64,000 nt of DNA from NCBI RefSeq assembly GCF_003386165.1, contig NZ_QRDV01000003.1, positions 1 to 64,000 of the forward strand. Direction: 5' to 3'. Made by a program: the position numbers and the translations under genes. The DNA comes from Winogradskyella eximia (GTDB lineage Bacteria > Bacteroidota > Bacteroidia > Flavobacteriales > Flavobacteriaceae). The notes beneath the pieces are model-generated. The model was not told the origin of the DNA. It searched no databases and worked only from the letters and a program-made list of their open reading frames with translations. This document shows positions 1 through 64,000 of this stretch, one piece after another; position 1 is the stretch's first letter, and each line of letters begins with the position of its first letter.

Positions 1-3000
1 GACACAACTAGCAGACTCAGAAACTAATTGCTGACCAACACCAATGCATCCTGTGTCATTAAACTCAACCTCAACCTCATACAAACCAGCCTCTAAAACA
101 GTTAAACTCAAACTATTTTCTCCCTCTATAATACCTCCGTCACGATACCAAGTAATATACACTTCAGATGTAGCATAATTTTCTGGAATTGCTTCGATTA
201 TTATTGGACTTGAAGCATTAGGACATACCTCATAATTAGAATCTGAAGAAAAACTAGTAAAAGGCTCATTACCAATAATCAAATTAAAATTGTTGATTAC
301 ATAGCAATTTGCATAATCAACAGACTCAACCCTTACAAATAAAGTCTCCCCTGAACTATCATAAGAATTTGGCAAAGCACCTGAATCAGCCATTGCATCT
401 GCCTCAGAAGCATAATAATATACATTAAATAGCGACGCATCTTGACCATTAAGAATAGCAATATCATGACTCGCTAAATCAAAACTTGCCACACCATCGT
501 CATCAAAATCGCAACCTATTAAATCCACACTTTCTGCTGTGTGAGATGGCTGAGTAATAACCAACAAAAATGATGTTGTAGCATAACAACCTGAATTATT
601 GTCTTCTATTCTTGCATAAATAATTTGAGGACTTGAAACATTAGTGTACGTAGTTGGCAACGCACTTAAATCATCAAAAGCATCCTGTTCAGAACTATGA
701 TATGTTATTGTATAATTAGAAGCATCTTGATCACCCAAAATATTACTATCATTCTCATTAAGATTAAAGACAGCTTGATTTGTAGTAGAGCACTCAGATA
801 AATCAACTGCAGGATTGGCTGTTGGAACAGCTAGAAATTCAACAAGTATGCTATCAAAAATCATACAATTGCCTGAGAAAATAACTTGAGCCTCATAAAA
901 ATCTGGCTCAGTAACAGTTAATGTAGATGACGTTTCACCTGGAATAGCAAACCCATCTTTAAACCAAACATGTGGAAAATCAGGCGCAAAAGTGTTTAGG
1001 ATTATAGGCTCGTTTAAACAAGTTGCCGTGCCTGCATCTATAGTAATATCTTCTCCTAAACTCAATTCTCCGATATCGAAACTACCGGCTTTAAGAAAAA
1101 CACCAGTATCATATTGCGAATCTCTATCATCAGCAACAACGAGTTTTATATGATAAGTCTCACCAATATTTACTGGAGATTGCGCCGTAAATACAACTGT
1201 TCTACCATTATAATTCATTGGTGGTAAATTTTCAGTTATATATTCCCCAAAGTACTCTTCGTTAATAGCGAAACAAGATGTATTTTCAGGATGAATATTA
1301 GTTGTTAATATTGGAGTATTTGTATTTGGAATCACTGCTAGATTCGTCGTATTATCATTTGAATCTGTTAAGAAAAAAGCAAAGGCATCTGAAAAATCAC
1401 ATTCATCAGTACCACCAATAGCTCCAGTATATTCCTCTGACGCCATTAAAAAATCAAAGCTTATATTTGGTGAATAGGGAACAAAATCAAACTCTATTAT
1501 AGTCGCATTTCTAGAATCCACACCAAAATTAGTATCTAAATCGTTATCACCAGGCCATGCACTTCCTCCTGCACTCATTAAATTACTATTTGTACCAGCT
1601 GCTGCTATTGCATGTCCAGTAGTCATTAAAACCCCTTCACTAAAAGGAAACTCTTCTCCGTCCATTGTAAAATAACCAATTCCATTTGGCTGAGTATCAC
1701 TAAAACTTGTACCTGTTGTAAATGTAATATTTGATACATTGGCACAATCACTTCCAAACAATATATCTTGTATCAATTCTTCAACGGTATGTGAAGTATC
1801 GCTTACTTCTATACTATTAAAACCTGGCTTAATACATAAATCAAAAGTAACATCTTCATCATCCGAACCCTCAGAGAACACCCTTATAAAATAGGTATTA
1901 CCAATTACTAACTGTGGTGTTATACTAGTAGTACTATCTATGCAATATAATTCGTTAAGATTTCCACAACTCCCCTCATAAACAGCATGATTAATACCAG
2001 ACGCATTGTCATTGGCAACTATATTTTCGAATGTTATTATTTGGCTATCATCTAAAGCTATGAACTGAAACCATACATCATCATCAGAATCACCTGAACA
2101 AGAAGATGAAGCAACACCAGATGGAGTAGCCGATAAAAGCGTACCAGCTGTTAATTGAGCACAACTCTCATCTGTATTTACAACTGCAACTGTAGCATTT
2201 AAACAGTCATTATTTTCAGGAATACAAGCCATTAACTGTATAGGCAAACTATTGAACACGCAATTAAAATCTTGATCATTACTTAACGTATATATAACGT
2301 CTATATTAAATGGAAATGGACCAATTTGATATGTCCCAACGGAAGTAATACTAGTTGTATTTAAGTCTATATTGTTAGATAAGGTTAATGAAGCTGCACT
2401 ACCTAATGACGTAACACTAACATCCAACAAGTATTGATCACCATTATCACAATCATCCACAAAAGCGAACGTTGACTCAGAATTTGTGCAGGTAGCACAA
2501 GAAACTGTATAATTAATACCATCTTTCATAGGCAAGTCACCACTAGCACAACTCGATGGCAAAAAATCATCTGAAGCAATATAAAATGATATTCTATTAC
2601 CACTAGATGTATAAGAAACACCTGTAAGATCACCTTCATTACCAAAAAAATAATCAGTATATGCAACAATAGAAGAACCATCTGTATCAAGAACAACTAA
2701 TGGATCCCATCCTTCTTGAACATAACCAGACTGAAAAGTTAAAGTTAAAGGCGTACCATCTGTACTTGTATAAGTAAATACTTCGGGATTTACTACTCCA
2801 TTATCACCATAACACATAGACTCAACCAATGGACCTACACTACAATCAATAATAAAGTCTGTTTGTATTGGTGTTGTAAAAGTAAGAGGGCCTGCCCAAA
2901 TACTATTGCCATTTGTACAATTTGCTCTTACATATACATCATACTCAGCACCAAACGATAGGCCATTCTCGACAATACTTGTAACTGAAGATAATGTACC

Positions 3001-3768
3001 AGATGTTGGAATGCTAGTTCCTGAGGGAATCACAACATACTCCCAAGACGTTTCACTATCATTAGCTACCCAAGAAAAACTAGCAAAAGCATTTGTATCA
3101 TTAGAATTTACATAATTAAGAGATAGCGTTGGTGAAATACAAAATGTTCCACAAGTTTCTACACGTACCAAATCAATAGACATATCTGCTCTGCTACTAA
3201 AAGTTGCTCGCGTATTCTTAAATTCAAGATATATAGATTGTCCGAGGTAAGCATCTAAATTTATACCTACTGGCACCCATGCTTCAGAACTAGACGTCTG
3301 TAATTGACCAGCCCATGTAAATACATTTGTAAATGGGCCAGAAATTGAATTAGAAACTCCAACTTCTAACTGCCCCATATTATCACCATAAGCATGCATA
3401 TAAAAAGACAGTTCAGCTCCATCTGTGGCTGTAGTAAGATCAATAACAGGACTAATAATTGAAGCTGATAGCTGATTAACATTACCCGAAGCCTCATAAT
3501 TCATATAATGAGAACCGCTAAAGGCTGAATTTGGACCCGTAGAGCTACTATCTGAGTTACCTGGCACTTCCCAATTACCACCAATATTATTTGTTGTTAT
3601 ATCTCCGATCCATCCATCAGAATCATCAAATTCTGCTGTAAATACAAACGTAGAGTTGTTAGAAGGACAAGACACTCCAATAGGTGGAGATATTGTTTGA
3701 GATAAAGCTATTGAACTCCCAAGCAAACAGAAAGCTAAAAAGGTTAGTTTGAAGATTTTCTTATTCAT
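1..3768 (-). CDS. Large secreted choice-of-anchor L protein, C-terminus missing (probable T9SS substrate)
   Basis: The reading frame is open from an ATG at 3768 to the window edge: 1256 codons with no stop, so the C-terminus lies outside. Residues 1-23 are a signal peptide (lysines, hydrophobic core, ending SIALSQ). A MAM/jelly-roll-like module follows (about 25-185), then a fibronectin III-like module, then domains rich in paired cysteines. A choice-of-anchor L domain sits at about 680-880; I recognise its acidic DNDLD-type motif and the LMASEEY segment. After it come repeated SprB/gliding-adhesin-type modules containing Asn-Glu-Asn-Asp. Proteins of this build in Flavobacteriaceae usually end in a T9SS type B sorting domain, which cannot be seen here. 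It is probably a cell-surface adhesin or large exoprotein. It is followed upstream by another T9SS protein on the same strand, with a terminator between them. The domain type is fairly certain; the ligand is unknown. Confidence 0.8.
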   Translation of the reverse strand, partial: MNKKIFKLTFLAFCLLGSSIALSQTISPPIGVSCPSNNSTFVFTAEFDDSDGWIGDITTNNIGGNWEVPGNSDSSSTGPNSAFSGSHYMNYEASGNVNQLSASIISPVIDLTTATDGAELSFYMHAYGDNMGQLEVGVSNSISGPFTNVFTWAGQLQTSSSEAWVPVGINLDAYLGQSIYLEFKNTRATFSSRADMSIDLVRVETCGTFCISPTLSLNYVNSNDTNAFASFSWVANDSETSWEYVVIPSGTSIPTSGTLSSVTSIVENGLSFGAEYDVYVRANCTNGNSIWAGPLTFTTPIQTDFIIDCSVGPLVESMCYGDNGVVNPEVFTYTSTDGTPLTLTFQSGYVQEGWDPLVVLDTDGSSIVAYTDYFFGNEGDLTGVSYTSSGNRISFYIASDDFLPSSCASGDLPMKDGINYTVSCATCTNSESTFAFVDDCDNGDQYLLDVSVTSLGSAASLTLSNNIDLNTTSITSVGTYQIGPFPFNIDVIYTLSNDQDFNCVFNSLPIQLMACIPENNDCLNATVAVVNTDESCAQLTAGTLLSATPSGVASSSCSGDSDDDVWFQFIALDDSQIITFENIVANDNASGINHAVYEGSCGNLNELYCIDSTTSITPQLVIGNTYFIRVFSEGSDDEDVTFDLCIKPGFNSIEVSDTSHTVEELIQDILFGSDCANVSNITFTTGTSFSDTQPNGIGYFTMDGEEFPFSEGVLMTTGHAIAAAGTNSNLMSAGGSAWPGDNDLDTNFGVDSRNATIIEFDFVPYSPNISFDFLMASEEYTGAIGGTDECDFSDAFAFFLTDSNDNTTNLAVIPNTNTPILTTNIHPENTSCFAINEEYFGEYITENLPPMNYNGRTVVFTAQSPVNIGETYHIKLVVADDRDSQYDTGVFLKAGSFDIGELSLGEDITIDAGTATCLNEPIILNTFAPDFPHVWFKDGFAIPGETSSTLTVTEPDFYEAQVIFSGNCMIFDSILVEFLAVPTANPAVDLSECSTTNQAVFNLNENDSNILGDQDASNYTITYHSSEQDAFDDLSALPTTYTNVSSPQIIYARIEDNNSGCYATTSFLLVITQPSHTAESVDLIGCDFDDDGVASFDLASHDIAILNGQDASLFNVYYYASEADAMADSGALPNSYDSSGETLFVRVESVDYANCYVINNFNLIIGNEPFTSFSSDSNYEVCPNASSPIIIEAIPENYATSEVYITWYRDGGIIEGENSLSLTVLEAGLYEVEVEFNDTGCIGVGQQLVSESASCV

Positions 3769-3847
3769 TTCAATTTTTATTTATTCGGTGAAAAAAAATA
3801 GGTGATTTTTAAACAGAAATCCTGTTAAATCCTACATTAAAAAACAA

Positions 3848-3880
3848 CAAAAGCCACAAAGTAAAATTGAGTGGCTTTTG
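3848..3880 (-). terminator. Rho-independent terminator after the 1021-residue T9SS protein
   Basis: A perfect 10-bp stem (CAAAAGCCAC at 3848-3857, GTGGCTTTTG at 3871-3880) with a 13-base loop. Read on the minus strand, the stem is followed by a T-rich run (TTGTTTTTTAA). It lies 15 bases past the stop codon of the gene ending at 3896 and separates it from the next gene, which starts at 3768. Confidence 0.8.
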
Positions 3881-3895
3881 TATTTTAAAGCAAAT

Positions 3896-6800
3896 TTATT
3901 GCTTAATTACTCGTATCGTTTTTGTAACACTTTCAATAGTTACTTTAACAAAATAAGTTCCAATACTTAAGTTAGACATATCTAACTCACTAGAGATACT
4001 GCTAGGAGCTGTTCTAAACATTTCTTGACCTAACATATTATACACCGTTATGGTTTCTATACTTTTTTGAGCATTTAATGACAACGTATTTTTAACTGGA
4101 TTAGGATAATAAGTAAATGCAGATTTGTTAACCAAATCATCAATACTTAAAGTAGCACAAGTCACTGTTGCTTCCCACCCTGTTAGGTTATACCCAGCAT
4201 CTGATCTAAACTCAATAGTTAAGGCTCCTGATGGATCTGTAGATGTGAAAAAATCTCCAATATGAAGTTCACTACTTGCTACTATAGTATTATCACCATT
4301 TCCACTGTCTTGTCCACACAATGTTTGTGCTAAAACAGGATATGTATTATCTGGTCCATTATAAATAGTTAAGTAATCGTAACAGCCATCTTGGTCTCCA
4401 GAACCAAAGGTGTCAACTTCTAAATCAACGTGTGTGAACGTAATTGTTACTGATTCTCCTGCAGAATCAGGAAGTATTGTTGTAGACGAAAATTCAGACT
4501 CTGAATAAGCAGCATGGCTACCTCCTCCATCAACAAATACACCTCCACAAGCCGGAGGAATTATTGCGGTTGCAAATGTATATGGACCAACCCACGAAGA
4601 AACACCATTTACGCCACATTCGGATTGCACATAAAATTCGTAATGGTTATCATCTGTTAGGCCTGTATATGAATATGGATTTGTAACCCCAGAAATTGTA
4701 GCTACTCCTGTTACGGTTTCACCTCCAGTAACATCAACAATCTCAATATTCCAAGTTGTAGCAGTACCGTTAGCAGCCCATTCTAAATCTGCTGTTGTAG
4801 TCGTAATATTTGTTACAGATAACTCTGTAGGAGACATACATAAAGGAGCCTCATCAAAAGTAACATCATCAATCGCTATATCATCATCAAAATCACCTGG
4901 CTCAATCACTTCAGAAAATGTAAAACGTGCTTGTGCTGGTCCTGTAAAAGTTAGACCACTAATATCAATAGTCTTTAATTCCCATCCCGCTGTGTTTGTG
5001 TTATATGTTCCCACAAGATTCCAAGCAGCACCATCCCAAACTTCCACATCTAATTGTGCATTTTCTGAATCTTCTGAATTACTTATTTCATAAAAACTTA
5101 ATGCTGGTGTTGTGAGTGCAGTAACGTCTACAAAAGGACTCACCAAATATCTAGGACCATGATCTTGAGACGCATCTGCTGCTGCATAGAAACCACCAGT
5201 TGCCGTACTTCCTGTAATTAATCCATCATCTCCAACATGGCTCAATCCTGATGCTTCAAAAATCCAATCTTCTTCTCCTGAATCGCTATATATTCTCCAA
5301 CAATCTGGTATGGCACCTCCATTATCAAAACCTTCTGTATATGGTGCCGTAAGCGGATTACAATCTGTTTGAAAAGCCACTGGCCCCACCCAAAACGAAT
5401 TACCATCAGTTGTACCACAATTTGACTGTACATAATATTCATACTCAGTATTTGGTAACAAACCGGTTACCGTATATGGATTAGTAATTTCAGACAGTGT
5501 TGCGACACCTGTTACTGTTTCACTTGCTGTTATATTAACTATTTCAATATTCCAAGCTACGGCAGTACCAGTCTCTGTCCATGCTAAATCTGCTGTTGTA
5601 GCCGTAACATTTGCAACTGTTAAATCAGCTGGAAAAATACAAGCTATAGGGTTATCAAAAATGACATCATCAATAGCAATATCATCATCACCGCCACCGT
5701 TAGGTTCAGAAAAAGTAAAGCGAGCTTGTGCAGGTCCTGTATATACTAAACCACTTATATCTATAGATTTCAATTCCCAACCAGCTGTATTTGTATTATA
5801 GGTCGCCATAAGATTCCATGCCGCACCATCCCAAACTTCTACATCTAATTGTGCATTATCTGAATCCTCAGCATTACTTATTTCATAAAAACGTAATTCT
5901 GGTGTCGATAATGTACTTACATCCACTAAAGGACTCATTAAATATCTTGGACCATGGTTACTCGACGCATCACAAACAGCATAATAGCCATTTGATAATG
6001 TACTGCCTGAAAGGTCTCCACCATCACCAACATGACTTGGACCAGATTCGTTAAAAAACCAATCTTCTTCTCCTGAATCGCTAGACATTGTCCAACAATC
6101 TGGAATATCACCAGCGTTCTCAAAATTTTGTATGTAAGGAGCTGTAAACGCATCACAAGATGTCCTAAAAGACATTGGACCTACCCAAATAGATGGCCCT
6201 TCTGTGCCACAATCAGCTTGTACATAAAATTCATAATCATTGTTAGATGTTAAACCAGATAAAGTATAAGGGTTAGTAACACCACTAACAGTTGAAGCAC
6301 CAGTAACAGATCCACCTGCAGTAATATCAACAACTTCCAAATTCCAAGATGTTGCCGTACCATTTTCTGTCCATGTTAAATCTGCCGTGATATTAGATGT
6401 ATTTATCACGGTTAAATCCGTAGGCTCCATACATGCCGGAAATGTGTCGTTTATAAAATTATCTACAAACAATTCCCATTCATCTTGTGAGGTTGACCTA
6501 ACGGCAACATAAACTGATTGACCATTATAAGCAGATAAATCTAAAGTTACTTTAGTCCAAGCAGAAGGGGCATTGCTTTCTGCTTGCAGAACTACAGTAA
6601 AATCTGCAGCAACAGTTGTAGCTGTAGACAACAAAATCTCATAAGGCTCCAAAAACGCACCACTTCTTGATTTTATATAGAATGTTAATCTATCGTTTAA
6701 ACCAGAAGTTACTGTAATTTGAGGTGTAATTAAATAATCATCGTTAGCTTCAGGATAGCCTGACTCAATCCTTGCAACAGCTATACCATCTTGAGCACCT

Positions 6801-6961
6801 TCACCCTCTGGTGTATCATCCCACTCCCACGAATTTGTACTAGCAAGATCTAAAATAGTCCAAGTTGCAGGTATTTCTGTTTCAAAGCTCTCAGTAAATT
6901 GTGCATTAGATCGCCAACAAAAAGCAATCATTACTAAAAATAGTAAAGTAATTTTTTTCAT
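3896..6961 (-). CDS. Secreted MAM-like/fibronectin III/CUB protein with T9SS type A sorting tail
   Basis: 1021 residues. Residues 1-20 are a signal peptide ending SNAQ. The order is: MAM-like or cleaved-adhesin-like module (about 21-178), fibronectin III (179-270), MAM-like module 2 (271-450), fibronectin III, MAM-like module 3 (about 544-727), fibronectin III, a CUB-like domain (about 825-935, with GCYDYLTIYNG), and a C-terminal Por/T9SS type A sorting domain (about 950-1021) starting at FTYYPNPVKN and ending in IRVIKQ. Modules 2 and 3 are close copies of each other. The protein is expected to cross the outer membrane by the T9SS and be released or anchored at the surface. No protease or glycosidase catalytic motif is visible, so adhesion or matrix binding is the best guess. 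The ATG at 6961 directly precedes the signal peptide. A divergent transmembrane regulator gene starts at 7300. Confidence 0.88.
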   Translation of the reverse strand: MKKITLLFLVMIAFCWRSNAQFTESFETEIPATWTILDLASTNSWEWDDTPEGEGAQDGIAVARIESGYPEANDDYLITPQITVTSGLNDRLTFYIKSRSGAFLEPYEILLSTATTVAADFTVVLQAESNAPSAWTKVTLDLSAYNGQSVYVAVRSTSQDEWELFVDNFINDTFPACMEPTDLTVINTSNITADLTWTENGTATSWNLEVVDITAGGSVTGASTVSGVTNPYTLSGLTSNNDYEFYVQADCGTEGPSIWVGPMSFRTSCDAFTAPYIQNFENAGDIPDCWTMSSDSGEEDWFFNESGPSHVGDGGDLSGSTLSNGYYAVCDASSNHGPRYLMSPLVDVSTLSTPELRFYEISNAEDSDNAQLDVEVWDGAAWNLMATYNTNTAGWELKSIDISGLVYTGPAQARFTFSEPNGGGDDDIAIDDVIFDNPIACIFPADLTVANVTATTADLAWTETGTAVAWNIEIVNITASETVTGVATLSEITNPYTVTGLLPNTEYEYYVQSNCGTTDGNSFWVGPVAFQTDCNPLTAPYTEGFDNGGAIPDCWRIYSDSGEEDWIFEASGLSHVGDDGLITGSTATGGFYAAADASQDHGPRYLVSPFVDVTALTTPALSFYEISNSEDSENAQLDVEVWDGAAWNLVGTYNTNTAGWELKTIDISGLTFTGPAQARFTFSEVIEPGDFDDDIAIDDVTFDEAPLCMSPTELSVTNITTTTADLEWAANGTATTWNIEIVDVTGGETVTGVATISGVTNPYSYTGLTDDNHYEFYVQSECGVNGVSSWVGPYTFATAIIPPACGGVFVDGGGSHAAYSESEFSSTTILPDSAGESVTITFTHVDLEVDTFGSGDQDGCYDYLTIYNGPDNTYPVLAQTLCGQDSGNGDNTIVASSELHIGDFFTSTDPSGALTIEFRSDAGYNLTGWEATVTCATLSIDDLVNKSAFTYYPNPVKNTLSLNAQKSIETITVYNMLGQEMFRTAPSSISSELDMSNLSIGTYFVKVTIESVTKTIRVIKQ
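4850..6155. repeat. Intragenic duplication of a MAM-like plus fibronectin III unit
   Basis: Two units about 810 bases (270 codons) apart encode nearly the same protein text. Both contain IPDCW, DSGEEDW, SHVGD, HGPRYL, NAQLDVEVWDGAAWNL, TYNTNTAGWELK and GPAQARFTFSE. Conservation extends to the DNA: the antisense frames also remain open and similar. This points to a fairly recent tandem duplication, or gene conversion, inside one adhesin gene. Confidence 0.8.
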
Positions 6962-7299
6962 AAATTTTGGAATTAATTGGTTAGTGTTTTAATAGTTAAA
7001 AAACCTAATCTCCTATAATAGAGTTAAATATTTTAAAACTTATGAAGCTAAAGTTGGACATTATGTTTTATATTTCAATTTTTTAAGGGTTATCAAAAGG
7101 TAATCACCGCAAAAAAAAGTAACTAAAACACTAATAGTCAGGGATTAATATTTTAACACAAAAATCGAAAAATCAACAACAATTGACCTATATAGCCTCA
7201 GTATTATCACATTATCACGATAATAATTACGGAAAAAGCACAAAAAAAAAGCTGAATCTAAAACATTAAAATTGCATTTAGAGAAATAACCAATCACAT
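6962..7299. other. Divergent intergenic region between T9SS adhesin and TPR-HTH regulator
   Basis: 338 bases of AT-rich DNA with no convincing small ORF or RNA gene. It must hold the start signals for both flanking genes. The only ordered sequence I see is a direct repeat ATTATCAC-ATTATCAC at 7203-7218. It runs into GATAAT, so that 7211-7224 also reads as an inverted repeat ATTATC-AC-GATAAT. A TACCTTTTG-like match to the Bacteroidota -7 element faces the adhesin gene at 7104-7096, but no matching upstream TTG is well placed. Confidence 0.5.
7203..7224. promoter_or_regulatory. Candidate regulator-binding site: direct plus inverted ATTATCAC repeat
   Basis: ATTATCAC occurs twice in immediate succession (7203-7210 and 7211-7218). 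The second copy pairs with GATAAT at 7219-7224 to form a short dyad. It lies 76 bases before the start of the TPR-HTH gene and could be an autoregulatory operator. AT-rich DNA produces such patterns by chance, so this is a weak call. Confidence 0.3.
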
Positions 7300-9051
7300 A
7301 TGTCTTTAACTAAATCAAAAAACTTACTTACCTGGATCGTCTTTCTATTATGTTATAATCTGTTTTACGCACAAAACAATGAAGTCTTAATTGACCTAAG
7401 AGAAGTAGATAGCCTAAATAAGCTTTACTATGGTAAACATTCTGAAGACGCCTATATAGCTCATCATAAAAACTTAAGAGAATCTATAAAGATGCAATAT
7501 CCAAAAGGCATTGCTTCTGCATACAAGTCACTAATGTGGTACCACGGTGTAAACAAAAATTCGAATTTAGATAGTGTTTTACATTATGCTGATTTGTTTG
7601 AGTCTAAAGTGGCAACATTTAATACAAAGAGTGATTCATTATTAATTAAATTCGTAGAACTCCCACAATACTACCTTAATAAGGGACAATTATTATCTAA
7701 TGCTTTCGGTTTACCAGAACAAGGATTAGAAAGCTATTTTAAAGTCTATCCATTAATTCCAAAGGGAGATACAAAATTATCTATCGCTTATAATATATCA
7801 ATTGCCGAAATTTACTATCAAAAATTTCAATACGATAAAGCACTTAGAGTACTTACTCCTCTTTTAAAAGATACTATAGGCATAGGCTCTTTCACAAAAA
7901 AAAGATTACTAAAAAATATTTCAGCTAATTATGTGCAAAAAGATATGGCTGAGAAAAGTTATCCCTTGCATAAAGAAATATTAAACTTAGCCATAAAAGA
8001 TAATGACATTAACGAAATCTGGTGGATTAAAAACAGATTAACAAATGATTATTTTAGATTAGGAAACCCAAAAAAAGCCATTGACTCGGCTTTAGTTGTA
8101 AGAAAATATTGCTTAGAGAACAATGACCATCAACTTATTTTCAATAATACTGTGTATTTAAGCACCTTCTATCATGCTATAGGGAATTTAAAAAAAGCAA
8201 TTGCATATAGAAAAGAAGCCATACAATATTCTTCAGGACTAGAAACCAAGAAAGACGTATATGACCGGTTAGCTATATATTACACTGAAAATAAAAAGTA
8301 TACAAATGCTATAGATATCTACAAAAAAAAGAACAGCATAATTGATAGTATAAGGTCTAATGAAAAAAAGGCCGTCACCAACTACATTGAGTCTAATGTA
8401 AAATTATTAAAAGAGAAACAAAAAAGTCAGCAAATGCAATTTAACGTTGAGCTGTTAGAAGAAAAAAATAAGAAACAGAAACTCTATCTTTTTAGTATTA
8501 GCATAGCCTTAATGACTATTATTACATTATTAAGTAGCATACTACTATATAGAAAATATAGGAAAGGAGAAAAAGTTATTGAGGTACTGAAAACTAATGA
8601 AAAAAAATTATTAGAAGAAAAAATAACCCTTAGGGAGAATCAATTAGAAGCGTCTGCAATAGCGGTAACCCAACGATTAGAAACATTAAACACAATAAAA
8701 GAAGAACTAGATTTTATTAAACAACCTAAAATACCAAAACTAGAAGAAGCAAAAACTAAAATAAATGACCTCATTAGATCTGCTTCAGACATGTCTATTA
8801 TTACAAAACGGATAGAATCAGAATATCCAACTATGACTACAAAATTAATAGAAAGATATCCTAACCTATCAGACACACAGATAAGATATTGCCTGTTGAC
8901 AAAATTAAATTTATCAATAAAAGAAACAGCTAGCATTCTAAACGTCACTCCAGATACCGTAAAAGTAGCTCGAAGCAGACTAAAAAAGAAACTAGATATA
9001 CCACCAGAAATGTCATTTAAGTTATTTCTAGATCAATTAGCAAAAGAGTAA
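7300..9051 (+). CDS. Transmembrane TPR protein with C-terminal helix-turn-helix domain (predicted membrane-bound transcription regulator)
   Basis: 583 residues. Residues 1-25 are a signal peptide or signal anchor ending FYAQ. Residues about 60-350 are helical and fit tetratricopeptide repeats (for example LKKAIAYRKEAIQY). A transmembrane helix lies at about 395-416 (LYLFSISIALMTIITLLSS), followed by a charged coiled coil (about 420-490). The C-terminal 75 residues hold a LuxR/sigma-region-4-like HTH (LSIKETASILNVTPDTVKVA). The topology puts the TPR sensor in the periplasm and the DNA-binding domain in the cytoplasm. Proteins of this build are common in Flavobacteriia, often annotated only as TPR or LuxR-type proteins. 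There is no kinase or receiver domain. It is divergent from a T9SS surface protein, which suggests but does not prove that it controls that gene. Confidence 0.82.
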   Translation: MSLTKSKNLLTWIVFLLCYNLFYAQNNEVLIDLREVDSLNKLYYGKHSEDAYIAHHKNLRESIKMQYPKGIASAYKSLMWYHGVNKNSNLDSVLHYADLFESKVATFNTKSDSLLIKFVELPQYYLNKGQLLSNAFGLPEQGLESYFKVYPLIPKGDTKLSIAYNISIAEIYYQKFQYDKALRVLTPLLKDTIGIGSFTKKRLLKNISANYVQKDMAEKSYPLHKEILNLAIKDNDINEIWWIKNRLTNDYFRLGNPKKAIDSALVVRKYCLENNDHQLIFNNTVYLSTFYHAIGNLKKAIAYRKEAIQYSSGLETKKDVYDRLAIYYTENKKYTNAIDIYKKKNSIIDSIRSNEKKAVTNYIESNVKLLKEKQKSQQMQFNVELLEEKNKKQKLYLFSISIALMTIITLLSSILLYRKYRKGEKVIEVLKTNEKKLLEEKITLRENQLEASAIAVTQRLETLNTIKEELDFIKQPKIPKLEEAKTKINDLIRSASDMSIITKRIESEYPTMTTKLIERYPNLSDTQIRYCLLTKLNLSIKETASILNVTPDTVKVARSRLKKKLDIPPEMSFKLFLDQLAKE

Positions 9052-9118
9052 TTAATTTTAAATATGATATCTAATTAAAACTTAGTTAAAAGTCTAATCA
9101 CTTCAATATGATATTTCA

Positions 9119-9126
9119 TATTTTTG
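9119..9126 (+). promoter_or_regulatory. Bacteroidota -7 promoter element for the Nfu gene
   Basis: TATTTTTG is an exact match to TAnnTTTG, the -7 consensus of the Bacteroidota primary sigma factor. It lies 11 bases before the ATG at 9137, which would give a very short leader. I see no clean TTG at the -33 position. Confidence 0.45.
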
Positions 9127-9136
9127 TAAATAAAAG

Positions 9137-10039
9137 ATGGCACAGACCAAAATTTCTATAATTCCAACTTCAAATGAAACAATATTAAAATTTGAAGCAG
9201 ACCGATTTTTAACAAACCACAACAGTTTTGAATTCAATAATATTGATGATGCTAAACACTCACCCTTAGCACAACAATTATTCTACCTACCTTTTGTTAA
9301 GAAAGTATACATCGCTTCAAACTTTATTGCCATTGAACGTTATAACATCGTAGAATGGAAAGATGTACAAAACGAAGTTGCAACTCAAATTGAAGACTAT
9401 TTATCTAATGATGGCGTTGTAGTTACCGAAGACGCTATTAAACCTAAGGCTGCCGTTACGGTTTATGCTGAAAGCACACCTAACCCTAGTGTTTTAAAAT
9501 TTGTATGCAATAAGGTATTAGTGCCAAGTATATTTGAGTTTACATCAATTGAAGCTGCAAAACCCTCACCTCTTGCTACTGCATTATTCCAATTTCCATT
9601 TGTAAAAAATGTATTTATGGAAAAGAATTTTATCTCTATTAGTAAGTTTGATATTATTGAATGGGAAGAAATAACACTTCAACTTAGGGAATTTATAAAA
9701 TCTTATATTGAAGAAGGAAAAACCATACTTAACGATGATGCTCCGCAGAAATTGAATAAGACAGAAGAAGCTGTTGAGCAAAAATTTGAAGCTTTAGATG
9801 ACATCTCTAAAAATATAATAAATATCCTTGAAGAATATATAAAACCAGCTGTTGAGAGTGATGGTGGCAACATTGAATTTAAATCTTACGATGAAAACAC
9901 TAAAAAAGTAGAGGTTTTATTACAAGGTGCATGTAGCGGTTGTCCATCCTCTACATTTACTTTAAAAAATGGAATTGAAAGTATGTTAAGAGAAATGCTA
10001 AATGATAATTCTATAACTGTTAATGCAATTAATGGATAA
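9137..10039 (+). CDS. Nfu/NifU-type iron-sulfur cluster carrier with duplicated N-terminal domain
   Basis: 300 residues. The Nfu N-terminal domain is present twice (about 5-90 and 110-195); both copies share the pattern T.NP/T.E..LKF, SPLA..LF.FPFVK.V and NFI.I..., and end in IEWE/K. The C-terminal NifU domain (about 222-300) carries the cluster-binding CSGC motif at Cys266 and Cys269. Members of this family receive a [4Fe-4S] cluster and hand it to apo-proteins in the cytoplasm. A single N-domain plus C-domain is the usual bacterial NfuA/mitochondrial Nfu1 size (about 190 residues), so this is an enlarged form. The window also encodes several Fe-S enzymes (QueG, ActB) that could be clients, though none is adjacent. 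A second ATG is not needed; 9137 matches the domain start. Confidence 0.88.
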   Translation: MAQTKISIIPTSNETILKFEADRFLTNHNSFEFNNIDDAKHSPLAQQLFYLPFVKKVYIASNFIAIERYNIVEWKDVQNEVATQIEDYLSNDGVVVTEDAIKPKAAVTVYAESTPNPSVLKFVCNKVLVPSIFEFTSIEAAKPSPLATALFQFPFVKNVFMEKNFISISKFDIIEWEEITLQLREFIKSYIEEGKTILNDDAPQKLNKTEEAVEQKFEALDDISKNIINILEEYIKPAVESDGGNIEFKSYDENTKKVEVLLQGACSGCPSSTFTLKNGIESMLREMLNDNSITVNAING

Positions 10040-10185
10040 ATTGATTAACTTGTAATACTATAAAAAAATAAAATCTGTTAATGTAAATAAACAAAGTCAT
10101 ATTTTAAAATGTTGATGACACTACAGAATATAAAGTGAAATTAACTTTTCAGTAGACTAATTTAATATTTCTAAGACTAATTAAT

Positions 10186-10884
10186 ATGAACACTTTAAAA
10201 TTCTATATGGTCACATTCTTCATCATTTGTAGTGTACCATATGTCTGTAATGCACAAATTGATTACAATCAGCGAAACACACAAGCTAGTTTGGACGTAA
10301 TGCAATACAGCATAAAAAATAATCATAATAGTAACAAAAACGCAAAAGGTTCGCCATTCATAAATGAAACTTTCGAAGTTTTAAAGTTTAAAAAGTTTGG
10401 TAATAAGGTTTTTTCAGGCAGATACGATGCTAATCTTGGAGAAATGCAGATTAGACGTGAAAATGATACCATAGCTCTTAATGCCAATGAAAATTTTGAA
10501 ATAACCTTTGTTTCAAGCAATAAGACCTATAAAACCTTAAGTTATATAGATAATGATGGAATTTCAAAAAGAGGCTTTCTTGTTGTTTTAAATGAAACTG
10601 ATTCAATAGCTCTTTTAAAAGAAGAAGTAATTAAATTCCATGAAGAAAAACCATCAACTAATGGTTATGATAAAGCAAAGCCTGCTGAGTACAAAAGAGT
10701 AAAAGACACCTATTACTATAAAATCGGAGAGCATGTTTCTGTATTACCTCAAAAACGAAAAGAATTTACAAAATTGTTTCCTGAGCATTCAAGAAAATTG
10801 GAGGTTTTTATTAAGAAAAATAAAATAAGTCTTAAAAAAGAAGACGACCTAATAAGTTTATTCAAACACATAGGCACCTTATAA
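10186..10884 (+). CDS. Secreted protein of unknown function, first of a tandem pair
   Basis: 232 residues, with a signal peptide at about 1-24 (hydrophobic, ending CNAQ). There is no lipobox, no transmembrane segment and no enzyme motif I recognise. Features shared with its neighbour are GSPFIN (about 56), a GRYDANLGEMQI segment (about 79), NDTIALN, GFLVVLNET, EEKPSTNGYDKAKPAEY, and a C-terminal lysine-rich helix (SVLPQKRKEF to KKEDDL). The layout resembles a family of flavobacterial secreted proteins with a GSPY/FLN motif and a C-terminal FIKKNKI..KKEDDL helix. I do not know a function for that family. The spacing to the next copy is 78 bases, so the two may form one transcript. Confidence 0.75.
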   Translation: MNTLKFYMVTFFIICSVPYVCNAQIDYNQRNTQASLDVMQYSIKNNHNSNKNAKGSPFINETFEVLKFKKFGNKVFSGRYDANLGEMQIRRENDTIALNANENFEITFVSSNKTYKTLSYIDNDGISKRGFLVVLNETDSIALLKEEVIKFHEEKPSTNGYDKAKPAEYKRVKDTYYYKIGEHVSVLPQKRKEFTKLFPEHSRKLEVFIKKNKISLKKEDDLISLFKHIGTL

Positions 10885-10962
10885 AATCCAGCTTTCAAAC
10901 TCAATTAAATATACTTTTTTCTGAAGTTAAATAATTTTAAATTTTTAAACCATTTATAATAT

Positions 10963-11661
10963 ATGTTAAATATCAAATACTGCATCTTTTTAGTTTTAAT
11001 AAGTTTGGGTACATCAAAAATAAGCTATGCATTTCAAGATGTAAACATTAGAGAAACCCAAGAACAACTAAATAAAATGATTAGCACTATAGATCATAAT
11101 CGTGATAAAAACAAGAACATTAAAGGTTCTCCGTATATAAACGATGTATTTCAAGTAGTAAAATTTAAAAGATTTGGAGATAAATCTTTTACTGGTAGAT
11201 ACGATGCTAATCTGGGTGAAATGCAGATTATGCGTGAAAATGATACTATAGCTCTAAATAATACTGAAAATTTTGAAGTTACCTTTATCTTAAGTGATAA
11301 AATATATAAAACACATAGTTATGTAGATAACAATGGGATTACAAAAAGAGGCTTTCTTGTTGTTTTAAATGAAACCCATTCACTAGCTGTTTTAAAGGAA
11401 GAAGTAATTAGATTTTATGAAGAAAAACCATCAACTAACGGTTATGATAAAGCAAAACCCGCAGAATACAGAAGAACAAAAGATATCTACTACTACAGAC
11501 AAGGCGAACATGTTTCAGTATTACCTCAAAAACGGAAAGATTTTATAAAGTTGTTCCCTGAACACTCAAAAGATTTAGAGGTATTTATAAAGAAGAATAA
11601 AATTAATTTTAAACAAGAGGATGATTTAATAACTCTATTTCAATATCTAGAAACGCTATAA
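10963..11661 (+). CDS. Secreted protein of unknown function, second of a tandem pair
   Basis: 232 residues, the same length as the preceding gene and by eye about 70% identical, so a tandem duplicate. Residues 1-24 form a signal peptide. The N-terminal 55 residues differ most. The middle (GRYDANLGEMQI, GFLVVLNET) and the segment EEKPSTNGYDKAKPAEY are unchanged, and the DNA for GFLVVLNET is also nearly identical. The mature part is rich in Lys and Glu and ends in the helix FIKKNKINFKQEDDL. Function unknown. Retention of two full-length copies with intact signal peptides argues that both are used. Confidence 0.75.
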   Translation: MLNIKYCIFLVLISLGTSKISYAFQDVNIRETQEQLNKMISTIDHNRDKNKNIKGSPYINDVFQVVKFKRFGDKSFTGRYDANLGEMQIMRENDTIALNNTENFEVTFILSDKIYKTHSYVDNNGITKRGFLVVLNETHSLAVLKEEVIRFYEEKPSTNGYDKAKPAEYRRTKDIYYYRQGEHVSVLPQKRKDFIKLFPEHSKDLEVFIKKNKINFKQEDDLITLFQYLETL

Positions 11662-11775
11662 CTCTTACATTAAAAACCAATAATTTATACTTCCATTTTT
11701 TAAAAACACAAATGGTAAAGTGACCAATTGGTAATTTTTGTTTCTAAAAGGTATAAACTTAAAAATCTAAATATT

Positions 11776-11976
11776 ATGGCAGTATTAAAAGTAATCGAAG
11801 TATTATCTAACTCAGACAAAAGCTGGGAAGACGCAACAAAGAAAGCAGTAAAAGAAGCTTCTAAATCTGTGAAAAATATCCGTTCTGTATACGTACAAGA
11901 TCAAAGTGCTATTGTTAAAGATGACGAGGTCACTGAATTTAGAGTTGCATTAAAATTAACTTTTGAGGTTAAATAA
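11776..11976 (+). CDS. Dodecin family flavin-binding protein
   Basis: 66 residues from the ATG at 11776, the normal dodecin size. An upstream in-frame ATG at 11728 would add 16 non-conserved residues and is rejected. The sequence matches dodecin throughout: VIEVLSNS (strand 1), SWEDATKKAV followed by a helix, SVYVQDQSA, and VTEFRVALKLTFEV at the end. Dodecins form hollow 12-mers that store and buffer flavins (FMN, FAD, riboflavin or lumichrome) in the cytoplasm. The gene stands alone: a strong terminator follows it and a 114-base gap precedes it. Confidence 0.93.
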   Translation: MAVLKVIEVLSNSDKSWEDATKKAVKEASKSVKNIRSVYVQDQSAIVKDDEVTEFRVALKLTFEVK

Positions 11977-12001
11977 CAGCTTTTACCTCTATACAAATCA
12001 T

Positions 12002-12028
12002 AAACTCGGTCTAAAACTAGCCGAGTTT
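12002..12028 (+). terminator. Rho-independent terminator after dodecin
   Basis: A perfect 8-bp stem AAACTCGG (12002-12009) and CCGAGTTT (12021-12028), an 11-base loop, then a run of T. It lies 25 bases past the dodecin stop codon and before mscS. Confidence 0.88.
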
Positions 12029-12060
12029 TTTTTATTAAAACTTAAATTAAATAAATTTTT

Positions 12061-12873
12061 ATGGATACACAAAAGTGGATTAACGAAGGCTATAACTTTT
12101 TAATTGAATATGGACCAAAAGTTATTGGAGCTATTCTAATATGGATAATAGGTAGCTGGATAATTAAAATGCTACTTAAAGGAGTAAAAAAGGCAATGAA
12201 TAAAGGAAATTATGATGAGAGCCTAAAAAAATTCTTATTAAATCTTATTGGCTGGGCTTTAAAAATTCTTTTAATTATTGTTGTATTAGGTACCGTTGGT
12301 GTTGAAACAACATCGTTTGCTGCTATAATTGCTGCTGCTGGTTTAGCTATTGGTTTAGCTCTACAAGGATCATTAGGTAATTTTGCAGGTGGTGTATTAA
12401 TTATGATCTTTAAACCTATTAAAATTGGAGATTTAATTGAAGCACAAGGTGAAATAGGTGTTGTAAAAGAGATTGAAATTTTTACTACCAAATTAACGGG
12501 TTTATCTAATAGAGAAATAATAATTCCTAATGGAGCATTATCTAATGGAAATATTATAAACTTTAGTACTGAAGGCACTAGAAGAGTTGACTTAGTATTT
12601 GGTGTTGGTTATGATTCTGACATAAAAAAAACCAAAGAAGTTTTTAGTAAAGTATTAGCGGCTAATCCTAAAATATTAAAAGATCCTGCACCAACTATAG
12701 CAGTTTCTGAACTTGCGGATAGTTCAATTAATTTTGTAGTTAGACCTTGGTGTACTACAGACGATTATTGGGATGTATACTTTGGAGTAACAGAGCAAAT
12801 AAAAGAAGCATTAGATGCTGCTGGTATTGAAATACCTTATCCGCATCAAGTTGAAATACATAAAGAAAATTAA
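12061..12873 (+). CDS. mscS: Small-conductance mechanosensitive channel, MscS family
   Basis: 270 residues, close to E. coli MscS (286). Transmembrane helices lie at about 15-40 and 60-80. The pore helix (about 88-115) has the Gly/Ala-packed pattern of the family (AAAGLAIGLALQGSLGNFAG). The cytoplasmic beta domain follows (FKPIKIGDLIEAQGEIGVV, with IIIPNGALSNGNI), then the alpha/beta cage domain ending in IPYPHQVEIH. The channel opens under membrane tension and releases solutes during hypo-osmotic shock. The stop codon overlaps the stop of tsaB on the other strand (shared TTAA). Confidence 0.93.
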   Translation: MDTQKWINEGYNFLIEYGPKVIGAILIWIIGSWIIKMLLKGVKKAMNKGNYDESLKKFLLNLIGWALKILLIIVVLGTVGVETTSFAAIIAAAGLAIGLALQGSLGNFAGGVLIMIFKPIKIGDLIEAQGEIGVVKEIEIFTTKLTGLSNREIIIPNGALSNGNIINFSTEGTRRVDLVFGVGYDSDIKKTKEVFSKVLAANPKILKDPAPTIAVSELADSSINFVVRPWCTTDDYWDVYFGVTEQIKEALDAAGIEIPYPHQVEIHKEN

Positions 12874-13541
12874 GCTTTCTTTTTTAAGGCTACAAAATCC
12901 TTTAAATAATAAGGCTCAAAATAAGCGACATCTTCGGTGTCGCTTTTTTTATACTTAGCTTCCGCTAAAAGTGACATTTCATTTGCGGAAGGCAATTTTT
13001 CATTTATAAAAACAGCATTAGGATGCTGGATTAAGCTCTTAGTTTTTTCTACACCGTTACCTATAAAATAAACCTTACTACGCTCTAAAAGCTCGCTGTA
13101 GCTTTCCTCCGTGAGAATTTCAGCTCTTATCTCTCTATGCAATTCTAGATTTGAATTATAGACTGCAGAATACACTTCCATACGTCTTGCATCTAGCATC
13201 GGTATTATATATCCATCTTTATGTTTTACTTGATGAGCTAAACTTTCTAAAGTTGAAATAGAAATCAACGGTTTATTCAATGCAAAACACAAACCTTTTG
13301 CAGACGATACTCCGATACGCAAACCTGTATAAGAACCAGGTCCTTTACTTACTGAGACAGCATCTATTTCTGATGGATTTATTTTCGAAATTTTAAAAAC
13401 CTCATCAATAAAAAGATGTAACGTTTCTGCATGCGAATAGCCAAGACTATTATCTTCTTTTAAAACTAAAGTCTCTCCATCTTTAGATAGAGAGACTGAA
13501 CAATTTGTTGTTGCTGTTTCTATATTTAGCACTAATGCCAT
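12870..13541 (-). CDS. tsaB: tRNA threonylcarbamoyladenosine biosynthesis protein TsaB
   Basis: 223 residues, the normal size. It has the ASKHA/Kae1-like fold signatures of TsaB: LNIETATTNCSVSLSKDG at the N-terminus and SVSKGPGSYTGLRIGVSSAKG at about 64-84. TsaB is a catalytically silent partner of TsaD in the complex that adds t6A to position 37 of ANN-decoding tRNAs. The gene stands first in a minus-strand run but is 50 bases beyond the exporter genes, so co-transcription with them is possible. It overlaps mscS by four bases tail to tail. Confidence 0.93.
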   Translation of the reverse strand: MALVLNIETATTNCSVSLSKDGETLVLKEDNSLGYSHAETLHLFIDEVFKISKINPSEIDAVSVSKGPGSYTGLRIGVSSAKGLCFALNKPLISISTLESLAHQVKHKDGYIIPMLDARRMEVYSAVYNSNLELHREIRAEILTEESYSELLERSKVYFIGNGVEKTKSLIQHPNAVFINEKLPSANEMSLLAEAKYKKSDTEDVAYFEPYYLKDFVALKKKA

Positions 13542-13591
13542 TTAGTTATCAGTTTTTAGCCCAAAAGGCTATTAAGACTTCAATAATTTAT

Positions 13592-14902
13592 TTAATCTTG
13601 ATTTTTTTCTTCTGAAGTATTCTCAGGCTTTTTGTTTTTAACTTTAATCAAATCACCTGGATTTAAGTTTTTAGAAACTACATTATAAGGTCCTGTAATA
13701 ATTTCATCATCTTTACTTAACCCTGAAACTATCTCGATATTAGTATCATCTTGAATACCTGTTTTTACCACTTTTAATTTTGCCGTGCCTCCGTCATTTA
13801 CAAATACACATTCAAACTTTTCTTCAATTAGATCAGAGTCAACTTCTTCCATTTTTAAATTTTCCCCATATAGTTTCTTAGTAGAACTTGTATCAGTCTT
13901 AATAACAATAGCACTAATGGGTACAGAAATCGCATCTTTTCTTGTTTTTGTAATCACATCTACAGTAGCCGTCATTCCTGGTCTAAAAGGGGAAAAAGTT
14001 AATGGTTTACCCTCTGTTAAATCTTTATATGATTCCTCTAAAATTCTAACTTTAACTTTGAAGTTTGTCACCTGATCTGCAGCTAAATCACCTGCCGCAG
14101 AATTAGCAATCTCAGTAACTATTCCTTTAAATTCTTTCTTTAAGTAAGCATCTACTTCAACAATTGTAGAATCACCTATGTTCACTTTTACAATGTCATT
14201 TTCATTAACATCGATTTCAACTTCCATATTATTTAAGTTGGCTACTCTTAAAATTTCAGTTCCTGCCATTTGCTGCGTACCAACAACACGCTCACCTAAC
14301 TCTACATTTAAACGTGAAATTGTACCACTCATTGGCGCATAAATTGTAGTTCTATTTAAGTTGTCTTTAGCTTCATTTACAGTTGCCGCTGCACTTTGCA
14401 CACTATAATACGCAGAGCTCTTTCCAGCTACAGCAGTCTCGTAAGTTGCAATAGATCTATCCCAATCTGCTTTAGAAATCACACCTTTATTAAAAAGTGA
14501 TTTATTTCTATCATAATCAGCTTTTGCTTGTTTTAAATTGGCTTCTGCTTGCTCTAAACCAGCTCTTACATTTTGATAAGAAGCTTGCGAACGATTAACA
14601 GCAGACTGAATTAAATCAGGATTTACACGAACTAATAAATCTCCTTTTTTCACTTCTTGACCCTCTTTAAAAGGTAATTCAAGAATTTCACCAGATACTT
14701 CAGAAGATATTTTAACCTCAACTTCTGGTTGAATTTTTCCTGTAGCAGAAACCGTTTCAATAATATCTTTTAGAGTCACTTCTTTTACCGTAACTTCTTT
14801 AAAGTCTCCTTTTTCTCCAAACCATCCCATTTTAGATCCTGCAACTAAAATTAATAGTACCACAACACCTATTGAGATGATAATTTTTACTGTTTTGCTC
14901 AT
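13592..14902 (-). CDS. Efflux periplasmic adaptor subunit (HlyD/MacA family), adaptor 1
   Basis: 436 residues. An N-terminal anchor helix (about 6-24) is followed by the lipoyl half-motif (VSATGKIQPEVEVKISSEVSGEILELPFKEG, described here in parts: VSATGKIQPE, ISSEVSGE, FKEGQEVKKGDLL). Next come a long alpha-helical hairpin (about 90-190, rich in Ala, Gln and Asn), the second lipoyl half (TIYAPMSGTISRLNVELGE), a beta-barrel domain and a membrane-proximal domain. The acidic C-terminal tail is low complexity. It should link an inner-membrane ABC permease to TolC. It lies 2 bases downstream of the TolC gene and is the last gene of the exporter run. It is a different adaptor from the one at 16401. 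Confidence 0.88.
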   Translation of the reverse strand: MSKTVKIIISIGVVVLLILVAGSKMGWFGEKGDFKEVTVKEVTLKDIIETVSATGKIQPEVEVKISSEVSGEILELPFKEGQEVKKGDLLVRVNPDLIQSAVNRSQASYQNVRAGLEQAEANLKQAKADYDRNKSLFNKGVISKADWDRSIATYETAVAGKSSAYYSVQSAAATVNEAKDNLNRTTIYAPMSGTISRLNVELGERVVGTQQMAGTEILRVANLNNMEVEIDVNENDIVKVNIGDSTIVEVDAYLKKEFKGIVTEIANSAAGDLAADQVTNFKVKVRILEESYKDLTEGKPLTFSPFRPGMTATVDVITKTRKDAISVPISAIVIKTDTSSTKKLYGENLKMEEVDSDLIEEKFECVFVNDGGTAKLKVVKTGIQDDTNIEIVSGLSKDDEIITGPYNVVSKNLNPGDLIKVKNKKPENTSEEKNQD

Positions 14903-14904
14903 AA

Positions 14905-16347
14905 TTAAAACTTTAATTCAGTTGCTGGTATACCGAAATATAACTCGAGAACCTTCAACTTAAAAATATAATCGTATTTCGCTTGATTCAATTGAATCCT
15001 AGCGTTATCAAATCTTTGTTTAGATTGGCTAAAATCGAATGCATTTGTTAAACCCACATCATAACGCTCTTTAGCATAATCATAAGCCAATTGTTGTGAT
15101 TCTAATGCTGTTTTAGCAGCTTCATAAGATTTTAAAGAACCTTTTGCATCCACATAAGCCTGATAAACCGTAGATTCCAAATCTAATTCTGCCTGCTCTA
15201 ATTGAAACTTAGAACGCTCTAAATTAATCTTATTTCTTTGAATATTTCCTCTTGTTGAAAACCCATTAAAAATAGGAATATTTAAAGAAAGACCATAAGA
15301 AATACCGTCGTTTTGAGATAATTGATCTATAAATCGATCTGCACCAACTTCCCTTGCGAATGTATTTGGGAATTCACCAACGACAACCTCTCCGGTATTT
15401 TGCACAGTTCCGATTTGCTGAATTGATGATGGGTTATTAGGGTCAACTTCTTGTATAAAAGACTTAGTGTTTGAATATCTAGTATTATATCCAAAAAAAG
15501 CGGAAAGTGTCGGAAAACGACTTCCTTTTGCTATTTGAAGATCCTTTTCAGCTAATTCTACATTTGATTCTGCTATTTTGATTTCAGATCTATTTTCCAT
15601 AGCTCCAGTGATTATATCATCAGCAGATTTGCTTGAGATACCTTCATCAACAATATCATAACCCTCATCTTCTATATCAAAATTGGCATAATCTTTAATT
15701 AATAATAACTGCGCAAGACTAATTAATGAAATTTGAACTGAATTCTCAGCGTTAACAATTGATTGCTTTTCATTAGCATCTGTCGCTTGTATCTCAAGCA
15801 AATCACCTCTTGGTAATGAACCTGCGTCTACCAATTGGTTTGTTCGTTCAATTTGTTCTTGGGTAACTTGATTTTGAGATTTTAAAACTTCAAGATTTGC
15901 TTTATTTAAAATTACTTGTAAATAACCATTAGCTACAAAAAGAGAAATGTCATCTTTCATTTTATCTAAACGATACTGACTAGCTAGTTTAGATATATCT
16001 GCACGTTGAACCGTTCTAATATTTCTTAAACCGTCAAATAAAGTGTAACCAATATTAATATTACCACTAGCAGATAAGAAAGTTGTGGTTTCTGCATTAT
16101 TTGTTATTGGATTAAAACTTAGACCAGTGTTTTCTGAAACTCCTGCTCCAGCACTTAAACTTGGAAGAAAACCTCCAACAGCAGTAAGTTTATCTATATC
16201 TGCAGCCTCTACATCTAACTCACTCTGTTTTACAGAAATATTATTTTCTAAAGCATATACCACACACTCCTTGAGTGTCCATTTTTTATTTTGTGCTTGT
16301 GCTAAAACTCCACAAAGAAGTAAAACTATGATGATTGATTTTTTCAT
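14905..16347 (-). CDS. TolC family outer-membrane efflux protein
   Basis: 480 residues with a signal peptide (about 1-18, ending AQAQ). It shows the two-fold repeat of long alpha-helical hairpins typical of TolC (NANEKQSIVNAENSVQ-type helix, and in the second half AKERYDVGLTNAFDFSQSKQRF). It trimerises into an outer-membrane barrel with a periplasmic tunnel. It is sandwiched between two adaptor genes and upstream permeases, so it is the exit duct for this ABC exporter. The stop is 2 bases before the start of adaptor 1, suggesting translational coupling. Confidence 0.9.
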   Translation of the reverse strand: MKKSIIIVLLLCGVLAQAQNKKWTLKECVVYALENNISVKQSELDVEAADIDKLTAVGGFLPSLSAGAGVSENTGLSFNPITNNAETTTFLSASGNINIGYTLFDGLRNIRTVQRADISKLASQYRLDKMKDDISLFVANGYLQVILNKANLEVLKSQNQVTQEQIERTNQLVDAGSLPRGDLLEIQATDANEKQSIVNAENSVQISLISLAQLLLIKDYANFDIEDEGYDIVDEGISSKSADDIITGAMENRSEIKIAESNVELAEKDLQIAKGSRFPTLSAFFGYNTRYSNTKSFIQEVDPNNPSSIQQIGTVQNTGEVVVGEFPNTFAREVGADRFIDQLSQNDGISYGLSLNIPIFNGFSTRGNIQRNKINLERSKFQLEQAELDLESTVYQAYVDAKGSLKSYEAAKTALESQQLAYDYAKERYDVGLTNAFDFSQSKQRFDNARIQLNQAKYDYIFKLKVLELYFGIPATELKF

Positions 16348-16400
16348 GATGTCTATTTGTCTATGTAAAACTTAAAGTGTTACATTAATTATGTAATAAT

Positions 16401-17558
16401 TTATTGTGCATATTTAGGAACACCCTGTACTTGATTCCAAACTTTTATTTTATCGTCTTTAGAAATGCCACTTTTTACTTCTACAAAAATACCATCACTA
16501 ATACCTAACTCCACATCTTTTCTTTCAAATTTTTGATCACCAACCTCAACTTCTACGTATGGTTTTTTGGTTTCAGTATCGTACTGAACTAAAGCCTCCT
16601 TAATTGCTAATACATTTTCAACTTTTTCTAATATAATTGAAGCATTTGCACTTAAACCTGCTCTAATAAATGTAGAATCCATTTTTTTAAGCGACCCTTT
16701 TATTTCAAATTGAATAGCTCCATTTTCTGCTACACCTTTTGGTGCAATATAATCTAATACGGCATCGAATTTTTTATCTTCAATAGCACCAACTGTAATT
16801 TCAAGAGGTAAACCTTCTTTTATTTTTCCTACTTCGCTTTCATCAACTTTTCCCTCAAAAATCATTTGTTTTACATCTGCTAAAGATGCTATTGACGTAC
16901 CTTCATTAAAATTATTGGCCTCAATAACTTGGTTTCCTGCTTTTACTGGCACATCTAATACCATCCCTGAAACTGTAGCTCTTACCTGTGTTTGTGCAAT
17001 GTTGCCTAAACCAGAAGTTGTTCCTGTTTTTATAATATCATAATTCTGATTAGCAGAGTTTACATTTATTTTTGCCTGCTCTACACTTTGCTTTGTTTGA
17101 AGATATGAATTTTTTACACCTTCAAAATCATTAGCAGAAATTACACCTTTATCAAACAAAGCTTTTTGTCTATCGTAATTTGCTTGTTGCGTTTCTAAAT
17201 TAATTTTAGCAGTTTGAAGTGCTGTTTGATTTGATGCAATATTATTTTTAGCACTTGTTAAAGAAGACACATTAGGTATTACTCTAATCTGAGCAATTAA
17301 ATCACCTTGCTTTACGTATTCGCCAGCTTCGATAAAAATTTCTTCTATGACACCAGAAATATTTGGCTTAATTAAAATTTCTTCTTTAGGCACAATACTT
17401 CCTGTTGCTACAGTTTTAACGACTATGGTTTGTTCTTCTGGACTTTCTGAAGTGTAAGTTATAGGATCTTCTTGGTTCTTATTCCATAAGTACATTAACG
17501 CTCCTCCAAAAGCAACGACGATTAATATTAAGAAAATGATGGTTTTTGTTCTTTTCAT
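16401..17558 (-). CDS. Efflux periplasmic adaptor subunit (HlyD/MacA family), adaptor 2
   Basis: 385 residues. There is an N-terminal anchor helix (about 6-25) and the lipoyl motifs VATGSIVPKEEILIKPNISG and FIEAGEYVKQGDLIAQI. An alpha-hairpin covers about 85-170, and TQVRATVSGMVLDVPVKAGNQV forms the returning lipoyl half. It is shorter than adaptor 1 and clearly divergent from it, so the two are not recent duplicates. It lies directly after the two permease genes (45 bases) and before tolC. The pairing suggests either alternative adaptors or a mixed adaptor ring; the sequence cannot tell which. Confidence 0.88.
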   Translation of the reverse strand: MKRTKTIIFLILIVVAFGGALMYLWNKNQEDPITYTSESPEEQTIVVKTVATGSIVPKEEILIKPNISGVIEEIFIEAGEYVKQGDLIAQIRVIPNVSSLTSAKNNIASNQTALQTAKINLETQQANYDRQKALFDKGVISANDFEGVKNSYLQTKQSVEQAKINVNSANQNYDIIKTGTTSGLGNIAQTQVRATVSGMVLDVPVKAGNQVIEANNFNEGTSIASLADVKQMIFEGKVDESEVGKIKEGLPLEITVGAIEDKKFDAVLDYIAPKGVAENGAIQFEIKGSLKKMDSTFIRAGLSANASIILEKVENVLAIKEALVQYDTETKKPYVEVEVGDQKFERKDVELGISDGIFVEVKSGISKDDKIKVWNQVQGVPKYAQ

Positions 17559-17603
17559 TACTAAATGATTATTATTTGATTGATGGTTGTTATTACATTT
17601 ATT

Positions 17604-18863
17604 TTAGTCTATTCTTAAGGCGTCTACAGGTTTCATTTTTGTAGCACTATTAGCAGGAATTAAGCCGGCTAATACTCCTGACACTACTAATATTATTAAA
17701 GCCGTGAATACAACTTGCATGCTTACACTCGGATTTGCAAAGTTTTCTACAGGACCAGCATTATCTAAAATAGTATTCATAATCCAAATAACAAAAGCTG
17801 CAAATGAAATCCCTAACATACCAGATAGTATAGTAAGTATTAAACTTTCTTGTAAAATTTGTGATTTAATAGACCATGGACTTGCTCCTAACGCTCGCCT
17901 TACTCCTATTTCTTTTGTACGTTCTTTTACTACAATAAGCATAATGTTACTTATACCAATAATACCAGACATTAATACTAATGCGCCAACAAAGTAACCT
18001 ACTAGTGTTAGTATAGAAAACAACCCATTTATACGTTCAAATTGTTCTGACAAATCAAAGTGACCAATAGCACGATCATCATCTGGATGTACTTTATGCC
18101 TCGATTTCATTAAATCGAAAACCTGTTGTTTTAATGTAGTTATAGACACACCATCTATAGCTGTAATTGCCATCCAACCCACATTATCTCCTCTATTAAA
18201 AGCCTGACCAAATGTTGAGAACGGCATATAAATAGTACTCGCATCTTGCTCTCCATCACCTTGACTATTGCTCATTTTAAAGGTTCCGACAACCAAAAAG
18301 TTTACTCCATTAACTTTAATATATGTACCTAAAACATCTTCATCTTTATCATATAATCCTTTTACAACACCAGTGCCAATGACACAAATTTTACGTTTCG
18401 CTTCAATATCTGAATAACTTATAAATCTCCCTTGAAGAATATCCATAGGTTGCTGTTTAATATATTCTGGATAATCTCCATAAATTTCAAATGCTCCTGT
18501 TTTTGTTCCTCTTACTACATTGTTGGCACCATTATAGCCTCCTAATTGATTTCTTGGCGACACATATTTTAAATTAGGAATCTCAGATTTTAAAGCCGCA
18601 ATATCATCCACTTTATAATTAAAATAACGTCCCTTCGGAAGGCCTTTGTATGGTTTAGATGTACCTTGCGTCCACATAAACATAGAGTTTGTGGCAAAAT
18701 CACCAAAATCTGCAGTTACGCCATTCTTTAGTCCATTGGTTAGTGCTAACAACAGTACTAAAATGGTTATTCCCCAAAACACACCAAATGCTGTTAACAA
18801 GGTTCTAAATTTGTTAGCATTTAAGGCTTCTAATATTTCATCCCAACGGTCTCTACTAAACAT
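17604..18863 (-). CDS. MacB-type ABC transporter permease 2
   Basis: 419 residues. Transmembrane helix 1 is at about 20-45, followed by a large periplasmic MacB-PCD domain (about 50-275) and three C-terminal transmembrane helices forming the FtsX-type permease. The conserved coupling segment VKERTKEIGVRRALGASPWS lies between helices 2 and 3, and the end has PVDALRID. MacB-type transporters do not move substrate across the inner membrane. They act as mechanotransmitters that drive periplasmic substrate out through TolC. The gene starts 1 base after permease 1 ends. No ATPase domain is fused, so it depends on the separate ATPase at 20102. Confidence 0.9.
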   Translation of the reverse strand: MFSRDRWDEILEALNANKFRTLLTAFGVFWGITILVLLLALTNGLKNGVTADFGDFATNSMFMWTQGTSKPYKGLPKGRYFNYKVDDIAALKSEIPNLKYVSPRNQLGGYNGANNVVRGTKTGAFEIYGDYPEYIKQQPMDILQGRFISYSDIEAKRKICVIGTGVVKGLYDKDEDVLGTYIKVNGVNFLVVGTFKMSNSQGDGEQDASTIYMPFSTFGQAFNRGDNVGWMAITAIDGVSITTLKQQVFDLMKSRHKVHPDDDRAIGHFDLSEQFERINGLFSILTLVGYFVGALVLMSGIIGISNIMLIVVKERTKEIGVRRALGASPWSIKSQILQESLILTILSGMLGISFAAFVIWIMNTILDNAGPVENFANPSVSMQVVFTALIILVVSGVLAGLIPANSATKMKPVDALRID

Positions 18864-18864
18864 A

Positions 18865-20109
18865 TTATTCGTCTCTTAATGCGTCTATTGGTTTAATCAT
18901 TGCTGCTCTATATGCAGGAATAAAACCTGCTAAAGCACCTGCAAATACTAACAAAAACACAGTTGTTAGTGCTATATTAAAATCTACTTGAGGATACTTA
19001 ATAAAATCACTCTCTATTTGTGGCCCAACCAATTCTAAAAGACCAAGACCAAGTATTAATCCAAACAAACCAGAAAACATAGTTACAAAAACAGCTTCTT
19101 GTAAAATCATTCCTACTATAGACATAGGCATTGCTCCTAATGCTTTTCTTATACCAATTTCTTTAGTCCGTTCTTTTACTATAATTAACATAATGTTACC
19201 GACACCAACAATCCCAGCAATGATTGTCCCTATACCAACAAACCAAAACACTCCACTTATTGCTGCAATCAATGAATATATTTTTTGAGCTTCTTCAAGT
19301 GTATTAAAAACACGTACAGCACTTACATCATCTGGCGCAACAACATGAATTTCTTTAAGTTGTTGTTCTATTCCCAATGCAATAGCATTAGATTGCTCAA
19401 CCGCTTGATCAAAATTATCCGCCATTTTCACGGTAAATGTCATGTTTCTTATATTCTCACCAGCATTAAATACTTTTTGAGCTGTTGATACCGGAATGTA
19501 AACTTGTCCTTCTTCCCTATCTCCTCCTGGATCATAAAAAACACCCACCACCTTAAAATTCATTCCGAAAATTTGAATATTCTGATTGATAGGATCTTCT
19601 CCTTTAAAAATATCTGTCTTTATTTTGTTACCAATGACTGCAACCTTTTTGCTTCCATCTACATCAGATTGGTTAATAAAACGACCAAAACCTATATCTG
19701 CATTTTCTATAAATTGATTATCTGGTAAAGTACCACGAACACGGTAATTACCGGTTTCGTTATTAACAGAAACTGTAGCTCCCCAAATAGCATAATCTTT
19801 AGTTCGGTATTCTAGATAATCATCATATTTATTTTCAACAGCATCAAAACTTGAATTCTTAAGTTGAATATAACGACCAGGATTTAAACCTTTATAACCT
19901 TTTGTAGTAACTCCTGTCCATACTGAAACTCGATTAGTTGCATCGCGTTCAAACTGAGATTTTACACCATTTTCTATACCCTTACTAAAACCAAGAAGAA
20001 TCACTAAAATGAATATACCAGATGCTACAGAGAGACCTGTTAAGAATGTTCGAAGCTTATTTTTCTGCAAGGTTTCAAAAATCTCTTGCCAACGTTCTAA
20101 ATCAAACAT
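18865..20109 (-). CDS. MacB-type ABC transporter permease 1
   Basis: 414 residues with the same layout as its neighbour: one N-terminal transmembrane helix, a periplasmic domain (about 50-270) and three C-terminal helices. It has VKERTKEIGIRKALGAMPMS and ends PIDALRDE. The two permeases are clearly homologous but divergent (the core motifs match and the periplasmic domains differ), so a heterodimeric transporter is likely. Its start overlaps the end of the ATPase gene by 8 bases, which indicates coupled translation. Confidence 0.9.
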   Translation of the reverse strand: MFDLERWQEIFETLQKNKLRTFLTGLSVASGIFILVILLGFSKGIENGVKSQFERDATNRVSVWTGVTTKGYKGLNPGRYIQLKNSSFDAVENKYDDYLEYRTKDYAIWGATVSVNNETGNYRVRGTLPDNQFIENADIGFGRFINQSDVDGSKKVAVIGNKIKTDIFKGEDPINQNIQIFGMNFKVVGVFYDPGGDREEGQVYIPVSTAQKVFNAGENIRNMTFTVKMADNFDQAVEQSNAIALGIEQQLKEIHVVAPDDVSAVRVFNTLEEAQKIYSLIAAISGVFWFVGIGTIIAGIVGVGNIMLIIVKERTKEIGIRKALGAMPMSIVGMILQEAVFVTMFSGLFGLILGLGLLELVGPQIESDFIKYPQVDFNIALTTVFLLVFAGALAGFIPAYRAAMIKPIDALRDE

Positions 20110-20803
20110 GGACTGATGCTCTTACTTGTTGTACAGGACTATCATCAATAATTAATCCATCCTTAAGATTAACTATACGCTTTGTCATATGTGCAATATC
20201 ATCTTCGTGTGTTACGACTAAGATCGTTTTGCCATCATCATTTATACCTTGAATCAATTCCATAACCTCATAAGAGGTTTTGGTATCTAAAGCACCTGTT
20301 GGCTCATCTGCTAATAGCACTTTTGGATCACTAGCCAGAGCTCTTGCAATTGCCACACGTTGTTTTTGTCCACCAGAAAGTTCGCTTGGTAAATGATGCG
20401 ACCATTCTGCTAATCCTACTTTTTCTAGATAATGCATCGCTTTCTCAGTACGTTCTTTCCGCTTGATACCTTTATAATACAAAGGCATAGAAACATTATC
20501 TAAAGCACTTTTATAGTTGATTAAATTGAATGATTGAAAAATAAATCCAAGAAATTCATTTCTGTATTTTGCTGCTATCTTTTCATTAAGATTTTTAATA
20601 GGAACATTATCGAGAATGTATTCGCCAGAATCAGCTTCATCTAACATTCCTAAAATATTTAATAATGTAGATTTTCCAGAACCGGAAGACCCCATTATAG
20701 ACACTAACTCCCCTTCTTTTACATCAAAATTAATCCCTTTGAGTACGTGAAGCGAATTGCTTCCCATATGGTAAGACTTGTGTAAATTCTTTATTTGAAT
20801 CAT
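20102..20803 (-). CDS. ABC transporter ATP-binding protein (MacB/LolD class)
   Basis: 233 residues from the ATG at 20803. The frame extends upstream to a TTG at 20827, but the extra 8 residues are not family-like. Walker A is GSSGSGKSTLLN, the signature motif is LSGGQKQRVAIARALA, Walker B is VLLADEPTGALD, and the H-loop is VVTHEDD. This is the LolD/FtsE/MacB class of ATPases that pairs with FtsX-type permeases. It is the first gene of the run ATPase, permease 1, permease 2, adaptor 2, tolC, adaptor 1. Substrates of such exporters (peptides, lipoproteins, antibiotics, siderophores) cannot be read from the sequence. Confidence 0.93.
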   Translation of the reverse strand: MIQIKNLHKSYHMGSNSLHVLKGINFDVKEGELVSIMGSSGSGKSTLLNILGMLDEADSGEYILDNVPIKNLNEKIAAKYRNEFLGFIFQSFNLINYKSALDNVSMPLYYKGIKRKERTEKAMHYLEKVGLAEWSHHLPSELSGGQKQRVAIARALASDPKVLLADEPTGALDTKTSYEVMELIQGINDDGKTILVVTHEDDIAHMTKRIVNLKDGLIIDDSPVQQVRASVHV

Positions 20804-20926
20804 AGTGTAGTTAGTTAGTTGATGCAATTTTAAGGAAATCTGATAGGTTTTTATGCCAACAAATTGTTAATACCTTTAATAAGCCATTACAACTAAGACT
20901 CTTAAAACAAAAGAATGTTACAGTTA

Positions 20927-21160
20927 TTAATCAGTACTTTCTGTCTTATTAGGTTTATTGTATTTTCTGTAGATAATATAACCGATTGTAGCGACTAAAA
21001 TATAAGGTACAGCCATTAAAAACATAATACCATCATTAATTCCTTCTGCTGCAGATTGGTCTTCACCACTTTCTAAAACAGCTCTACACATAGCACATTG
21101 TGCATTGGCATCTATAATTAAGAAAAGAAAAATAAGAAGAATAAAGAATTTAGGTTTCAT
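20927..21160 (-). CDS. Small secreted/membrane protein with CxxC motif, oxidase-assembly neighbourhood
   Basis: 77 residues from the ATG at 21160. A longer frame from a GTG at 21196 is less likely because the signal peptide begins at 21160. Residues 1-20 form a signal peptide ending DANAQ. The mature protein starts with CAMC, then RAVLESGEDQ, then one transmembrane helix (about 43-65, LMAVPYILVATIGYIIYRK) and a short basic tail. This puts a CxxC pair in the periplasm near the membrane. It follows a DUF420 and a SCO gene, so a thiol or copper role in cytochrome oxidase assembly is plausible but unproved. I do not recognise a named family. Confidence 0.75.
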   Translation of the reverse strand: MKPKFFILLIFLFLIIDANAQCAMCRAVLESGEDQSAAEGINDGIMFLMAVPYILVATIGYIIYRKYNKPNKTESTD

Positions 21161-21211
21161 ATTATAATGAGTTAAAAACTTATTAGACCTTAACACTTAG
21201 GATTGTAATAT

Positions 21212-21757
21212 CTAAGAATAATAAGGCGAAATCATTAAGTATACTACAACACCTGTTACAGCAACATAGAGCCATAACGGAAATGTAATTTTAGCAATCT
21301 TTCTATGTCGCTCAATATTATTAGTAATACCTCTTACATAGGTGATTAATACAAATGGAATTACAACAATTGACAGTACAATATGTGTAAAAAGAATAAA
21401 ATAATAGATGTACTTAATTACCCCTTCTCCTCCAAACTTAGTTGAATCACTCGTCATGTGATAGGCCACATACATCACTAAAAAACTTAGAGAAAGCAGT
21501 ATCGCGAGTTTCATTAAACGTTCATGCAGATTTCTATTTTTGTTTTTAATTGCAATAACAGCCCAAATTAAAACAATTGCTGTTAAAGCGTTTATTGAGG
21601 CGTAAATTGGTGGCAAAAAACTAAAAGGCTCTACTTCAATACCAAAATCTTGTAATTTAACTCTAGATAAAATAGCAACTACAACTGGTATAATAATTGC
21701 CAAAGCAATAATCCATTTATTATATTGTTTTTCTTTTTCTATGTTTACAGCACTCAT
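21212..21757 (-). CDS. DUF420 membrane protein (YozB/CtaM-like, cytochrome oxidase assembly)
   Basis: 181 residues with five transmembrane helices (about 15-32, 44-67, 80-100, 118-140 and 155-175). Conserved membrane histidines appear in MYVAYHMTSD, ILFTHIVLSI and IERHRKIAKIT, as in DUF420. Members of this family (Bacillus YozB, Staphylococcus CtaM) are linked to maturation of heme-copper oxidases. The position directly after SCO (2-base gap) supports the same role here. The first residues are cytoplasmic and charged. Confidence 0.85.
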   Translation of the reverse strand: MSAVNIEKEKQYNKWIIALAIIIPVVVAILSRVKLQDFGIEVEPFSFLPPIYASINALTAIVLIWAVIAIKNKNRNLHERLMKLAILLSLSFLVMYVAYHMTSDSTKFGGEGVIKYIYYFILFTHIVLSIVVIPFVLITYVRGITNNIERHRKIAKITFPLWLYVAVTGVVVYLMISPYYS

Positions 21758-21759
21758 AA

Positions 21760-22527
21760 TTATTCTTTTAACAATTTAGCAATGTCTTCTTTTAATATAG
21801 TTATTTCTTGCGGAATACCATCTTCATCTACACCAACGGCCTCGGGAATTAAACCGTTATAAAAAATCATTGGATTACCAAAATTATCTTTTCTAGATCT
21901 TATAAATCCTTCTTTGTCAATTAGAGCAAAATTACCTGAATGTTCAAAACCACCTTCTACACTAGCGTCTTTTGCCGTATATAAATTGAATCCTTCATTA
22001 GCAAGTTTATATATAGCTGCTTCTTCACCAGTTAAAAAATTCCAATTAGGATTTGTGATATTATGTTGCTCATAATAGGCTTTTAAAACTTCAGGTGTAT
22101 CAATATCTGGTGTAATTGTAAATGAAGCTACTCCAAAATTTTCAAAACCATTAAATTGATTTTGAACCTCTACTAAATTCCGATTCATAATTGGACAAAT
22201 TGTTGGACATGTTGTAAAAAAGAACTCTACAACATACACTTTACCTAAATAATCTTCATTGGTAATTGTTTTTCCATCTTGGTTTGTAAAACTAAAGGCT
22301 GGTACTTTTTTAGGCGCACCATTGATTTCTAAATACAATAAATCACTTTTGTTTTGCGCCTTTTGCTTATCTTCTATAATTGAAGTAGAAACATCTTTGC
22401 TTCGACTTTCATCTCTTGTAACATCGTCTTGATTAACCCGATCTATAATTCTCGGAACAACTATAATTCCGAAAACAAGAATAATAAATGCAATACCAAC
22501 GTACGAATAATTTGATTTTTTACTCAT
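21760..22527 (-). CDS. SCO1/SenC family copper chaperone for cytochrome c oxidase
   Basis: 255 residues. An N-terminal membrane anchor is at about 7-27, followed by a periplasmic thioredoxin-like domain. The copper ligands are present: Cys107 and Cys111 in FFTTCPTICP and His196 in FEHSGNFALID. SCO proteins deliver copper to, or reduce, the CuA site of oxidase subunit II. The start overlaps the preceding SCO-like gene by 8 bases, so the two proteins are probably made together. CuA-bearing subunit II is encoded at 57430 in this window. Confidence 0.92.
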   Translation of the reverse strand: MSKKSNYSYVGIAFIILVFGIIVVPRIIDRVNQDDVTRDESRSKDVSTSIIEDKQKAQNKSDLLYLEINGAPKKVPAFSFTNQDGKTITNEDYLGKVYVVEFFFTTCPTICPIMNRNLVEVQNQFNGFENFGVASFTITPDIDTPEVLKAYYEQHNITNPNWNFLTGEEAAIYKLANEGFNLYTAKDASVEGGFEHSGNFALIDKEGFIRSRKDNFGNPMIFYNGLIPEAVGVDEDGIPQEITILKEDIAKLLKE

Positions 22528-23239
22528 TAGTTCCTTTTAATTCTTTGTTTCTTCTTGTATTAGAATCGTCAAAATTACCTTTTCGTTTCTGACGGTATTC
22601 TGTAAATAAAATTCTAACATCGTCACTCATCATATTTTTAATCTCAGCAACTTCTATTGTATTGTAAGAAACCACACTAAATGCTGGTTTTTTATCTTCT
22701 ATTTCCCGTTCTGATCTGCCATCAATTCTACCACGTTGATTTAAATCCTTATCTATAATAAATACACTATTTAATGAAAGATCATCAGCTAAAACTTCGG
22801 ATGAATTTAAAGTATTAAAAAGCATTTTTATCTCGCCATCAGTAGCGAAAGCGTAATGCCAATATTTTAAATCTTCGTATGTATTTATTTCATTTTTGAG
22901 AGCTTTCACTTCTTCTTCTGATCCTATTGGAACTACAATTACAATTTGAAAATTTTTAAATCCCTTAAATTTATCATATACCAATTCTTTAAGGTTTGAT
23001 GCTGCAATTGATTTTTTTAGTGGTGTTTTCCCTAAAAATCCCAATACTGAAATATGATCTTTTAAGCGCAAACTATCTGATCCGTCTGAGGTGAAATTTT
23101 CAATATCAGAAACATTCTTATTTACAATGTTTAGAGGTTCATAATTGTGCTTTGCAGGATAGAGCATTAGTAAGAAGGCTACTGGCAAGAAGAATAATAT
23201 TCCCAGAACTACATAACGTTTTATTTTTGTTGTTTTCAT
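22520..23239 (-). CDS. Membrane-anchored SCO/thioredoxin-like protein without the copper cysteines
   Basis: 239 residues. A membrane anchor lies at about 9-27 (VVLGILFFLPVAFLLML). The periplasmic part reads like a thioredoxin fold: HISVLGFLG (where SCO has the pre-motif strand), FQIVIVVPIGSEEEV, YWHYAFATDGEI, and SVFIIDKDLNQRGRIDGR (the strand preceding the SCO histidine region). There is no CxxxC; the whole protein has no cysteine that I can find. It overlaps the true SCO gene by 8 bases. A partner or regulator of SCO is the simplest idea. The remote homology is my reading and needs a profile search. Confidence 0.65.
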   Translation of the reverse strand: MKTTKIKRYVVLGILFFLPVAFLLMLYPAKHNYEPLNIVNKNVSDIENFTSDGSDSLRLKDHISVLGFLGKTPLKKSIAASNLKELVYDKFKGFKNFQIVIVVPIGSEEEVKALKNEINTYEDLKYWHYAFATDGEIKMLFNTLNSSEVLADDLSLNSVFIIDKDLNQRGRIDGRSEREIEDKKPAFSVVSYNTIEVAEIKNMMSDDVRILFTEYRQKRKGNFDDSNTRRNKELKGTNE

Positions 23240-23309
23240 TTTCTATGAAATAAAAATTCTGGTCTTTTTTGTTAGTTTTATTAACCCTTAATTTAAAATG
23301 CAAAAATAA

Positions 23310-23337
23310 AAAAGGTGGTTTAGAAAAACCACCTTTT
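23310..23337 (-). terminator. Rho-independent terminator after oxidase subunit IV
   Basis: A 12-bp stem AAAAGGTGGTTT (23310-23321) and AAACCACCTTTT (23326-23337) with a 4-base loop. On the minus strand it is followed by a T-rich run. It ends the cyoE-subunit III-III-IV transcript and separates it from the SCO-like/SCO/DUF420 group. Confidence 0.88.
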
Positions 23338-23351
23338 AATTGTATTTAACA

Positions 23352-23373
23352 CTCGGACTGTGTCCAGTACGAG
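23352..23373. other. Additional hairpin between subunit IV and the terminator
   Basis: CTCG-G-ACTG-tgtc-CAGT-A-CGAG folds into an 8-bp stem with one G/A mismatch and a tetraloop. It sits 10 bases past the subunit IV stop and 14 bases before the terminator stem. It has no T-tract of its own, so it may be an mRNA-stabilising 3' structure or a chance fold. Confidence 0.35.
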
Positions 23374-23383
23374 ATATATTTAT

Positions 23384-23830
23384 TTAAAAATCTTTCTTAA
23401 TTAAAGCGTCTGCGCCATTGTAAACGCTAAAAACATAACCACCCTCTTGTAATAAGATAAAAATCAAATAACAAATTAAGAAAACACTAGTCCATACGAC
23501 CATTTTTCTCATGCTACCCGTTTCATCTCTCATGTGCATAAAATCCCAAGTGATATAGTAAGCCTTAACAATAGTTAAAGCAATAAATATAAAATTCAAC
23601 GGCTTCATGTATACAATTGGAGATAATATAATGTTACCTATAGTAGCAAAGAATCCACCTTCAAAAGGATCCATCCAAGTATGCATAAACATATCTGGCT
23701 TATAGATACCTAAAACAACTTCAACTGCTGTAACTATGGTTAGGAATATTAAAACTCCCCAAATTTTGCTTGTGTTAGATTTAAACTTAACTAAACCTCT
23801 AAATATTTCTAATTTATGCTCGTGTGCCAT
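23384..23830 (-). CDS. Cytochrome c oxidase subunit IV family protein
   Basis: 148 residues with three transmembrane helices (about 20-40, 72-92 and 108-130). This matches the prokaryotic COX4 (CtaF/CyoD-like) family in length plus an N-terminal extension; the central part includes FIFIALTIVKAYYITWDFMHM. The subunit assists assembly and stability of the CuB centre. It follows the two subunit III genes closely (20 bases). Confidence 0.85.
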   Translation of the reverse strand: MAHEHKLEIFRGLVKFKSNTSKIWGVLIFLTIVTAVEVVLGIYKPDMFMHTWMDPFEGGFFATIGNIILSPIVYMKPLNFIFIALTIVKAYYITWDFMHMRDETGSMRKMVVWTSVFLICYLIFILLQEGGYVFSVYNGADALIKKDF

Positions 23831-23850
23831 AACTTAATCTTAATTTCTTT

Positions 23851-24852
23851 TTATACTAAATAGAAGAATGTGAATACAAATACCCATACTAAATCGACAA
23901 AGTGCCAGTATAATCCAACTTTCTCTACCATCTCATAACTTCCTCTTCGCTCGTAAGTACCAAGTATAACATTAAAGAATATAATGATATTTATAATAAC
24001 ACCTGAAAGTACGTGAAATCCGTGAAACCCAGTAATGAAGAAAAAGAAATCAGCAAACAACGTTGTTCCGTATTCGTTTACCTGAAGATTAGCTCCCTTT
24101 ACAACTAGTTTACCATTCTCTTTGATTTGCGATAAGGATTCTGCTCTAGACAAAACCGTCTTATGACCATTCTCATCAAGCAGTTGATTTCTTACTAAAA
24201 CATTCTCATTAGCCACTAAACCAGCATAGATTTCATTTACAGTATAAGGAGGTAATGTTGCCTCTTCTGTAAACCAAAGCCCGTTTTTACGCTCGTGTGC
24301 AGTACGCTCACTTGCTTGTGCTATTGCTAAATCTTCAATTGATACGCGTTTAAATTTCTCAACACCATCTACGGTAACATATTCTCCAAATTGCAAGATG
24401 TTTCCACCTTTTGTTTGTACTGCACCATAATCTCCTTGAATAAAGGTAGCCCATTCCCAAGCTTGAGAACCAACGAAAATTGCTCCACCAATAATGGTAA
24501 GGAACATATATATAGTTACTTTGGCTTTATTCATATGATGACCTGCATCTACGGCTAATACCATAGTTACTGAAGACATAATAAGAATAAAGGTCATAAA
24601 TGCCACATATATCATTGGCAATTCTTGACCATGCAAAAACGGTACGTGAGTAAACACTTCATCAGCAATTGGCCATTCGTTGATAAACTTAAATCTCGAA
24701 AAACCATAAGCTGCCAAGAAGCCTGAAAATGTTAATGCATCAGATACAATGAAGAACCACATCATCATTTTTCCGTAACTTGCTTTAAGTGGCTGATTGC
24801 CTCCTCCCCAAGTTTTTTCTTCTGTACCAGTACTAGCTACTGTAGAATCCAT
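23851..24852 (-). CDS. ctaE: Cytochrome c oxidase subunit III with large extramembrane insert
   Basis: 333 residues. Transmembrane helices occur near 28-48, 75-95, 105-128, 265-290 and 310-332. The motifs GKMMMWFFIVSDALTFSGF at the start and FFFITGFHGFHVLSGVI and GLYWHFVDLVWVFVF at the end are typical of subunit III, including the His-rich FHGFHV region. Between the third and fourth helices lies a charged non-membrane block (about 138-260) that ordinary subunit III lacks. The subunit stabilises subunit I and proton uptake. A second, shorter subunit III-type protein is encoded 37 bases upstream. Confidence 0.9.
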   Translation of the reverse strand: MDSTVASTGTEEKTWGGGNQPLKASYGKMMMWFFIVSDALTFSGFLAAYGFSRFKFINEWPIADEVFTHVPFLHGQELPMIYVAFMTFILIMSSVTMVLAVDAGHHMNKAKVTIYMFLTIIGGAIFVGSQAWEWATFIQGDYGAVQTKGGNILQFGEYVTVDGVEKFKRVSIEDLAIAQASERTAHERKNGLWFTEEATLPPYTVNEIYAGLVANENVLVRNQLLDENGHKTVLSRAESLSQIKENGKLVVKGANLQVNEYGTTLFADFFFFITGFHGFHVLSGVIINIIIFFNVILGTYERRGSYEMVEKVGLYWHFVDLVWVFVFTFFYLV

Positions 24853-24889
24853 AGAATTTATTTAAATTTTTAAGATTGGACAAAAATAA

Positions 24890-25489
24890 TCAAATTATAT
24901 ATCTAAAAAAATATAAAAACAAAAAGAGCACAAGCCAAAGCATATCTACGAAATGCCAAAAATTGGCTGCTAGTTCAAAACCCAACATATTGTTGGAGTT
25001 ATACTTTTGTTTAAAATGATTATAAATTACGACAATGAGACATATTAACCCAGCTATAACGTGCGCTATGTGCAATACAGCTATCACATAGATGTAAGAC
25101 ATTGTAATATTACTCGTTGGGCCTGTGAAATTATATCCTGTTCTAATAATCTCACCAAAACCTACAAATTGACTATACACAAAGGCCACACCCAAACCTA
25201 ATGTTACTAATAACCATAAGGTTACCATTTTTCTATTATTTTGTTTAAGTGCTTGTTTTCCTAGGATAAACGTTAAGCTACTCAATAAAATAAGTATTAA
25301 ACTTATTAAAAATGCGTTTGGCAATTCATAATCAACTAACCAATCTTCATTAAGTCGTTGTTTACTACTTACAATAAAGGCACTTATTAAGCCAGCAAAA
25401 GACATAATTAATGAACCAATGCCAAACCACAGCATCATCTTTTTAGATCTGGCTGTTTTTTCTTGTTGTGTTCCTTGTGTTAAATCCAT
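24890..25489 (-). CDS. Heme-copper oxidase subunit III, short form
   Basis: 199 residues and five transmembrane helices, the bacterial five-helix subunit III size. Motifs are MMLWFGIGSLIMSFAGL, VLHIAHVIAGLICLIVVIY and AANFWHFVDMLWLVLFLFL. It is homologous to the longer subunit III downstream but lacks the insert. The tandem pair of subunit III-like genes is commonly seen in Flavobacteriia; both probably serve the same oxidase. It starts immediately after the cyoE stop codon (TAAATG arrangement). Confidence 0.88.
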   Translation of the reverse strand: MDLTQGTQQEKTARSKKMMLWFGIGSLIMSFAGLISAFIVSSKQRLNEDWLVDYELPNAFLISLILILLSSLTFILGKQALKQNNRKMVTLWLLVTLGLGVAFVYSQFVGFGEIIRTGYNFTGPTSNITMSYIYVIAVLHIAHVIAGLICLIVVIYNHFKQKYNSNNMLGFELAANFWHFVDMLWLVLFLFLYFFRYII

Positions 25490-26383
25490 TTATCTCAAAA
25501 ATTTATCTGCAACATATATAATTTGCAATAATGTGATATAAAATACGCTTGATAGCATGAGTTGTTTTGCCGCTTTTATACTACGAAGTTTAAATAATCT
25601 TAATGCATAAAACAACATTACCATACCAAGTATAAAAACGAGAATAGCACCAACAATAGATAATTTTAAATCTCCAGTGAATCCAAAAACAGGAATTATA
25701 GATGCGATAATTGTCCAAACACTATACATAATAATTTGTACAGCTGTTCCCTTATCTGGTCTACCTGTTGGTAACATATGAAAACCTCCTTTTTTATAAT
25801 CCTCATGTAAAAACCAACCTATAGACCAAAAATGCGGAAATTGCCAAAAAAACTGAATAGCAAATAATGTTCCCGGTTCAATACCAAAACTACCTCTTGC
25901 TGCAACCCAACCTAACATAAATGGTATAGCACCTGGCAATGCACCAACAAAAACGGATAATGACGTTTTGGTTTTTAAAGGAGTATAAACACTGGTATAT
26001 AAAAATATAGATATTGCACCATACATTGCTGTTTTAGGATTAATAATATATAAGGTAATTAATCCTAAAATTGTAAAAGATGTCGCGATTATAAACGCGG
26101 TATTTACCGACATCCTACCTGCAGGAATTGGCCTATTTTTGGTTCTATCCATTAGCGCATCTAAATCGCGCTCAATTATTTGATTGTATGCATTTGATGC
26201 TCCAACCATAAAATAACCTCCAAAGGCTAATAAAAGAAGTGTTGTAAAACTTATGGTTTCTGCACCTAGAAAATAACCAGCAAGTGAGGAAAACACAACA
26301 CTTAGGGATAATCCCATTTTAGTGATTTCCTTAAAATCTGTTACAACAGAAGCTGTTGATACCGATGATTTTGTGCTACTCAA
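25490..26383 (-). CDS. cyoE: Protoheme IX farnesyltransferase (heme O synthase)
   Basis: 297 residues, UbiA family, about eight transmembrane helices. The prenyl-diphosphate-binding Asp motif is in NAYNQIIERDLDALMDRT, followed by KNRPIPAGRMS; the second motif region is DYKKGGFHMLP with RPDKG. The enzyme transfers a farnesyl group to heme B, giving heme O for the oxidase. The frame begins with TTG at 26383, preceded directly by an in-frame TAG. The first ATG inside is at residue 23 and would remove part of the conserved FKEITK lead-in, so TTG is preferred. It heads the subunit III-III-IV group. Confidence 0.93.
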   Translation of the reverse strand: MSSTKSSVSTASVVTDFKEITKMGLSLSVVFSSLAGYFLGAETISFTTLLLLAFGGYFMVGASNAYNQIIERDLDALMDRTKNRPIPAGRMSVNTAFIIATSFTILGLITLYIINPKTAMYGAISIFLYTSVYTPLKTKTSLSVFVGALPGAIPFMLGWVAARGSFGIEPGTLFAIQFFWQFPHFWSIGWFLHEDYKKGGFHMLPTGRPDKGTAVQIIMYSVWTIIASIIPVFGFTGDLKLSIVGAILVFILGMVMLFYALRLFKLRSIKAAKQLMLSSVFYITLLQIIYVADKFLR

Positions 26384-26494
26384 ACTATACTATTTTTGTT
26401 CTTTTAAAAGCGAGTGTAAAGATAGATTGAAAAATGATTCTGACCAACGTTAAACTTTAGTTTTATATTTATTGAACAAGAGTTGCGATAATTT

Positions 26495-26515
26495 AAAAGA
26501 ATACATCATTCTTTT
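26495..26515 (-). terminator. Probable terminator after the RemB-like gene
   Basis: A perfect 8-bp inverted repeat AAAAGAAT (26495-26502) and ATTCTTTT (26508-26515) around a 5-base loop, 23 bases past the stop codon at 26539. The stem is AT-rich and the following T-run is short, so strength is uncertain. Confidence 0.5.
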
Positions 26516-26538
26516 CTAAGGCTAATAAAATCTATTTC

Positions 26539-28647
26539 TTAAAAATCCTTATACCAGTTAAACAAGTCTGTTCTTACACCAAAACTCACCCAAACAGTAT
26601 TAGAATCTGTAGTTGAAGCTGTTACTGTATCTGGATTAAAATCCCTATAAATAATATTGCCAAATATTTTTAGATTGGTCGCTGGATTGATTAAATAACT
26701 AGCTTGTACTTCTGTCATAAAACTATTGGTTTTATTGCCTTGTCCAATTTCTATACCTGTATCTGCATTACGATCATTATAATCTCTATAAATATCACCT
26801 CCATAAGAAAAACTATCCTCATCCGTATTAAAGTCAAAACCTCGTTGTCCAATTATAAATTTAGCATCCGCAGACCATCTTTTGTAATTATAACGACCAA
26901 TTAACACTAATTCTCTAAAATTTGCTCCCCAAAGATGCGCCATTGGTTGATTAAAATGACCATAATTAAGAATTTGAGTATTATGTGAATATGTATAAGG
27001 TCTAACACGATTATATTCTGCTTGAAGCAATAAATTATCAACCTTAAAGGCATTAAAGTATTTTGCTCCTAGTTGAAAGCCAAACTTATTTTTCCAACTT
27101 TTATCTCCCGCTTTTACATCACCTAATGAAAATTCGTCTAATATAAATTGGCCATAAAGGTTCAACTTATTATTCCATTTGTATTTAGAGCTTAATCCTA
27201 AAATTGCATTTCCTGCTCCTTGACCTGTTTCAAATTCTATAGCTCTAAAAAAGATAATTGGATTTAAATAATTAATATCAAAACCTCTTCCGTTTGTATC
27301 TGCCCACATTACAGATTCAAACAAACCAACATTTAAGCGTTTCGAAACATTCCAACTTAAATAATGATTTGCCATATACTTGGTTAAAAAAGCCTTATCA
27401 ACCACTACTTCTGGTCTCACATCCTTTAGCCACATCCATGTACTTGTATACTTTATTTTCCAGAAAGTTGTATTCAACTTTAAAAATGGATAAGGACTAG
27501 CGACATCACTTTGAAACAATGAACGGTAACCATCACCAATAAAATTCTTACCATGACCAAACTGAACGTTTAAGAAATCTGCTGGTGTATAAGACAAATA
27601 AGCTTCTGCTACAGGATAATCATAAGAATTATCTTTAAATCTTTTCGCTATGCCACGACCTGGAATAATCGCTGGATCTGGCCCAAAAGCTTTTAAACTT
27701 TCTGCATAATGATTATAATAATCAGCAAAACGTCCTTGGCTCTCATAAACCGAAGTGGTTAAATTAAAGTGTTTACCTAAACCTGCTTGTATATATATAC
27801 CTCTAGTATTATTATATGTAGAATTAAATTCTGCTTCACTATCTTTTCCTACTTGTAAATCTAAAATAGGATCTACCGTAAACCAATAGTCTTTTCCTTG
27901 TACTTGCACTAAATGCTCATTAAACAATTTTCTACCCAACCAAGTATCACCGTTAATGGCTAAACTCTCTTTTTCAGCTTTAATATCATAATATCTTGCA
28001 ACATCACTATAAACAAATGGTTTTGCCGCTGTATGACTATTAGTACCAATAGCATTCATTTCTGCATCAAAACGCGCATAGTAAGCATGTGTAAATGGTA
28101 CATTTAATTCGCTACTATATTCTAGATTCTCAAAGTTCTTTAATTCCTTATTTACATTATCAAATTCATTTGATAATGTCGCATTAAGACTATCTTTTTC
28201 TGTGAGTTTAACTCCGTCCGTTGCATTATCTGCTTTTCCTATTGGCTCAACTAAAGGTATCGCTATTGTAATACTATACTGAACAAATGTTGGATTTCCA
28301 TTATAGGTTGCTGGTGTTATCTTAGGAAGCAAATCAAAAACACGTTTACTTTCATCTTTTAATGCATCATATATAGCATCTAAATAAATTACTTTGAACT
28401 CACCCTCTTTATTAACCTCAAACAATACTTGAACATCACCTTTGTAAGATTCATCTGTAACAACCTGAGGCACTTCAAAATTCTCGTAGATAAATGTATT
28501 TAACTTAAAATTAAAGCACGATTTTAATTGATCTATAGCTTCTGAATCACATTCATTAAAAACCGGAGGCTTTTCGTACGTTAATGTCGTTTGAGTGTAA
28601 CCAATAGCGGTTGATAATAGAATAGCAAATAGCACTATGCGCTTCAT
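26539..28647 (-). CDS. remB: RemB-like outer-membrane barrel protein with N-terminal TonB-C-like domain
   Basis: 702 residues with a signal peptide (about 1-18, ending GYTQ). Residues about 25-132 read like the TonB C-terminal fold: PPVFNECDSEAIDQLKSCFN, then NFEVPQVV, VQVLFEVNKEGEF and the closing KITPATYNGNPTFVQYSITI. The remaining 550 residues alternate aromatic and polar residues as outer-membrane beta-strands do and end in a phenylalanine (WYKDF). The length and build match proteins called gliding motility protein RemB in Flavobacterium relatives; I assign the name from memory of that family, not from a search. Exact role in gliding is unknown. The gene is a single transcription unit bounded by terminators and sits next to two TonB genes. 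Confidence 0.6.
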   Translation of the reverse strand: MKRIVLFAILLSTAIGYTQTTLTYEKPPVFNECDSEAIDQLKSCFNFKLNTFIYENFEVPQVVTDESYKGDVQVLFEVNKEGEFKVIYLDAIYDALKDESKRVFDLLPKITPATYNGNPTFVQYSITIAIPLVEPIGKADNATDGVKLTEKDSLNATLSNEFDNVNKELKNFENLEYSSELNVPFTHAYYARFDAEMNAIGTNSHTAAKPFVYSDVARYYDIKAEKESLAINGDTWLGRKLFNEHLVQVQGKDYWFTVDPILDLQVGKDSEAEFNSTYNNTRGIYIQAGLGKHFNLTTSVYESQGRFADYYNHYAESLKAFGPDPAIIPGRGIAKRFKDNSYDYPVAEAYLSYTPADFLNVQFGHGKNFIGDGYRSLFQSDVASPYPFLKLNTTFWKIKYTSTWMWLKDVRPEVVVDKAFLTKYMANHYLSWNVSKRLNVGLFESVMWADTNGRGFDINYLNPIIFFRAIEFETGQGAGNAILGLSSKYKWNNKLNLYGQFILDEFSLGDVKAGDKSWKNKFGFQLGAKYFNAFKVDNLLLQAEYNRVRPYTYSHNTQILNYGHFNQPMAHLWGANFRELVLIGRYNYKRWSADAKFIIGQRGFDFNTDEDSFSYGGDIYRDYNDRNADTGIEIGQGNKTNSFMTEVQASYLINPATNLKIFGNIIYRDFNPDTVTASTTDSNTVWVSFGVRTDLFNWYKDF

Positions 28648-28720
28648 ATAAGACTAATTTTTAATGCACGAAAGATACTTAATTTTTTTAGTAACCTTAA
28701 ATTGAAATTACACAATAAAA

Positions 28721-28745
28721 AACCGTTATTTTAAAAATAACGGTT
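28721..28745 (-). terminator. Rho-independent terminator after TonB 1
   Basis: A near-continuous 12-bp inverted repeat (AACCGTTATTTT at 28721-28732, AAAATAACGGTT at 28734-28745) followed on the minus strand by TTTTTTATT. It separates the TonB gene from the RemB-like gene. Confidence 0.85.
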
Positions 28746-28771
28746 CTTGATAATAATTTTGAAGATGTGAT

Positions 28772-29569
28772 TTAATTTCTAGCATCAAATACAATTGGCA
28801 ATGTATAAACAACACCTACAGGAACTAAACGTTGCAAACCAGGTTCCATTTTAGGAATTTGATTAATAACACGGTTTGCTTCCTTCTCTAATGCTTGATG
28901 AGGACCTCTAATTTTAACATCTGTAACATTGCCATTTTTATCAATGGTAAACTGAGTATGAATTCTTTGCTTTCCAGAAATACCATAATCGGCACCAATA
29001 TCTGTATTGAATTTTTTGCCAATCAATTTTATGATTTTGTCTGACATGCATTTTTTTCGTTCATCATTGGTCTTCTTTTTTTCACAACCAGGATACACAG
29101 GTACTTTTTCTATTCTTGAAAAAGGCACAATAATCGCCTCTACTGGTTCATCTGGACCATCATAAATATCTCCAACATCAGCAACTGGCTTATCTGTAAC
29201 CTTTGGCTCTTCGGGTGTTTTAATAATAATTTCTTTAACTGGTACATCATCTTCAACCTCTATAAACACATCTAGCAAATCTGAAGTTGGTATAGGTTCT
29301 GGATCCGTTGGTTTAATAACCTCAACTTCAAAAGGCTCTACGTAGTCAATAGAAATTGGGTCTACGAGTGCAGTATCTTCAACAAGATTGAGTTTAGTCT
29401 CTTGAAACTGCATTTCAAACAGTGCATAAGTGCCCAATAAACAAAGTATCAACCCTATTTGGAAATAAAGGATTGAGTTTTTTTGTAAATTTGCATCATG
29501 CTTTTGTGATTTCTTTACTTCAACATTGCTCTGACCAGCAATACCGAAGTCATTTTTAGAATTTTTCAT
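28772..29569 (-). CDS. TonB family protein 1
   Basis: 265 residues. A cytoplasmic lead is followed by one transmembrane helix (about 32-50, SILYFQIGLILCLLGTYALF). An acidic proline-containing periplasmic spacer covers about 65-145 and the TonB C-terminal domain about 160-265. The C-domain contains PVYPGCEKKK, FTIDKNGNVTDVKIRGPH and PVGVVYTLPIVF. TonB proteins pass the proton-motive force to outer-membrane receptors. The paralogue directly upstream shares the layout. No exbB/exbD genes are in the window. One client candidate is the TonB-dependent receptor at 48313, but linkage is only inferred. Confidence 0.85.
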   Translation of the reverse strand: MKNSKNDFGIAGQSNVEVKKSQKHDANLQKNSILYFQIGLILCLLGTYALFEMQFQETKLNLVEDTALVDPISIDYVEPFEVEVIKPTDPEPIPTSDLLDVFIEVEDDVPVKEIIIKTPEEPKVTDKPVADVGDIYDGPDEPVEAIIVPFSRIEKVPVYPGCEKKKTNDERKKCMSDKIIKLIGKKFNTDIGADYGISGKQRIHTQFTIDKNGNVTDVKIRGPHQALEKEANRVINQIPKMEPGLQRLVPVGVVYTLPIVFDARN

Positions 29570-29626
29570 AATACTATTATTTAAATGTTAATATTATGTC
29601 AAAGTCACAATAAGCATACCAAAACG

Positions 29627-29658
29627 AAAATCCCGCTCAATAATTTGAACGGGATTTT
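29627..29658 (-). terminator. Rho-independent terminator between the two TonB genes
   Basis: AAAATCCCG (29627-29635) pairs with CGGGATTTT (29650-29658); after one mismatch the inner TCAA/TTGA also pairs. A T-rich run follows on both strands. It lies 28 bases past the TonB 2 stop codon, so the two TonB genes are separate units. Confidence 0.82.
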
Positions 29659-29685
29659 TATATATAAGAAAATTTTATCTAATTC

Positions 29686-30414
29686 TTAATCTTGTACTTG
29701 GAATACAATTGGAATAGAGAATGGCATAACCACTGGCTTACCTCTTTGTTTTCCTGGTTTCATTTTAGGCAATAAACCAATTACTCTTTTTGCTTCTTTC
29801 TCTAATCCTGGATGTGGACCACGAGCTCCAATGCTAGTAATGTTACCTGATTTATCTACTTTAAATTGAACGAAGATTCTTTTTTTACCTGGAGGTAATC
29901 CTAAATCACCTGCTAAATCTGTATTAAACTTTTTACCGATAAATTTATTTACCTTCTCGTTCATACAATCTTTCTTGGCAGCATTTCCTTTTTCTTTTTC
30001 ACAACCTGGAAAAACAGCCACATTCTCAATCACAGAGAAAGGTACTTCTATATCTTCTTCTACCTCTTCTACCTCAACTTCTTCAACTTCAACAATTTCA
30101 GTTTCCATTTCTGTTTCTGTAGATTCAATAACGGTCTCTTCTACTTCTACTTCATCTTCTACAACTTCGATAATTTCTGGAGCAGAAGGTGGTGGTGGAG
30201 GTGGAGGTGGTGGAGTAACAATTTGTTCAGTAATTGGCACTTCTTCATCTAACTCATCATCTAAGTTAAGTGAGTCTGCGATAATATCTGCAGGATCATA
30301 AGTCTTATAATTGATAGCCATATAAGTAATGCCTAACATTAAGGCAAGACCAACAGCAAAGTATAATGAGCTGTTACGACTAACGTCCGATTTCGGATTC
30401 TTTTTAGGTTCCAT
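29686..30414 (-). CDS. TonB family protein 2 with polyproline and Glu/Val-rich spacer
   Basis: 242 residues. The transmembrane helix is at about 15-33, followed by TPPPPPPPPPSAPEII (nine prolines) at about 68-82. A block of alternating Val and Glu spans about 85-120, and the TonB C-terminal domain covers about 135-242 (PGCEKEKGNAAKKDC, RIFVQFKVDKSGNITSIGA, KPVVMPFSIPIVF). The polyproline and Val/Glu stretches form the stiff periplasm-spanning rod. The C-domain is clearly paralogous to TonB 1, with the same PGCEK and GKKFNTD signatures. Confidence 0.87.
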   Translation of the reverse strand: MEPKKNPKSDVSRNSSLYFAVGLALMLGITYMAINYKTYDPADIIADSLNLDDELDEEVPITEQIVTPPPPPPPPPSAPEIIEVVEDEVEVEETVIESTETEMETEIVEVEEVEVEEVEEDIEVPFSVIENVAVFPGCEKEKGNAAKKDCMNEKVNKFIGKKFNTDLAGDLGLPPGKKRIFVQFKVDKSGNITSIGARGPHPGLEKEAKRVIGLLPKMKPGKQRGKPVVMPFSIPIVFQVQD

Positions 30415-30479
30415 AAATTTTTTTTTATTATAACATCGCTAATTTAACTAAATAATAGTAAAAAAAACAAGGCTTTAAG

Positions 30480-30842
30480 TTAATTTAATTTATCTACATT
30501 TATTTTAGTTGCAAATAATGTACCAAAAATTGCTCCTATACTGTTGGCTATCATATCATAAGTATCATAGGTTCTATTAGAACTAACCAAATACTGTAAC
30601 AACTCTAAAATAAAACCAAGAAAAGCAGCTGCAAGAAAAATTAATACTGGAGTATACTTTGTATTAAAGGGCTTAAAGTAAAATACCCATAATAGGGCTA
30701 AACCAAAATAAGCCACAATATGATATATTTTATCATCGAATGATGACCCTAAACTAGGCACACCATTTAAACTGATTAAACTCGCAACAACTAAGGCTAA
30801 TGTATAAGCTACCGCTATTAGCAATAGAATTTTTTTAACCAC
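30480..30842 (-). CDS. VanZ family membrane protein
   Basis: 120 residues with four short transmembrane helices. It has VanZ-family signatures: [19 protein letters not shown] (the Asp-Lys-His segment at the start of helix 2), [11 protein letters not shown] and [10 protein letters not shown]. It starts with GTG at 30842, inside the end of gcvH (8-base overlap), so translation is probably coupled. VanZ of Tn1546 gives low-level teicoplanin resistance, but the role of chromosomal members is unknown and resistance should not be inferred. Confidence 0.85.
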
Positions 30843-31215
30843 TAATTAGTGCTTTATAATCGTCTGCAGATAATAACTTATCTATTTGCGAAGCATCAGA
30901 GAATTTTAATTTAATCATCCAACCATCTCCGTATGGATCTGAATTTACTTTTTCTGGCTCATCTTCTAAACCTTCATTAAATTCAATAATTTCTCCCGAT
31001 AATGGTAAAAATAAATCTGAAACTGTTTTAACTGCTTCTACAGTACCAAAAACTTCTTCCATATCTAAAGTTTCATCTAAGGTATCTACTTCTACGTAAA
31101 CAATATCTCCAAGTTCGCTTTGAGCGAAATCTGTAATACCGATGGTAGCAATATCTCCTTCAATCTTAATCCATTCGTGATCTTTAGTGTACTTTAATTC
31201 TGATGGTGTATTCAT
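30835..31215 (-). CDS. gcvH: Glycine cleavage system H protein
   Basis: 126 residues, the normal length. The lipoylated lysine is Lys63 in [16 protein letters not shown], and the fold signatures [13 protein letters not shown] and [17 protein letters not shown] are intact. It shuttles the aminomethyl group between the P, T and L proteins during glycine breakdown. The gene follows sprA by 60 bases. The neighbourhood ruvA-sprA-gcvH is a recurring one in Bacteroidota as I recall it. Confidence 0.95.
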
Positions 31216-31275
31216 CTTTAACGTGATATATTATTAATAACGCAAATGTAATTTTTTAATAGTTTCAATTCAAAC

Positions 31276-34200
31276 TTAATTCCCAAAATTATAACGCAAT
31301 GTTATTCCAGACCTAATAGAGGTTTGTGGGAATGAGGTTGAAATTGCAAAATCTGAAAATGTATAATCAAAATAGAAAATACCAGTTAGGTTTTTACTAA
31401 AAGCATAATCTGCAGTATACTTTACTCCCCAAATGGTCTGACCTGCGGTTATTTGATTGTTTTCTAGATCTAAATATCTAATAATAGTTTTATTATCTCT
31501 CACAGAAACATCTGCTCGCATGTTTAAATCACTAACAATAATTTGTTTTGGTCCTGCAAGTTGTGAACGAATTCTTAAATCCTTAAAACGATAACCCAAA
31601 CCAAGTGTATATTCTTTTCCTTGAATTTCAGTCATTAAATTATTATCAAAACTTAAGGATAAGGTTCTATCCGTTTTAATTTCTGCTAAGACTTTTATTG
31701 AATTTTTCATTTCAAAGTCTAATCTAATTAAAGGACTAAATTGCTCTTCTAAATTAATATTACTGAATAGCGTTTTGTTTTTTAAATTTCCATTTAAATC
31801 TTGATTTTCAGTATTTACTGAACCTATACCTGTGCTTGAATCAACAACCAAATTATCAATCGAATTATCATAATCTAAATTAGTTCTAAACTGATTTATG
31901 GTATAATTAGATCTATAACCATGCTGAACAGAAAAACGTCTAAAGGTTTTCTTAAACCATGGAATTTTCATTAAGCCTGTATATTTTAATGTCCAATTCG
32001 GAATTGGAATATCTCGGAATGCACCAGTACTTACTTTTTCTGGATCTGAACCATGATAAGCTGATAAAAATGCTGGTAATAATACGCGTTGACTATTTTT
32101 CCCAAAACCTTCTGGGTAACCATCTTCATCTGTATTATATGTTGAATTTCCATAAAACTCTCTAGCTAAACGATTAGCAATTACCAATCTATTGGCTCTA
32201 AAATCATCAAAAGCAGCAGATTGATTTTCATCACTTTTACTAAAAGCAGTTTTAATGATTGCTGTAGAGATACTAAAGTTTCCAAAGGAATTTGGTGTAT
32301 ATGCCTGGTATTCATTTATTCCATCTCCATTACCATATCCTACATCATTGCCATCTGCATCTAAATAATCTCCTGCTCTAAAGTTTTCGGTATAATTATC
32401 AGCATAAGTTCTGTTACCCGTAAAATCTATTTTTAAGTCGCGCATTGGCTCAACGTTAATGGCATAATTTAAAGATGTATTTCTTACTTCCGTATACTGC
32501 TCATTAAAATCTGGAAAATCTGTTAACCAATTGTTTCTCGCTGCCAACCCTCTAATATCACCTTGTGCACCAAAAGTATAGCCAACTGTTGGCTTTAATG
32601 TTCCAATAAAACCAGGTGTTGGTAGATAACCTGGAAGAAAAGTTCCATTGTTTTCAGTATAATTTAACTGCACACGTTTTACCATGGTCACAATATCTAT
32701 TACAGTATTATAAGCCTTTTTACCAGCACTTAACCTGTTTGGATCTTTAGCTTTTTCTTTATCTTCAATTGACTGATCTGGTGTTGCAGAACGTCTTGAT
32801 GCTGCTGCACTTCTACCCCTTCCTCTTGTATTTTGTTTACCTTTTTTAACTAAACCTAGAGTTTTATATAGAGTCTCCATGTTTAGCGTAGAATTAATAC
32901 TATGTGTATTAGAATTTTGAATAGAATTCCCTAAGTTATATGTCTGTAATACATCTGGTGTTGTTGGATCGTCATCTAAATCAACTTCAATCTCAAGTCC
33001 TTCATTTAAATCAGAACCTTTTTGCCATTGAAATGTTCCATTATAAGAATATGTAGCTTTTAAGAAACTTAATGCTGGGATTTTATATAAAGGCAATTCA
33101 TAATTTACTTGAAGCTGTTGTGTTTGAAAATTTGGATCTCCTAAATCAAAAAAGCCATCCCAAACATTCAGGTCTGGATCTTGAAGTCCGCTAATGCGAT
33201 CATCAATAAAATAATTACGAACAATATTAGTATTGGCTGCCGTAAAGTTTAAACTTAAGGCATCTGTAATATTATAATTTATGGCATACTGAAAATCAAA
33301 AGTATAATTTCTTCTAAATAATTCTTCAATACCAATATTACTACCGCCTAATTCTACTTCTCTGAATTTCTGTTTACTAAACTGTCTGTTTATGTCTGAA
33401 TTAATCGAAAAACTAGATGGTAATAAATTAAGGTTAAAATCTTTTAAAATTTTCCAATGTTTACCTGTAAAAAGAGAATCGTTCTTTTTAAAAGGTTCAA
33501 TTTTTAAAGGTTCAAAAGCGTAATTATAATTAGCACCTGCCCTAACCGTTTGATCTAAGGCGTTTTCAATTTCGAAATCACGATGTTCTACCTTATTATA
33601 AGAATAGTTTAATGTTAAGTTTTCTACATCGTAAAAATGCTTTTTAGAATCGCTTGCTTTTTGTTTCCTAACTCCAATAAAATTAATGCTTTGACGCTTA
33701 GTGTAATCCTCAGATTGTTCTCTTATTCTATCTTCTTCTTCACTTGAGCTGGCCGCATCTATTCGAGACTCTAAAGTAAGATCATTATAAAACTGATCGA
33801 ATTTTGGTGTTACCAACTCTTCACTTTGTGCATAATTAAACGGAATCTGAACTCCCCATCTTTTTGGTAATAATTGTCCTAACTGTACATTAGTAACGAC
33901 ATCATATTGTTTTACGTCTTCTAAACTACGTTCGTTTGGTCCTTGTTCTATACCTCCAAAACCAATAGTACTTCGTCTTCCTGTAGCACTAATATCTGCA
34001 AAATCGGCAATTCTAGTGTCCACACTGGCTACTGCTGCCCAACCTCCTTCATTTTCCATGTCTGACATTCGCAACTCGTTAAACCAAACTTCACCACAAA
34101 CGTTTTCTTGAGTTACTGCAAGATTACTATTTTTAACACCAATCATTAACACTCTAATATCTCCAAAGTTTGGATTACCTTTTATAGCAATACGTTGTTG

Positions 34201-37200
34201 TTTAGCGCTTGTTTCAATATCATTGTAAGGTATTTCTTGTGGATTTGTAAACCCAGTTTCATTAAGTTCTCCATCCAACACATTATAAAATGTAGGATTT
34301 TCATCACTTAAAGTTCCAGCAGAAATACCAAGTGCTTTAATTTTTTGTAAAAACTCTAAAGGTATATCTATCTCATTTTCATCTGGCCATACTTGTTCTG
34401 GAGAAGCAGTAGATCCTGTATTAGCTGAAACTAATAATGGTACTTCAATTTGATAATAATTCTGAGTAAAATCATTACCCATTCTTATAAATCCAACCAT
34501 TTCTCCATTATCTAGTTGAGCTCCATCTTGAGGTTCAGCATGTATAAACATGCGTAGTTTCTTGTACTGACGCATATCTACATTAATATTTTTATACACA
34601 CCACGCGAATCTGTTGGTTCTAACTCACATGCTTGTAACACTAAAGATTGTTCGTTCTGTCTTATAATACTATTATTATTATTAAGTTCCTCTTGAGCAA
34701 CTCCTGGTGGAATTTCATAACCGGCATTATCTTGCACACTAACAACACCTACATTAAATTCTGCATTTGGACTATCATTAGTTGTATCATTATCTAAATC
34801 TAAGGTGTAACGTCTCCAATCACTACGAACTAAATCTAACGTTGCAAAACGCAATACTGTTTTTTCTGTAAAATCCGATACATATAAACGAGCAAAACGA
34901 ACTGAACGTATATCTGAAATACCACCTACACGTTGTGTTTCTTCGTTTATCGGAATTCTAAATTGATACCATGTTACATCCCTCTGAGTACCATTTGGTA
35001 ATGTTACCGATCTTGGTTGTACATCATTAATTATTGGATTGTTAATGTTAAGCACATTTGGTCTTATATCTATTTCATACTCAAAATAACTATCAATTGT
35101 ATTCATTGTGTTATCTCTATTGAGATCCTCTACATCTGGTTGTGTTGTAGAACCTCTATTGGTATCAGAGAACGTATCTGGTGTGTTACCTTGTAATCCA
35201 TTATACTTTTTGTAGCGCTCAAAAATATCACCATCCGTATTTAAATAATAGCTATAGTTATCATTTGCTGGATCTTCACCAAAATTATTAGAACCAAAAA
35301 GAGTCGTTAACATTTGTGCTTCGTCTGCATCATCATAACCATCTAACCCAACATCTTGATTGGTTCTTTCATCACCCGTTGTTGCAAACGTATAGATTAA
35401 AGATTGGCTTTGCGGAACTATATAAGGATTTGATAATGTTGAAGGAGCTAGCTGAATTGTTGATATATCTCCATCGTCTGGCAAACCATTTTCATATTGC
35501 TTTTTTCCATCTTTTAATACATCTTCAGATATGTTACCTAGATTAATAAATAATTTACCACCTGTACTACTTGGATTATCTAAAAACGGATCTTGAACCC
35601 AAAATTCTATGTATTCTACATTCGCTTGTTCAAAATCGGTAGATGTAATCTGTCTTGTAATACCTGCCCAACTTGAATTAGGATCTAAAGGATTTCCATT
35701 AGCAGCTGCTGGATCAAAATTATAAGGACCACGTTCTGTAGGGTAATAAGTTAAATCTAAGGTATTTATAACTGTTGTTTGTCCTTGTACAATATCTTGA
35801 TCAAAAATTTCATTAATAAAAATACGACGTGTATATAAATCTGAAATATCATCGTCACTAATACCACTTGGGCTTTGGCTACTATAAAAAATAGGATCAA
35901 TAGTGTACCAGTTTAAAAGTGCTCTATCAAAACCATTTTGAATTCCCGGACTATCTTCATCATCAAAGCCTACATAAACCTCACCTCTATCTACAGGACG
36001 ACTAGATAACGACCAAGATAATGGACTTAATAAATCAATGGCTCCTTGGGTACCTTCAAAATCGTCAATATAGGCTGTTGCTTCACCATTAAAATCTGCA
36101 CCTTTTGAAGATCCAGGAAATAAATAAGCAAATTCACCTCTTAAAGATAAATTTGAAGGGACATCTGTATCTATATTTGGTAGTTTGTTTACCATTCTTG
36201 TTAAAAATGGAACTTCCGTTGAGTAATTTCCATTGAAACCGAAAATAGTATTATTAATAGGTTCAGAGTTATAATTCGCCTTCTGAGTAATAGGCCTCTC
36301 ATTAAGGTTTAATAAGGTTGTACCAATTACAAAATTCTCATTAAATTGATGCTCTACATTAATCCCAGCAAAACGCTTAGTTTGTTGACCAAAAACAGCG
36401 TTATTTTCTACAGAAACATTAATTGGAGTATTTGACGCTTTTAATGCTTCGTCTAAAATCTCTACGCGTCCCAATTGATAATTAACCGTATAATCTACAC
36501 CCTCCACAAGTGTACGTCCACCTGCAGTAACCACAACTGAACCTCTTGGCACATTAAAAGCACCTATAGGAATACCACTATCTCCTCCACTACTTTTAAA
36601 ACGCCCTTTTATTTGGAATTTATTTTTTTCAGCCTCATCTAATGCTGCTGTTTTAGTCGATTTATAAAGTATATCGTAAACGTATTTCTTTTGATTTTCG
36701 TTAAATCCAATTTGAGTATCAGCAATATCCTCATAATCCTGATCGTTATTACTTGGGTTATTATCATTATCTAAAACATCGAATAAATAACGTCCAAAAG
36801 GTTCTACTTTGGTAAAAATTATCTTACCATTTTGTGATAATACTGTTTGACCTTCAACATAATCAAAGAAACCATCACCACGTTCTTGTGGATCATTATT
36901 AAAATTTAAGCGATCTAAATGAAACAACCGAATAAGCGGAGTACCTTGAATTAAATCTCCCTCCTCTGTAGTAGGTGTTATAAGATCACCATTAACATCT
37001 ACACCAAAACCAGCAGCCTCGTTAACTGGTGTTATATAGTTTAAAGAAGAAGATTCAGTATAAAATATATTAAGTTTAAAATCTTCTGCGCTAAGTTGAA
37101 ACGCTCCAGTATCGTAGATATTTTTCATCATTAAACCCCAAATTGGCTGACTTACATCGGTAACTGTACTTTTCAGCATTTTTAAGATTAAACTTTGATT

Positions 37201-38709
37201 ATTAATGATTTGATTTCCTGTTACACTTTCTTCTACGTCGGTTGCCTCTACACCATCATTGGCAAATTCACCAACTTGAAACACCTGACCTCCTATGGTA
37301 TATTGAAATGCAACAGCCAAAACTTCATCATTTTGTAGACGTTGACTTAAAGAGATATAACCCAATTCTGAATTTAAAATATACTCTTGACCTTCTGTTA
37401 ATTTTCTTGCCGATTCTAATTTGCCATAATCAAAACCTTCATTGACGTTTACATTTACTCCTCCTTGTATATTTGTAATATTTCTTACTCCCTCATTTAA
37501 TAATGAACCTGGCCCTCCAATATTAGTAGGGTCAAAATCATTATTTTTATTATTAGGTTTTGCTCCTGGACTATTAACAAAGTTGGCTGGAAGTGGATTT
37601 ATACCAATATTTTCTGTCTCAGATTCTCCTAAATCTTGAAATGCAACAATATTTCTTACATTTTCTGTTTGGTTATTTCTATTGGTTACCCAAACCTCCG
37701 CTCTTGTAATTTGAAGTCCTTGATTGTCTATATAAGGGTATTGTTTTAGAGCTTTGTCATAATTTTCTCTAAAGTAATGCGCTAAGAAATAGTGCCTATT
37801 TTCATCATAATCTCTAGCAAAAAACTCAAATTCTTCAACGGTACCTCCACCTTCTGCAACCACAGATGTTGATTGAGACTGTTGTTCTGCATATACTGCT
37901 GTCACTTTAGTTTTACCAAATTGTAATTCGGTTTTAACACCAAAAAGACTTTGCGCTCCAGTTATTAATGAACTATTTAATGGCATATTTACATTACCAA
38001 CTTCAATTTTTCTAATGATATCGTCTTCTGTTGGTGTATATTCTAATTTTACAACCTGTTGAAAATCGAATGTGGCTTCTGTATCATAATTTGCTGTTAC
38101 CTGTAACCTAGTTCCTACCTTACCCAACAAACTGAGACTAATTCTCTGATCAAAATCAAATGTAAAATTGGTTCTGTTTCTTGGTGAAAACGCAGGATTA
38201 TCTTGTTTAGAAAACAATACTCCTAAATCGACTTCTACAGAACCTTGTGGAACAACATTGATAGTATTTCCTCCAAAAATAGTTTCAAACAATCCTGAAT
38301 TCACATAAAATTCTGGTAATAAATTCTTCTGATCTTCCTCTGACCCTTCTTTTTGACCAGCTTGGGCATCAGCCATTCTCTTGTAATACGCTTTTAATTT
38401 TTCTTGTAATACCAGCTTTTGAAATTCATCTGGAGTTAAAATTAAAGGGTAATTAATATTAAACTTCCCTATTTTTTCTGTGTAGATATAGCGATCCAAA
38501 ATAGGATCGTAGGTATATTTTGTAACAATGCTATTTGGATTAGGCATATTTAATTTACCAAAAGCATACGTTGTTTTAGTTGAGTCTTGTTCTGTTTCAG
38601 TTTCAGTTTCTTGTGCCAAAACGGTATTACCTATTAGCATCATAAAAGCTAATACGAAATAAAACCGAATAGTATAGTGTTGATTATGAGGAGTTATATT
38701 CAATTGCAT
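31276..38709 (-). CDS. sprA: SprA, T9SS outer-membrane translocon / gliding motility protein
   Basis: 2477 residues, the very large size expected of SprA. Residues 1-32 form a signal peptide ending TVLAQ. Two SprA N-terminal-type repeats are spread along the chain, followed by long stretches of amphipathic beta-strands; the protein ends in LRYNFGN, an outer-membrane-type aromatic terminus. SprA forms the giant 36-strand barrel through which T9SS cargo crosses the outer membrane. The two sorting-domain proteins at 1-6961 are likely cargo. A basic segment rich in Arg, Ser and Ala (RGRGRSAAASRRSAT) lies near residue 1960. The ATG overlaps the ruvA stop (TAATG), so translation is probably coupled. 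Confidence 0.95.
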   Translation of the reverse strand: MQLNITPHNQHYTIRFYFVLAFMMLIGNTVLAQETETETEQDSTKTTYAFGKLNMPNPNSIVTKYTYDPILDRYIYTEKIGKFNINYPLILTPDEFQKLVLQEKLKAYYKRMADAQAGQKEGSEEDQKNLLPEFYVNSGLFETIFGGNTINVVPQGSVEVDLGVLFSKQDNPAFSPRNRTNFTFDFDQRISLSLLGKVGTRLQVTANYDTEATFDFQQVVKLEYTPTEDDIIRKIEVGNVNMPLNSSLITGAQSLFGVKTELQFGKTKVTAVYAEQQSQSTSVVAEGGGTVEEFEFFARDYDENRHYFLAHYFRENYDKALKQYPYIDNQGLQITRAEVWVTNRNNQTENVRNIVAFQDLGESETENIGINPLPANFVNSPGAKPNNKNNDFDPTNIGGPGSLLNEGVRNITNIQGGVNVNVNEGFDYGKLESARKLTEGQEYILNSELGYISLSQRLQNDEVLAVAFQYTIGGQVFQVGEFANDGVEATDVEESVTGNQIINNQSLILKMLKSTVTDVSQPIWGLMMKNIYDTGAFQLSAEDFKLNIFYTESSSLNYITPVNEAAGFGVDVNGDLITPTTEEGDLIQGTPLIRLFHLDRLNFNNDPQERGDGFFDYVEGQTVLSQNGKIIFTKVEPFGRYLFDVLDNDNNPSNNDQDYEDIADTQIGFNENQKKYVYDILYKSTKTAALDEAEKNKFQIKGRFKSSGGDSGIPIGAFNVPRGSVVVTAGGRTLVEGVDYTVNYQLGRVEILDEALKASNTPINVSVENNAVFGQQTKRFAGINVEHQFNENFVIGTTLLNLNERPITQKANYNSEPINNTIFGFNGNYSTEVPFLTRMVNKLPNIDTDVPSNLSLRGEFAYLFPGSSKGADFNGEATAYIDDFEGTQGAIDLLSPLSWSLSSRPVDRGEVYVGFDDEDSPGIQNGFDRALLNWYTIDPIFYSSQSPSGISDDDISDLYTRRIFINEIFDQDIVQGQTTVINTLDLTYYPTERGPYNFDPAAANGNPLDPNSSWAGITRQITSTDFEQANVEYIEFWVQDPFLDNPSSTGGKLFINLGNISEDVLKDGKKQYENGLPDDGDISTIQLAPSTLSNPYIVPQSQSLIYTFATTGDERTNQDVGLDGYDDADEAQMLTTLFGSNNFGEDPANDNYSYYLNTDGDIFERYKKYNGLQGNTPDTFSDTNRGSTTQPDVEDLNRDNTMNTIDSYFEYEIDIRPNVLNINNPIINDVQPRSVTLPNGTQRDVTWYQFRIPINEETQRVGGISDIRSVRFARLYVSDFTEKTVLRFATLDLVRSDWRRYTLDLDNDTTNDSPNAEFNVGVVSVQDNAGYEIPPGVAQEELNNNNSIIRQNEQSLVLQACELEPTDSRGVYKNINVDMRQYKKLRMFIHAEPQDGAQLDNGEMVGFIRMGNDFTQNYYQIEVPLLVSANTGSTASPEQVWPDENEIDIPLEFLQKIKALGISAGTLSDENPTFYNVLDGELNETGFTNPQEIPYNDIETSAKQQRIAIKGNPNFGDIRVLMIGVKNSNLAVTQENVCGEVWFNELRMSDMENEGGWAAVASVDTRIADFADISATGRRSTIGFGGIEQGPNERSLEDVKQYDVVTNVQLGQLLPKRWGVQIPFNYAQSEELVTPKFDQFYNDLTLESRIDAASSSEEEDRIREQSEDYTKRQSINFIGVRKQKASDSKKHFYDVENLTLNYSYNKVEHRDFEIENALDQTVRAGANYNYAFEPLKIEPFKKNDSLFTGKHWKILKDFNLNLLPSSFSINSDINRQFSKQKFREVELGGSNIGIEELFRRNYTFDFQYAINYNITDALSLNFTAANTNIVRNYFIDDRISGLQDPDLNVWDGFFDLGDPNFQTQQLQVNYELPLYKIPALSFLKATYSYNGTFQWQKGSDLNEGLEIEVDLDDDPTTPDVLQTYNLGNSIQNSNTHSINSTLNMETLYKTLGLVKKGKQNTRGRGRSAAASRRSATPDQSIEDKEKAKDPNRLSAGKKAYNTVIDIVTMVKRVQLNYTENNGTFLPGYLPTPGFIGTLKPTVGYTFGAQGDIRGLAARNNWLTDFPDFNEQYTEVRNTSLNYAINVEPMRDLKIDFTGNRTYADNYTENFRAGDYLDADGNDVGYGNGDGINEYQAYTPNSFGNFSISTAIIKTAFSKSDENQSAAFDDFRANRLVIANRLAREFYGNSTYNTDEDGYPEGFGKNSQRVLLPAFLSAYHGSDPEKVSTGAFRDIPIPNWTLKYTGLMKIPWFKKTFRRFSVQHGYRSNYTINQFRTNLDYDNSIDNLVVDSSTGIGSVNTENQDLNGNLKNKTLFSNINLEEQFSPLIRLDFEMKNSIKVLAEIKTDRTLSLSFDNNLMTEIQGKEYTLGLGYRFKDLRIRSQLAGPKQIIVSDLNMRADVSVRDNKTIIRYLDLENNQITAGQTIWGVKYTADYAFSKNLTGIFYFDYTFSDFAISTSFPQTSIRSGITLRYNFGN

Positions 38710-39290
38710 TATAAGTTTTTTAGAGCCTCTTTAATAATTTGCTCTACAAGGGCATCTGGTTGGACTTGTAAAATTCTATCGACAACTTTTTCTGATTGTT
38801 TCTTATTAAATCCTAAAACATCTAAAGCAGATAACGCTTCTTCTTTATGTGTATTGTTTGGTATTAAAGAAAGTTCGTCTATACCATATACTTTTAACAC
38901 TTTATCCTTTAAATCTATGATAACACGTTGGGCTGTTTTAGCTCCAATACCTTTAACACTTTGAATTAGGCCAACATCTCCACTTGCAATACCTTCTTTT
39001 ACTTGGTCTGGAGTTAATGAGGATAGCATAGTACGCGCAATATTGGCTCCGATACCACTAACTGAAATTAATAATTTAAAAATTTCGCGCTCTGTTTTAG
39101 ATGAAAATCCATAAAGACTCTGCGAATCTTCTCGCACTTGAAGATACGTGTAAAGTCTTAAATGCTCTTTATCTGGAATTTGAGAATATGTATGTAACGA
39201 TATGTTGATAAAATACCCAACACCATTGCAATCTATTACAACGTCAGTTGGATTTTTCTCAACAAGTTTGCCTTCTATATGTGTAATCAT
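38709..39290 (-). CDS. ruvA: Holliday junction branch migration protein RuvA
   Basis: 193 residues, the usual length. The N-terminal OB domain opens with MITHIEGKLVEKNPTDVVID and contains LHTYSQIPDKEHLRLYTYL. The two HhH motifs follow (LISVSGIGANIARTML and LIQSVKGIGAKTAQRVIIDL), then the flexible acidic link and C-terminal domain III. RuvA tetramers hold the junction while RuvB (encoded here at 54403, not adjacent) drives branch migration. The gene sits between malic enzyme and sprA. Confidence 0.95.
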   Translation of the reverse strand: MITHIEGKLVEKNPTDVVIDCNGVGYFINISLHTYSQIPDKEHLRLYTYLQVREDSQSLYGFSSKTEREIFKLLISVSGIGANIARTMLSSLTPDQVKEGIASGDVGLIQSVKGIGAKTAQRVIIDLKDKVLKVYGIDELSLIPNNTHKEEALSALDVLGFNKKQSEKVVDRILQVQPDALVEQIIKEALKNL

Positions 39291-39367
39291 TTATAACGAA
39301 AAGTTAAAAAACCAAATGTAATAAAATTATTTTCATTAAAGACCTTAGATAAACACTAAGAAAATCA

Positions 39368-41650
39368 CTATTTCTGCTGTTTACGCTCTCGTTCTTGTGC
39401 ATCGATAACAGAAATTGCTGTCATATTTACAATTTCATCCACACTTGATCCTAATTGTAGAATGTGCACAGGTTTACGCATTCCCATCATAATTGGCCCA
39501 ATAGATTCGGTCTTATTTAATTCTTTCAATAACTTATACGTAATATTTGCGGCATCCAAATTAGGAAAAATAAGCGTGTTCACTCTACGACCTGCTAACT
39601 TTGAAAATGGAAAAATATCTTGTAATAATTTTGAATTTAGTGCAAAATCTGTTTGTAATTCACCATCAACAATCATTTCTGGATATCCTTTATGCAAATA
39701 AGCCACAGCTTCTCTCACTTTTTCAGCTCTAGGATTTTCTGAAGAACCAAAATTAGAATAAGAAATCATTGCAGTTACAGGCTCAATACCAAACATCTTA
39801 GCCACTCTAGAAGTCATTCTTGCAATCTTCGCTAAATCTTTGGCTGTAGGGTCAATATTAATTGAGGTATCACTTAAAAACATTGGGCCACGTTGGGTCA
39901 TCATAACATTAGTTGTGGCTACTCTAGTGATACCATCTGCCATACCAATTAACTCTAGCATAGGCTTTACTACCGAAGGATAATTACGAGAATAACCTGT
40001 AATAAGTGCATCTGCATCACCAACATTTACCATCATGGCTGCAAAATAATTACGCTCGCGCATTATTTTTTCTGCGGAATATATAGTCACTCCTTGGCGT
40101 TTACGTTTCTTCCAATACGCTTTAGCGTAACGATTTTTACGATCCGTTTCTTCATCCGATTTTGGGTCAATAATAGGCACATCAGCATCAAATTCAATCT
40201 CTTCCATTAAGGCAAGAATGGCTTCTTTACGACCTAATAGAATAGGATATGCTACACCTTCATCGTAAGCAATCTGTGCGGCTTTTAGCACATCAAGTTG
40301 ATCTGCCTCAGCAAAAACCACACGTTTAGGATTTGTCTTAGCTCTACTTAAAAGCATGCGGACTAACTTATTGTCGTTACCCAAACGCTCTAATAAAGAA
40401 TTCTTATAGCGATCCCAATCTTCAATAGGTTCTTTAGCAACTCCACTTTCCATTGCTGCTTTTGCTACAGCTGGTGGCACTTCTGCAATCAACCTTGGAT
40501 CAAATGGTTTTGGAATGATATAATCTTTACCAAAAGTTAAACGTGTTTCTGCATACGCTATATTAACTTGTTCTGGCACCGGTTGTTTTGCTAATTCAGA
40601 CAAGGCTTTAACCGCAGCCATTTTCATAGCTTCGTTAATTTTTGTCGCTCTCACATCTAACGCACCTCTAAAAATAAAAGGGAAACCAAGTACATTATTC
40701 ACTTGATTAGGATGATCACTTCGACCAGTTGCCATAATGATATCGTCCCTAGTATCTATGGCTACTTGATAATTCACCTCAGGATTAGGATTTGCCATAG
40801 CAAACACAATAGGGTTTGCAGACATGGATAATAGCATATCTGGAGTAACAATATCTGGTTGCGATAAGCCTACAAATACATCTGCATTTTTCATGGCTTC
40901 ATCTAAAGTGTCTATTCTACGATGTGTAGCAAACTCAGCTTTCTCTGGTGTTAAATTATCTCTATCATCTCTAATAACTCCTTTGCTATCGAGCATTACA
41001 ATATTTTCGCGCTTAGCACCAAATGCTTGATACAATCTTGTACAAGAAATTGCGGCTGCTCCTGCTCCACTAACTACAATGTTAACCTCTTCAATATTTT
41101 TATTTGCAATTTCTAAAGCGTTAATTAATGCTGCAGCAGAAATAATCGCTGTTCCATGCTGATCATCATGCATCACAGGAATATCTAACTCTTCCTTTAA
41201 ACGACGTTCAATTTCAAAAGCTTCTGGAGCCTTTATATCTTCAAGATTGATACCTCCAAATGTTGGTGCAATATTCTTTACAGTAGCTATAAATGCTTCT
41301 ACATCTTCTGTATCGACCTCAATATCAAACACGTCAATATCAGCAAATATTTTAAACAACAATCCTTTACCTTCCATCACTGGTTTAGAGGCTTCTGGCC
41401 CAATATTACCCAGACCTAAAACTGCGGTTCCGTTAGAAATAACTGCCACCAAATTACCTTTGGCTGTGTATTTATATACATTATCTACGTCTTTAGCAAT
41501 TTCTAAACAAGGTTCTGCAACACCAGGAGAATATGCCAAAGACAAATCGCGCTGAGAGGCATACTTTTTAGTTGGAACTACTTTTATTTTACCAGGAGTA
41601 GGCTTGGCATGATATACTAAGGCTTCTATACGTTTACTTTGTTTGCTCAT
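39368..41650 (-). CDS. maeB: NADP-dependent malic enzyme, fused to phosphotransacetylase-like domain
   Basis: 760 residues, the MaeB type. The malic enzyme domain (about 1-420) has LAYSPGVAEPCLEIAKD, MHDDQHGTAIISAAAL and the NAD(P)-binding VSGAGAAAISCTRLY. The phosphate acetyltransferase-like domain (about 430-755) has PKRVVFAEADQLDVLKAA and ITGYSRNYPSVVKPML. It decarboxylates malate to pyruvate, giving NADPH; the C-terminal domain is thought to be regulatory (acetyl-CoA) rather than catalytic in this family. There is a divergent promoter region of 109 bases facing the DUF5686 gene. Confidence 0.95.
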   Translation of the reverse strand: MSKQSKRIEALVYHAKPTPGKIKVVPTKKYASQRDLSLAYSPGVAEPCLEIAKDVDNVYKYTAKGNLVAVISNGTAVLGLGNIGPEASKPVMEGKGLLFKIFADIDVFDIEVDTEDVEAFIATVKNIAPTFGGINLEDIKAPEAFEIERRLKEELDIPVMHDDQHGTAIISAAALINALEIANKNIEEVNIVVSGAGAAAISCTRLYQAFGAKRENIVMLDSKGVIRDDRDNLTPEKAEFATHRRIDTLDEAMKNADVFVGLSQPDIVTPDMLLSMSANPIVFAMANPNPEVNYQVAIDTRDDIIMATGRSDHPNQVNNVLGFPFIFRGALDVRATKINEAMKMAAVKALSELAKQPVPEQVNIAYAETRLTFGKDYIIPKPFDPRLIAEVPPAVAKAAMESGVAKEPIEDWDRYKNSLLERLGNDNKLVRMLLSRAKTNPKRVVFAEADQLDVLKAAQIAYDEGVAYPILLGRKEAILALMEEIEFDADVPIIDPKSDEETDRKNRYAKAYWKKRKRQGVTIYSAEKIMRERNYFAAMMVNVGDADALITGYSRNYPSVVKPMLELIGMADGITRVATTNVMMTQRGPMFLSDTSINIDPTAKDLAKIARMTSRVAKMFGIEPVTAMISYSNFGSSENPRAEKVREAVAYLHKGYPEMIVDGELQTDFALNSKLLQDIFPFSKLAGRRVNTLIFPNLDAANITYKLLKELNKTESIGPIMMGMRKPVHILQLGSSVDEIVNMTAISVIDAQERERKQQK

Positions 41651-41759
41651 AATCTGAATGGAATAAGACGCAAAGATAATGATTTTGAATCTTTGTTATA
41701 AATAACAAGTGATCTAAAAAATATTCCGATATTTAGTAACTTCTAACAGATGTAACACG

Positions 41760-44123
41760 ATGAGGTACTTGTTTCTACTTACTTTTCTTTTGATAAATTT
41801 TGAAGCTTTTAGTCAAACTAATATAAAATTTATACTTATTGATGACACAACAGAACAGGTTATACCTTTTGCAAATGTACTTTTTAGCGAATTAGAAAAT
41901 AAAGGCACGTCTACTGATATTGATGGGGTTTTTTATGTATCTAATACCGTCAAAATAATAACAATAAGCTATGTTGGTTATGAAACAAAGGAAATAAAAC
42001 TAGACGAAATTAATTCTCAAATCATAAGACTTAAATCAAAATTTAGCGAATTAGATGAAGTTGTTATCGATGGAGAAAACCCAGCGCATCGTATTATTAG
42101 AAATGCAGTTGCTTATAAAGCTATTAATAATCCGGAAAATTTAGAATCTTACACTTACAAGTCTTATGATAAAATTGTTGTAGATGTAGATGATAGTAAA
42201 CCAATGAATGATTCCTTAAAGGAGACTCAAACATTTTTAAAGGACTCTTACTTTTTTATAACAGAAACCATCGCTAAACACAAATATTTAAAACCACGAT
42301 TTAGTGAAGATAGCATTATTGCGATAAGAACATCTGGTTTAAAAGATCCTAATTTTGCCGTTCTGGCAAATGCATTTCAGCCTTTTTCATTTTATAATGA
42401 ACATATTGAACTTTTTGAAACGCCTTACCTTAATCCGATTTCTAAAGGGAGTACAAAAAAATATAAATTCAGGTTAAAAGAAGAATACCTAAAAGGTAAG
42501 GATACAGTTTTTGTTATTTCTTTTGAACCAAAGACAAATAGAAATTTTGAAGGCTTAAAGGGGTTACTTTACATCAACTCTAACAGATATGCAGTGGAAA
42601 GCGTCGATGCTTCTACATTTAACTCTGGAAAAATTGATTTTACTATTCAACAGAAATATAAATTTATAAATAATCAATATTGGTTTCCTGAACAGTTGAA
42701 TTTTGTCATTATTTTGGGACAAGGTTTTGGTAGTTTTAAATATGTTGGCAAAAGTTACCTTTCTGAAATTACACCAAATGCGACATTGGAAAAGAAAGAT
42801 TTTCCGTTTGTATCGCTCACATTGCCTAAAAATGTAGGTGGAAGAGATTCGAAATACTGGGATGATTACAGAAAAGATGCTTTAGACAAACGCGAACTGC
42901 GAACCTATGCACTGATTGATAGTATTGGAGACAAAATAAATCTCGATAAATATTTATCAATTCCTCAAAAGTTATTTGAAGGAAAATATCCTTTAAAATA
43001 TGTTGATATAGACTTACTAAACATCGTAAGGTTTAATAAATATGAAGGCACAAGATTAGGTGCTGGTTTTTACACTAATGACGACATTCTTAAAAATGTT
43101 TCCTTAGGTGCATTTGCTGGTTATGGATTTAAAGATGATGCATGGAAATATGGAGGAGAATTAGAGATTGATGTGCCAGGAAAAAAAGATATTTCCTTTA
43201 ATCTAAAATATGAAAATAGCATTAGAGAGGTTGGCACCTATTCTGGAAACAGAGTTAACAATCCATTTGTATCACGTAATATTATAGCGAGCCAAATGGA
43301 TGCCATTGAATCTTACAGTATTAGAACAGACATGAAGTTATTGAGAAACATCAACTGGTTTTTGGGTTTTAATACTGCTAAAATAAATCCGTTGTACAAC
43401 TACCAATTTATTCAAAATAATAATTCGGTAACTGGTTATAATAATTCTGAAGTTACCATTGGTGTTGGTTACCATGTCAATGAAAAACTAATTAATTCTT
43501 TTGGTGCTACAACTAGACTTGCTAATGACGCTCCAGTTTTAAAACTTATTTATTCTAGAGGATTAGAAGGTGCTTTTGAATCTAATTTTAGTTACAACAA
43601 ACTGCGTTTTACGTTAGACCATAGTTTTATGACTAAAGGTGTTGGCCGAACAACTTATCGACTCGATTTAGGCTATATAGATACTGCATTACCTTATGGA
43701 TTACTATTTACCGGAGAAGGGACTTTAGACCGACAAATACCCTTTGTGGTTAAAAATTATTTTCAAACAGTAACACCTTATGAGTTTTTATCCGATAGGT
43801 ATGCACACTTATTTATTACTCATAATTTTGGAAGACTATTTAATAATAAAGGTTATTTTCAACCTGATATTTTGCTTTATAATAATGTGGGAATTGGTGA
43901 TTTAGACCATAATGAATATCACCAAAATATTGAATTTAAAACTAAAAACCACTTATTTTTAGAAACAGGTTTAGAACTTCATAATTTAATAAAGGTACCA
44001 TTTCAGAATTTAGGTTATTTAGGAATGGGCTTTGGTGCTTTCTATCGCTATGGTTATCACAATCTTGAGAAGTCTAGTGATAATTTTGCTCTAAAATATT
44101 CCGTTGGATTTACTTTTAAGTAG
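41760..44123 (+). CDS. DUF5686 family outer-membrane protein with carboxypeptidase-like regulatory domain
   Basis: 787 residues with a signal peptide (about 1-18, ending EAFSQ). Residues 20-105 form a CarboxypepD_reg beta-sandwich (IPFANVLFSELENKGTSTDI, then ITISYVGYETKEI). The DUF5686 body has the family signatures AHRIIRNAVAYK and LKGLLYINSNRYAVE. The C-terminal half reads as beta-strands and ends YSVGFTFK, a barrel-type C-terminus. The family is widespread in Bacteroidota but its function is unknown. The stop codon lies two bases from the convergent sucrose phosphorylase stop. Confidence 0.85.
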   Translation: MRYLFLLTFLLINFEAFSQTNIKFILIDDTTEQVIPFANVLFSELENKGTSTDIDGVFYVSNTVKIITISYVGYETKEIKLDEINSQIIRLKSKFSELDEVVIDGENPAHRIIRNAVAYKAINNPENLESYTYKSYDKIVVDVDDSKPMNDSLKETQTFLKDSYFFITETIAKHKYLKPRFSEDSIIAIRTSGLKDPNFAVLANAFQPFSFYNEHIELFETPYLNPISKGSTKKYKFRLKEEYLKGKDTVFVISFEPKTNRNFEGLKGLLYINSNRYAVESVDASTFNSGKIDFTIQQKYKFINNQYWFPEQLNFVIILGQGFGSFKYVGKSYLSEITPNATLEKKDFPFVSLTLPKNVGGRDSKYWDDYRKDALDKRELRTYALIDSIGDKINLDKYLSIPQKLFEGKYPLKYVDIDLLNIVRFNKYEGTRLGAGFYTNDDILKNVSLGAFAGYGFKDDAWKYGGELEIDVPGKKDISFNLKYENSIREVGTYSGNRVNNPFVSRNIIASQMDAIESYSIRTDMKLLRNINWFLGFNTAKINPLYNYQFIQNNNSVTGYNNSEVTIGVGYHVNEKLINSFGATTRLANDAPVLKLIYSRGLEGAFESNFSYNKLRFTLDHSFMTKGVGRTTYRLDLGYIDTALPYGLLFTGEGTLDRQIPFVVKNYFQTVTPYEFLSDRYAHLFITHNFGRLFNNKGYFQPDILLYNNVGIGDLDHNEYHQNIEFKTKNHLFLETGLELHNLIKVPFQNLGYLGMGFGAFYRYGYHNLEKSSDNFALKYSVGFTFK

Positions 44124-44125
44124 AA

Positions 44126-45865
44126 TTAAAAACTCATAACTCTATTCTCATTTCCTTCATTATATGTTATAGTAAACTTATAAGTTTTAAGATCCCCTTG
44201 TAATTGAGCAAAATCTCCATAATTAGACCATTTGATATCTATTTCATTATCTAATGAGTTATTAATTTTTACAATTCCTGAAAATGCTTTAGAAGTATTT
44301 CTTAACCTAATGAGTTTAAGTTGATTTTTAACAATATCTGTTTTAAGTCCGTCTTCAATATCTTTTGGTGATAATGTTGTTCTATTTATTTCTTTATGAC
44401 CACCTGTACCGCCTTCGTCCGCAGCTTTATAATTGTTTTTTCCAGCAAAAATATCGAGATACCATATCTGTGGAATACCAGGCATAAATAATTGAATTGC
44501 TCTTGCCAACAATAATTTTTGATCATCCTCACCTAAAGCACTAAAAAACGTTGCATTAACTTGATAATACGAGATTTTATTTCCAGACGGATCGTAAAGG
44601 TTTTTTACACGCCCACCTCGCTCTAAAACAATATTCATAACGTCCTCAATCTCATCATCCTCAAGTAATCCTTTATTATATTTACCATTAACTTCTTTTC
44701 CTTTTAAATCTAAAACAGGAATGCCGTCATGGCAACCTAACATATTAACGGTTTTGTAACCTTTATCGATGATTTCTTTAGCCCATTTTAAAATGGCTTT
44801 ATTTGTACCTTTCTCTAAGGTATGAATTACTAATCCTGGCAAGAAAAAATCGTAAATTTGATATCCCTTTTTCGCAACCTCATCATGCAAGTTTAATCCG
44901 TATTCTGCGTGTATTTCTGGTAAAAGTATAAGATCATTTTTCTGCGCTATTTGGTTAATACGTTCTAAATGATTCCATGTTCCTGGTTTATTAAAAAAAT
45001 TAGATTCCCCAATTTCTTTATGTAAATAAGCAAAAGCATCTAGTCTTAGAATTTTACACCCAAAGCTTTTTACTTTAGCTAGGGTTTCTTCATAAAAATC
45101 CCAAACCAATTCAGAATTTGCATTAACATCCATCTGCCCTAAATAGGTGCAATTTCTATCTACAACTTTTGATATTTCGGATTTCAAATGATTGTTTTCT
45201 CCAAAGTCAATGGTGTTTATCTTTAGATTTTCATCTATAGCCTTATTGACTTTTTCTACTATTACTACTTTGTTGACATTATTAAATTCTTTGATGTTCT
45301 CTAAATCAGCTATAGATATTTTATTATAAGTAATTTGCTGATAGAACGTATTCCAATATGGCTGTTTTGAACCATCTGGAAATGGGACTTTTAATATAGG
45401 TAAACCCGATTTTCTCATAAATAATTTATCAAGAAATTCTTTATGAGGAATTACAATTCCATCCTTATTTTTTACACCATGACCTTCCCAAAAGGTATTC
45501 CAGTTAATAAAAAAATCTTTGTATTTAGAATCGTTACCATGCTCTAATAAATCCTTAAATTGTGGTGAAGCGACTGATAAGTGGTTTAGAACAATATCAA
45601 ATTTCAATAAGATATTGAGAGCTTCTAATGCTTCTAAATCTTCTTCTGAAACAAGTTCTTTGTTGAGGTTATAATCAATAACAGAAAATCCTCGATCTAA
45701 ATCACTATTAAAAAATGTAGGTAACACATAGAATAAAGAAAAGGCATCTTTAAACTCTGGCATTTTAAGCATTTTAATAGTATCACTTAATTTTTGTCCT
45801 ATACTATCTGGATAAGCATTAAGCATTACACCATTAAAAATCTCACGGTTATCTTTTTTATGCAT
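44126..45865 (-). CDS. GH13 (subfamily 18-type) sucrose phosphorylase
   Basis: 579 residues. The retaining GH13 triad is present: nucleophile Asp276 (RLDAFAYLHK), acid/base Glu317 (LLPEIHAEYG) and Asp380 (GCHDGIPVLD). The segment YQVNATFFSALGEDDQKLL, then MPGIPQIWYLDIFAGKN, follows the pattern of characterised sucrose phosphorylases. This separates it from alpha-amylases. It converts sucrose and phosphate to alpha-glucose-1-phosphate and fructose in the cytoplasm; no signal peptide is present. Subfamily 18 also includes glucosylglycerate, glucosylglycerol and sucrose-6-phosphate phosphorylases. The adjacent fructokinase-type gene favours sucrose. It is the last gene of the locus, 12 bases from the kinase. 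Confidence 0.87.
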   Translation of the reverse strand: MHKKDNREIFNGVMLNAYPDSIGQKLSDTIKMLKMPEFKDAFSLFYVLPTFFNSDLDRGFSVIDYNLNKELVSEEDLEALEALNILLKFDIVLNHLSVASPQFKDLLEHGNDSKYKDFFINWNTFWEGHGVKNKDGIVIPHKEFLDKLFMRKSGLPILKVPFPDGSKQPYWNTFYQQITYNKISIADLENIKEFNNVNKVVIVEKVNKAIDENLKINTIDFGENNHLKSEISKVVDRNCTYLGQMDVNANSELVWDFYEETLAKVKSFGCKILRLDAFAYLHKEIGESNFFNKPGTWNHLERINQIAQKNDLILLPEIHAEYGLNLHDEVAKKGYQIYDFFLPGLVIHTLEKGTNKAILKWAKEIIDKGYKTVNMLGCHDGIPVLDLKGKEVNGKYNKGLLEDDEIEDVMNIVLERGGRVKNLYDPSGNKISYYQVNATFFSALGEDDQKLLLARAIQLFMPGIPQIWYLDIFAGKNNYKAADEGGTGGHKEINRTTLSPKDIEDGLKTDIVKNQLKLIRLRNTSKAFSGIVKINNSLDNEIDIKWSNYGDFAQLQGDLKTYKFTITYNEGNENRVMSF

Positions 45866-45877
45866 GGCAGTCTCTTA

Positions 45878-46816
45878 CTATAATAGTTTAGATAAAATAT
45901 CGATATTGTCAGGCAATCTTCCTACATTTTGAAGTTTTAAAGCTGCTAATTGTAAAGCGACTTCTAAACATTCTTTTGTTGGTTTTTCTTTTATATAAGC
46001 AAACAAAAATCCTGACCAAAATGCATCACCAGCTCCAGTTGCATCCATAACATTTTCAACTTTAATTGCTGGCATCTGAATAGTTTCTTTTTCTTTTTCG
46101 GCAAGTTTAACCCCTTTGCTTCCTAATGTTAAACATATTGTATCAACACCTTCATTATGAAAAAAATCAAAGATTTCGCTATGAGGCAATGTTCTCCCAA
46201 AAAGTCGTAACATATCATCTTCGCTAATTTTAATTAAAGGATTAAATTTACAATAAGCTTTAATTATACTTAGCGCTTCTTCTTTATTTTCCCAAAGTTC
46301 ATCTGCATAATTAATGTCTATACTTAATTGGCAACCTAAATTAAAGGCTTCTTCTGCCTTTTTTAAAATAGTTGTTTGCGCTGGATTTTTACTCAGTGCA
46401 AAACAAGTAGTGTGAAAAATATTTGTTACCGATAATAATTCTGTTGGAATTTGGCTTTCTGAGATACGATAATCCGCTTCTCGATAAGGTATAAAATCTG
46501 GCGTACTTTGAGTTCTCGATACAAATATGACACTAGTTGGCGTTTTATCAATTTTAAAAATCGATTCTGTATTAACACCAACTTCATTTAATCGTTCAAA
46601 AACGTATTCACCAAAGCCATCATCACCAATACTGGCTACCATTCTAGAATTTAACCCCAACCTTGCCGAATTCATGGCCACATTTGTGGGTGAACCTCCT
46701 AAATACCTGTGATAATCTCTTGTGTTGTTAATAAGAACATCTTTTTGATGCCCGATAAAATCAATCAATACCTCTCCAACACACAAGATATCTATATTTT
46801 TAATACTATTTTTCAC
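45878..46816 (-). CDS. PfkB family carbohydrate kinase (fructokinase-type)
   Basis: 312 residues. PfkB signatures are GGSPTNVAMNSARLG near the N-terminus and the catalytic/ATP motif DATGAGDAFWSGFLFAY near 255-271, where the last Asp is the catalytic base. The start is GTG at 46816; no ATG lies nearby in frame before the conserved ILCVGEVLIDF. It would phosphorylate the fructose released by sucrose phosphorylase. A ribokinase- or KDG kinase-like specificity cannot be excluded from sequence alone. It is 14 bases after the transporter gene. Confidence 0.88.
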   Translation of the reverse strand: MKNSIKNIDILCVGEVLIDFIGHQKDVLINNTRDYHRYLGGSPTNVAMNSARLGLNSRMVASIGDDGFGEYVFERLNEVGVNTESIFKIDKTPTSVIFVSRTQSTPDFIPYREADYRISESQIPTELLSVTNIFHTTCFALSKNPAQTTILKKAEEAFNLGCQLSIDINYADELWENKEEALSIIKAYCKFNPLIKISEDDMLRLFGRTLPHSEIFDFFHNEGVDTICLTLGSKGVKLAEKEKETIQMPAIKVENVMDATGAGDAFWSGFLFAYIKEKPTKECLEVALQLAALKLQNVGRLPDNIDILSKLL

Positions 46817-46830
46817 AATAAATTTAATTC

Positions 46831-48165
46831 TTAATTATCAATAAGATTTTCTTGTACATAATCTTTTGGCTGCTTAAGGCGAATTGCTAATACTCCCGCA
46901 ATAAGAAAAAATACTCCTCCAAATAATATCGCATTTACAGCACTATTATTTAAAAGATTCTTTACTATAGGTCCAAATGTTACAGTTTGTATTCCCATTG
47001 GAATTACTATCATCATATTTAAAATCCCCATATAAACACCTCGTCTCTCTTGAGGTACAATTTTAGAAACCATAGTATATGGAATTCCCATCATTGCCGC
47101 CCAACCAATCCCAAATAAAATCATTGGTATTAGCACTAACATTGGATCTTTTATATACGGAATTGATAACATCGCTATTCCTGTTAAGAACAGACTTAAG
47201 ACATACACTTTTTTTCCACCCCATTTTAAAGCTAAAGGCACTAATGCTAATGCAAAAACTATAGTGGAAATATTATAAGTTGTATTCATTTTAGCCGCCT
47301 GACTCAATGCTTGTGATTTATTAAAACCAATACTTTCCTCAAACATTGGCGAAATAAATTGCCAATATATAAAAAGCGCATACCATTGAAATAAATAAAC
47401 ACCTGCCAGCTTCCACATAAATTTTGGCATATCCTTAATAGCTTCCCATATTTCTATGAAAGGAGTTTGTACACGTTGTAAAAAAGGTAAGGCTTTGTGT
47501 TTTTTAATTTCTTCTAACTCTTCAGCTTGTGGAGGAATTTCTGGTGTTTTTAAAACTGACCAAAGTATGGTAATCACGGATAAAATTGCACCTATAAAAA
47601 ATGAATAGTATAACCAATTAGGAATAGATTTTACCGTTTCATCAACAATTTCTTGTCCTCCAAACCAATCTTGAAAAAGAAAAATAGAAGCATTGGCTAA
47701 AACGATACCAGCACCAACAAATAAACTTTGCATCTGATATCCAAAACTTAATTGCTTAGTTGGTAATTTATCTCCAACAAAAGCTCTATAAGGCTCCATT
47801 GCCATATTATTACCAACATCTAAAATCCATAATAAACCAACTGCAAACCATAATGTTGGACTATAAGGAAAAGCAAACAAACACAAACTACCTATAAGCG
47901 CACCTATTAAGAAAAAGGGTTTTCTTCTTCCCCAACGTGGCGACCATGTCTTATCTGAAATTGCACCAATTATAGGTTGTACAATTAAACCTGTTACAGG
48001 TCCTGCTAAGTTTAATAAAGGCAAATCTTCTGGCAGTGCTCCTAAAAAAGAAAAAATAGGATTAACTGCTGTTTGTTGCAAACCAAAACTGAACTGAATT
48101 CCAAGGAATCCTACATTCATATTAAAAATTTGCCAGAAACTTAAACGTGGTTTTTTCTTTAACAT
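46831..48165 (-). CDS. MFS sugar/proton symporter, SLC45/SUT (sucrose transporter)-like
   Basis: 444 residues and 12 predicted transmembrane helices. It has the SUT/SLC45 loop signature: PIIGAISDKTWSPRWGRRKP, compared with the RxGRRRPF loop of plant sucrose carriers. DVGNNMAMEPYRAFVGD in helix 4 is also typical of the family. A second loop (TPFIEIWEAIKDMPKFMWKL) marks the mid-protein cytoplasmic region. It would bring sucrose, or a related disaccharide, across the inner membrane with protons. It is followed directly by fructokinase and sucrose phosphorylase. Confidence 0.85.
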   Translation of the reverse strand: MLKKKPRLSFWQIFNMNVGFLGIQFSFGLQQTAVNPIFSFLGALPEDLPLLNLAGPVTGLIVQPIIGAISDKTWSPRWGRRKPFFLIGALIGSLCLFAFPYSPTLWFAVGLLWILDVGNNMAMEPYRAFVGDKLPTKQLSFGYQMQSLFVGAGIVLANASIFLFQDWFGGQEIVDETVKSIPNWLYYSFFIGAILSVITILWSVLKTPEIPPQAEELEEIKKHKALPFLQRVQTPFIEIWEAIKDMPKFMWKLAGVYLFQWYALFIYWQFISPMFEESIGFNKSQALSQAAKMNTTYNISTIVFALALVPLALKWGGKKVYVLSLFLTGIAMLSIPYIKDPMLVLIPMILFGIGWAAMMGIPYTMVSKIVPQERRGVYMGILNMMIVIPMGIQTVTFGPIVKNLLNNSAVNAILFGGVFFLIAGVLAIRLKQPKDYVQENLIDN

Positions 48166-48225
48166 TAGCCTTACTTTATTTAAATGTATTATTTACTTAA
48201 TTTCAAAATGAACCGTTTTAAGAAA

Positions 48226-48263
48226 AAAAGAGTCAGTGATAAAATATCAACACCAACTCTTTT
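48226..48263 (-). terminator. Terminator between the TonB-dependent receptor and the MFS gene
   Basis: AAAAGAGT (48226-48233) pairs with ACTCTTTT (48256-48263), and the inner GTGATA/TATCAAC segment extends the stem with a small bulge. Read on the minus strand it ends in TTTTTTTCTT. It lies 49 bases beyond the receptor stop and 60 before the MFS start. It may end most receptor transcripts while letting some read through. Confidence 0.75.
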
Positions 48264-48312
48264 ACCAATCAATCAATCTTAAAAATTAACTTACTCAAAT
48301 ATTAATACTTAA

Positions 48313-50943
48313 TTAAAATTTATATTGAAGAGACAATGTAGAAGAACGACCACTAATTGACCTCGCTCTTACTAAACGATTATTACCGTATGCACCATCC
48401 CCATTTCCTTCAACCTCTGTAATACCAACGGTATCAAATAAGTTGTTTACACTTAACACTAAAGATAAACCTTCTGTTAAACCAGCTCTACCGATTAAAT
48501 TAAAATATGCATATCCTGGCATAACTAAATCATTATCATCTTGAGCGTAAGACTTTGAGGTACCTAATACACTTAAACCTACAGAGTGCTTACTATTATT
48601 ACCAAAATTATATGACGGTGCTAAATTATAAACAAAGTCTGCCTGTCTTCTTGGAGTATTGCCTTTGTTATCTCCACCATCAATTTCAGCTTTAGTCCAA
48701 GTTAAAGAACCATTGACAGAAAAATTATTACCAAAAGCTAAAGCTGTTTCTGCTTCAATACCTATGGCTTTAAATGGATTACCTACTTCTCTATTTAATT
48801 CATTACTTAATCCTTCTTCTGTTTTACTCATAAAACCTGTTAGATTAAGTACTCCATTTTTAAGTCTTTTCTTATAACCTGCTTCAAATTGTGACAATTC
48901 ATCAAATTGAACGTCTGCTTTACCATCTGTACCATAACTGTTTCGATCTGCTGCTCTACCTGACGCACCTGAACTATATCTTGCAAATACGGCCGAACCA
49001 TCATTAATTTTATAATTTAAACCCGCAGAATATGAAACAAAATTATAATCATCATTAATAATTTGACCGTCTGCACCTGATATAATTGGTACAACTTGCT
49101 CAATACCTTGTATTATACCATCCCCATTATAATCATACTCGTCTTGGCTTGTTGGTCCAGCTGCTATGTTACCATTTACTTTAACGTTCTCAAAACGTAC
49201 ACTTCCATCAAAATTTAATTTATCAGTAATATCAGCATCAACACCAACGTAAGGAGAGTTTACTGTATGTACTGTATTGTATTTACGTTGACAACAGTTA
49301 CCCCAAACCGGAGTACCGTAAGAAAATTGGCCGTTTCTTGAAAAACCATCAAAATCAGCTAGTCTAGCTTCTCCGCCTCCCTTAACCTCAGAAAGAAAAG
49401 AGCTCCATTGCCATCCAATTTTAGTGTTTTGAGTGGCCGTAAATAAACCAGCAGTAACACCAACGTTATCACCAAGCTTTTTAGACACTTTTACATCACT
49501 AAAAAAATTACTTAAATCTTCTACTGTTACATCAAACATATGAATAATTTGAGCCAAATCATTTGAAGGATTAAAAGCTTCTCTAGCACCATCTGCATAA
49601 ACTAATGGTTCAGCACCAGCTCCTGCAGCATCTCTTGCCATTGCTTCAATTTCAGCAACTGTACCAACAGCAGCAGTAAATGGGGCAACCCATTGTCCGC
49701 TATTGCTAGAGTATCTTGCTTTTCCTGATAATTTCCAATCGTTAGGTAAACCAAATGAAAATTCAGCTCCTAAAGATTTTGAGATTGGGTTATTACCATT
49801 TCTAACATCATTCGTGTGATTTTCCCCAGTAAAAGGAGATGTACCAGCGCTTTGTTGCAAATATGCTGAATGTGCAGAATCTGAAGTAATATCAAATCCT
49901 GGAAGATTAGAAAAAGTAGGATCATCATTACCACCTTCTAATAACATTGGCATTGGTAAATACATTACTGACTTGTCATTTAAAAATTTCGCATAAACAC
50001 GCACATAACCACTGTCAAATCTTTTTGTAATATTTGCTTTAAACTGACCACCTTTGTTTCCTTGGTATCCAATTTCTCTTGGCCCTTCACCATTTCTCAT
50101 AAAACCACCTAGATGATAAGAAAGTCCATTACCTAATGGCATTCCGTATTCAAAATCTAATCTACTAGTTTGATAATCTAAACCAAATGTAGTCGCTATT
50201 GAACCGCCTTCAGTAGTACCTGTTTTACTAATCATATTAATGATACCTGCTGGACCATTAGATGTTTGTGTAGATGCTGAACCACCTCTTATAGCTTCAA
50301 CTCTACCAATGTTAGAGTCAATTCTTAAAAAGTTATCAGAATTTCCAAAAGACGTATCACCAAATAAATTTAATGGCAAGCCATCTTCTTGAATTTGAAA
50401 ATATCTTGACCCTCCAGAAGAAACTGGAACTCCACGAACATTAAAGTTAGCGTTTCCTTCACCACCCGAAGATTCTGCACGTATACCTGGAATATTTCTA
50501 AAAAGCTCACCTGCACTTCTTGGTGCTGCTTGCTCTATAAGTTTAGCATCCATTGTAGAGACAGATACACTTGATTCTAATTTAGATTTAGGGTTTACAA
50601 CTCCTGTTATTACCACTTGATCTAAAGATTCAGAATCTTCTGCCATTATAACATCTACAGTAACATCAGCACCATCTATAGTGACTTCTTTTTTAAATGT
50701 TGCAAAACCGAGATACGAAGCTACTAAAGTATAAGTTCCGTTTTCAATATTTGTAATTACATAATTACCATCAAAATCAGAAACAGCACCTTTAGTTGTA
50801 CCTTCTATAATTACATTAACACCTAATAAAGGCATACCTTCTGTATCCTTTACACTACCAGAGACACTACTTTGTGCAGATACCATGACAGTAATCATGG
50901 TAAAAAGTAAAAGTAAACTCCACTTGTTTTTAATTGATTTCAT
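48313..50943 (-). CDS. TonB-dependent outer-membrane receptor (sugar uptake, no SusD partner)
   Basis: 876 residues. Residues 1-23 are a signal peptide ending VSAQ. A CarboxypepD_reg domain spans about 25-110 (SGSVKDTEGMPLLGVNVIIE, then VSDFDGNYVI). The plug domain is at about 118-235 (VVITGVVNPKSKLESSVSVS, NFNVRGVPVSSGG, EAIRGGSASTQTSNGPAGII). A 22-strand-type barrel fills the rest and ends STLSLQYKF. No SusD-like lipoprotein gene is nearby, so this is not a classical SusCD pair but a stand-alone receptor. Its place in the operon and the divergent LacI gene suggest that it imports sucrose or a similar oligosaccharide. The promoter region 50944-51107 has two operator palindromes. Confidence 0.88.
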   Translation of the reverse strand: MKSIKNKWSLLLLFTMITVMVSAQSSVSGSVKDTEGMPLLGVNVIIEGTTKGAVSDFDGNYVITNIENGTYTLVASYLGFATFKKEVTIDGADVTVDVIMAEDSESLDQVVITGVVNPKSKLESSVSVSTMDAKLIEQAAPRSAGELFRNIPGIRAESSGGEGNANFNVRGVPVSSGGSRYFQIQEDGLPLNLFGDTSFGNSDNFLRIDSNIGRVEAIRGGSASTQTSNGPAGIINMISKTGTTEGGSIATTFGLDYQTSRLDFEYGMPLGNGLSYHLGGFMRNGEGPREIGYQGNKGGQFKANITKRFDSGYVRVYAKFLNDKSVMYLPMPMLLEGGNDDPTFSNLPGFDITSDSAHSAYLQQSAGTSPFTGENHTNDVRNGNNPISKSLGAEFSFGLPNDWKLSGKARYSSNSGQWVAPFTAAVGTVAEIEAMARDAAGAGAEPLVYADGAREAFNPSNDLAQIIHMFDVTVEDLSNFFSDVKVSKKLGDNVGVTAGLFTATQNTKIGWQWSSFLSEVKGGGEARLADFDGFSRNGQFSYGTPVWGNCCQRKYNTVHTVNSPYVGVDADITDKLNFDGSVRFENVKVNGNIAAGPTSQDEYDYNGDGIIQGIEQVVPIISGADGQIINDDYNFVSYSAGLNYKINDGSAVFARYSSGASGRAADRNSYGTDGKADVQFDELSQFEAGYKKRLKNGVLNLTGFMSKTEEGLSNELNREVGNPFKAIGIEAETALAFGNNFSVNGSLTWTKAEIDGGDNKGNTPRRQADFVYNLAPSYNFGNNSKHSVGLSVLGTSKSYAQDDNDLVMPGYAYFNLIGRAGLTEGLSLVLSVNNLFDTVGITEVEGNGDGAYGNNRLVRARSISGRSSTLSLQYKF

Positions 50944-51027
50944 TTTTTGTTGTTGTTTAATTAGTATTATTATCGTTGATTATTTATCGAATTTACATTT
51001 AAGATGCTAAAAAAATGAAAAATTCAT

Positions 51028-51045
51028 ATCGAAAACGTTTTCGAT
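51028..51045. promoter_or_regulatory. LacI-family operator O1
   Basis: A perfect 18-bp palindrome, ATCGAAAACGTTTTCGAT, with the central CG typical of LacI-family operators. Its centre is 20 bp, about two DNA turns, from operator O2. It would cover the -33 region of the receptor promoter. Confidence 0.85.
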
Positions 51046-51049
51046 TTAA

Positions 51050-51063
51050 CGAAAACGTTTTCG
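51050..51063. promoter_or_regulatory. LacI-family operator O2
   Basis: A perfect 14-bp palindrome, CGAAAACGTTTTCG, the same core as O1 but with non-matching outer flanks. It overlaps the expected -33 region of the lacI promoter, consistent with autoregulation. Binding of two dimers on one DNA face is likely given the 20-bp spacing. Confidence 0.85.
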
Positions 51064-51107
51064 ATTTCAAACTTTCTTCATATTTTTAGCATCTTAAATT
51101 AAACAAA

Positions 51108-52136
51108 ATGAATCCTGTAACATTAAAACAAATAGCCGAAACTCTTGATATTTCTATCGCAACCGTTTCTAAAGCTTTAAAAGATTATCCAGATGTAAGT
51201 AAGAAAACGAAACTATTAGTTAAAGAAACAGCGGAACTTCTGAATTACAAGCCCAATGCATTTGCTGTTAATCTCAGAACTAAGGAATCAAAAACTATCG
51301 GTCTTATAATTCCGGAAGTCGTACATCATTTTTTTTCAAGTGTTATAAAAGGAATCATTGCTAGGGCTGAAAAAAAAGGATATTTGGTTATTATTCTGCA
51401 GTCAAGTGAATCTTACGAAATGGAAAAAAAGCAGTTAGATTTATTGTTAAGTAAGAGAGTAGACGGCATTCTTATGTCCCTAGCTAATGGTACGGCTAAT
51501 TTTAAACATCTTGATGATTTAATATCCCAAGAAGTACCTCTTGTAATGTTTGATAAAATTGCCAAAATAGTAAATTGCTCAAAAGTTATAATTAATGATA
51601 GGATGGCTGCGTACACGGCAACTAAATATTTAATTGATTCTGGCTGTAAACGCATAGCACATTTTAGAGGACCTCTATTGCCTCAAAATTCAATAGATAG
51701 GTTTCTGGGTTATAAAAAAGCATTATCAGATAACAATATCCCGTATGATCCTTCTCTAGTTTATATTTGCGAATGTGGCGAAAGGAGTTTTGAAGAAGGA
51801 AAGGAAAATGCGCATAAATTATTAGAGGATCATAATGATGTCGATGGCATTTTTATTAATACAGATTTGGTAGCCATTGGAGCTATAACAGAATTTCATA
51901 GAATTGGTGTTAAAATTCCTGAGGATATATCGATTGTTGGTTTTAGTAATTGGTTCATGTCTTCAGTAATATCTCCAACATTGACTACAATTGATCAACC
52001 AGGTTATGAAATGGGTAAGGAAGCCTTCAAACTTTTATATAAAGAAATTAAAAGACGAAAGGAAAATTTACCAATAAAATTTAAAACCGTAGAGTTAGAA
52101 ACAAAACTCATTAAAAGAGCATCAACTAGAAATTAA
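51108..52136 (+). CDS. LacI family transcriptional regulator of the sucrose locus
   Basis: 342 residues. The HTH and hinge are at about 1-60: [20 protein letters not shown], then [14 protein letters not shown], which inserts in the minor groove at the operator centre. The periplasmic-binding-protein-like effector domain covers about 62-335 ([46 protein letters not shown]). It is divergent from the receptor and probably represses it and itself by binding O1 and O2. The effector is likely sucrose, fructose or a phosphate ester, which the sequence does not settle. Its stop shares TTAA with the queG stop. Confidence 0.92.
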
Positions 52137-53059
52137 GGTTTTAAAAACTCAATATTCCTCTCTAAACCAGAAAATTTAGTCCGTTTAACAGCCGACTTCT
52201 GAAACACTTTTTTAAACGTATCTTCAGTAATTTCTTCCCAATCCTTTTTGGACATATCCAACAATTCAGGATGCGGATTAAATAAGGGTTCTTTATGTGG
52301 TTTAGAAAATCGATTCCAAGGGCAAACGTCTTGGCAGATATCGCAACCAAACATCCAGTCGTTAAATTGACCTTTAAATTCTGTTGGAATGTTTTCTTTG
52401 AGTTCAATAGTAAAATACGAGATACACTTACTACCATCTACCACATAAGGTTCTGTAATGGCTTCGGTTGGGCAGGCGTCAATACATTTTGTACATGTGC
52501 CGCAATGATCTGTTGTGGCGTAATCGTATTCTAACTCTAAATCGATGATTAATTCGGCTATAAAATAAAACGAACCGACTTGTTGCGTTAATAAATTAGA
52601 GTGCTTTCCTATCCATCCCAAACCCGATTTTGCTGCCCAAGCTTTATCCAGCACTGGTGCGGAATCAACAAAGGCGCGTCCACCAACCTCGCCTATTTCT
52701 TCTTGAATAAAATACAACAATGATTTTAGCTTATTTTTTATCACATGATGGTAGTCATTACCATAAGCGTATTTAGACAATTTATATGAATCGTCCGTTT
52801 GAGTTTCTGATGGGAAATAATTCAACAATAAAGACACCACACTTTTTGAACCTTCAACTAATAAGGTTGGATCTAAACGTTTATCGAAATGGTTTTCCAT
52901 GTAACGCATTTCACCATTCATGTTCTTATTTAGCCAAGTTTCTAATCGTGGTGCTTCTGCTTCTAGAAATTCAGCCTTACTAATACCACAAGACAAAAAA
53001 CCAAGGCGTTTTGCTTCAGCTTTAATGATTTTACTGTATTTGGAAGTGTTGTTTATCAC
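52133..53059 (-). CDS. queG: Epoxyqueuosine reductase QueG
   Basis: 308 residues. It carries two [4Fe-4S] cluster motifs, [15 protein letters not shown] and [11 protein letters not shown], in the ferredoxin-like domain, and the catalytic-domain segment [20 protein letters not shown]. QueG reduces epoxyqueuosine to queuosine in tRNA, using a cobalamin cofactor. The length is short of E. coli QueG (379) because the C-terminal HEAT-repeat tail is reduced, as in many Bacteroidota. The start codon is GTG at 53059, overlapping the P450 stop (TAGTG), so translation is coupled to the upstream gene. No ATG lies near a plausible start. Confidence 0.93.
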
Positions 53060-54393
53060 TAATTTCTTTTTTCAAACTTTAAAAATGCATTCTTTGGTTT
53101 TAAAGTAATCAAAGGAGTAATATCTATGGTGTTAAACTCAGGATGCATTTTATAGTTTGAAACTAACTCTGAAACGGCAATGATCATTTCGAACATCGCA
53201 AAATTATTTCCAATACATTTTCGTGGGCCAGCTCCAAAAGGAAAATATTGTGATGAGAATTTACGACCACCTTCATTAAAACGCTCTGGTAAAAATTCAT
53301 TAGGTTGGTCCCATAGTTTAGGGTGACGATGTATTTCGTATACCGAAAATAATAAGTTAGATCCGGCTTCAAAATCCATCCCATTAAAAGTATCTGGTGC
53401 CTTATTTACACGATCTATAAAATACGCTGGAGGATACAATCGCATAGCTTCTTCTAAAACCTGCTGGCAAACTTTAGACTTTGTTACCAAATCCATTAAG
53501 TCATCGCTTTCACTTTTTAATGCCAGACGTTCTTCATAAATTTTATCTTGCCATTCTGGATGCAATGCTAATAATTGCATCGTAATTGTAAGTGCATTTG
53601 ATGTGGTTTCGTGTCCTGCTGTAAATAGAATCAAGATTTCATCAATGAGCTGTTCTTCTTCCATAGCATTGCCATCGTCATACCTAGCCTCTAAAAGCAT
53701 ATCTAACAAATCATCTGCTTTTATGTTTGAAGCCCTTCGTTCGTTAACAATGCGTTTTAATATTTGACGTGCTTCGTTGGTGAGTTCGATATGTTTTTCA
53801 ATTTCACCACTCAAATTAAACCACCAACCCAAATATGGTTGACGTAATTCTTTTACCAACATTTTTTGAGCCTGTTCTGTAATATATTGAAGGCGATTAA
53901 TATCTTCTTGATTTGCGGCACTGCTAAACAAGGATTTCACCACCGTTTGAAATGCCAAATCGTTTAAAATAGGAAAGATATCTATCACTTCATTCGATGT
54001 GATTTTTCCGTATTCTAAAAGAATTGCATTTTTAATACTTTCTAAAAGATTTGCTAATTGCTTTTTATGAAAAGCGGGTTGAATGAGTTTACGCTGTTTT
54101 TTCCAATGTTCTCCTTCTGAGGTAAGCAAGCCTTTACCAACATACTTCACTAAATCTTCCGTTTGTATCTTAGACTTGGTATAGTTCTTCTGATTCTTTT
54201 GAAGAACATATTCGGCAAATGCGGCATCACGAATAAAAACAACGCTATTTTTAAATCCAATTTTTAACTTGAAAACATCTCCTTGCTCCTCAAAATTTTT
54301 ATGATGAAATGGCAGAGGATTTTTTAGAATTTCTAATGAATGTTTAATAAATCGGCTTAAAGGAACCGTGGGTATATTTTGTTTTAGACTCAT
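53059..54393 (-). CDS. Cytochrome P450
   Basis: 444 residues. The I-helix oxygen-binding motif is [13 protein letters not shown], the K-helix ExxR is in [10 protein letters not shown], and the heme thiolate loop is [17 protein letters not shown] with Cys393 as axial ligand. There is no N-terminal membrane helix and no fused reductase, so it is a soluble enzyme needing separate ferredoxin partners. The closest resemblance by motif is to CYP4/CYP102-like fatty-acid hydroxylases. The substrate is unknown. It lies between ruvB (9 bases upstream) and queG (1-base overlap). Confidence 0.92.
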
Positions 54394-54402
54394 ATGCTTA
54401 AG

Positions 54403-55425
54403 TTAAAACAAACCTCCTTGGGTTGGTCCTTTTATTTTGCCCAAATGTTTATACGCTTGTTCTGTAACCTCACGTCCACGAGGAGTCCGCATAATGAAGC
54501 CTTGTTGAATTAAAAAAGGTTCATAAACCTCTTCTATGGTTTCTGTACTTTCACTAACGGCCGTTGCAATAGTACTAATACCAACAGGTCCTCCTTTAAA
54601 CTTATCGATGATAGTGGTTAGGATTTTATTATCCATTTCATCCAAGCCATAGGCATCTACATTAAGTGCCTTTAATGCGAATTTGGCGATGACAATATCA
54701 ATTTTACCGTTCCCTTTTATTTGCGCAAAATCTCTAACACGTCGTAATAAAGCATTAGCAATACGAGGTGTACCTCTACTTCTACCCGCAATCTCTATAG
54801 CTGCTTCCATAGAAATTGGCATATTTAATATGGACGCACTACGCTGCACTATGGTGGTTAATAATTCGGTTTTATAATATTGTAAACGACTTTGAATTCC
54901 AAAACGAGCTCTCATAGGAGCTGTAAGCAATCCTGAACGCGTAGTGGCACCAATTAATGTAAATGGATTTAAGTTAAGTTGAACTGTCCTAGCATTTGGA
55001 CCAGATTCAATCATTATATCAATCTTATAATCCTCCATAGCAGAATACAAGTATTCTTCTACAATAGGACTTAAACGATGAATTTCATCAATAAAAAGGA
55101 CATCACGTTCATCAAGATTAGTAAGTAAACCAGCTAGGTCTCCTGGTTTGTCTAAAACTGGTCCTGATGTTACTTTAATACCAACTTCTAACTCATTAGC
55201 TAAAATATGAGCTAACGTTGTTTTTCCCAAACCCGGAGGTCCATGAAATAACGTATGATCTAGAGCTTCTGATCTTAAGTTGGCAGCTTGAACAAAAACG
55301 AGTAAATTTTCTAATACCTGATCTTGACCTGTAAAATCTTGGAATGTTAAAGGTCTTAATTTCTTTTCAACATCGATTTCTTCAGGTGTGAAATTATCGT
55401 TATTTGGATTTAGATTTTCGTTCAT
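54403..55425 (-). CDS. ruvB: Holliday junction branch migration ATPase RuvB
   Basis: 340 residues, the usual size. Walker A is [13 protein letters not shown], Walker B is [11 protein letters not shown], sensor 1 is [12 protein letters not shown], and the winged-helix C-terminus is present ([20 protein letters not shown]). RuvB hexamers pump DNA through the RuvA-bound junction. Unlike in many bacteria, ruvB is not next to ruvA (at 38709). Nine bases separate it from the P450 gene, making a run ruvB-P450-queG. Confidence 0.96.
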
Positions 55426-55519
55426 ATTACTTCCTACAAAAGCAGGAATATTATTAGATTATTATAAAGATTCCGAATACAATTCAGAATGACAAACAAG
55501 TCAAAACAAATATAATGAA

Positions 55520-55548
55520 AAAGCCTTTCAGTATAAGTGAAAGGCTTT
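55520..55548 (-). terminator. Rho-independent terminator after cytochrome oxidase subunit I
   Basis: An 11-bp perfect stem AAAGCCTTTCA (55520-55530) and TGAAAGGCTTT (55538-55548) with a 7-base loop. On the minus strand TTTTTCATT follows. It ends the act-cta transcript before ruvB. Confidence 0.88.
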
Positions 55549-55597
55549 GTTATTGTGTGTCTCTATTATGAGATCCCTTTTTTAAAAGGCATATTAT

Positions 55598-57394
55598 TTA
55601 GTGTTGTAATTCCTCTTCACCTTCTTTTAAAGGTACATTTTGTGGCACAAAATCTACATCATGTCCTGGTTTACTATAGTCATAAGACCAACGGTAAACA
55701 TGAGGAATAGCACCTGGCCAGTTACCATGTATGTGCTTAACAGGAGTCGTCCATTCTAATGTTGTAGATCTCCAAGGGTTTTGTTCTGCTTTCTTTCCAA
55801 AGAACATACTAGAAAAGAAGTTGTATAAATATACAATCTGTGCAATACCACCTACAATAGCAAATAAAGTAATGATAACATTTGCATTTGCTAAATCGTC
55901 AAATAATGGAAAGTTAGAATTGGTATAATAACGTCTTGGTAAACCTGCCATACCTATAAAGTGCATTGGAAAAAATACTCCATAAGCACAAATAGCAGTT
56001 ATCCAGAAATGTAAATAACCTAAATTCTTATTCATCATACGACCAAACATTTTAGGATACCAATGATAAATCCCTGCAAACATACCGTAAAGAGCAGATA
56101 TACCCATTACTAAGTGGAAGTGTGCAATTACAAAATAAGTATCGTGAACATTGATATCTAAAGCACTATCACCTAAGATAATTCCTGTTAAACCACCTGT
56201 AATAAAGGTAGACACAAAACCAATTGAAAATAGCATTGCCGGATTCATTTGCAGATTTCCTTTCCAAATGGTCGTTATCCAGTTGAAGGCTTTAACCGCA
56301 GAAGGAATTGCAATCAATAATGTTGTAAATGTAAATACAGATCCTAAAAATGGATTCATACCTGAAATAAACATATGGTGACCCCAAACTATCGTAGATA
56401 AAAATGCAATCGCTAAAATAGAAGCAATCATTGCACGATATCCAAAGATTGGCTTACGAGAGTTTGATGCCATTATCTCAGACACTAATCCCATTGCAGG
56501 TAAGATTACAATATATACTTCAGGGTGACCTAAGAACCAAAATAAGTGCTCAAATAACACTGGTGATCCACCTTGATAGTGTAATACTTCGCCTTGAATA
56601 AATATATCTGATAAGAAGAATGATGTTCCAAAACTTCTATCCATAATTAATAATAACGCCGCAGACAATAATACTGGGAATGAAACCACACCAATAACCG
56701 CTGTTACAAAGAATGCCCATATAGTAAGTGGCAATCTTGTCATAGACATACCTTTAGTACGTAAATTAATTACGGTGACAATGTAATTTAACGAACCTAA
56801 TAAAGACGATGCAATAAATATTGCCATAGAAACCAACCACATGGTCATACCTAAACCTGAACCTCCTGATGCCATTGGCAATGCAGATAATGGTGGATAA
56901 ATTGTCCAACCTGCTGCTGCTGGTCCAGCCTCAACAAATAAAGAGCAAACCATTATAACACTAGATAAAAAGAATAACCAATAAGAAACCATATTAAGGA
57001 ATCCTGAAGCCATATCTCTTGCTCCAATTTGCAATGGAATTAATAGATTACTAAACGTACCACTTAATCCTGCAGTTAGTACAAAGAATACCATTATTGT
57101 ACCATGAATTGTTACTAAAGCCAAATAAATATCAGCGTCCATAACACCATCTGGTGCCCATTTACCTAATAAAGCCTCAAATAAAAGATTAGGCTTCTCT
57201 GGCCAAGCGATTTGCATACGAAACATTATAGACATTAAAACACCTATAACTCCCATTATAGTACCTGTTATTAAGTACTGCTTTGCGATCATTTTATGAT
57301 CTATACTAAATATGTATTTAGTAATAAAAGTTTCTTTATGATGATGTACGTCGTGATCTTCTTCGTGACCGTGTGTATCTATAGTTGCTGACAT
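55598..57394 (-). CDS. ctaD: Cytochrome c oxidase subunit I (A1-type heme-copper oxidase)
   Basis: 598 residues, 12-helix core. His97 (VTIHGTIMVFF) is the low-spin heme ligand. His290, Glu292 and Tyr294 in GHPEVYIVILP give one CuB ligand, the D-channel glutamate and the cross-linked tyrosine. His339-His340 (WGHHMFISGMN) are the other CuB ligands, and His425/His427 (VIAHFHLVMG) bind the high-spin heme and the low-spin heme. This marks an A1-type proton-pumping oxidase. The N-terminus is His-rich and acidic (THGHEEDHDVHHHKET). The last gene of the act-cta run, it reduces oxygen with electrons from the adjacent ACIII via cytochrome c. Confidence 0.95.
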   Translation of the reverse strand: MSATIDTHGHEEDHDVHHHKETFITKYIFSIDHKMIAKQYLITGTIMGVIGVLMSIMFRMQIAWPEKPNLLFEALLGKWAPDGVMDADIYLALVTIHGTIMVFFVLTAGLSGTFSNLLIPLQIGARDMASGFLNMVSYWLFFLSSVIMVCSLFVEAGPAAAGWTIYPPLSALPMASGGSGLGMTMWLVSMAIFIASSLLGSLNYIVTVINLRTKGMSMTRLPLTIWAFFVTAVIGVVSFPVLLSAALLLIMDRSFGTSFFLSDIFIQGEVLHYQGGSPVLFEHLFWFLGHPEVYIVILPAMGLVSEIMASNSRKPIFGYRAMIASILAIAFLSTIVWGHHMFISGMNPFLGSVFTFTTLLIAIPSAVKAFNWITTIWKGNLQMNPAMLFSIGFVSTFITGGLTGIILGDSALDINVHDTYFVIAHFHLVMGISALYGMFAGIYHWYPKMFGRMMNKNLGYLHFWITAICAYGVFFPMHFIGMAGLPRRYYTNSNFPLFDDLANANVIITLFAIVGGIAQIVYLYNFFSSMFFGKKAEQNPWRSTTLEWTTPVKHIHGNWPGAIPHVYRWSYDYSKPGHDVDFVPQNVPLKEGEEELQH

Positions 57395-57429
57395 AATCTA
57401 TAATTATCTATTTCTTAAAAAAAATTATA

Positions 57430-58488
57430 TTAATTTAATGAATTTGGAAAGGTTTTCTGCTCTTTCATCCATGCATCAAACTCCTCTTGTGTTTCAACAA
57501 TAATCTTCATCTGCATATTGTAGTGGGAAGTCCCACAGATTTTATTACATAGTAATAAGTAGTCAAACTCGTAAATTAACTCTTGCCCAGATTCTTCAAT
57601 CTCAGCTTTTCGTTCTAATCTCAGAGTATTAATATTTTTCACCTTCTCAACCATGTCTGCATTTTCGCGCATATCTGCCGTTGTAATTGTTGGTGTAAAC
57701 CCAAATTGAGTAACCATACCAGGTACACAATTCATCTGTGCTCTAAAATGTGGCATATAAGCAGAGTGTAATACATCTTGAGAACGCATTTTAAATACTA
57801 CTGGTTGTCCTACAGGTAAGTGAAGTTCTGTTACAATAACATCATCCTGAGCATTAGGATCATCCTCATCAACACCTAATACGTTAGCACGATCTATATC
57901 AATTAATCTAACGTTAGCTTTACCTAAAACATTGTCAGCACCACTGTAACGTGCTTTCCAGTTAAACTGTTGCGCATATAACTCTATTACCATTGGATCT
58001 TCATCTTCATCGATATTCATAATATCATTCCAAGTAAAGAGACCATAAATAATTAAACCAGCCAAAACAATTACTGGTATTACCGTCCAGATAAACTCTA
58101 AAGTTGTGTTATCTGCATAGAATAATGCTTTTTTACCCTTTTCTCCTCTGTATTTGTAAGCAAAATAATGAAGGACAAACTGAGTTAGTGTTTGCACTAT
58201 AAAAATAACTACCATAGAGATAATCATAAGATTGTCTACTTCAACACCATGTTCTGATGCAGAATTAGACATTAATGGCAAATCACCTAAATACCAAAAG
58301 CTTAAAATTGTTATTACATAGATAAAAATTAAAAATCCTATCATTAAATAACCATTGATTTTGTTATCATGGTCATCAGCAACTTGACTAGTGGTTGTGC
58401 CCACTTGAGCCAAATCAAAAATCTTTACCATTTGCCATAAGGCAACAGCAACAAAGAGTACAATTATAATCGTTAATAAAGCAGTCAT
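57430..58488 (-). CDS. ctaC: Cytochrome c oxidase subunit II with CuA site
   Basis: 352 residues. Four transmembrane helices are visible (about 2-24, 45-67, 88-112 and 128-152), two more than the usual subunit II. The cupredoxin domain follows with the CuA loop CNKICGTSHYNM (Cys314, Cys318, His322, Met325) and the first histidine in VLHSAYMPHF. The residue between the cysteines that is usually Glu (CSEIC) is Lys316 here, as noted in the findings. It accepts electrons from cytochrome c and passes them to subunit I. It has no fused cytochrome c domain; the monoheme ActE may supply electrons. It follows actF by 24 bases. Confidence 0.94.
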   Translation of the reverse strand: MTALLTIIIVLFVAVALWQMVKIFDLAQVGTTTSQVADDHDNKINGYLMIGFLIFIYVITILSFWYLGDLPLMSNSASEHGVEVDNLMIISMVVIFIVQTLTQFVLHYFAYKYRGEKGKKALFYADNTTLEFIWTVIPVIVLAGLIIYGLFTWNDIMNIDEDEDPMVIELYAQQFNWKARYSGADNVLGKANVRLIDIDRANVLGVDEDDPNAQDDVIVTELHLPVGQPVVFKMRSQDVLHSAYMPHFRAQMNCVPGMVTQFGFTPTITTADMRENADMVEKVKNINTLRLERKAEIEESGQELIYEFDYLLLCNKICGTSHYNMQMKIIVETQEEFDAWMKEQKTFPNSLN

Positions 58489-58512
58489 TATAGTTTCTGT
58501 TCTTTTTTTATA

Positions 58513-59889
58513 TTAATAATGGAAATGTTTACTTTCCTCAATGAATGGACTTCTTTTTGCCAATAATGGATGTTTGCTAAGCGCTGTAAAAACTACAAGC
58601 AAAAATATACCACCAAATAATAAAATTGATCCAATCTCAGGAATTCCAATAAACCATCTATCACCTACAGTTGCAGGCATAATCATATTGAAAATATCTA
58701 CATAATGACCACAAAGTATTACAACTCCTGCCATTATTACAAACCAGTTTACACGTTTGAAATCACTGTTCATTAATAATAATAGTGGGAATATAAAATT
58801 CATAGCTATCATACCAAAGAACGGTAAATTATAATCCTCTATTCGTGTTATAAAATATGTTACTTCTTCTGGAATATTAGAATACCAAATTAACATAAAT
58901 TGAGAAAACCATAGGTATGTCCAGAATACACTGAAACCAAACATAAATTTAGCCAAATCATGAATATGACTGTCATTTACATGTTCTAATAAACCTTTAG
59001 ACTTTAAATATATAGCAATCATTGCAATAACAGTTATACCGCAAACAAGCATACCAGCTAATAAATACCATCCAAATAATGTACTAAACCAGTGTGGATC
59101 TACACTCATAATCCAGTCCCAAGACATCATAGATTCAGTATACATAAAGAATACCAAGAATCCTGCTGAAATTCTAAAGTTCTTTTTAAAATTACGGTTA
59201 TCATTTGCATTATCTTGAGCCAAAGAAAATTTTCTTGAGAAATAACGGTATAGTGACCAACCTGCTAAGAAAATAAAACCTCTTATAAAAAATCCAGGTT
59301 TATTTAACCATCCTGATTTTCCTGCTACTAATGCATCATAATTTTCACTACCTTCAGTAGTCATACCATCTGTTAACCATACAAATAAATGGCTATCAGC
59401 AAAAAACGCAATCAATAATACAATGATACCTCCTGGTAAAACATAATACGTAATACCTTCCATCACTCTAAATAATACTGGAGACCATCCTGCTTGAGAA
59501 ACATATTGTACGGCATAAAAAGCCAATACACCTAAAGCAATCATAAAGAAAAAGAAAGCCGCTATATATAATGCAGACCATGGTCTATTATGTATTTGAT
59601 GTAATACATGCTCTTCATGACTCATTCCATGACCTTCCTCAGCATGAGAAGTTCCATGAGCTTCTTCACCATGATTATCTTCTACATGTAAAGCAGTTTC
59701 TCCATGAGAGTCAGTATAAGCTTCTTCAGCGTGAGCATCATCATGATGATCTTCGTTTGCTAGAAATTCAGTTATATTATCTTCATTGACACTATTTGCA
59801 TCCATAAAGCCGTAACCAACACCTAATAGTCCTAAAACTATTAAAACGAAAGCTCCTATTCTTAAACGATTTGAAATTTTATATTCCAT
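58513..59889 (-). CDS. actF: Alternative complex III subunit ActF
   Basis: 458 residues. Ten transmembrane helices, the quinol:cytochrome c oxidoreductase quinone-binding subunit type, with SMMSWDWIMSVDPHWFSTLFG as the most family-specific segment. The first helix (about 9-30) is followed by a periplasmic or cytoplasmic loop (about 45-103) holding 13 histidines with Asp and Glu. It is homologous to the NrfD-like ActC. It forms the membrane half of ACIII with ActC. It precedes ctaC and ctaD. Confidence 0.9.
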   Translation of the reverse strand: MEYKISNRLRIGAFVLIVLGLLGVGYGFMDANSVNEDNITEFLANEDHHDDAHAEEAYTDSHGETALHVEDNHGEEAHGTSHAEEGHGMSHEEHVLHQIHNRPWSALYIAAFFFFMIALGVLAFYAVQYVSQAGWSPVLFRVMEGITYYVLPGGIIVLLIAFFADSHLFVWLTDGMTTEGSENYDALVAGKSGWLNKPGFFIRGFIFLAGWSLYRYFSRKFSLAQDNANDNRNFKKNFRISAGFLVFFMYTESMMSWDWIMSVDPHWFSTLFGWYLLAGMLVCGITVIAMIAIYLKSKGLLEHVNDSHIHDLAKFMFGFSVFWTYLWFSQFMLIWYSNIPEEVTYFITRIEDYNLPFFGMIAMNFIFPLLLLMNSDFKRVNWFVIMAGVVILCGHYVDIFNMIMPATVGDRWFIGIPEIGSILLFGGIFLLVVFTALSKHPLLAKRSPFIEESKHFHY

Positions 59890-59911
59890 TTATATAATCT
59901 TTATCTAAATC

Positions 59912-60472
59912 TTACTTTTCTAAATCTGCTTTAAGCTTCTCAACATAAGCAACAACTTGCCAACGTTCATTTTCATTCAATTGGTTAGCATAAGAACCCA
60001 TTGTATTTTTACCATAATAAATGACATGGTATATACTTCCAGTTGTAATAGCTCGACCAACATCACTATAAGCAGGTACACCTAAAATCTTTTCACGTTG
60101 TACTAACTTACCTTTACCATCTCCTTTAGTTCCATGACAAATACCACAATATATATCATATAACATTTTACCTTCTTCATAGTTAACCTGTAAAGAATCT
60201 AAAGGACTTTTTAAATTAGATTTTGCATAAGCAAAACCTTCATTTGTATTTTCTATTTCAAAAGGCATAAAATCACCTCTTGGTATAGACCCTTCGGCTG
60301 GTAATTGTGCTTCAACTCCATTACCAAATGCATCTGATTCTTGATAGGCTTCATAACCAACAGATTCATACATATTTGGCATGTATTGATAGTTAGGTCT
60401 AGAGTTCTTTTGGCAAGAAGTAAATCCTACCAATATGACTAATACTACGATATATTTTGTGACTATCTTCAT
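59912..60472 (-). CDS. actE: ACIII monoheme cytochrome c lipoprotein ActE
   Basis: 186 residues from the ATG at 60472, one base after the actD stop; a longer frame begins inside actD and is rejected. Residues 1-20 are a lipoprotein signal (ILVGFTSC, lipobox Cys). The heme c motif is CGICH (Cys109, Cys112, His113), followed by YYGKNTMGSYANQL, which carries the likely axial Met. It is anchored to the periplasmic face and carries electrons from ACIII. The distance rules (actD-actE-actF within 25 bases) indicate one transcript. Confidence 0.9.
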   Translation of the reverse strand: MKIVTKYIVVLVILVGFTSCQKNSRPNYQYMPNMYESVGYEAYQESDAFGNGVEAQLPAEGSIPRGDFMPFEIENTNEGFAYAKSNLKSPLDSLQVNYEEGKMLYDIYCGICHGTKGDGKGKLVQREKILGVPAYSDVGRAITTGSIYHVIYYGKNTMGSYANQLNENERWQVVAYVEKLKADLEK

Positions 60473-60473
60473 A

Positions 60474-61013
60474 TTAATGTGCGTCTTCATCTTTATCAAC
60501 AATATTTATCTCAACTGCTCCTGTATTTTTCAACAAGTTAGTTAGTGCTTCTTCATTATTATGAACCGCAATTTCCATTAAAAAGTGGTCATCTGTAGTT
60601 CTTGGATCTGGATTCTCAGCCTTCTTAAATGGCCACATTCTACTTCTTAAATAAAATGTAATTACCATTAAATGCGCAGCAAAAAATACCGTAAGCTCAA
60701 ACATAATAGGTACAAATGCTGGTAAATTTTCTAAATAACTAAAACTTGGCTTACCTCCAATATCTTGAGGCCAATCTTTAATCATTATAAAATTCATCAT
60801 TACAGTAGCTACCGTAATACCAATACAACCATAAATAAATGCTGTAATAGCCAATCGTGTAGGTGCTAAACCCATTGCCTTGTCTAGTCCGTGAACCGGA
60901 AAAGGTGTATATATCTCTTCAATGTGATGCTTTTCTGCTCTTACCGTTTTAACGGCAGACATTAATACATCATCATCTGTATAAATAGCATGAATTACTT
61001 TCGAAGCTTCCAT
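60474..61013 (-). CDS. actD: ACIII subunit ActD (DUF3341 membrane protein)
   Basis: 179 residues. An N-terminal soluble domain (about 1-55, with VKTVRAEKHHIEEIYTPFPV) precedes two transmembrane helices (about 57-82 and 100-122). The conserved HGLDKAMGL turn between them is the DUF3341 signature. It is a structural subunit at the side of the ACIII membrane arm. It starts 8 bases after actC. Confidence 0.9.
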   Translation of the reverse strand: MEASKVIHAIYTDDDVLMSAVKTVRAEKHHIEEIYTPFPVHGLDKAMGLAPTRLAITAFIYGCIGITVATVMMNFIMIKDWPQDIGGKPSFSYLENLPAFVPIMFELTVFFAAHLMVITFYLRSRMWPFKKAENPDPRTTDDHFLMEIAVHNNEEALTNLLKNTGAVEINIVDKDEDAH

Positions 61014-61021
61014 AGACTATA

Positions 61022-62770
61022 TTAGTTGTTTAATAAATTTTTAGCTTGTCCTGACCAATCATCACGTTCTGCTCTTCCTGGGAAAGAACCTGTAATTGAA
61101 TCTAACAAGTCATATTCTTTTTTCGTCATCTTACTTACCTGTAGGAATGTGTAAATACCAATACTATTAAGTACTTCTTCCATTTTAGGACCAATGCCGT
61201 TTACTTTCTTCAAATCATCTGCAGTTTCTGTAGCAGCATCAAAAGCACCAATCGTTCCTAAAAGGTCAGTTACTTTTGTTGTATTATCAACAGAAGGTGT
61301 TTTTTCTATAATTGGTTTAGTTGGTGTAACAGCAGTTGCACCTAAATTAGATGTTCTTGCATCAGCACCTGTACCTACTAAACTTTCACCGCGTTCTCTA
61401 ATATTCTTATAACGTTCACCCGATGATTTTAAAATTGTTTTCACTTCTGCTTGCGCAATTACAGGGAATGTACGAGAGTACAATAAGAATAACACAAAGA
61501 AGAAACCTATTGTTCCAATAAAAATTCCGATATCTACAAATGTAGGAGAGAACATAGACCAAGACGATGGTAAATAATCTCGATGTAATGACGTCACAAT
61601 AATTACAAATCGCTCAAACCACATACCAATGTTTACTACAATTGATATAAAGAATGAAAACATAATACTCGTTCTCAATTTCTTGAACCACATAAATTGT
61701 GGTGAGAACACATTACAAGACATCATCGCCCAATAAGCCCACCAATAAGGTCCAGTAGCTCTATTTAAGAATGCATATTGTTCGTATTCTACACCAGAAT
61801 ACCAAGCTATAAACAGCTCTGTAATATATGCCACACCAACTATAGAACCTGTAATCATAATTACGATGTTCATTAATTCGATATGTTGTACTGTAATATA
61901 ATCTTCAAGATTACACACTTTTCTCATAATAATAAGAAGCGTGTTCACCATAGCAAAACCAGAAAATACAGCACCTGCCACAAAGTAAGGTGGAAAAATC
62001 GTTGTATGCCAACCTGGAATTACAGATGTAGCGAAATCAAACGATACAATAGTGTGTACTGAAAGTACTAAAGGTGTTGCTAAACCAGCAAGTACCAGAG
62101 ATACTTCTTCAAAACGTTGCCAGTCTTTTGCACGACCAGACCAACCGAAACTCACTAAAGAATAAATTTTCTTTTGAAAAGGTCTAACAGCTCTATCTCT
62201 TAACATCGCAAAATCTGGTAATAAACCTGTCCACCAGAAAACTAATGATACAGATAAGTACGTAGAGATTGCAAATACATCCCAAAGTAACGGTGAGTTA
62301 AAGTTTACCCATAAAGATCCAAATTGATTTGGAATAGGTAAAACCCAATACGCTAACCATGGACGACCCATGTGGATAATTGGAAATAAACCAGCTTGTA
62401 CTACTGAGAAAATGGTCATAGCTTCCGCAGAACGGTTAATTGCCATTCTCCATTTTTGACGGAATAATAATAGTACCGCAGAAATTAATGTTCCTGCGTG
62501 ACCAATACCAACCCACCAAACGAAGTTAGTAATATCCCAAGCCCAGTTTACGGTCTTATTAAGACCCCAAACTCCAATACCAGTTGATACGGTATAAATA
62601 ATACAACCTATTCCCCAAAGAAATGCTACTAAAGCAATGCTGAAAACAATCCACCATGCTCTGTTGGCTTTGCCTTCCACTGGTCTTGCTACATCTACTG
62701 TAACATCGTGATACGATTTTTCTCCAGTAACTAAAGGTCTTCTAATAGGTGCTTCGTAATGAGACGCCAT
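61022..62770 (-). CDS. actC: ACIII subunit ActC (NrfD-like) with C-terminal helix-hairpin-helix domain
   Basis: 582 residues. About 10 transmembrane helices cover residues 40-435, with NrfD/ActC signatures such as WAWDITNFVWWVGIGHAGTL and FNSPLLWDVFAISTYL. A charged low-complexity linker (about 440-515) leads to a C-terminal domain of about 64 residues with two helix-hairpin-helix motifs (VNGIGPKMEEVLNSIGIYTF, then SFPGRAERDDWSGQAK). ActC in characterised ACIII is about 470-490 residues, so this tail is an addition. Its role is unknown. The core subunit binds quinol and, with ActF, may translocate protons. It precedes actD closely. Confidence 0.9.
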   Translation of the reverse strand: MASHYEAPIRRPLVTGEKSYHDVTVDVARPVEGKANRAWWIVFSIALVAFLWGIGCIIYTVSTGIGVWGLNKTVNWAWDITNFVWWVGIGHAGTLISAVLLLFRQKWRMAINRSAEAMTIFSVVQAGLFPIIHMGRPWLAYWVLPIPNQFGSLWVNFNSPLLWDVFAISTYLSVSLVFWWTGLLPDFAMLRDRAVRPFQKKIYSLVSFGWSGRAKDWQRFEEVSLVLAGLATPLVLSVHTIVSFDFATSVIPGWHTTIFPPYFVAGAVFSGFAMVNTLLIIMRKVCNLEDYITVQHIELMNIVIMITGSIVGVAYITELFIAWYSGVEYEQYAFLNRATGPYWWAYWAMMSCNVFSPQFMWFKKLRTSIMFSFFISIVVNIGMWFERFVIIVTSLHRDYLPSSWSMFSPTFVDIGIFIGTIGFFFVLFLLYSRTFPVIAQAEVKTILKSSGERYKNIRERGESLVGTGADARTSNLGATAVTPTKPIIEKTPSVDNTTKVTDLLGTIGAFDAATETADDLKKVNGIGPKMEEVLNSIGIYTFLQVSKMTKKEYDLLDSITGSFPGRAERDDWSGQAKNLLNN

Positions 62771-62795
62771 AATTATATACTTGTTTCTTTAATTA

Positions 62796-64000
62796 TTATG
62801 CTTTTGATGTGTTTCTCACTTTTGTCTGATAGATAACGTTTGGTTTTGTGCCTACGCTCTCTAGCAAGTGATACATTCGATCATCTTCTTTTAATTCTGT
62901 AATTTTACTGTGCTTGTCATTAACATCACCAAATACCATTGCACCATTTCCACAAGCTGCAGAACATGCAGTTTGGAATTCACCATCTTTAACTTCACGT
63001 CCGTCACGTTTTGCATCAAGAATCGTTTTCTGTGTTTTTTGAATACACATAGAACATTTTTCCATAACTCCACGAGAACGTACTACAACATCTGGGTTTA
63101 AGACCATACGTCCTAAATCATCATTCATATAGTAATCGAATTCATCATTCTTATTATATAAGAACCAGTTAAAACGACGCACTTTATAAGGACAGTTATT
63201 TGCACAGTATCTTGTACCTACACAACGGTTATAAGCCATGTGATTCTGACCTTGACGACCATGAGCTGTTGCAGCAACAGGACAAACCGTTTCACAAGGT
63301 GCATGATTACAATGCTGACACATTACTGGCTGAAATGCTACTTGAGGATTATCAGCAGGATGTTCCATCTCACCAAAGCCTCCTAAAGATCCATTATCAC
63401 CAAATAAACCAGAAAAACCATCTTTCTTAGCATCATCAGCTTCAAATGTATCTTGATGAGAGTAATATCTATCAATACGCAACCAATGCATATCTCTACT
63501 ACGTCTCATTTCAGTCTTACCAACTACAGGAACGTTATTTTCCGCATGACATGCAATAACACATGCACCACAACCTGTACAAGCGTTTAAGTCAATTGAT
63601 AAATTAAAATGATGACCAATTGATCTATCAAATTCATCCCATAAATCTACATCTGGAGAAGTTACAGGAGTTTCTATATGGTTAAGAGAAACAACAGGAA
63701 TTGCATTCCAGTGTTCTTTAGACTTCGTGTTAAAAATTTCTAAGTTAGTTTCTTTAATGATATCTCCACGCCCCATTAAAGTATTATGCAACTGTACACA
63801 AGCAAACTCATGTTCACCAGAAGCCTTTTCAATAGTAACATCTTGAACTGAACTGAAGTTTTGATACAACGGATAAGCATTCACTCCCGTTTTCATTTCT
63901 TCTTTTAAAGCTTTGGATGTTCTACCAAAACCAAAAGACAATCCAGCTGAACCTTTTGCTTGACCAGGTTGAATAATTACAGGTACAGTTATAGCCTCTG
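62796..64000 (-). CDS. actB: ACIII subunit ActB, C-terminal part (Fe-S domain), 5' end outside the window
   Basis: Only the C-terminal 401 residues are present; the frame runs open to the window edge, so the missing part is the N-terminus. Residues up to about 35 are the end of a molybdopterin-type domain (VIIQPGQAKGSAGLSFGFGR), without a cofactor in the known ACIII. The rest is a four-cluster ferredoxin module: CTGCGACVIACHAENN, CQHCNHAPCETVCPV, CVGTRYCANNCPY and CSMCIQKT with CSAACGNG. It passes electrons from ActC-bound quinol toward the hemes of ActA and ActE. It heads the visible part of the act operon. Confidence 0.92.
   Translation of the reverse strand, partial: EAITVPVIIQPGQAKGSAGLSFGFGRTSKALKEEMKTGVNAYPLYQNFSSVQDVTIEKASGEHEFACVQLHNTLMGRGDIIKETNLEIFNTKSKEHWNAIPVVSLNHIETPVTSPDVDLWDEFDRSIGHHFNLSIDLNACTGCGACVIACHAENNVPVVGKTEMRRSRDMHWLRIDRYYSHQDTFEADDAKKDGFSGLFGDNGSLGGFGEMEHPADNPQVAFQPVMCQHCNHAPCETVCPVAATAHGRQGQNHMAYNRCVGTRYCANNCPYKVRRFNWFLYNKNDEFDYYMNDDLGRMVLNPDVVVRSRGVMEKCSMCIQKTQKTILDAKRDGREVKDGEFQTACSAACGNGAMVFGDVNDKHSKITELKEDDRMYHLLESVGTKPNVIYQTKVRNTSKA

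Follow-up and report, generated by a model that had tools for sequence, protein, structure and literature searches.

The region between lacI and a divergent TonB receptor–MFS–kinase–sucrose phosphorylase-like operon in Winogradskyella eximia contains two identical palindromes, and its functional part is a LacI-family twin operator, unremarkable in kind but conserved in many relatives, that is probably bound cooperatively. On the best reading, the regulator concerned is SuxR/ScrR-like. A longer inverted repeat, whose two arms frame the palindrome pair in mirror fashion, is probably a recent accident of one lineage and lies outside the regulatory machinery. The explanation as a whole, in which a cooperative twin operator represses both lacI and the sucrose operon and the arms are a lineage-specific accident, is one that we hold with moderate confidence. 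All coordinates refer to the window, the 64,000-nucleotide stretch of W. eximia DNA that was analysed (Table 1).

Table 1. Genes, predicted promoter boxes, operators and mirror arms of the lacI–sucrose region
Feature	Position	Strand	Sequence	Remarks
Sucrose phosphorylase-like enzyme, 579 aa	44126-45865	-		NCBIfam sucrose_gtfA 328.8 bits, just under the cut-off of 334.4
PfkB-family sugar kinase	45878-46816	-		Pfam PfkB; no NCBIfam cut-off reached
MFS transporter, weakly like GPH sucrose symporters	46831-48165	-		Pfam MFS_1; TIGR01301 93.7 bits (cut-off 511)
TonB-dependent receptor with CarboxypepD_reg-like domain	48313-50943	-		Pfam; below every NCBIfam cut-off listed
Predicted receptor-operon -7 box	50988-50995	-	TAAATTCG	Just outside the left arm; one mismatch to TAnnTTTG
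Left mirror arm	50997-51019		ATTTAAGATGCTAAAAAAATGAA	Falls in the receptor-promoter spacer, which is poorly conserved; W. eximia only among the loci compared
Operator 1	51030-51043		CGAAAACGTTTTCG	Exact palindrome; pair in 78/81 loci
Operator 2	51050-51063		CGAAAACGTTTTCG	Centre 20 bp from that of operator 1; predicted, from the place of the -7 box, to overlap the lacI -33 region
Right mirror arm	51077-51099		TTCATATTTTTAGCATCTTAAAT	Predicted start and -7 box of lacI fall within it
Predicted lacI -7 box	51081-51088	+	TATTTTTA	Within the right arm; in 58/78 loci such a box stands 15-18 bp from operator 2
LacI-family regulator, 342 aa	51108-52136	+		Pfam LacI 35.9 bits (cut-off 27), Peripla_BP_3 90.1 (26.5), Peripla_BP_1 89.6 (22.2)

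A probable sucrose locus

The regulator combines an N-terminal LacI helix-turn-helix with a periplasmic-binding-protein-like ligand domain, both above the curated Pfam cut-offs, and its nearest solved structures are CcpA and then PurR. None of the 20 cut-offs for named NCBIfam LacI equivalogs (CytR, RbsR, PurR, CcpA, fruct_sucro_rep and others) was reached, the best score being 219.3 bits against 436. The gene that converges on lacI, which by eye we take to be QueG-like, overlaps it by four bases at their ends (52133-52136).

The sucrose phosphorylase-like enzyme shows strong matches to solved phosphorylases, the closest being 6s9u, a 'putative sucrose phosphorylase' (E 1.8e-204, with the match in two stretches), and no Pfam family matches it at E 0.001. 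The transporter and the kinase match named families only weakly, and the names of all three proteins rest on NCBIfam matches below their cut-offs. Because of the NCBIfam score and nearest structure of the enzyme and because of the company its gene keeps, the locus is probably one for sucrose utilisation of the sux/scr kind; in this context the PfkB-family kinase would be a fructokinase.

The Xanthomonas sux locus, as it is outlined in PMC1790865, shares with the W. eximia locus a LacI-family gene, an MFS transporter and a TonB-dependent receptor, and there the LacI-family protein SuxR represses the receptor, amylosucrase and MFS transporter locus until sucrose is present. The enzymes differ, with amylosucrase in Xanthomonas and a sucrose phosphorylase-like enzyme plus a PfkB kinase in W. 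eximia, and the two loci are likened here by gene content; that outline mentions no twin operator.

Conservation of the operator pair

The earlier note had described two palindromes with identical 14-base cores and centres 20 bp apart and had called them LacI operators. Both parts hold up: the sites are as described, and they behave as operators of this family should, with sequence, spacing and position upstream of lacI all kept in 78 of 81 orthologous loci. In this set the W. eximia locus is joined by those of the best 80 among 143 relatives of its LacI regulator; when the LacI proteins are compared, the nearest named species are Winogradskyella thalassocola, W. echinorum and W. litoriviva. 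L015-L023 (47-59% identity) were excluded from the 81-locus counts. A pair was defined as two palindrome copies with at most four mismatches in total, and 57 loci have no mismatch at all. The spacing is 20 bp in 28 loci and 21 bp in 50. Three loci are without a good pair: L085 has a diverged pair with six mismatches, L058 has two separate degenerate sites and L113 has none. These three were excluded from the promoter and symmetry counts, which therefore cover 78 loci. A further locus of the genus, beyond the 81 (L005), also has a pair 20 bp apart. More distant LacI relatives (L016, L017, L018 and L020, with 56-59% identity) carry one upstream palindrome and not a pair, CGAAAAGGTTTTCG or, in L020, CGAAAAGCTTTTCG.

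Among 397 genomes of the family, the exact pair with a spacer of 6 or 7 (5-8 were permitted) was found in 26, once per genome, while the reversed control pattern was found in 0 of the 397. The W. eximia genome has no further exact copy of the 14-mer outside this pair, and eight single sites with one mismatch lie elsewhere. With up to two mismatches allowed there are 32 sites per strand as against 128 for the reversed control, so degenerate operator matches are not enriched in this genome. The 14-mer is an even palindrome with a central CG that stands upstream of lacI and the neighbouring sugar genes. Our best reading is that the palindromes are conserved LacI-family operators, as predicted from these sequence comparisons.

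Four of the single sites are of the one-mismatch variant CGAAAACGTTATCG (contig positions C1 5010, C1 1043792, C4 78403 and C8 232613) and are possibly operators of another LacI-family protein of the W. eximia genome. A further one-mismatch palindrome, CTAAAACGTTTTCG, lies at C5 152018-152031 (L036 1499-1512), about 90 bp upstream of a gene resembling a glycosidase.

By title and abstract, we recognised no described operator for this locus in the literature searched; the 14-mer occurs in one paper, whose subject, as indexed, is E. coli motifs (PMC4655474). Closer parallels lie in site layout. In a survey of LacI-family regulons, the distances between sites are reported to peak at 13, 22 and 32 bp, the latter two being read as cooperative (PMC4052901). 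According to the entries for ScrR (Burkholderiales) and RafR (Enterobacteriales) in that survey, these are likewise LacI-family regulators of sugar loci, and their sites are obligatorily double, spaced by about two helical turns: none is single, and the distance is 21-22 bp as compared with 20-21 bp here; in both cases the site is an even palindrome with a central CG. The same double-site layout is found in the present loci, with the pair at 20 or 21 bp and, in the W. eximia genome, the exact 14-mer present only as a pair. Unlike ScrR and RafR, which belong to other phyla, the regulator described here is associated with -7 boxes of the flavobacterial type and with an operon headed by a TonB receptor gene, and the systems are likened by the layout of their sites and not by orthology.

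Two predicted promoters at unequal distances

Promoters of the flavobacterial phylum have a -33 element, and an operator at that position is in the usual place for autorepression. For flavobacterial sigma-A promoters, a -7 box of the form TAnnTTTG at -12 to -5 is given in PMC9723704. Exact TAnnTTTG is found 34-35 bp outward from operator 1 in 25 of 78 loci, while all other offsets from 0 to 82 yield two matches together; with one mismatch allowed and the TA kept, the box is present at 34-35 bp in 64 of 78. On the lacI side, where a box had to keep the TA and at least three letters of TTTG, one stands 15-18 bp outward from operator 2 in 58 of 78 loci. Under this rule both boxes are present in 44 of 78 loci, the operon-side box being missing in 14 and the lacI-side box in 20. 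No -33 element stands out on the operon side in the conservation profile of the loci.

If the boxes are right, lacI would start near 51093 and the receptor operon near 50983. The centre of operator 2 would then lie near -36.5 relative to the lacI start, and the centres of operators 1 and 2 near -53.5 and -73.5, respectively, relative to the operon start.

The earlier note had proposed that both transcripts arise from near-copies of one promoter and leader. The boxes do not bear this out. Mirror-image positions are occupied in only 5 of 78 loci on the operon side (15-18 bp) and in 6 of 78 on the other side, and in the left arm the counterpart of the lacI box reads TT instead of TA. Since the operon box is at 34-35 bp, the lacI box is at 15-18 bp and the left copy is without its TA, the idea of a shared promoter is unsupported and the two predicted promoters are not mirror copies. 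The left arm falls within the receptor-promoter spacer, where the profile has its least conserved stretch.

Proposed regulation

We infer the binding, its cooperativity, the effector, the transcription starts and the sign of control at the operon from sequence and comparison. The LacI-family protein encoded from 51108 would bind both operators, whose 20-bp separation corresponds to two helical turns and places them on one DNA face. Two sites so arranged suggest joint binding of two dimers, and binding would probably be by two cooperating dimers. From its predicted position over the lacI -33 region, operator 2 would allow the regulator to block its own gene by occlusion. The bound pair, with operator 1 about 53 bp upstream of the operon start, would repress the operon until sucrose or a derivative releases it. 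We favour repression of both transcripts because SuxR represses the comparable Xanthomonas locus and because the ScrR and RafR double sites are read as cooperative.

The strongest competing account, which we consider unlikely yet deserving of some weight, is that of a dual regulator that uses the same twin operator to activate the operon from about -53 and to repress its own gene. This would suit a pair that stands upstream of the operon core promoter, with the box at 34-35 bp, but over the lacI promoter, with the box at 15-18 bp in 58 of 78 loci. Dual regulators exist within the LacI family, FruR/Cra being an example mentioned in the survey (PMC4052901). Against it, SuxR is presented in PMC1790865 as a repressor on its comparable sucrose locus, and repression of both genes remains our preferred reading.

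Probable exchange of the operon between species

Comparison with W. thalassocola revealed a sharp contrast between the operon and its surroundings. The tract from 44.3 to 50.94 kb, which spans the four-gene operon, is 98.9% identical between the two species (70 differing columns), whereas the flanks are 82.2% identical on the lacI side (51.11-57.9 kb) and 74.4% identical on the other (41.95-44.1 kb); the lacI genes themselves agree at 838 of 1023 positions. The same W. eximia tract is 83.3% identical to that of W. litoriviva and 79.5% identical to that of W. echinorum. In the LacI tree, W. thalassocola joins W. litoriviva (99 SH-aLRT) and not W. eximia. Because the tract is so much more similar than flanks of 74-82% identity, and because the tree separates the W. 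thalassocola regulator from that of W. eximia, it is very likely that the operon was recently exchanged between species and that lacI stayed native. Between 50944 and 51063 the two species differ at 12 positions, after which they diverge strongly. As judged from this alignment, the boundary of the highly similar tract is either the receptor start or a point within the operator/promoter region.

Which gene comes first behind lacI varies across the 81 loci: a receptor of at least 60% identity in 42 (the 60% cut being arbitrary), a receptor below 60% in 23, an MFS gene in 11, a PfkB gene in 2 and none or another gene in 3; the receptor of L104 is partial. These labels require at least 19 changes on the LacI tree, a quick one (L042, L044, L049 and L050 are examples); when well-supported branches alone are counted, the forced minimum for the two receptor bands falls to 5 to 7 changes.

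A broader construction can be placed on the exchange. The twin operator may be a fixed socket at which sucrose-uptake operons are swapped by homologous recombination while lacI stays resident; on this view the arms would have arisen as a side effect of strand exchange, or of template switching, at that junction, and the regulator would be dual, acting unequally on the two promoters. As a single account of the locus we find this doubtful.

The mirror arms

The arms are as the earlier note had described them: an inverted repeat of 23 bases with 22 matches, the sole mismatch being at 51082, the A in the TA of the lacI -7 box TATTTTTA, opposite 51014. The box itself does lie inside the right arm. 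The centre of the arms (51048) differs from that of the operator pair (51046.5), so the block is nearly, but not exactly, symmetric, again in line with the first description.

At +1/-2 scoring, the arms have a local score of 20. Dinucleotide shuffles of the two 60-nt flanks reached this score in 0 of 3000 trials, with a maximum of 14, and a Gumbel fit gave p 1.5e-6. The 64-kb window contains no other inverted repeat with a score of at least 18 and a loop of 20-130, and a scan of 40 of the 80 related loci (358,050 bases) gave none either. Twelve block-shuffled copies of the window gave top scores of at most 15, from which extrapolation puts the chance expectation at score 20 at about 1e-3 to 3e-4 per 64 kb. 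The arms are unlikely to be random, because no shuffle, window or related-locus scan gave an equal score, though luck across a large scan could still have produced them.

That a chance likeness of two A/T-rich flanks accounts for the arms is therefore something we regard as improbable. An A/T run fills much of each arm, leaving AGCATCTTAAAT as the informative core, and at the frequency just given such repeats will occur across very many windows. Against this stand the shuffles, the empty scans of the window and of the 40 related loci, and the fact that the repeat brackets a region whose palindromes can pair.

Relatives offer nothing comparable. In the 77 other loci with an operator pair the arms are absent, with scores of at most 12 as against 20 in W. 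eximia, or at most 11 in the symmetric register. When right flanks were permuted among the 77 loci, symmetry within loci averaged 5.36 compared with 5.62 between loci (p 0.98), and a recurrent making of symmetry across species was rejected. The second strongest symmetric case is Tamlana nanhaiensis (L093), where 11 mirror-identical bases lie beside both operators; its symmetric score of 11 is within the shuffle range.

The suggestion that the region is kept symmetric by gene conversion thus fails, and relatives that keep the genes are without the symmetry, the outcome that the earlier note had named as speaking against its reading. What survives of the gene-conversion origin is a one-off event resembling template switching, which we consider the likeliest source of the arms. 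No relative examined has the arms, not even the nearest among them, so they are probably recent. They may have come about through one or more quasipalindrome template-switch events at a place where two operators can pair. In E. coli, template switching is described, in the account given in PMC7202029, as making quasipalindromes more perfect; an event of this kind would likewise make an imperfect inverted repeat more perfect in a single lineage. Compared with W. thalassocola, the left arm has three differences (51002, 51003 and 51008) and the right arm has eight. At these three left-arm positions the W. eximia letters recur in other Winogradskyella loci, singly or in pairs, so that either arm may have been the copied one, in one step or in several. 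The lacI-side flanks of close relatives, against which the ancestral state of the arms is to be judged, are strongly diverged.

As a single strand, the block is predicted to fold at -34.7 kcal/mol (z -11), with much of the folding energy coming from the mutually complementary operators. The W. eximia genome holds no second good copy of the 111-bp region, and a mobile or dispersed repeat was rejected on this ground. The next best match (E 7.5e-4 over 44 nt) was judged unrelated; it sits just upstream of another ORF, which by its look we presume to encode a malonyl-CoA acyltransferase.

A functional role for the arms within W. eximia, for instance as an additional inverted repeat that binds a protein or as a cruciform that is extruded, appears very improbable: the stable folding speaks for such a role, but one species alone has the arms, the genome lacks a second good copy of the region and the left arm occupies the least conserved part of the region. 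Least credible of all is a mirrored promoter, born of inverted duplication or held symmetric by gene conversion, that starts both transcripts from near-copies of one promoter, since the 22/23 arms and the lacI box inside the right one are countered by the 77 other pair loci without arms, the lack of general flank symmetry, the operon box held at 34-35 bp with its mirror position rarely used, and a left copy of the box without its TA.

Implications

A species-specific inverted repeat can thus pass wrongly for a functional mirrored promoter. Beneath it, a twin operator at unequal distances from two promoters emerges as a testable regulatory plan, across marine Flavobacteriaceae, of what is probably a sucrose-uptake locus. 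The locus also suggests that a whole sugar operon was recently swapped between species under a resident regulator.
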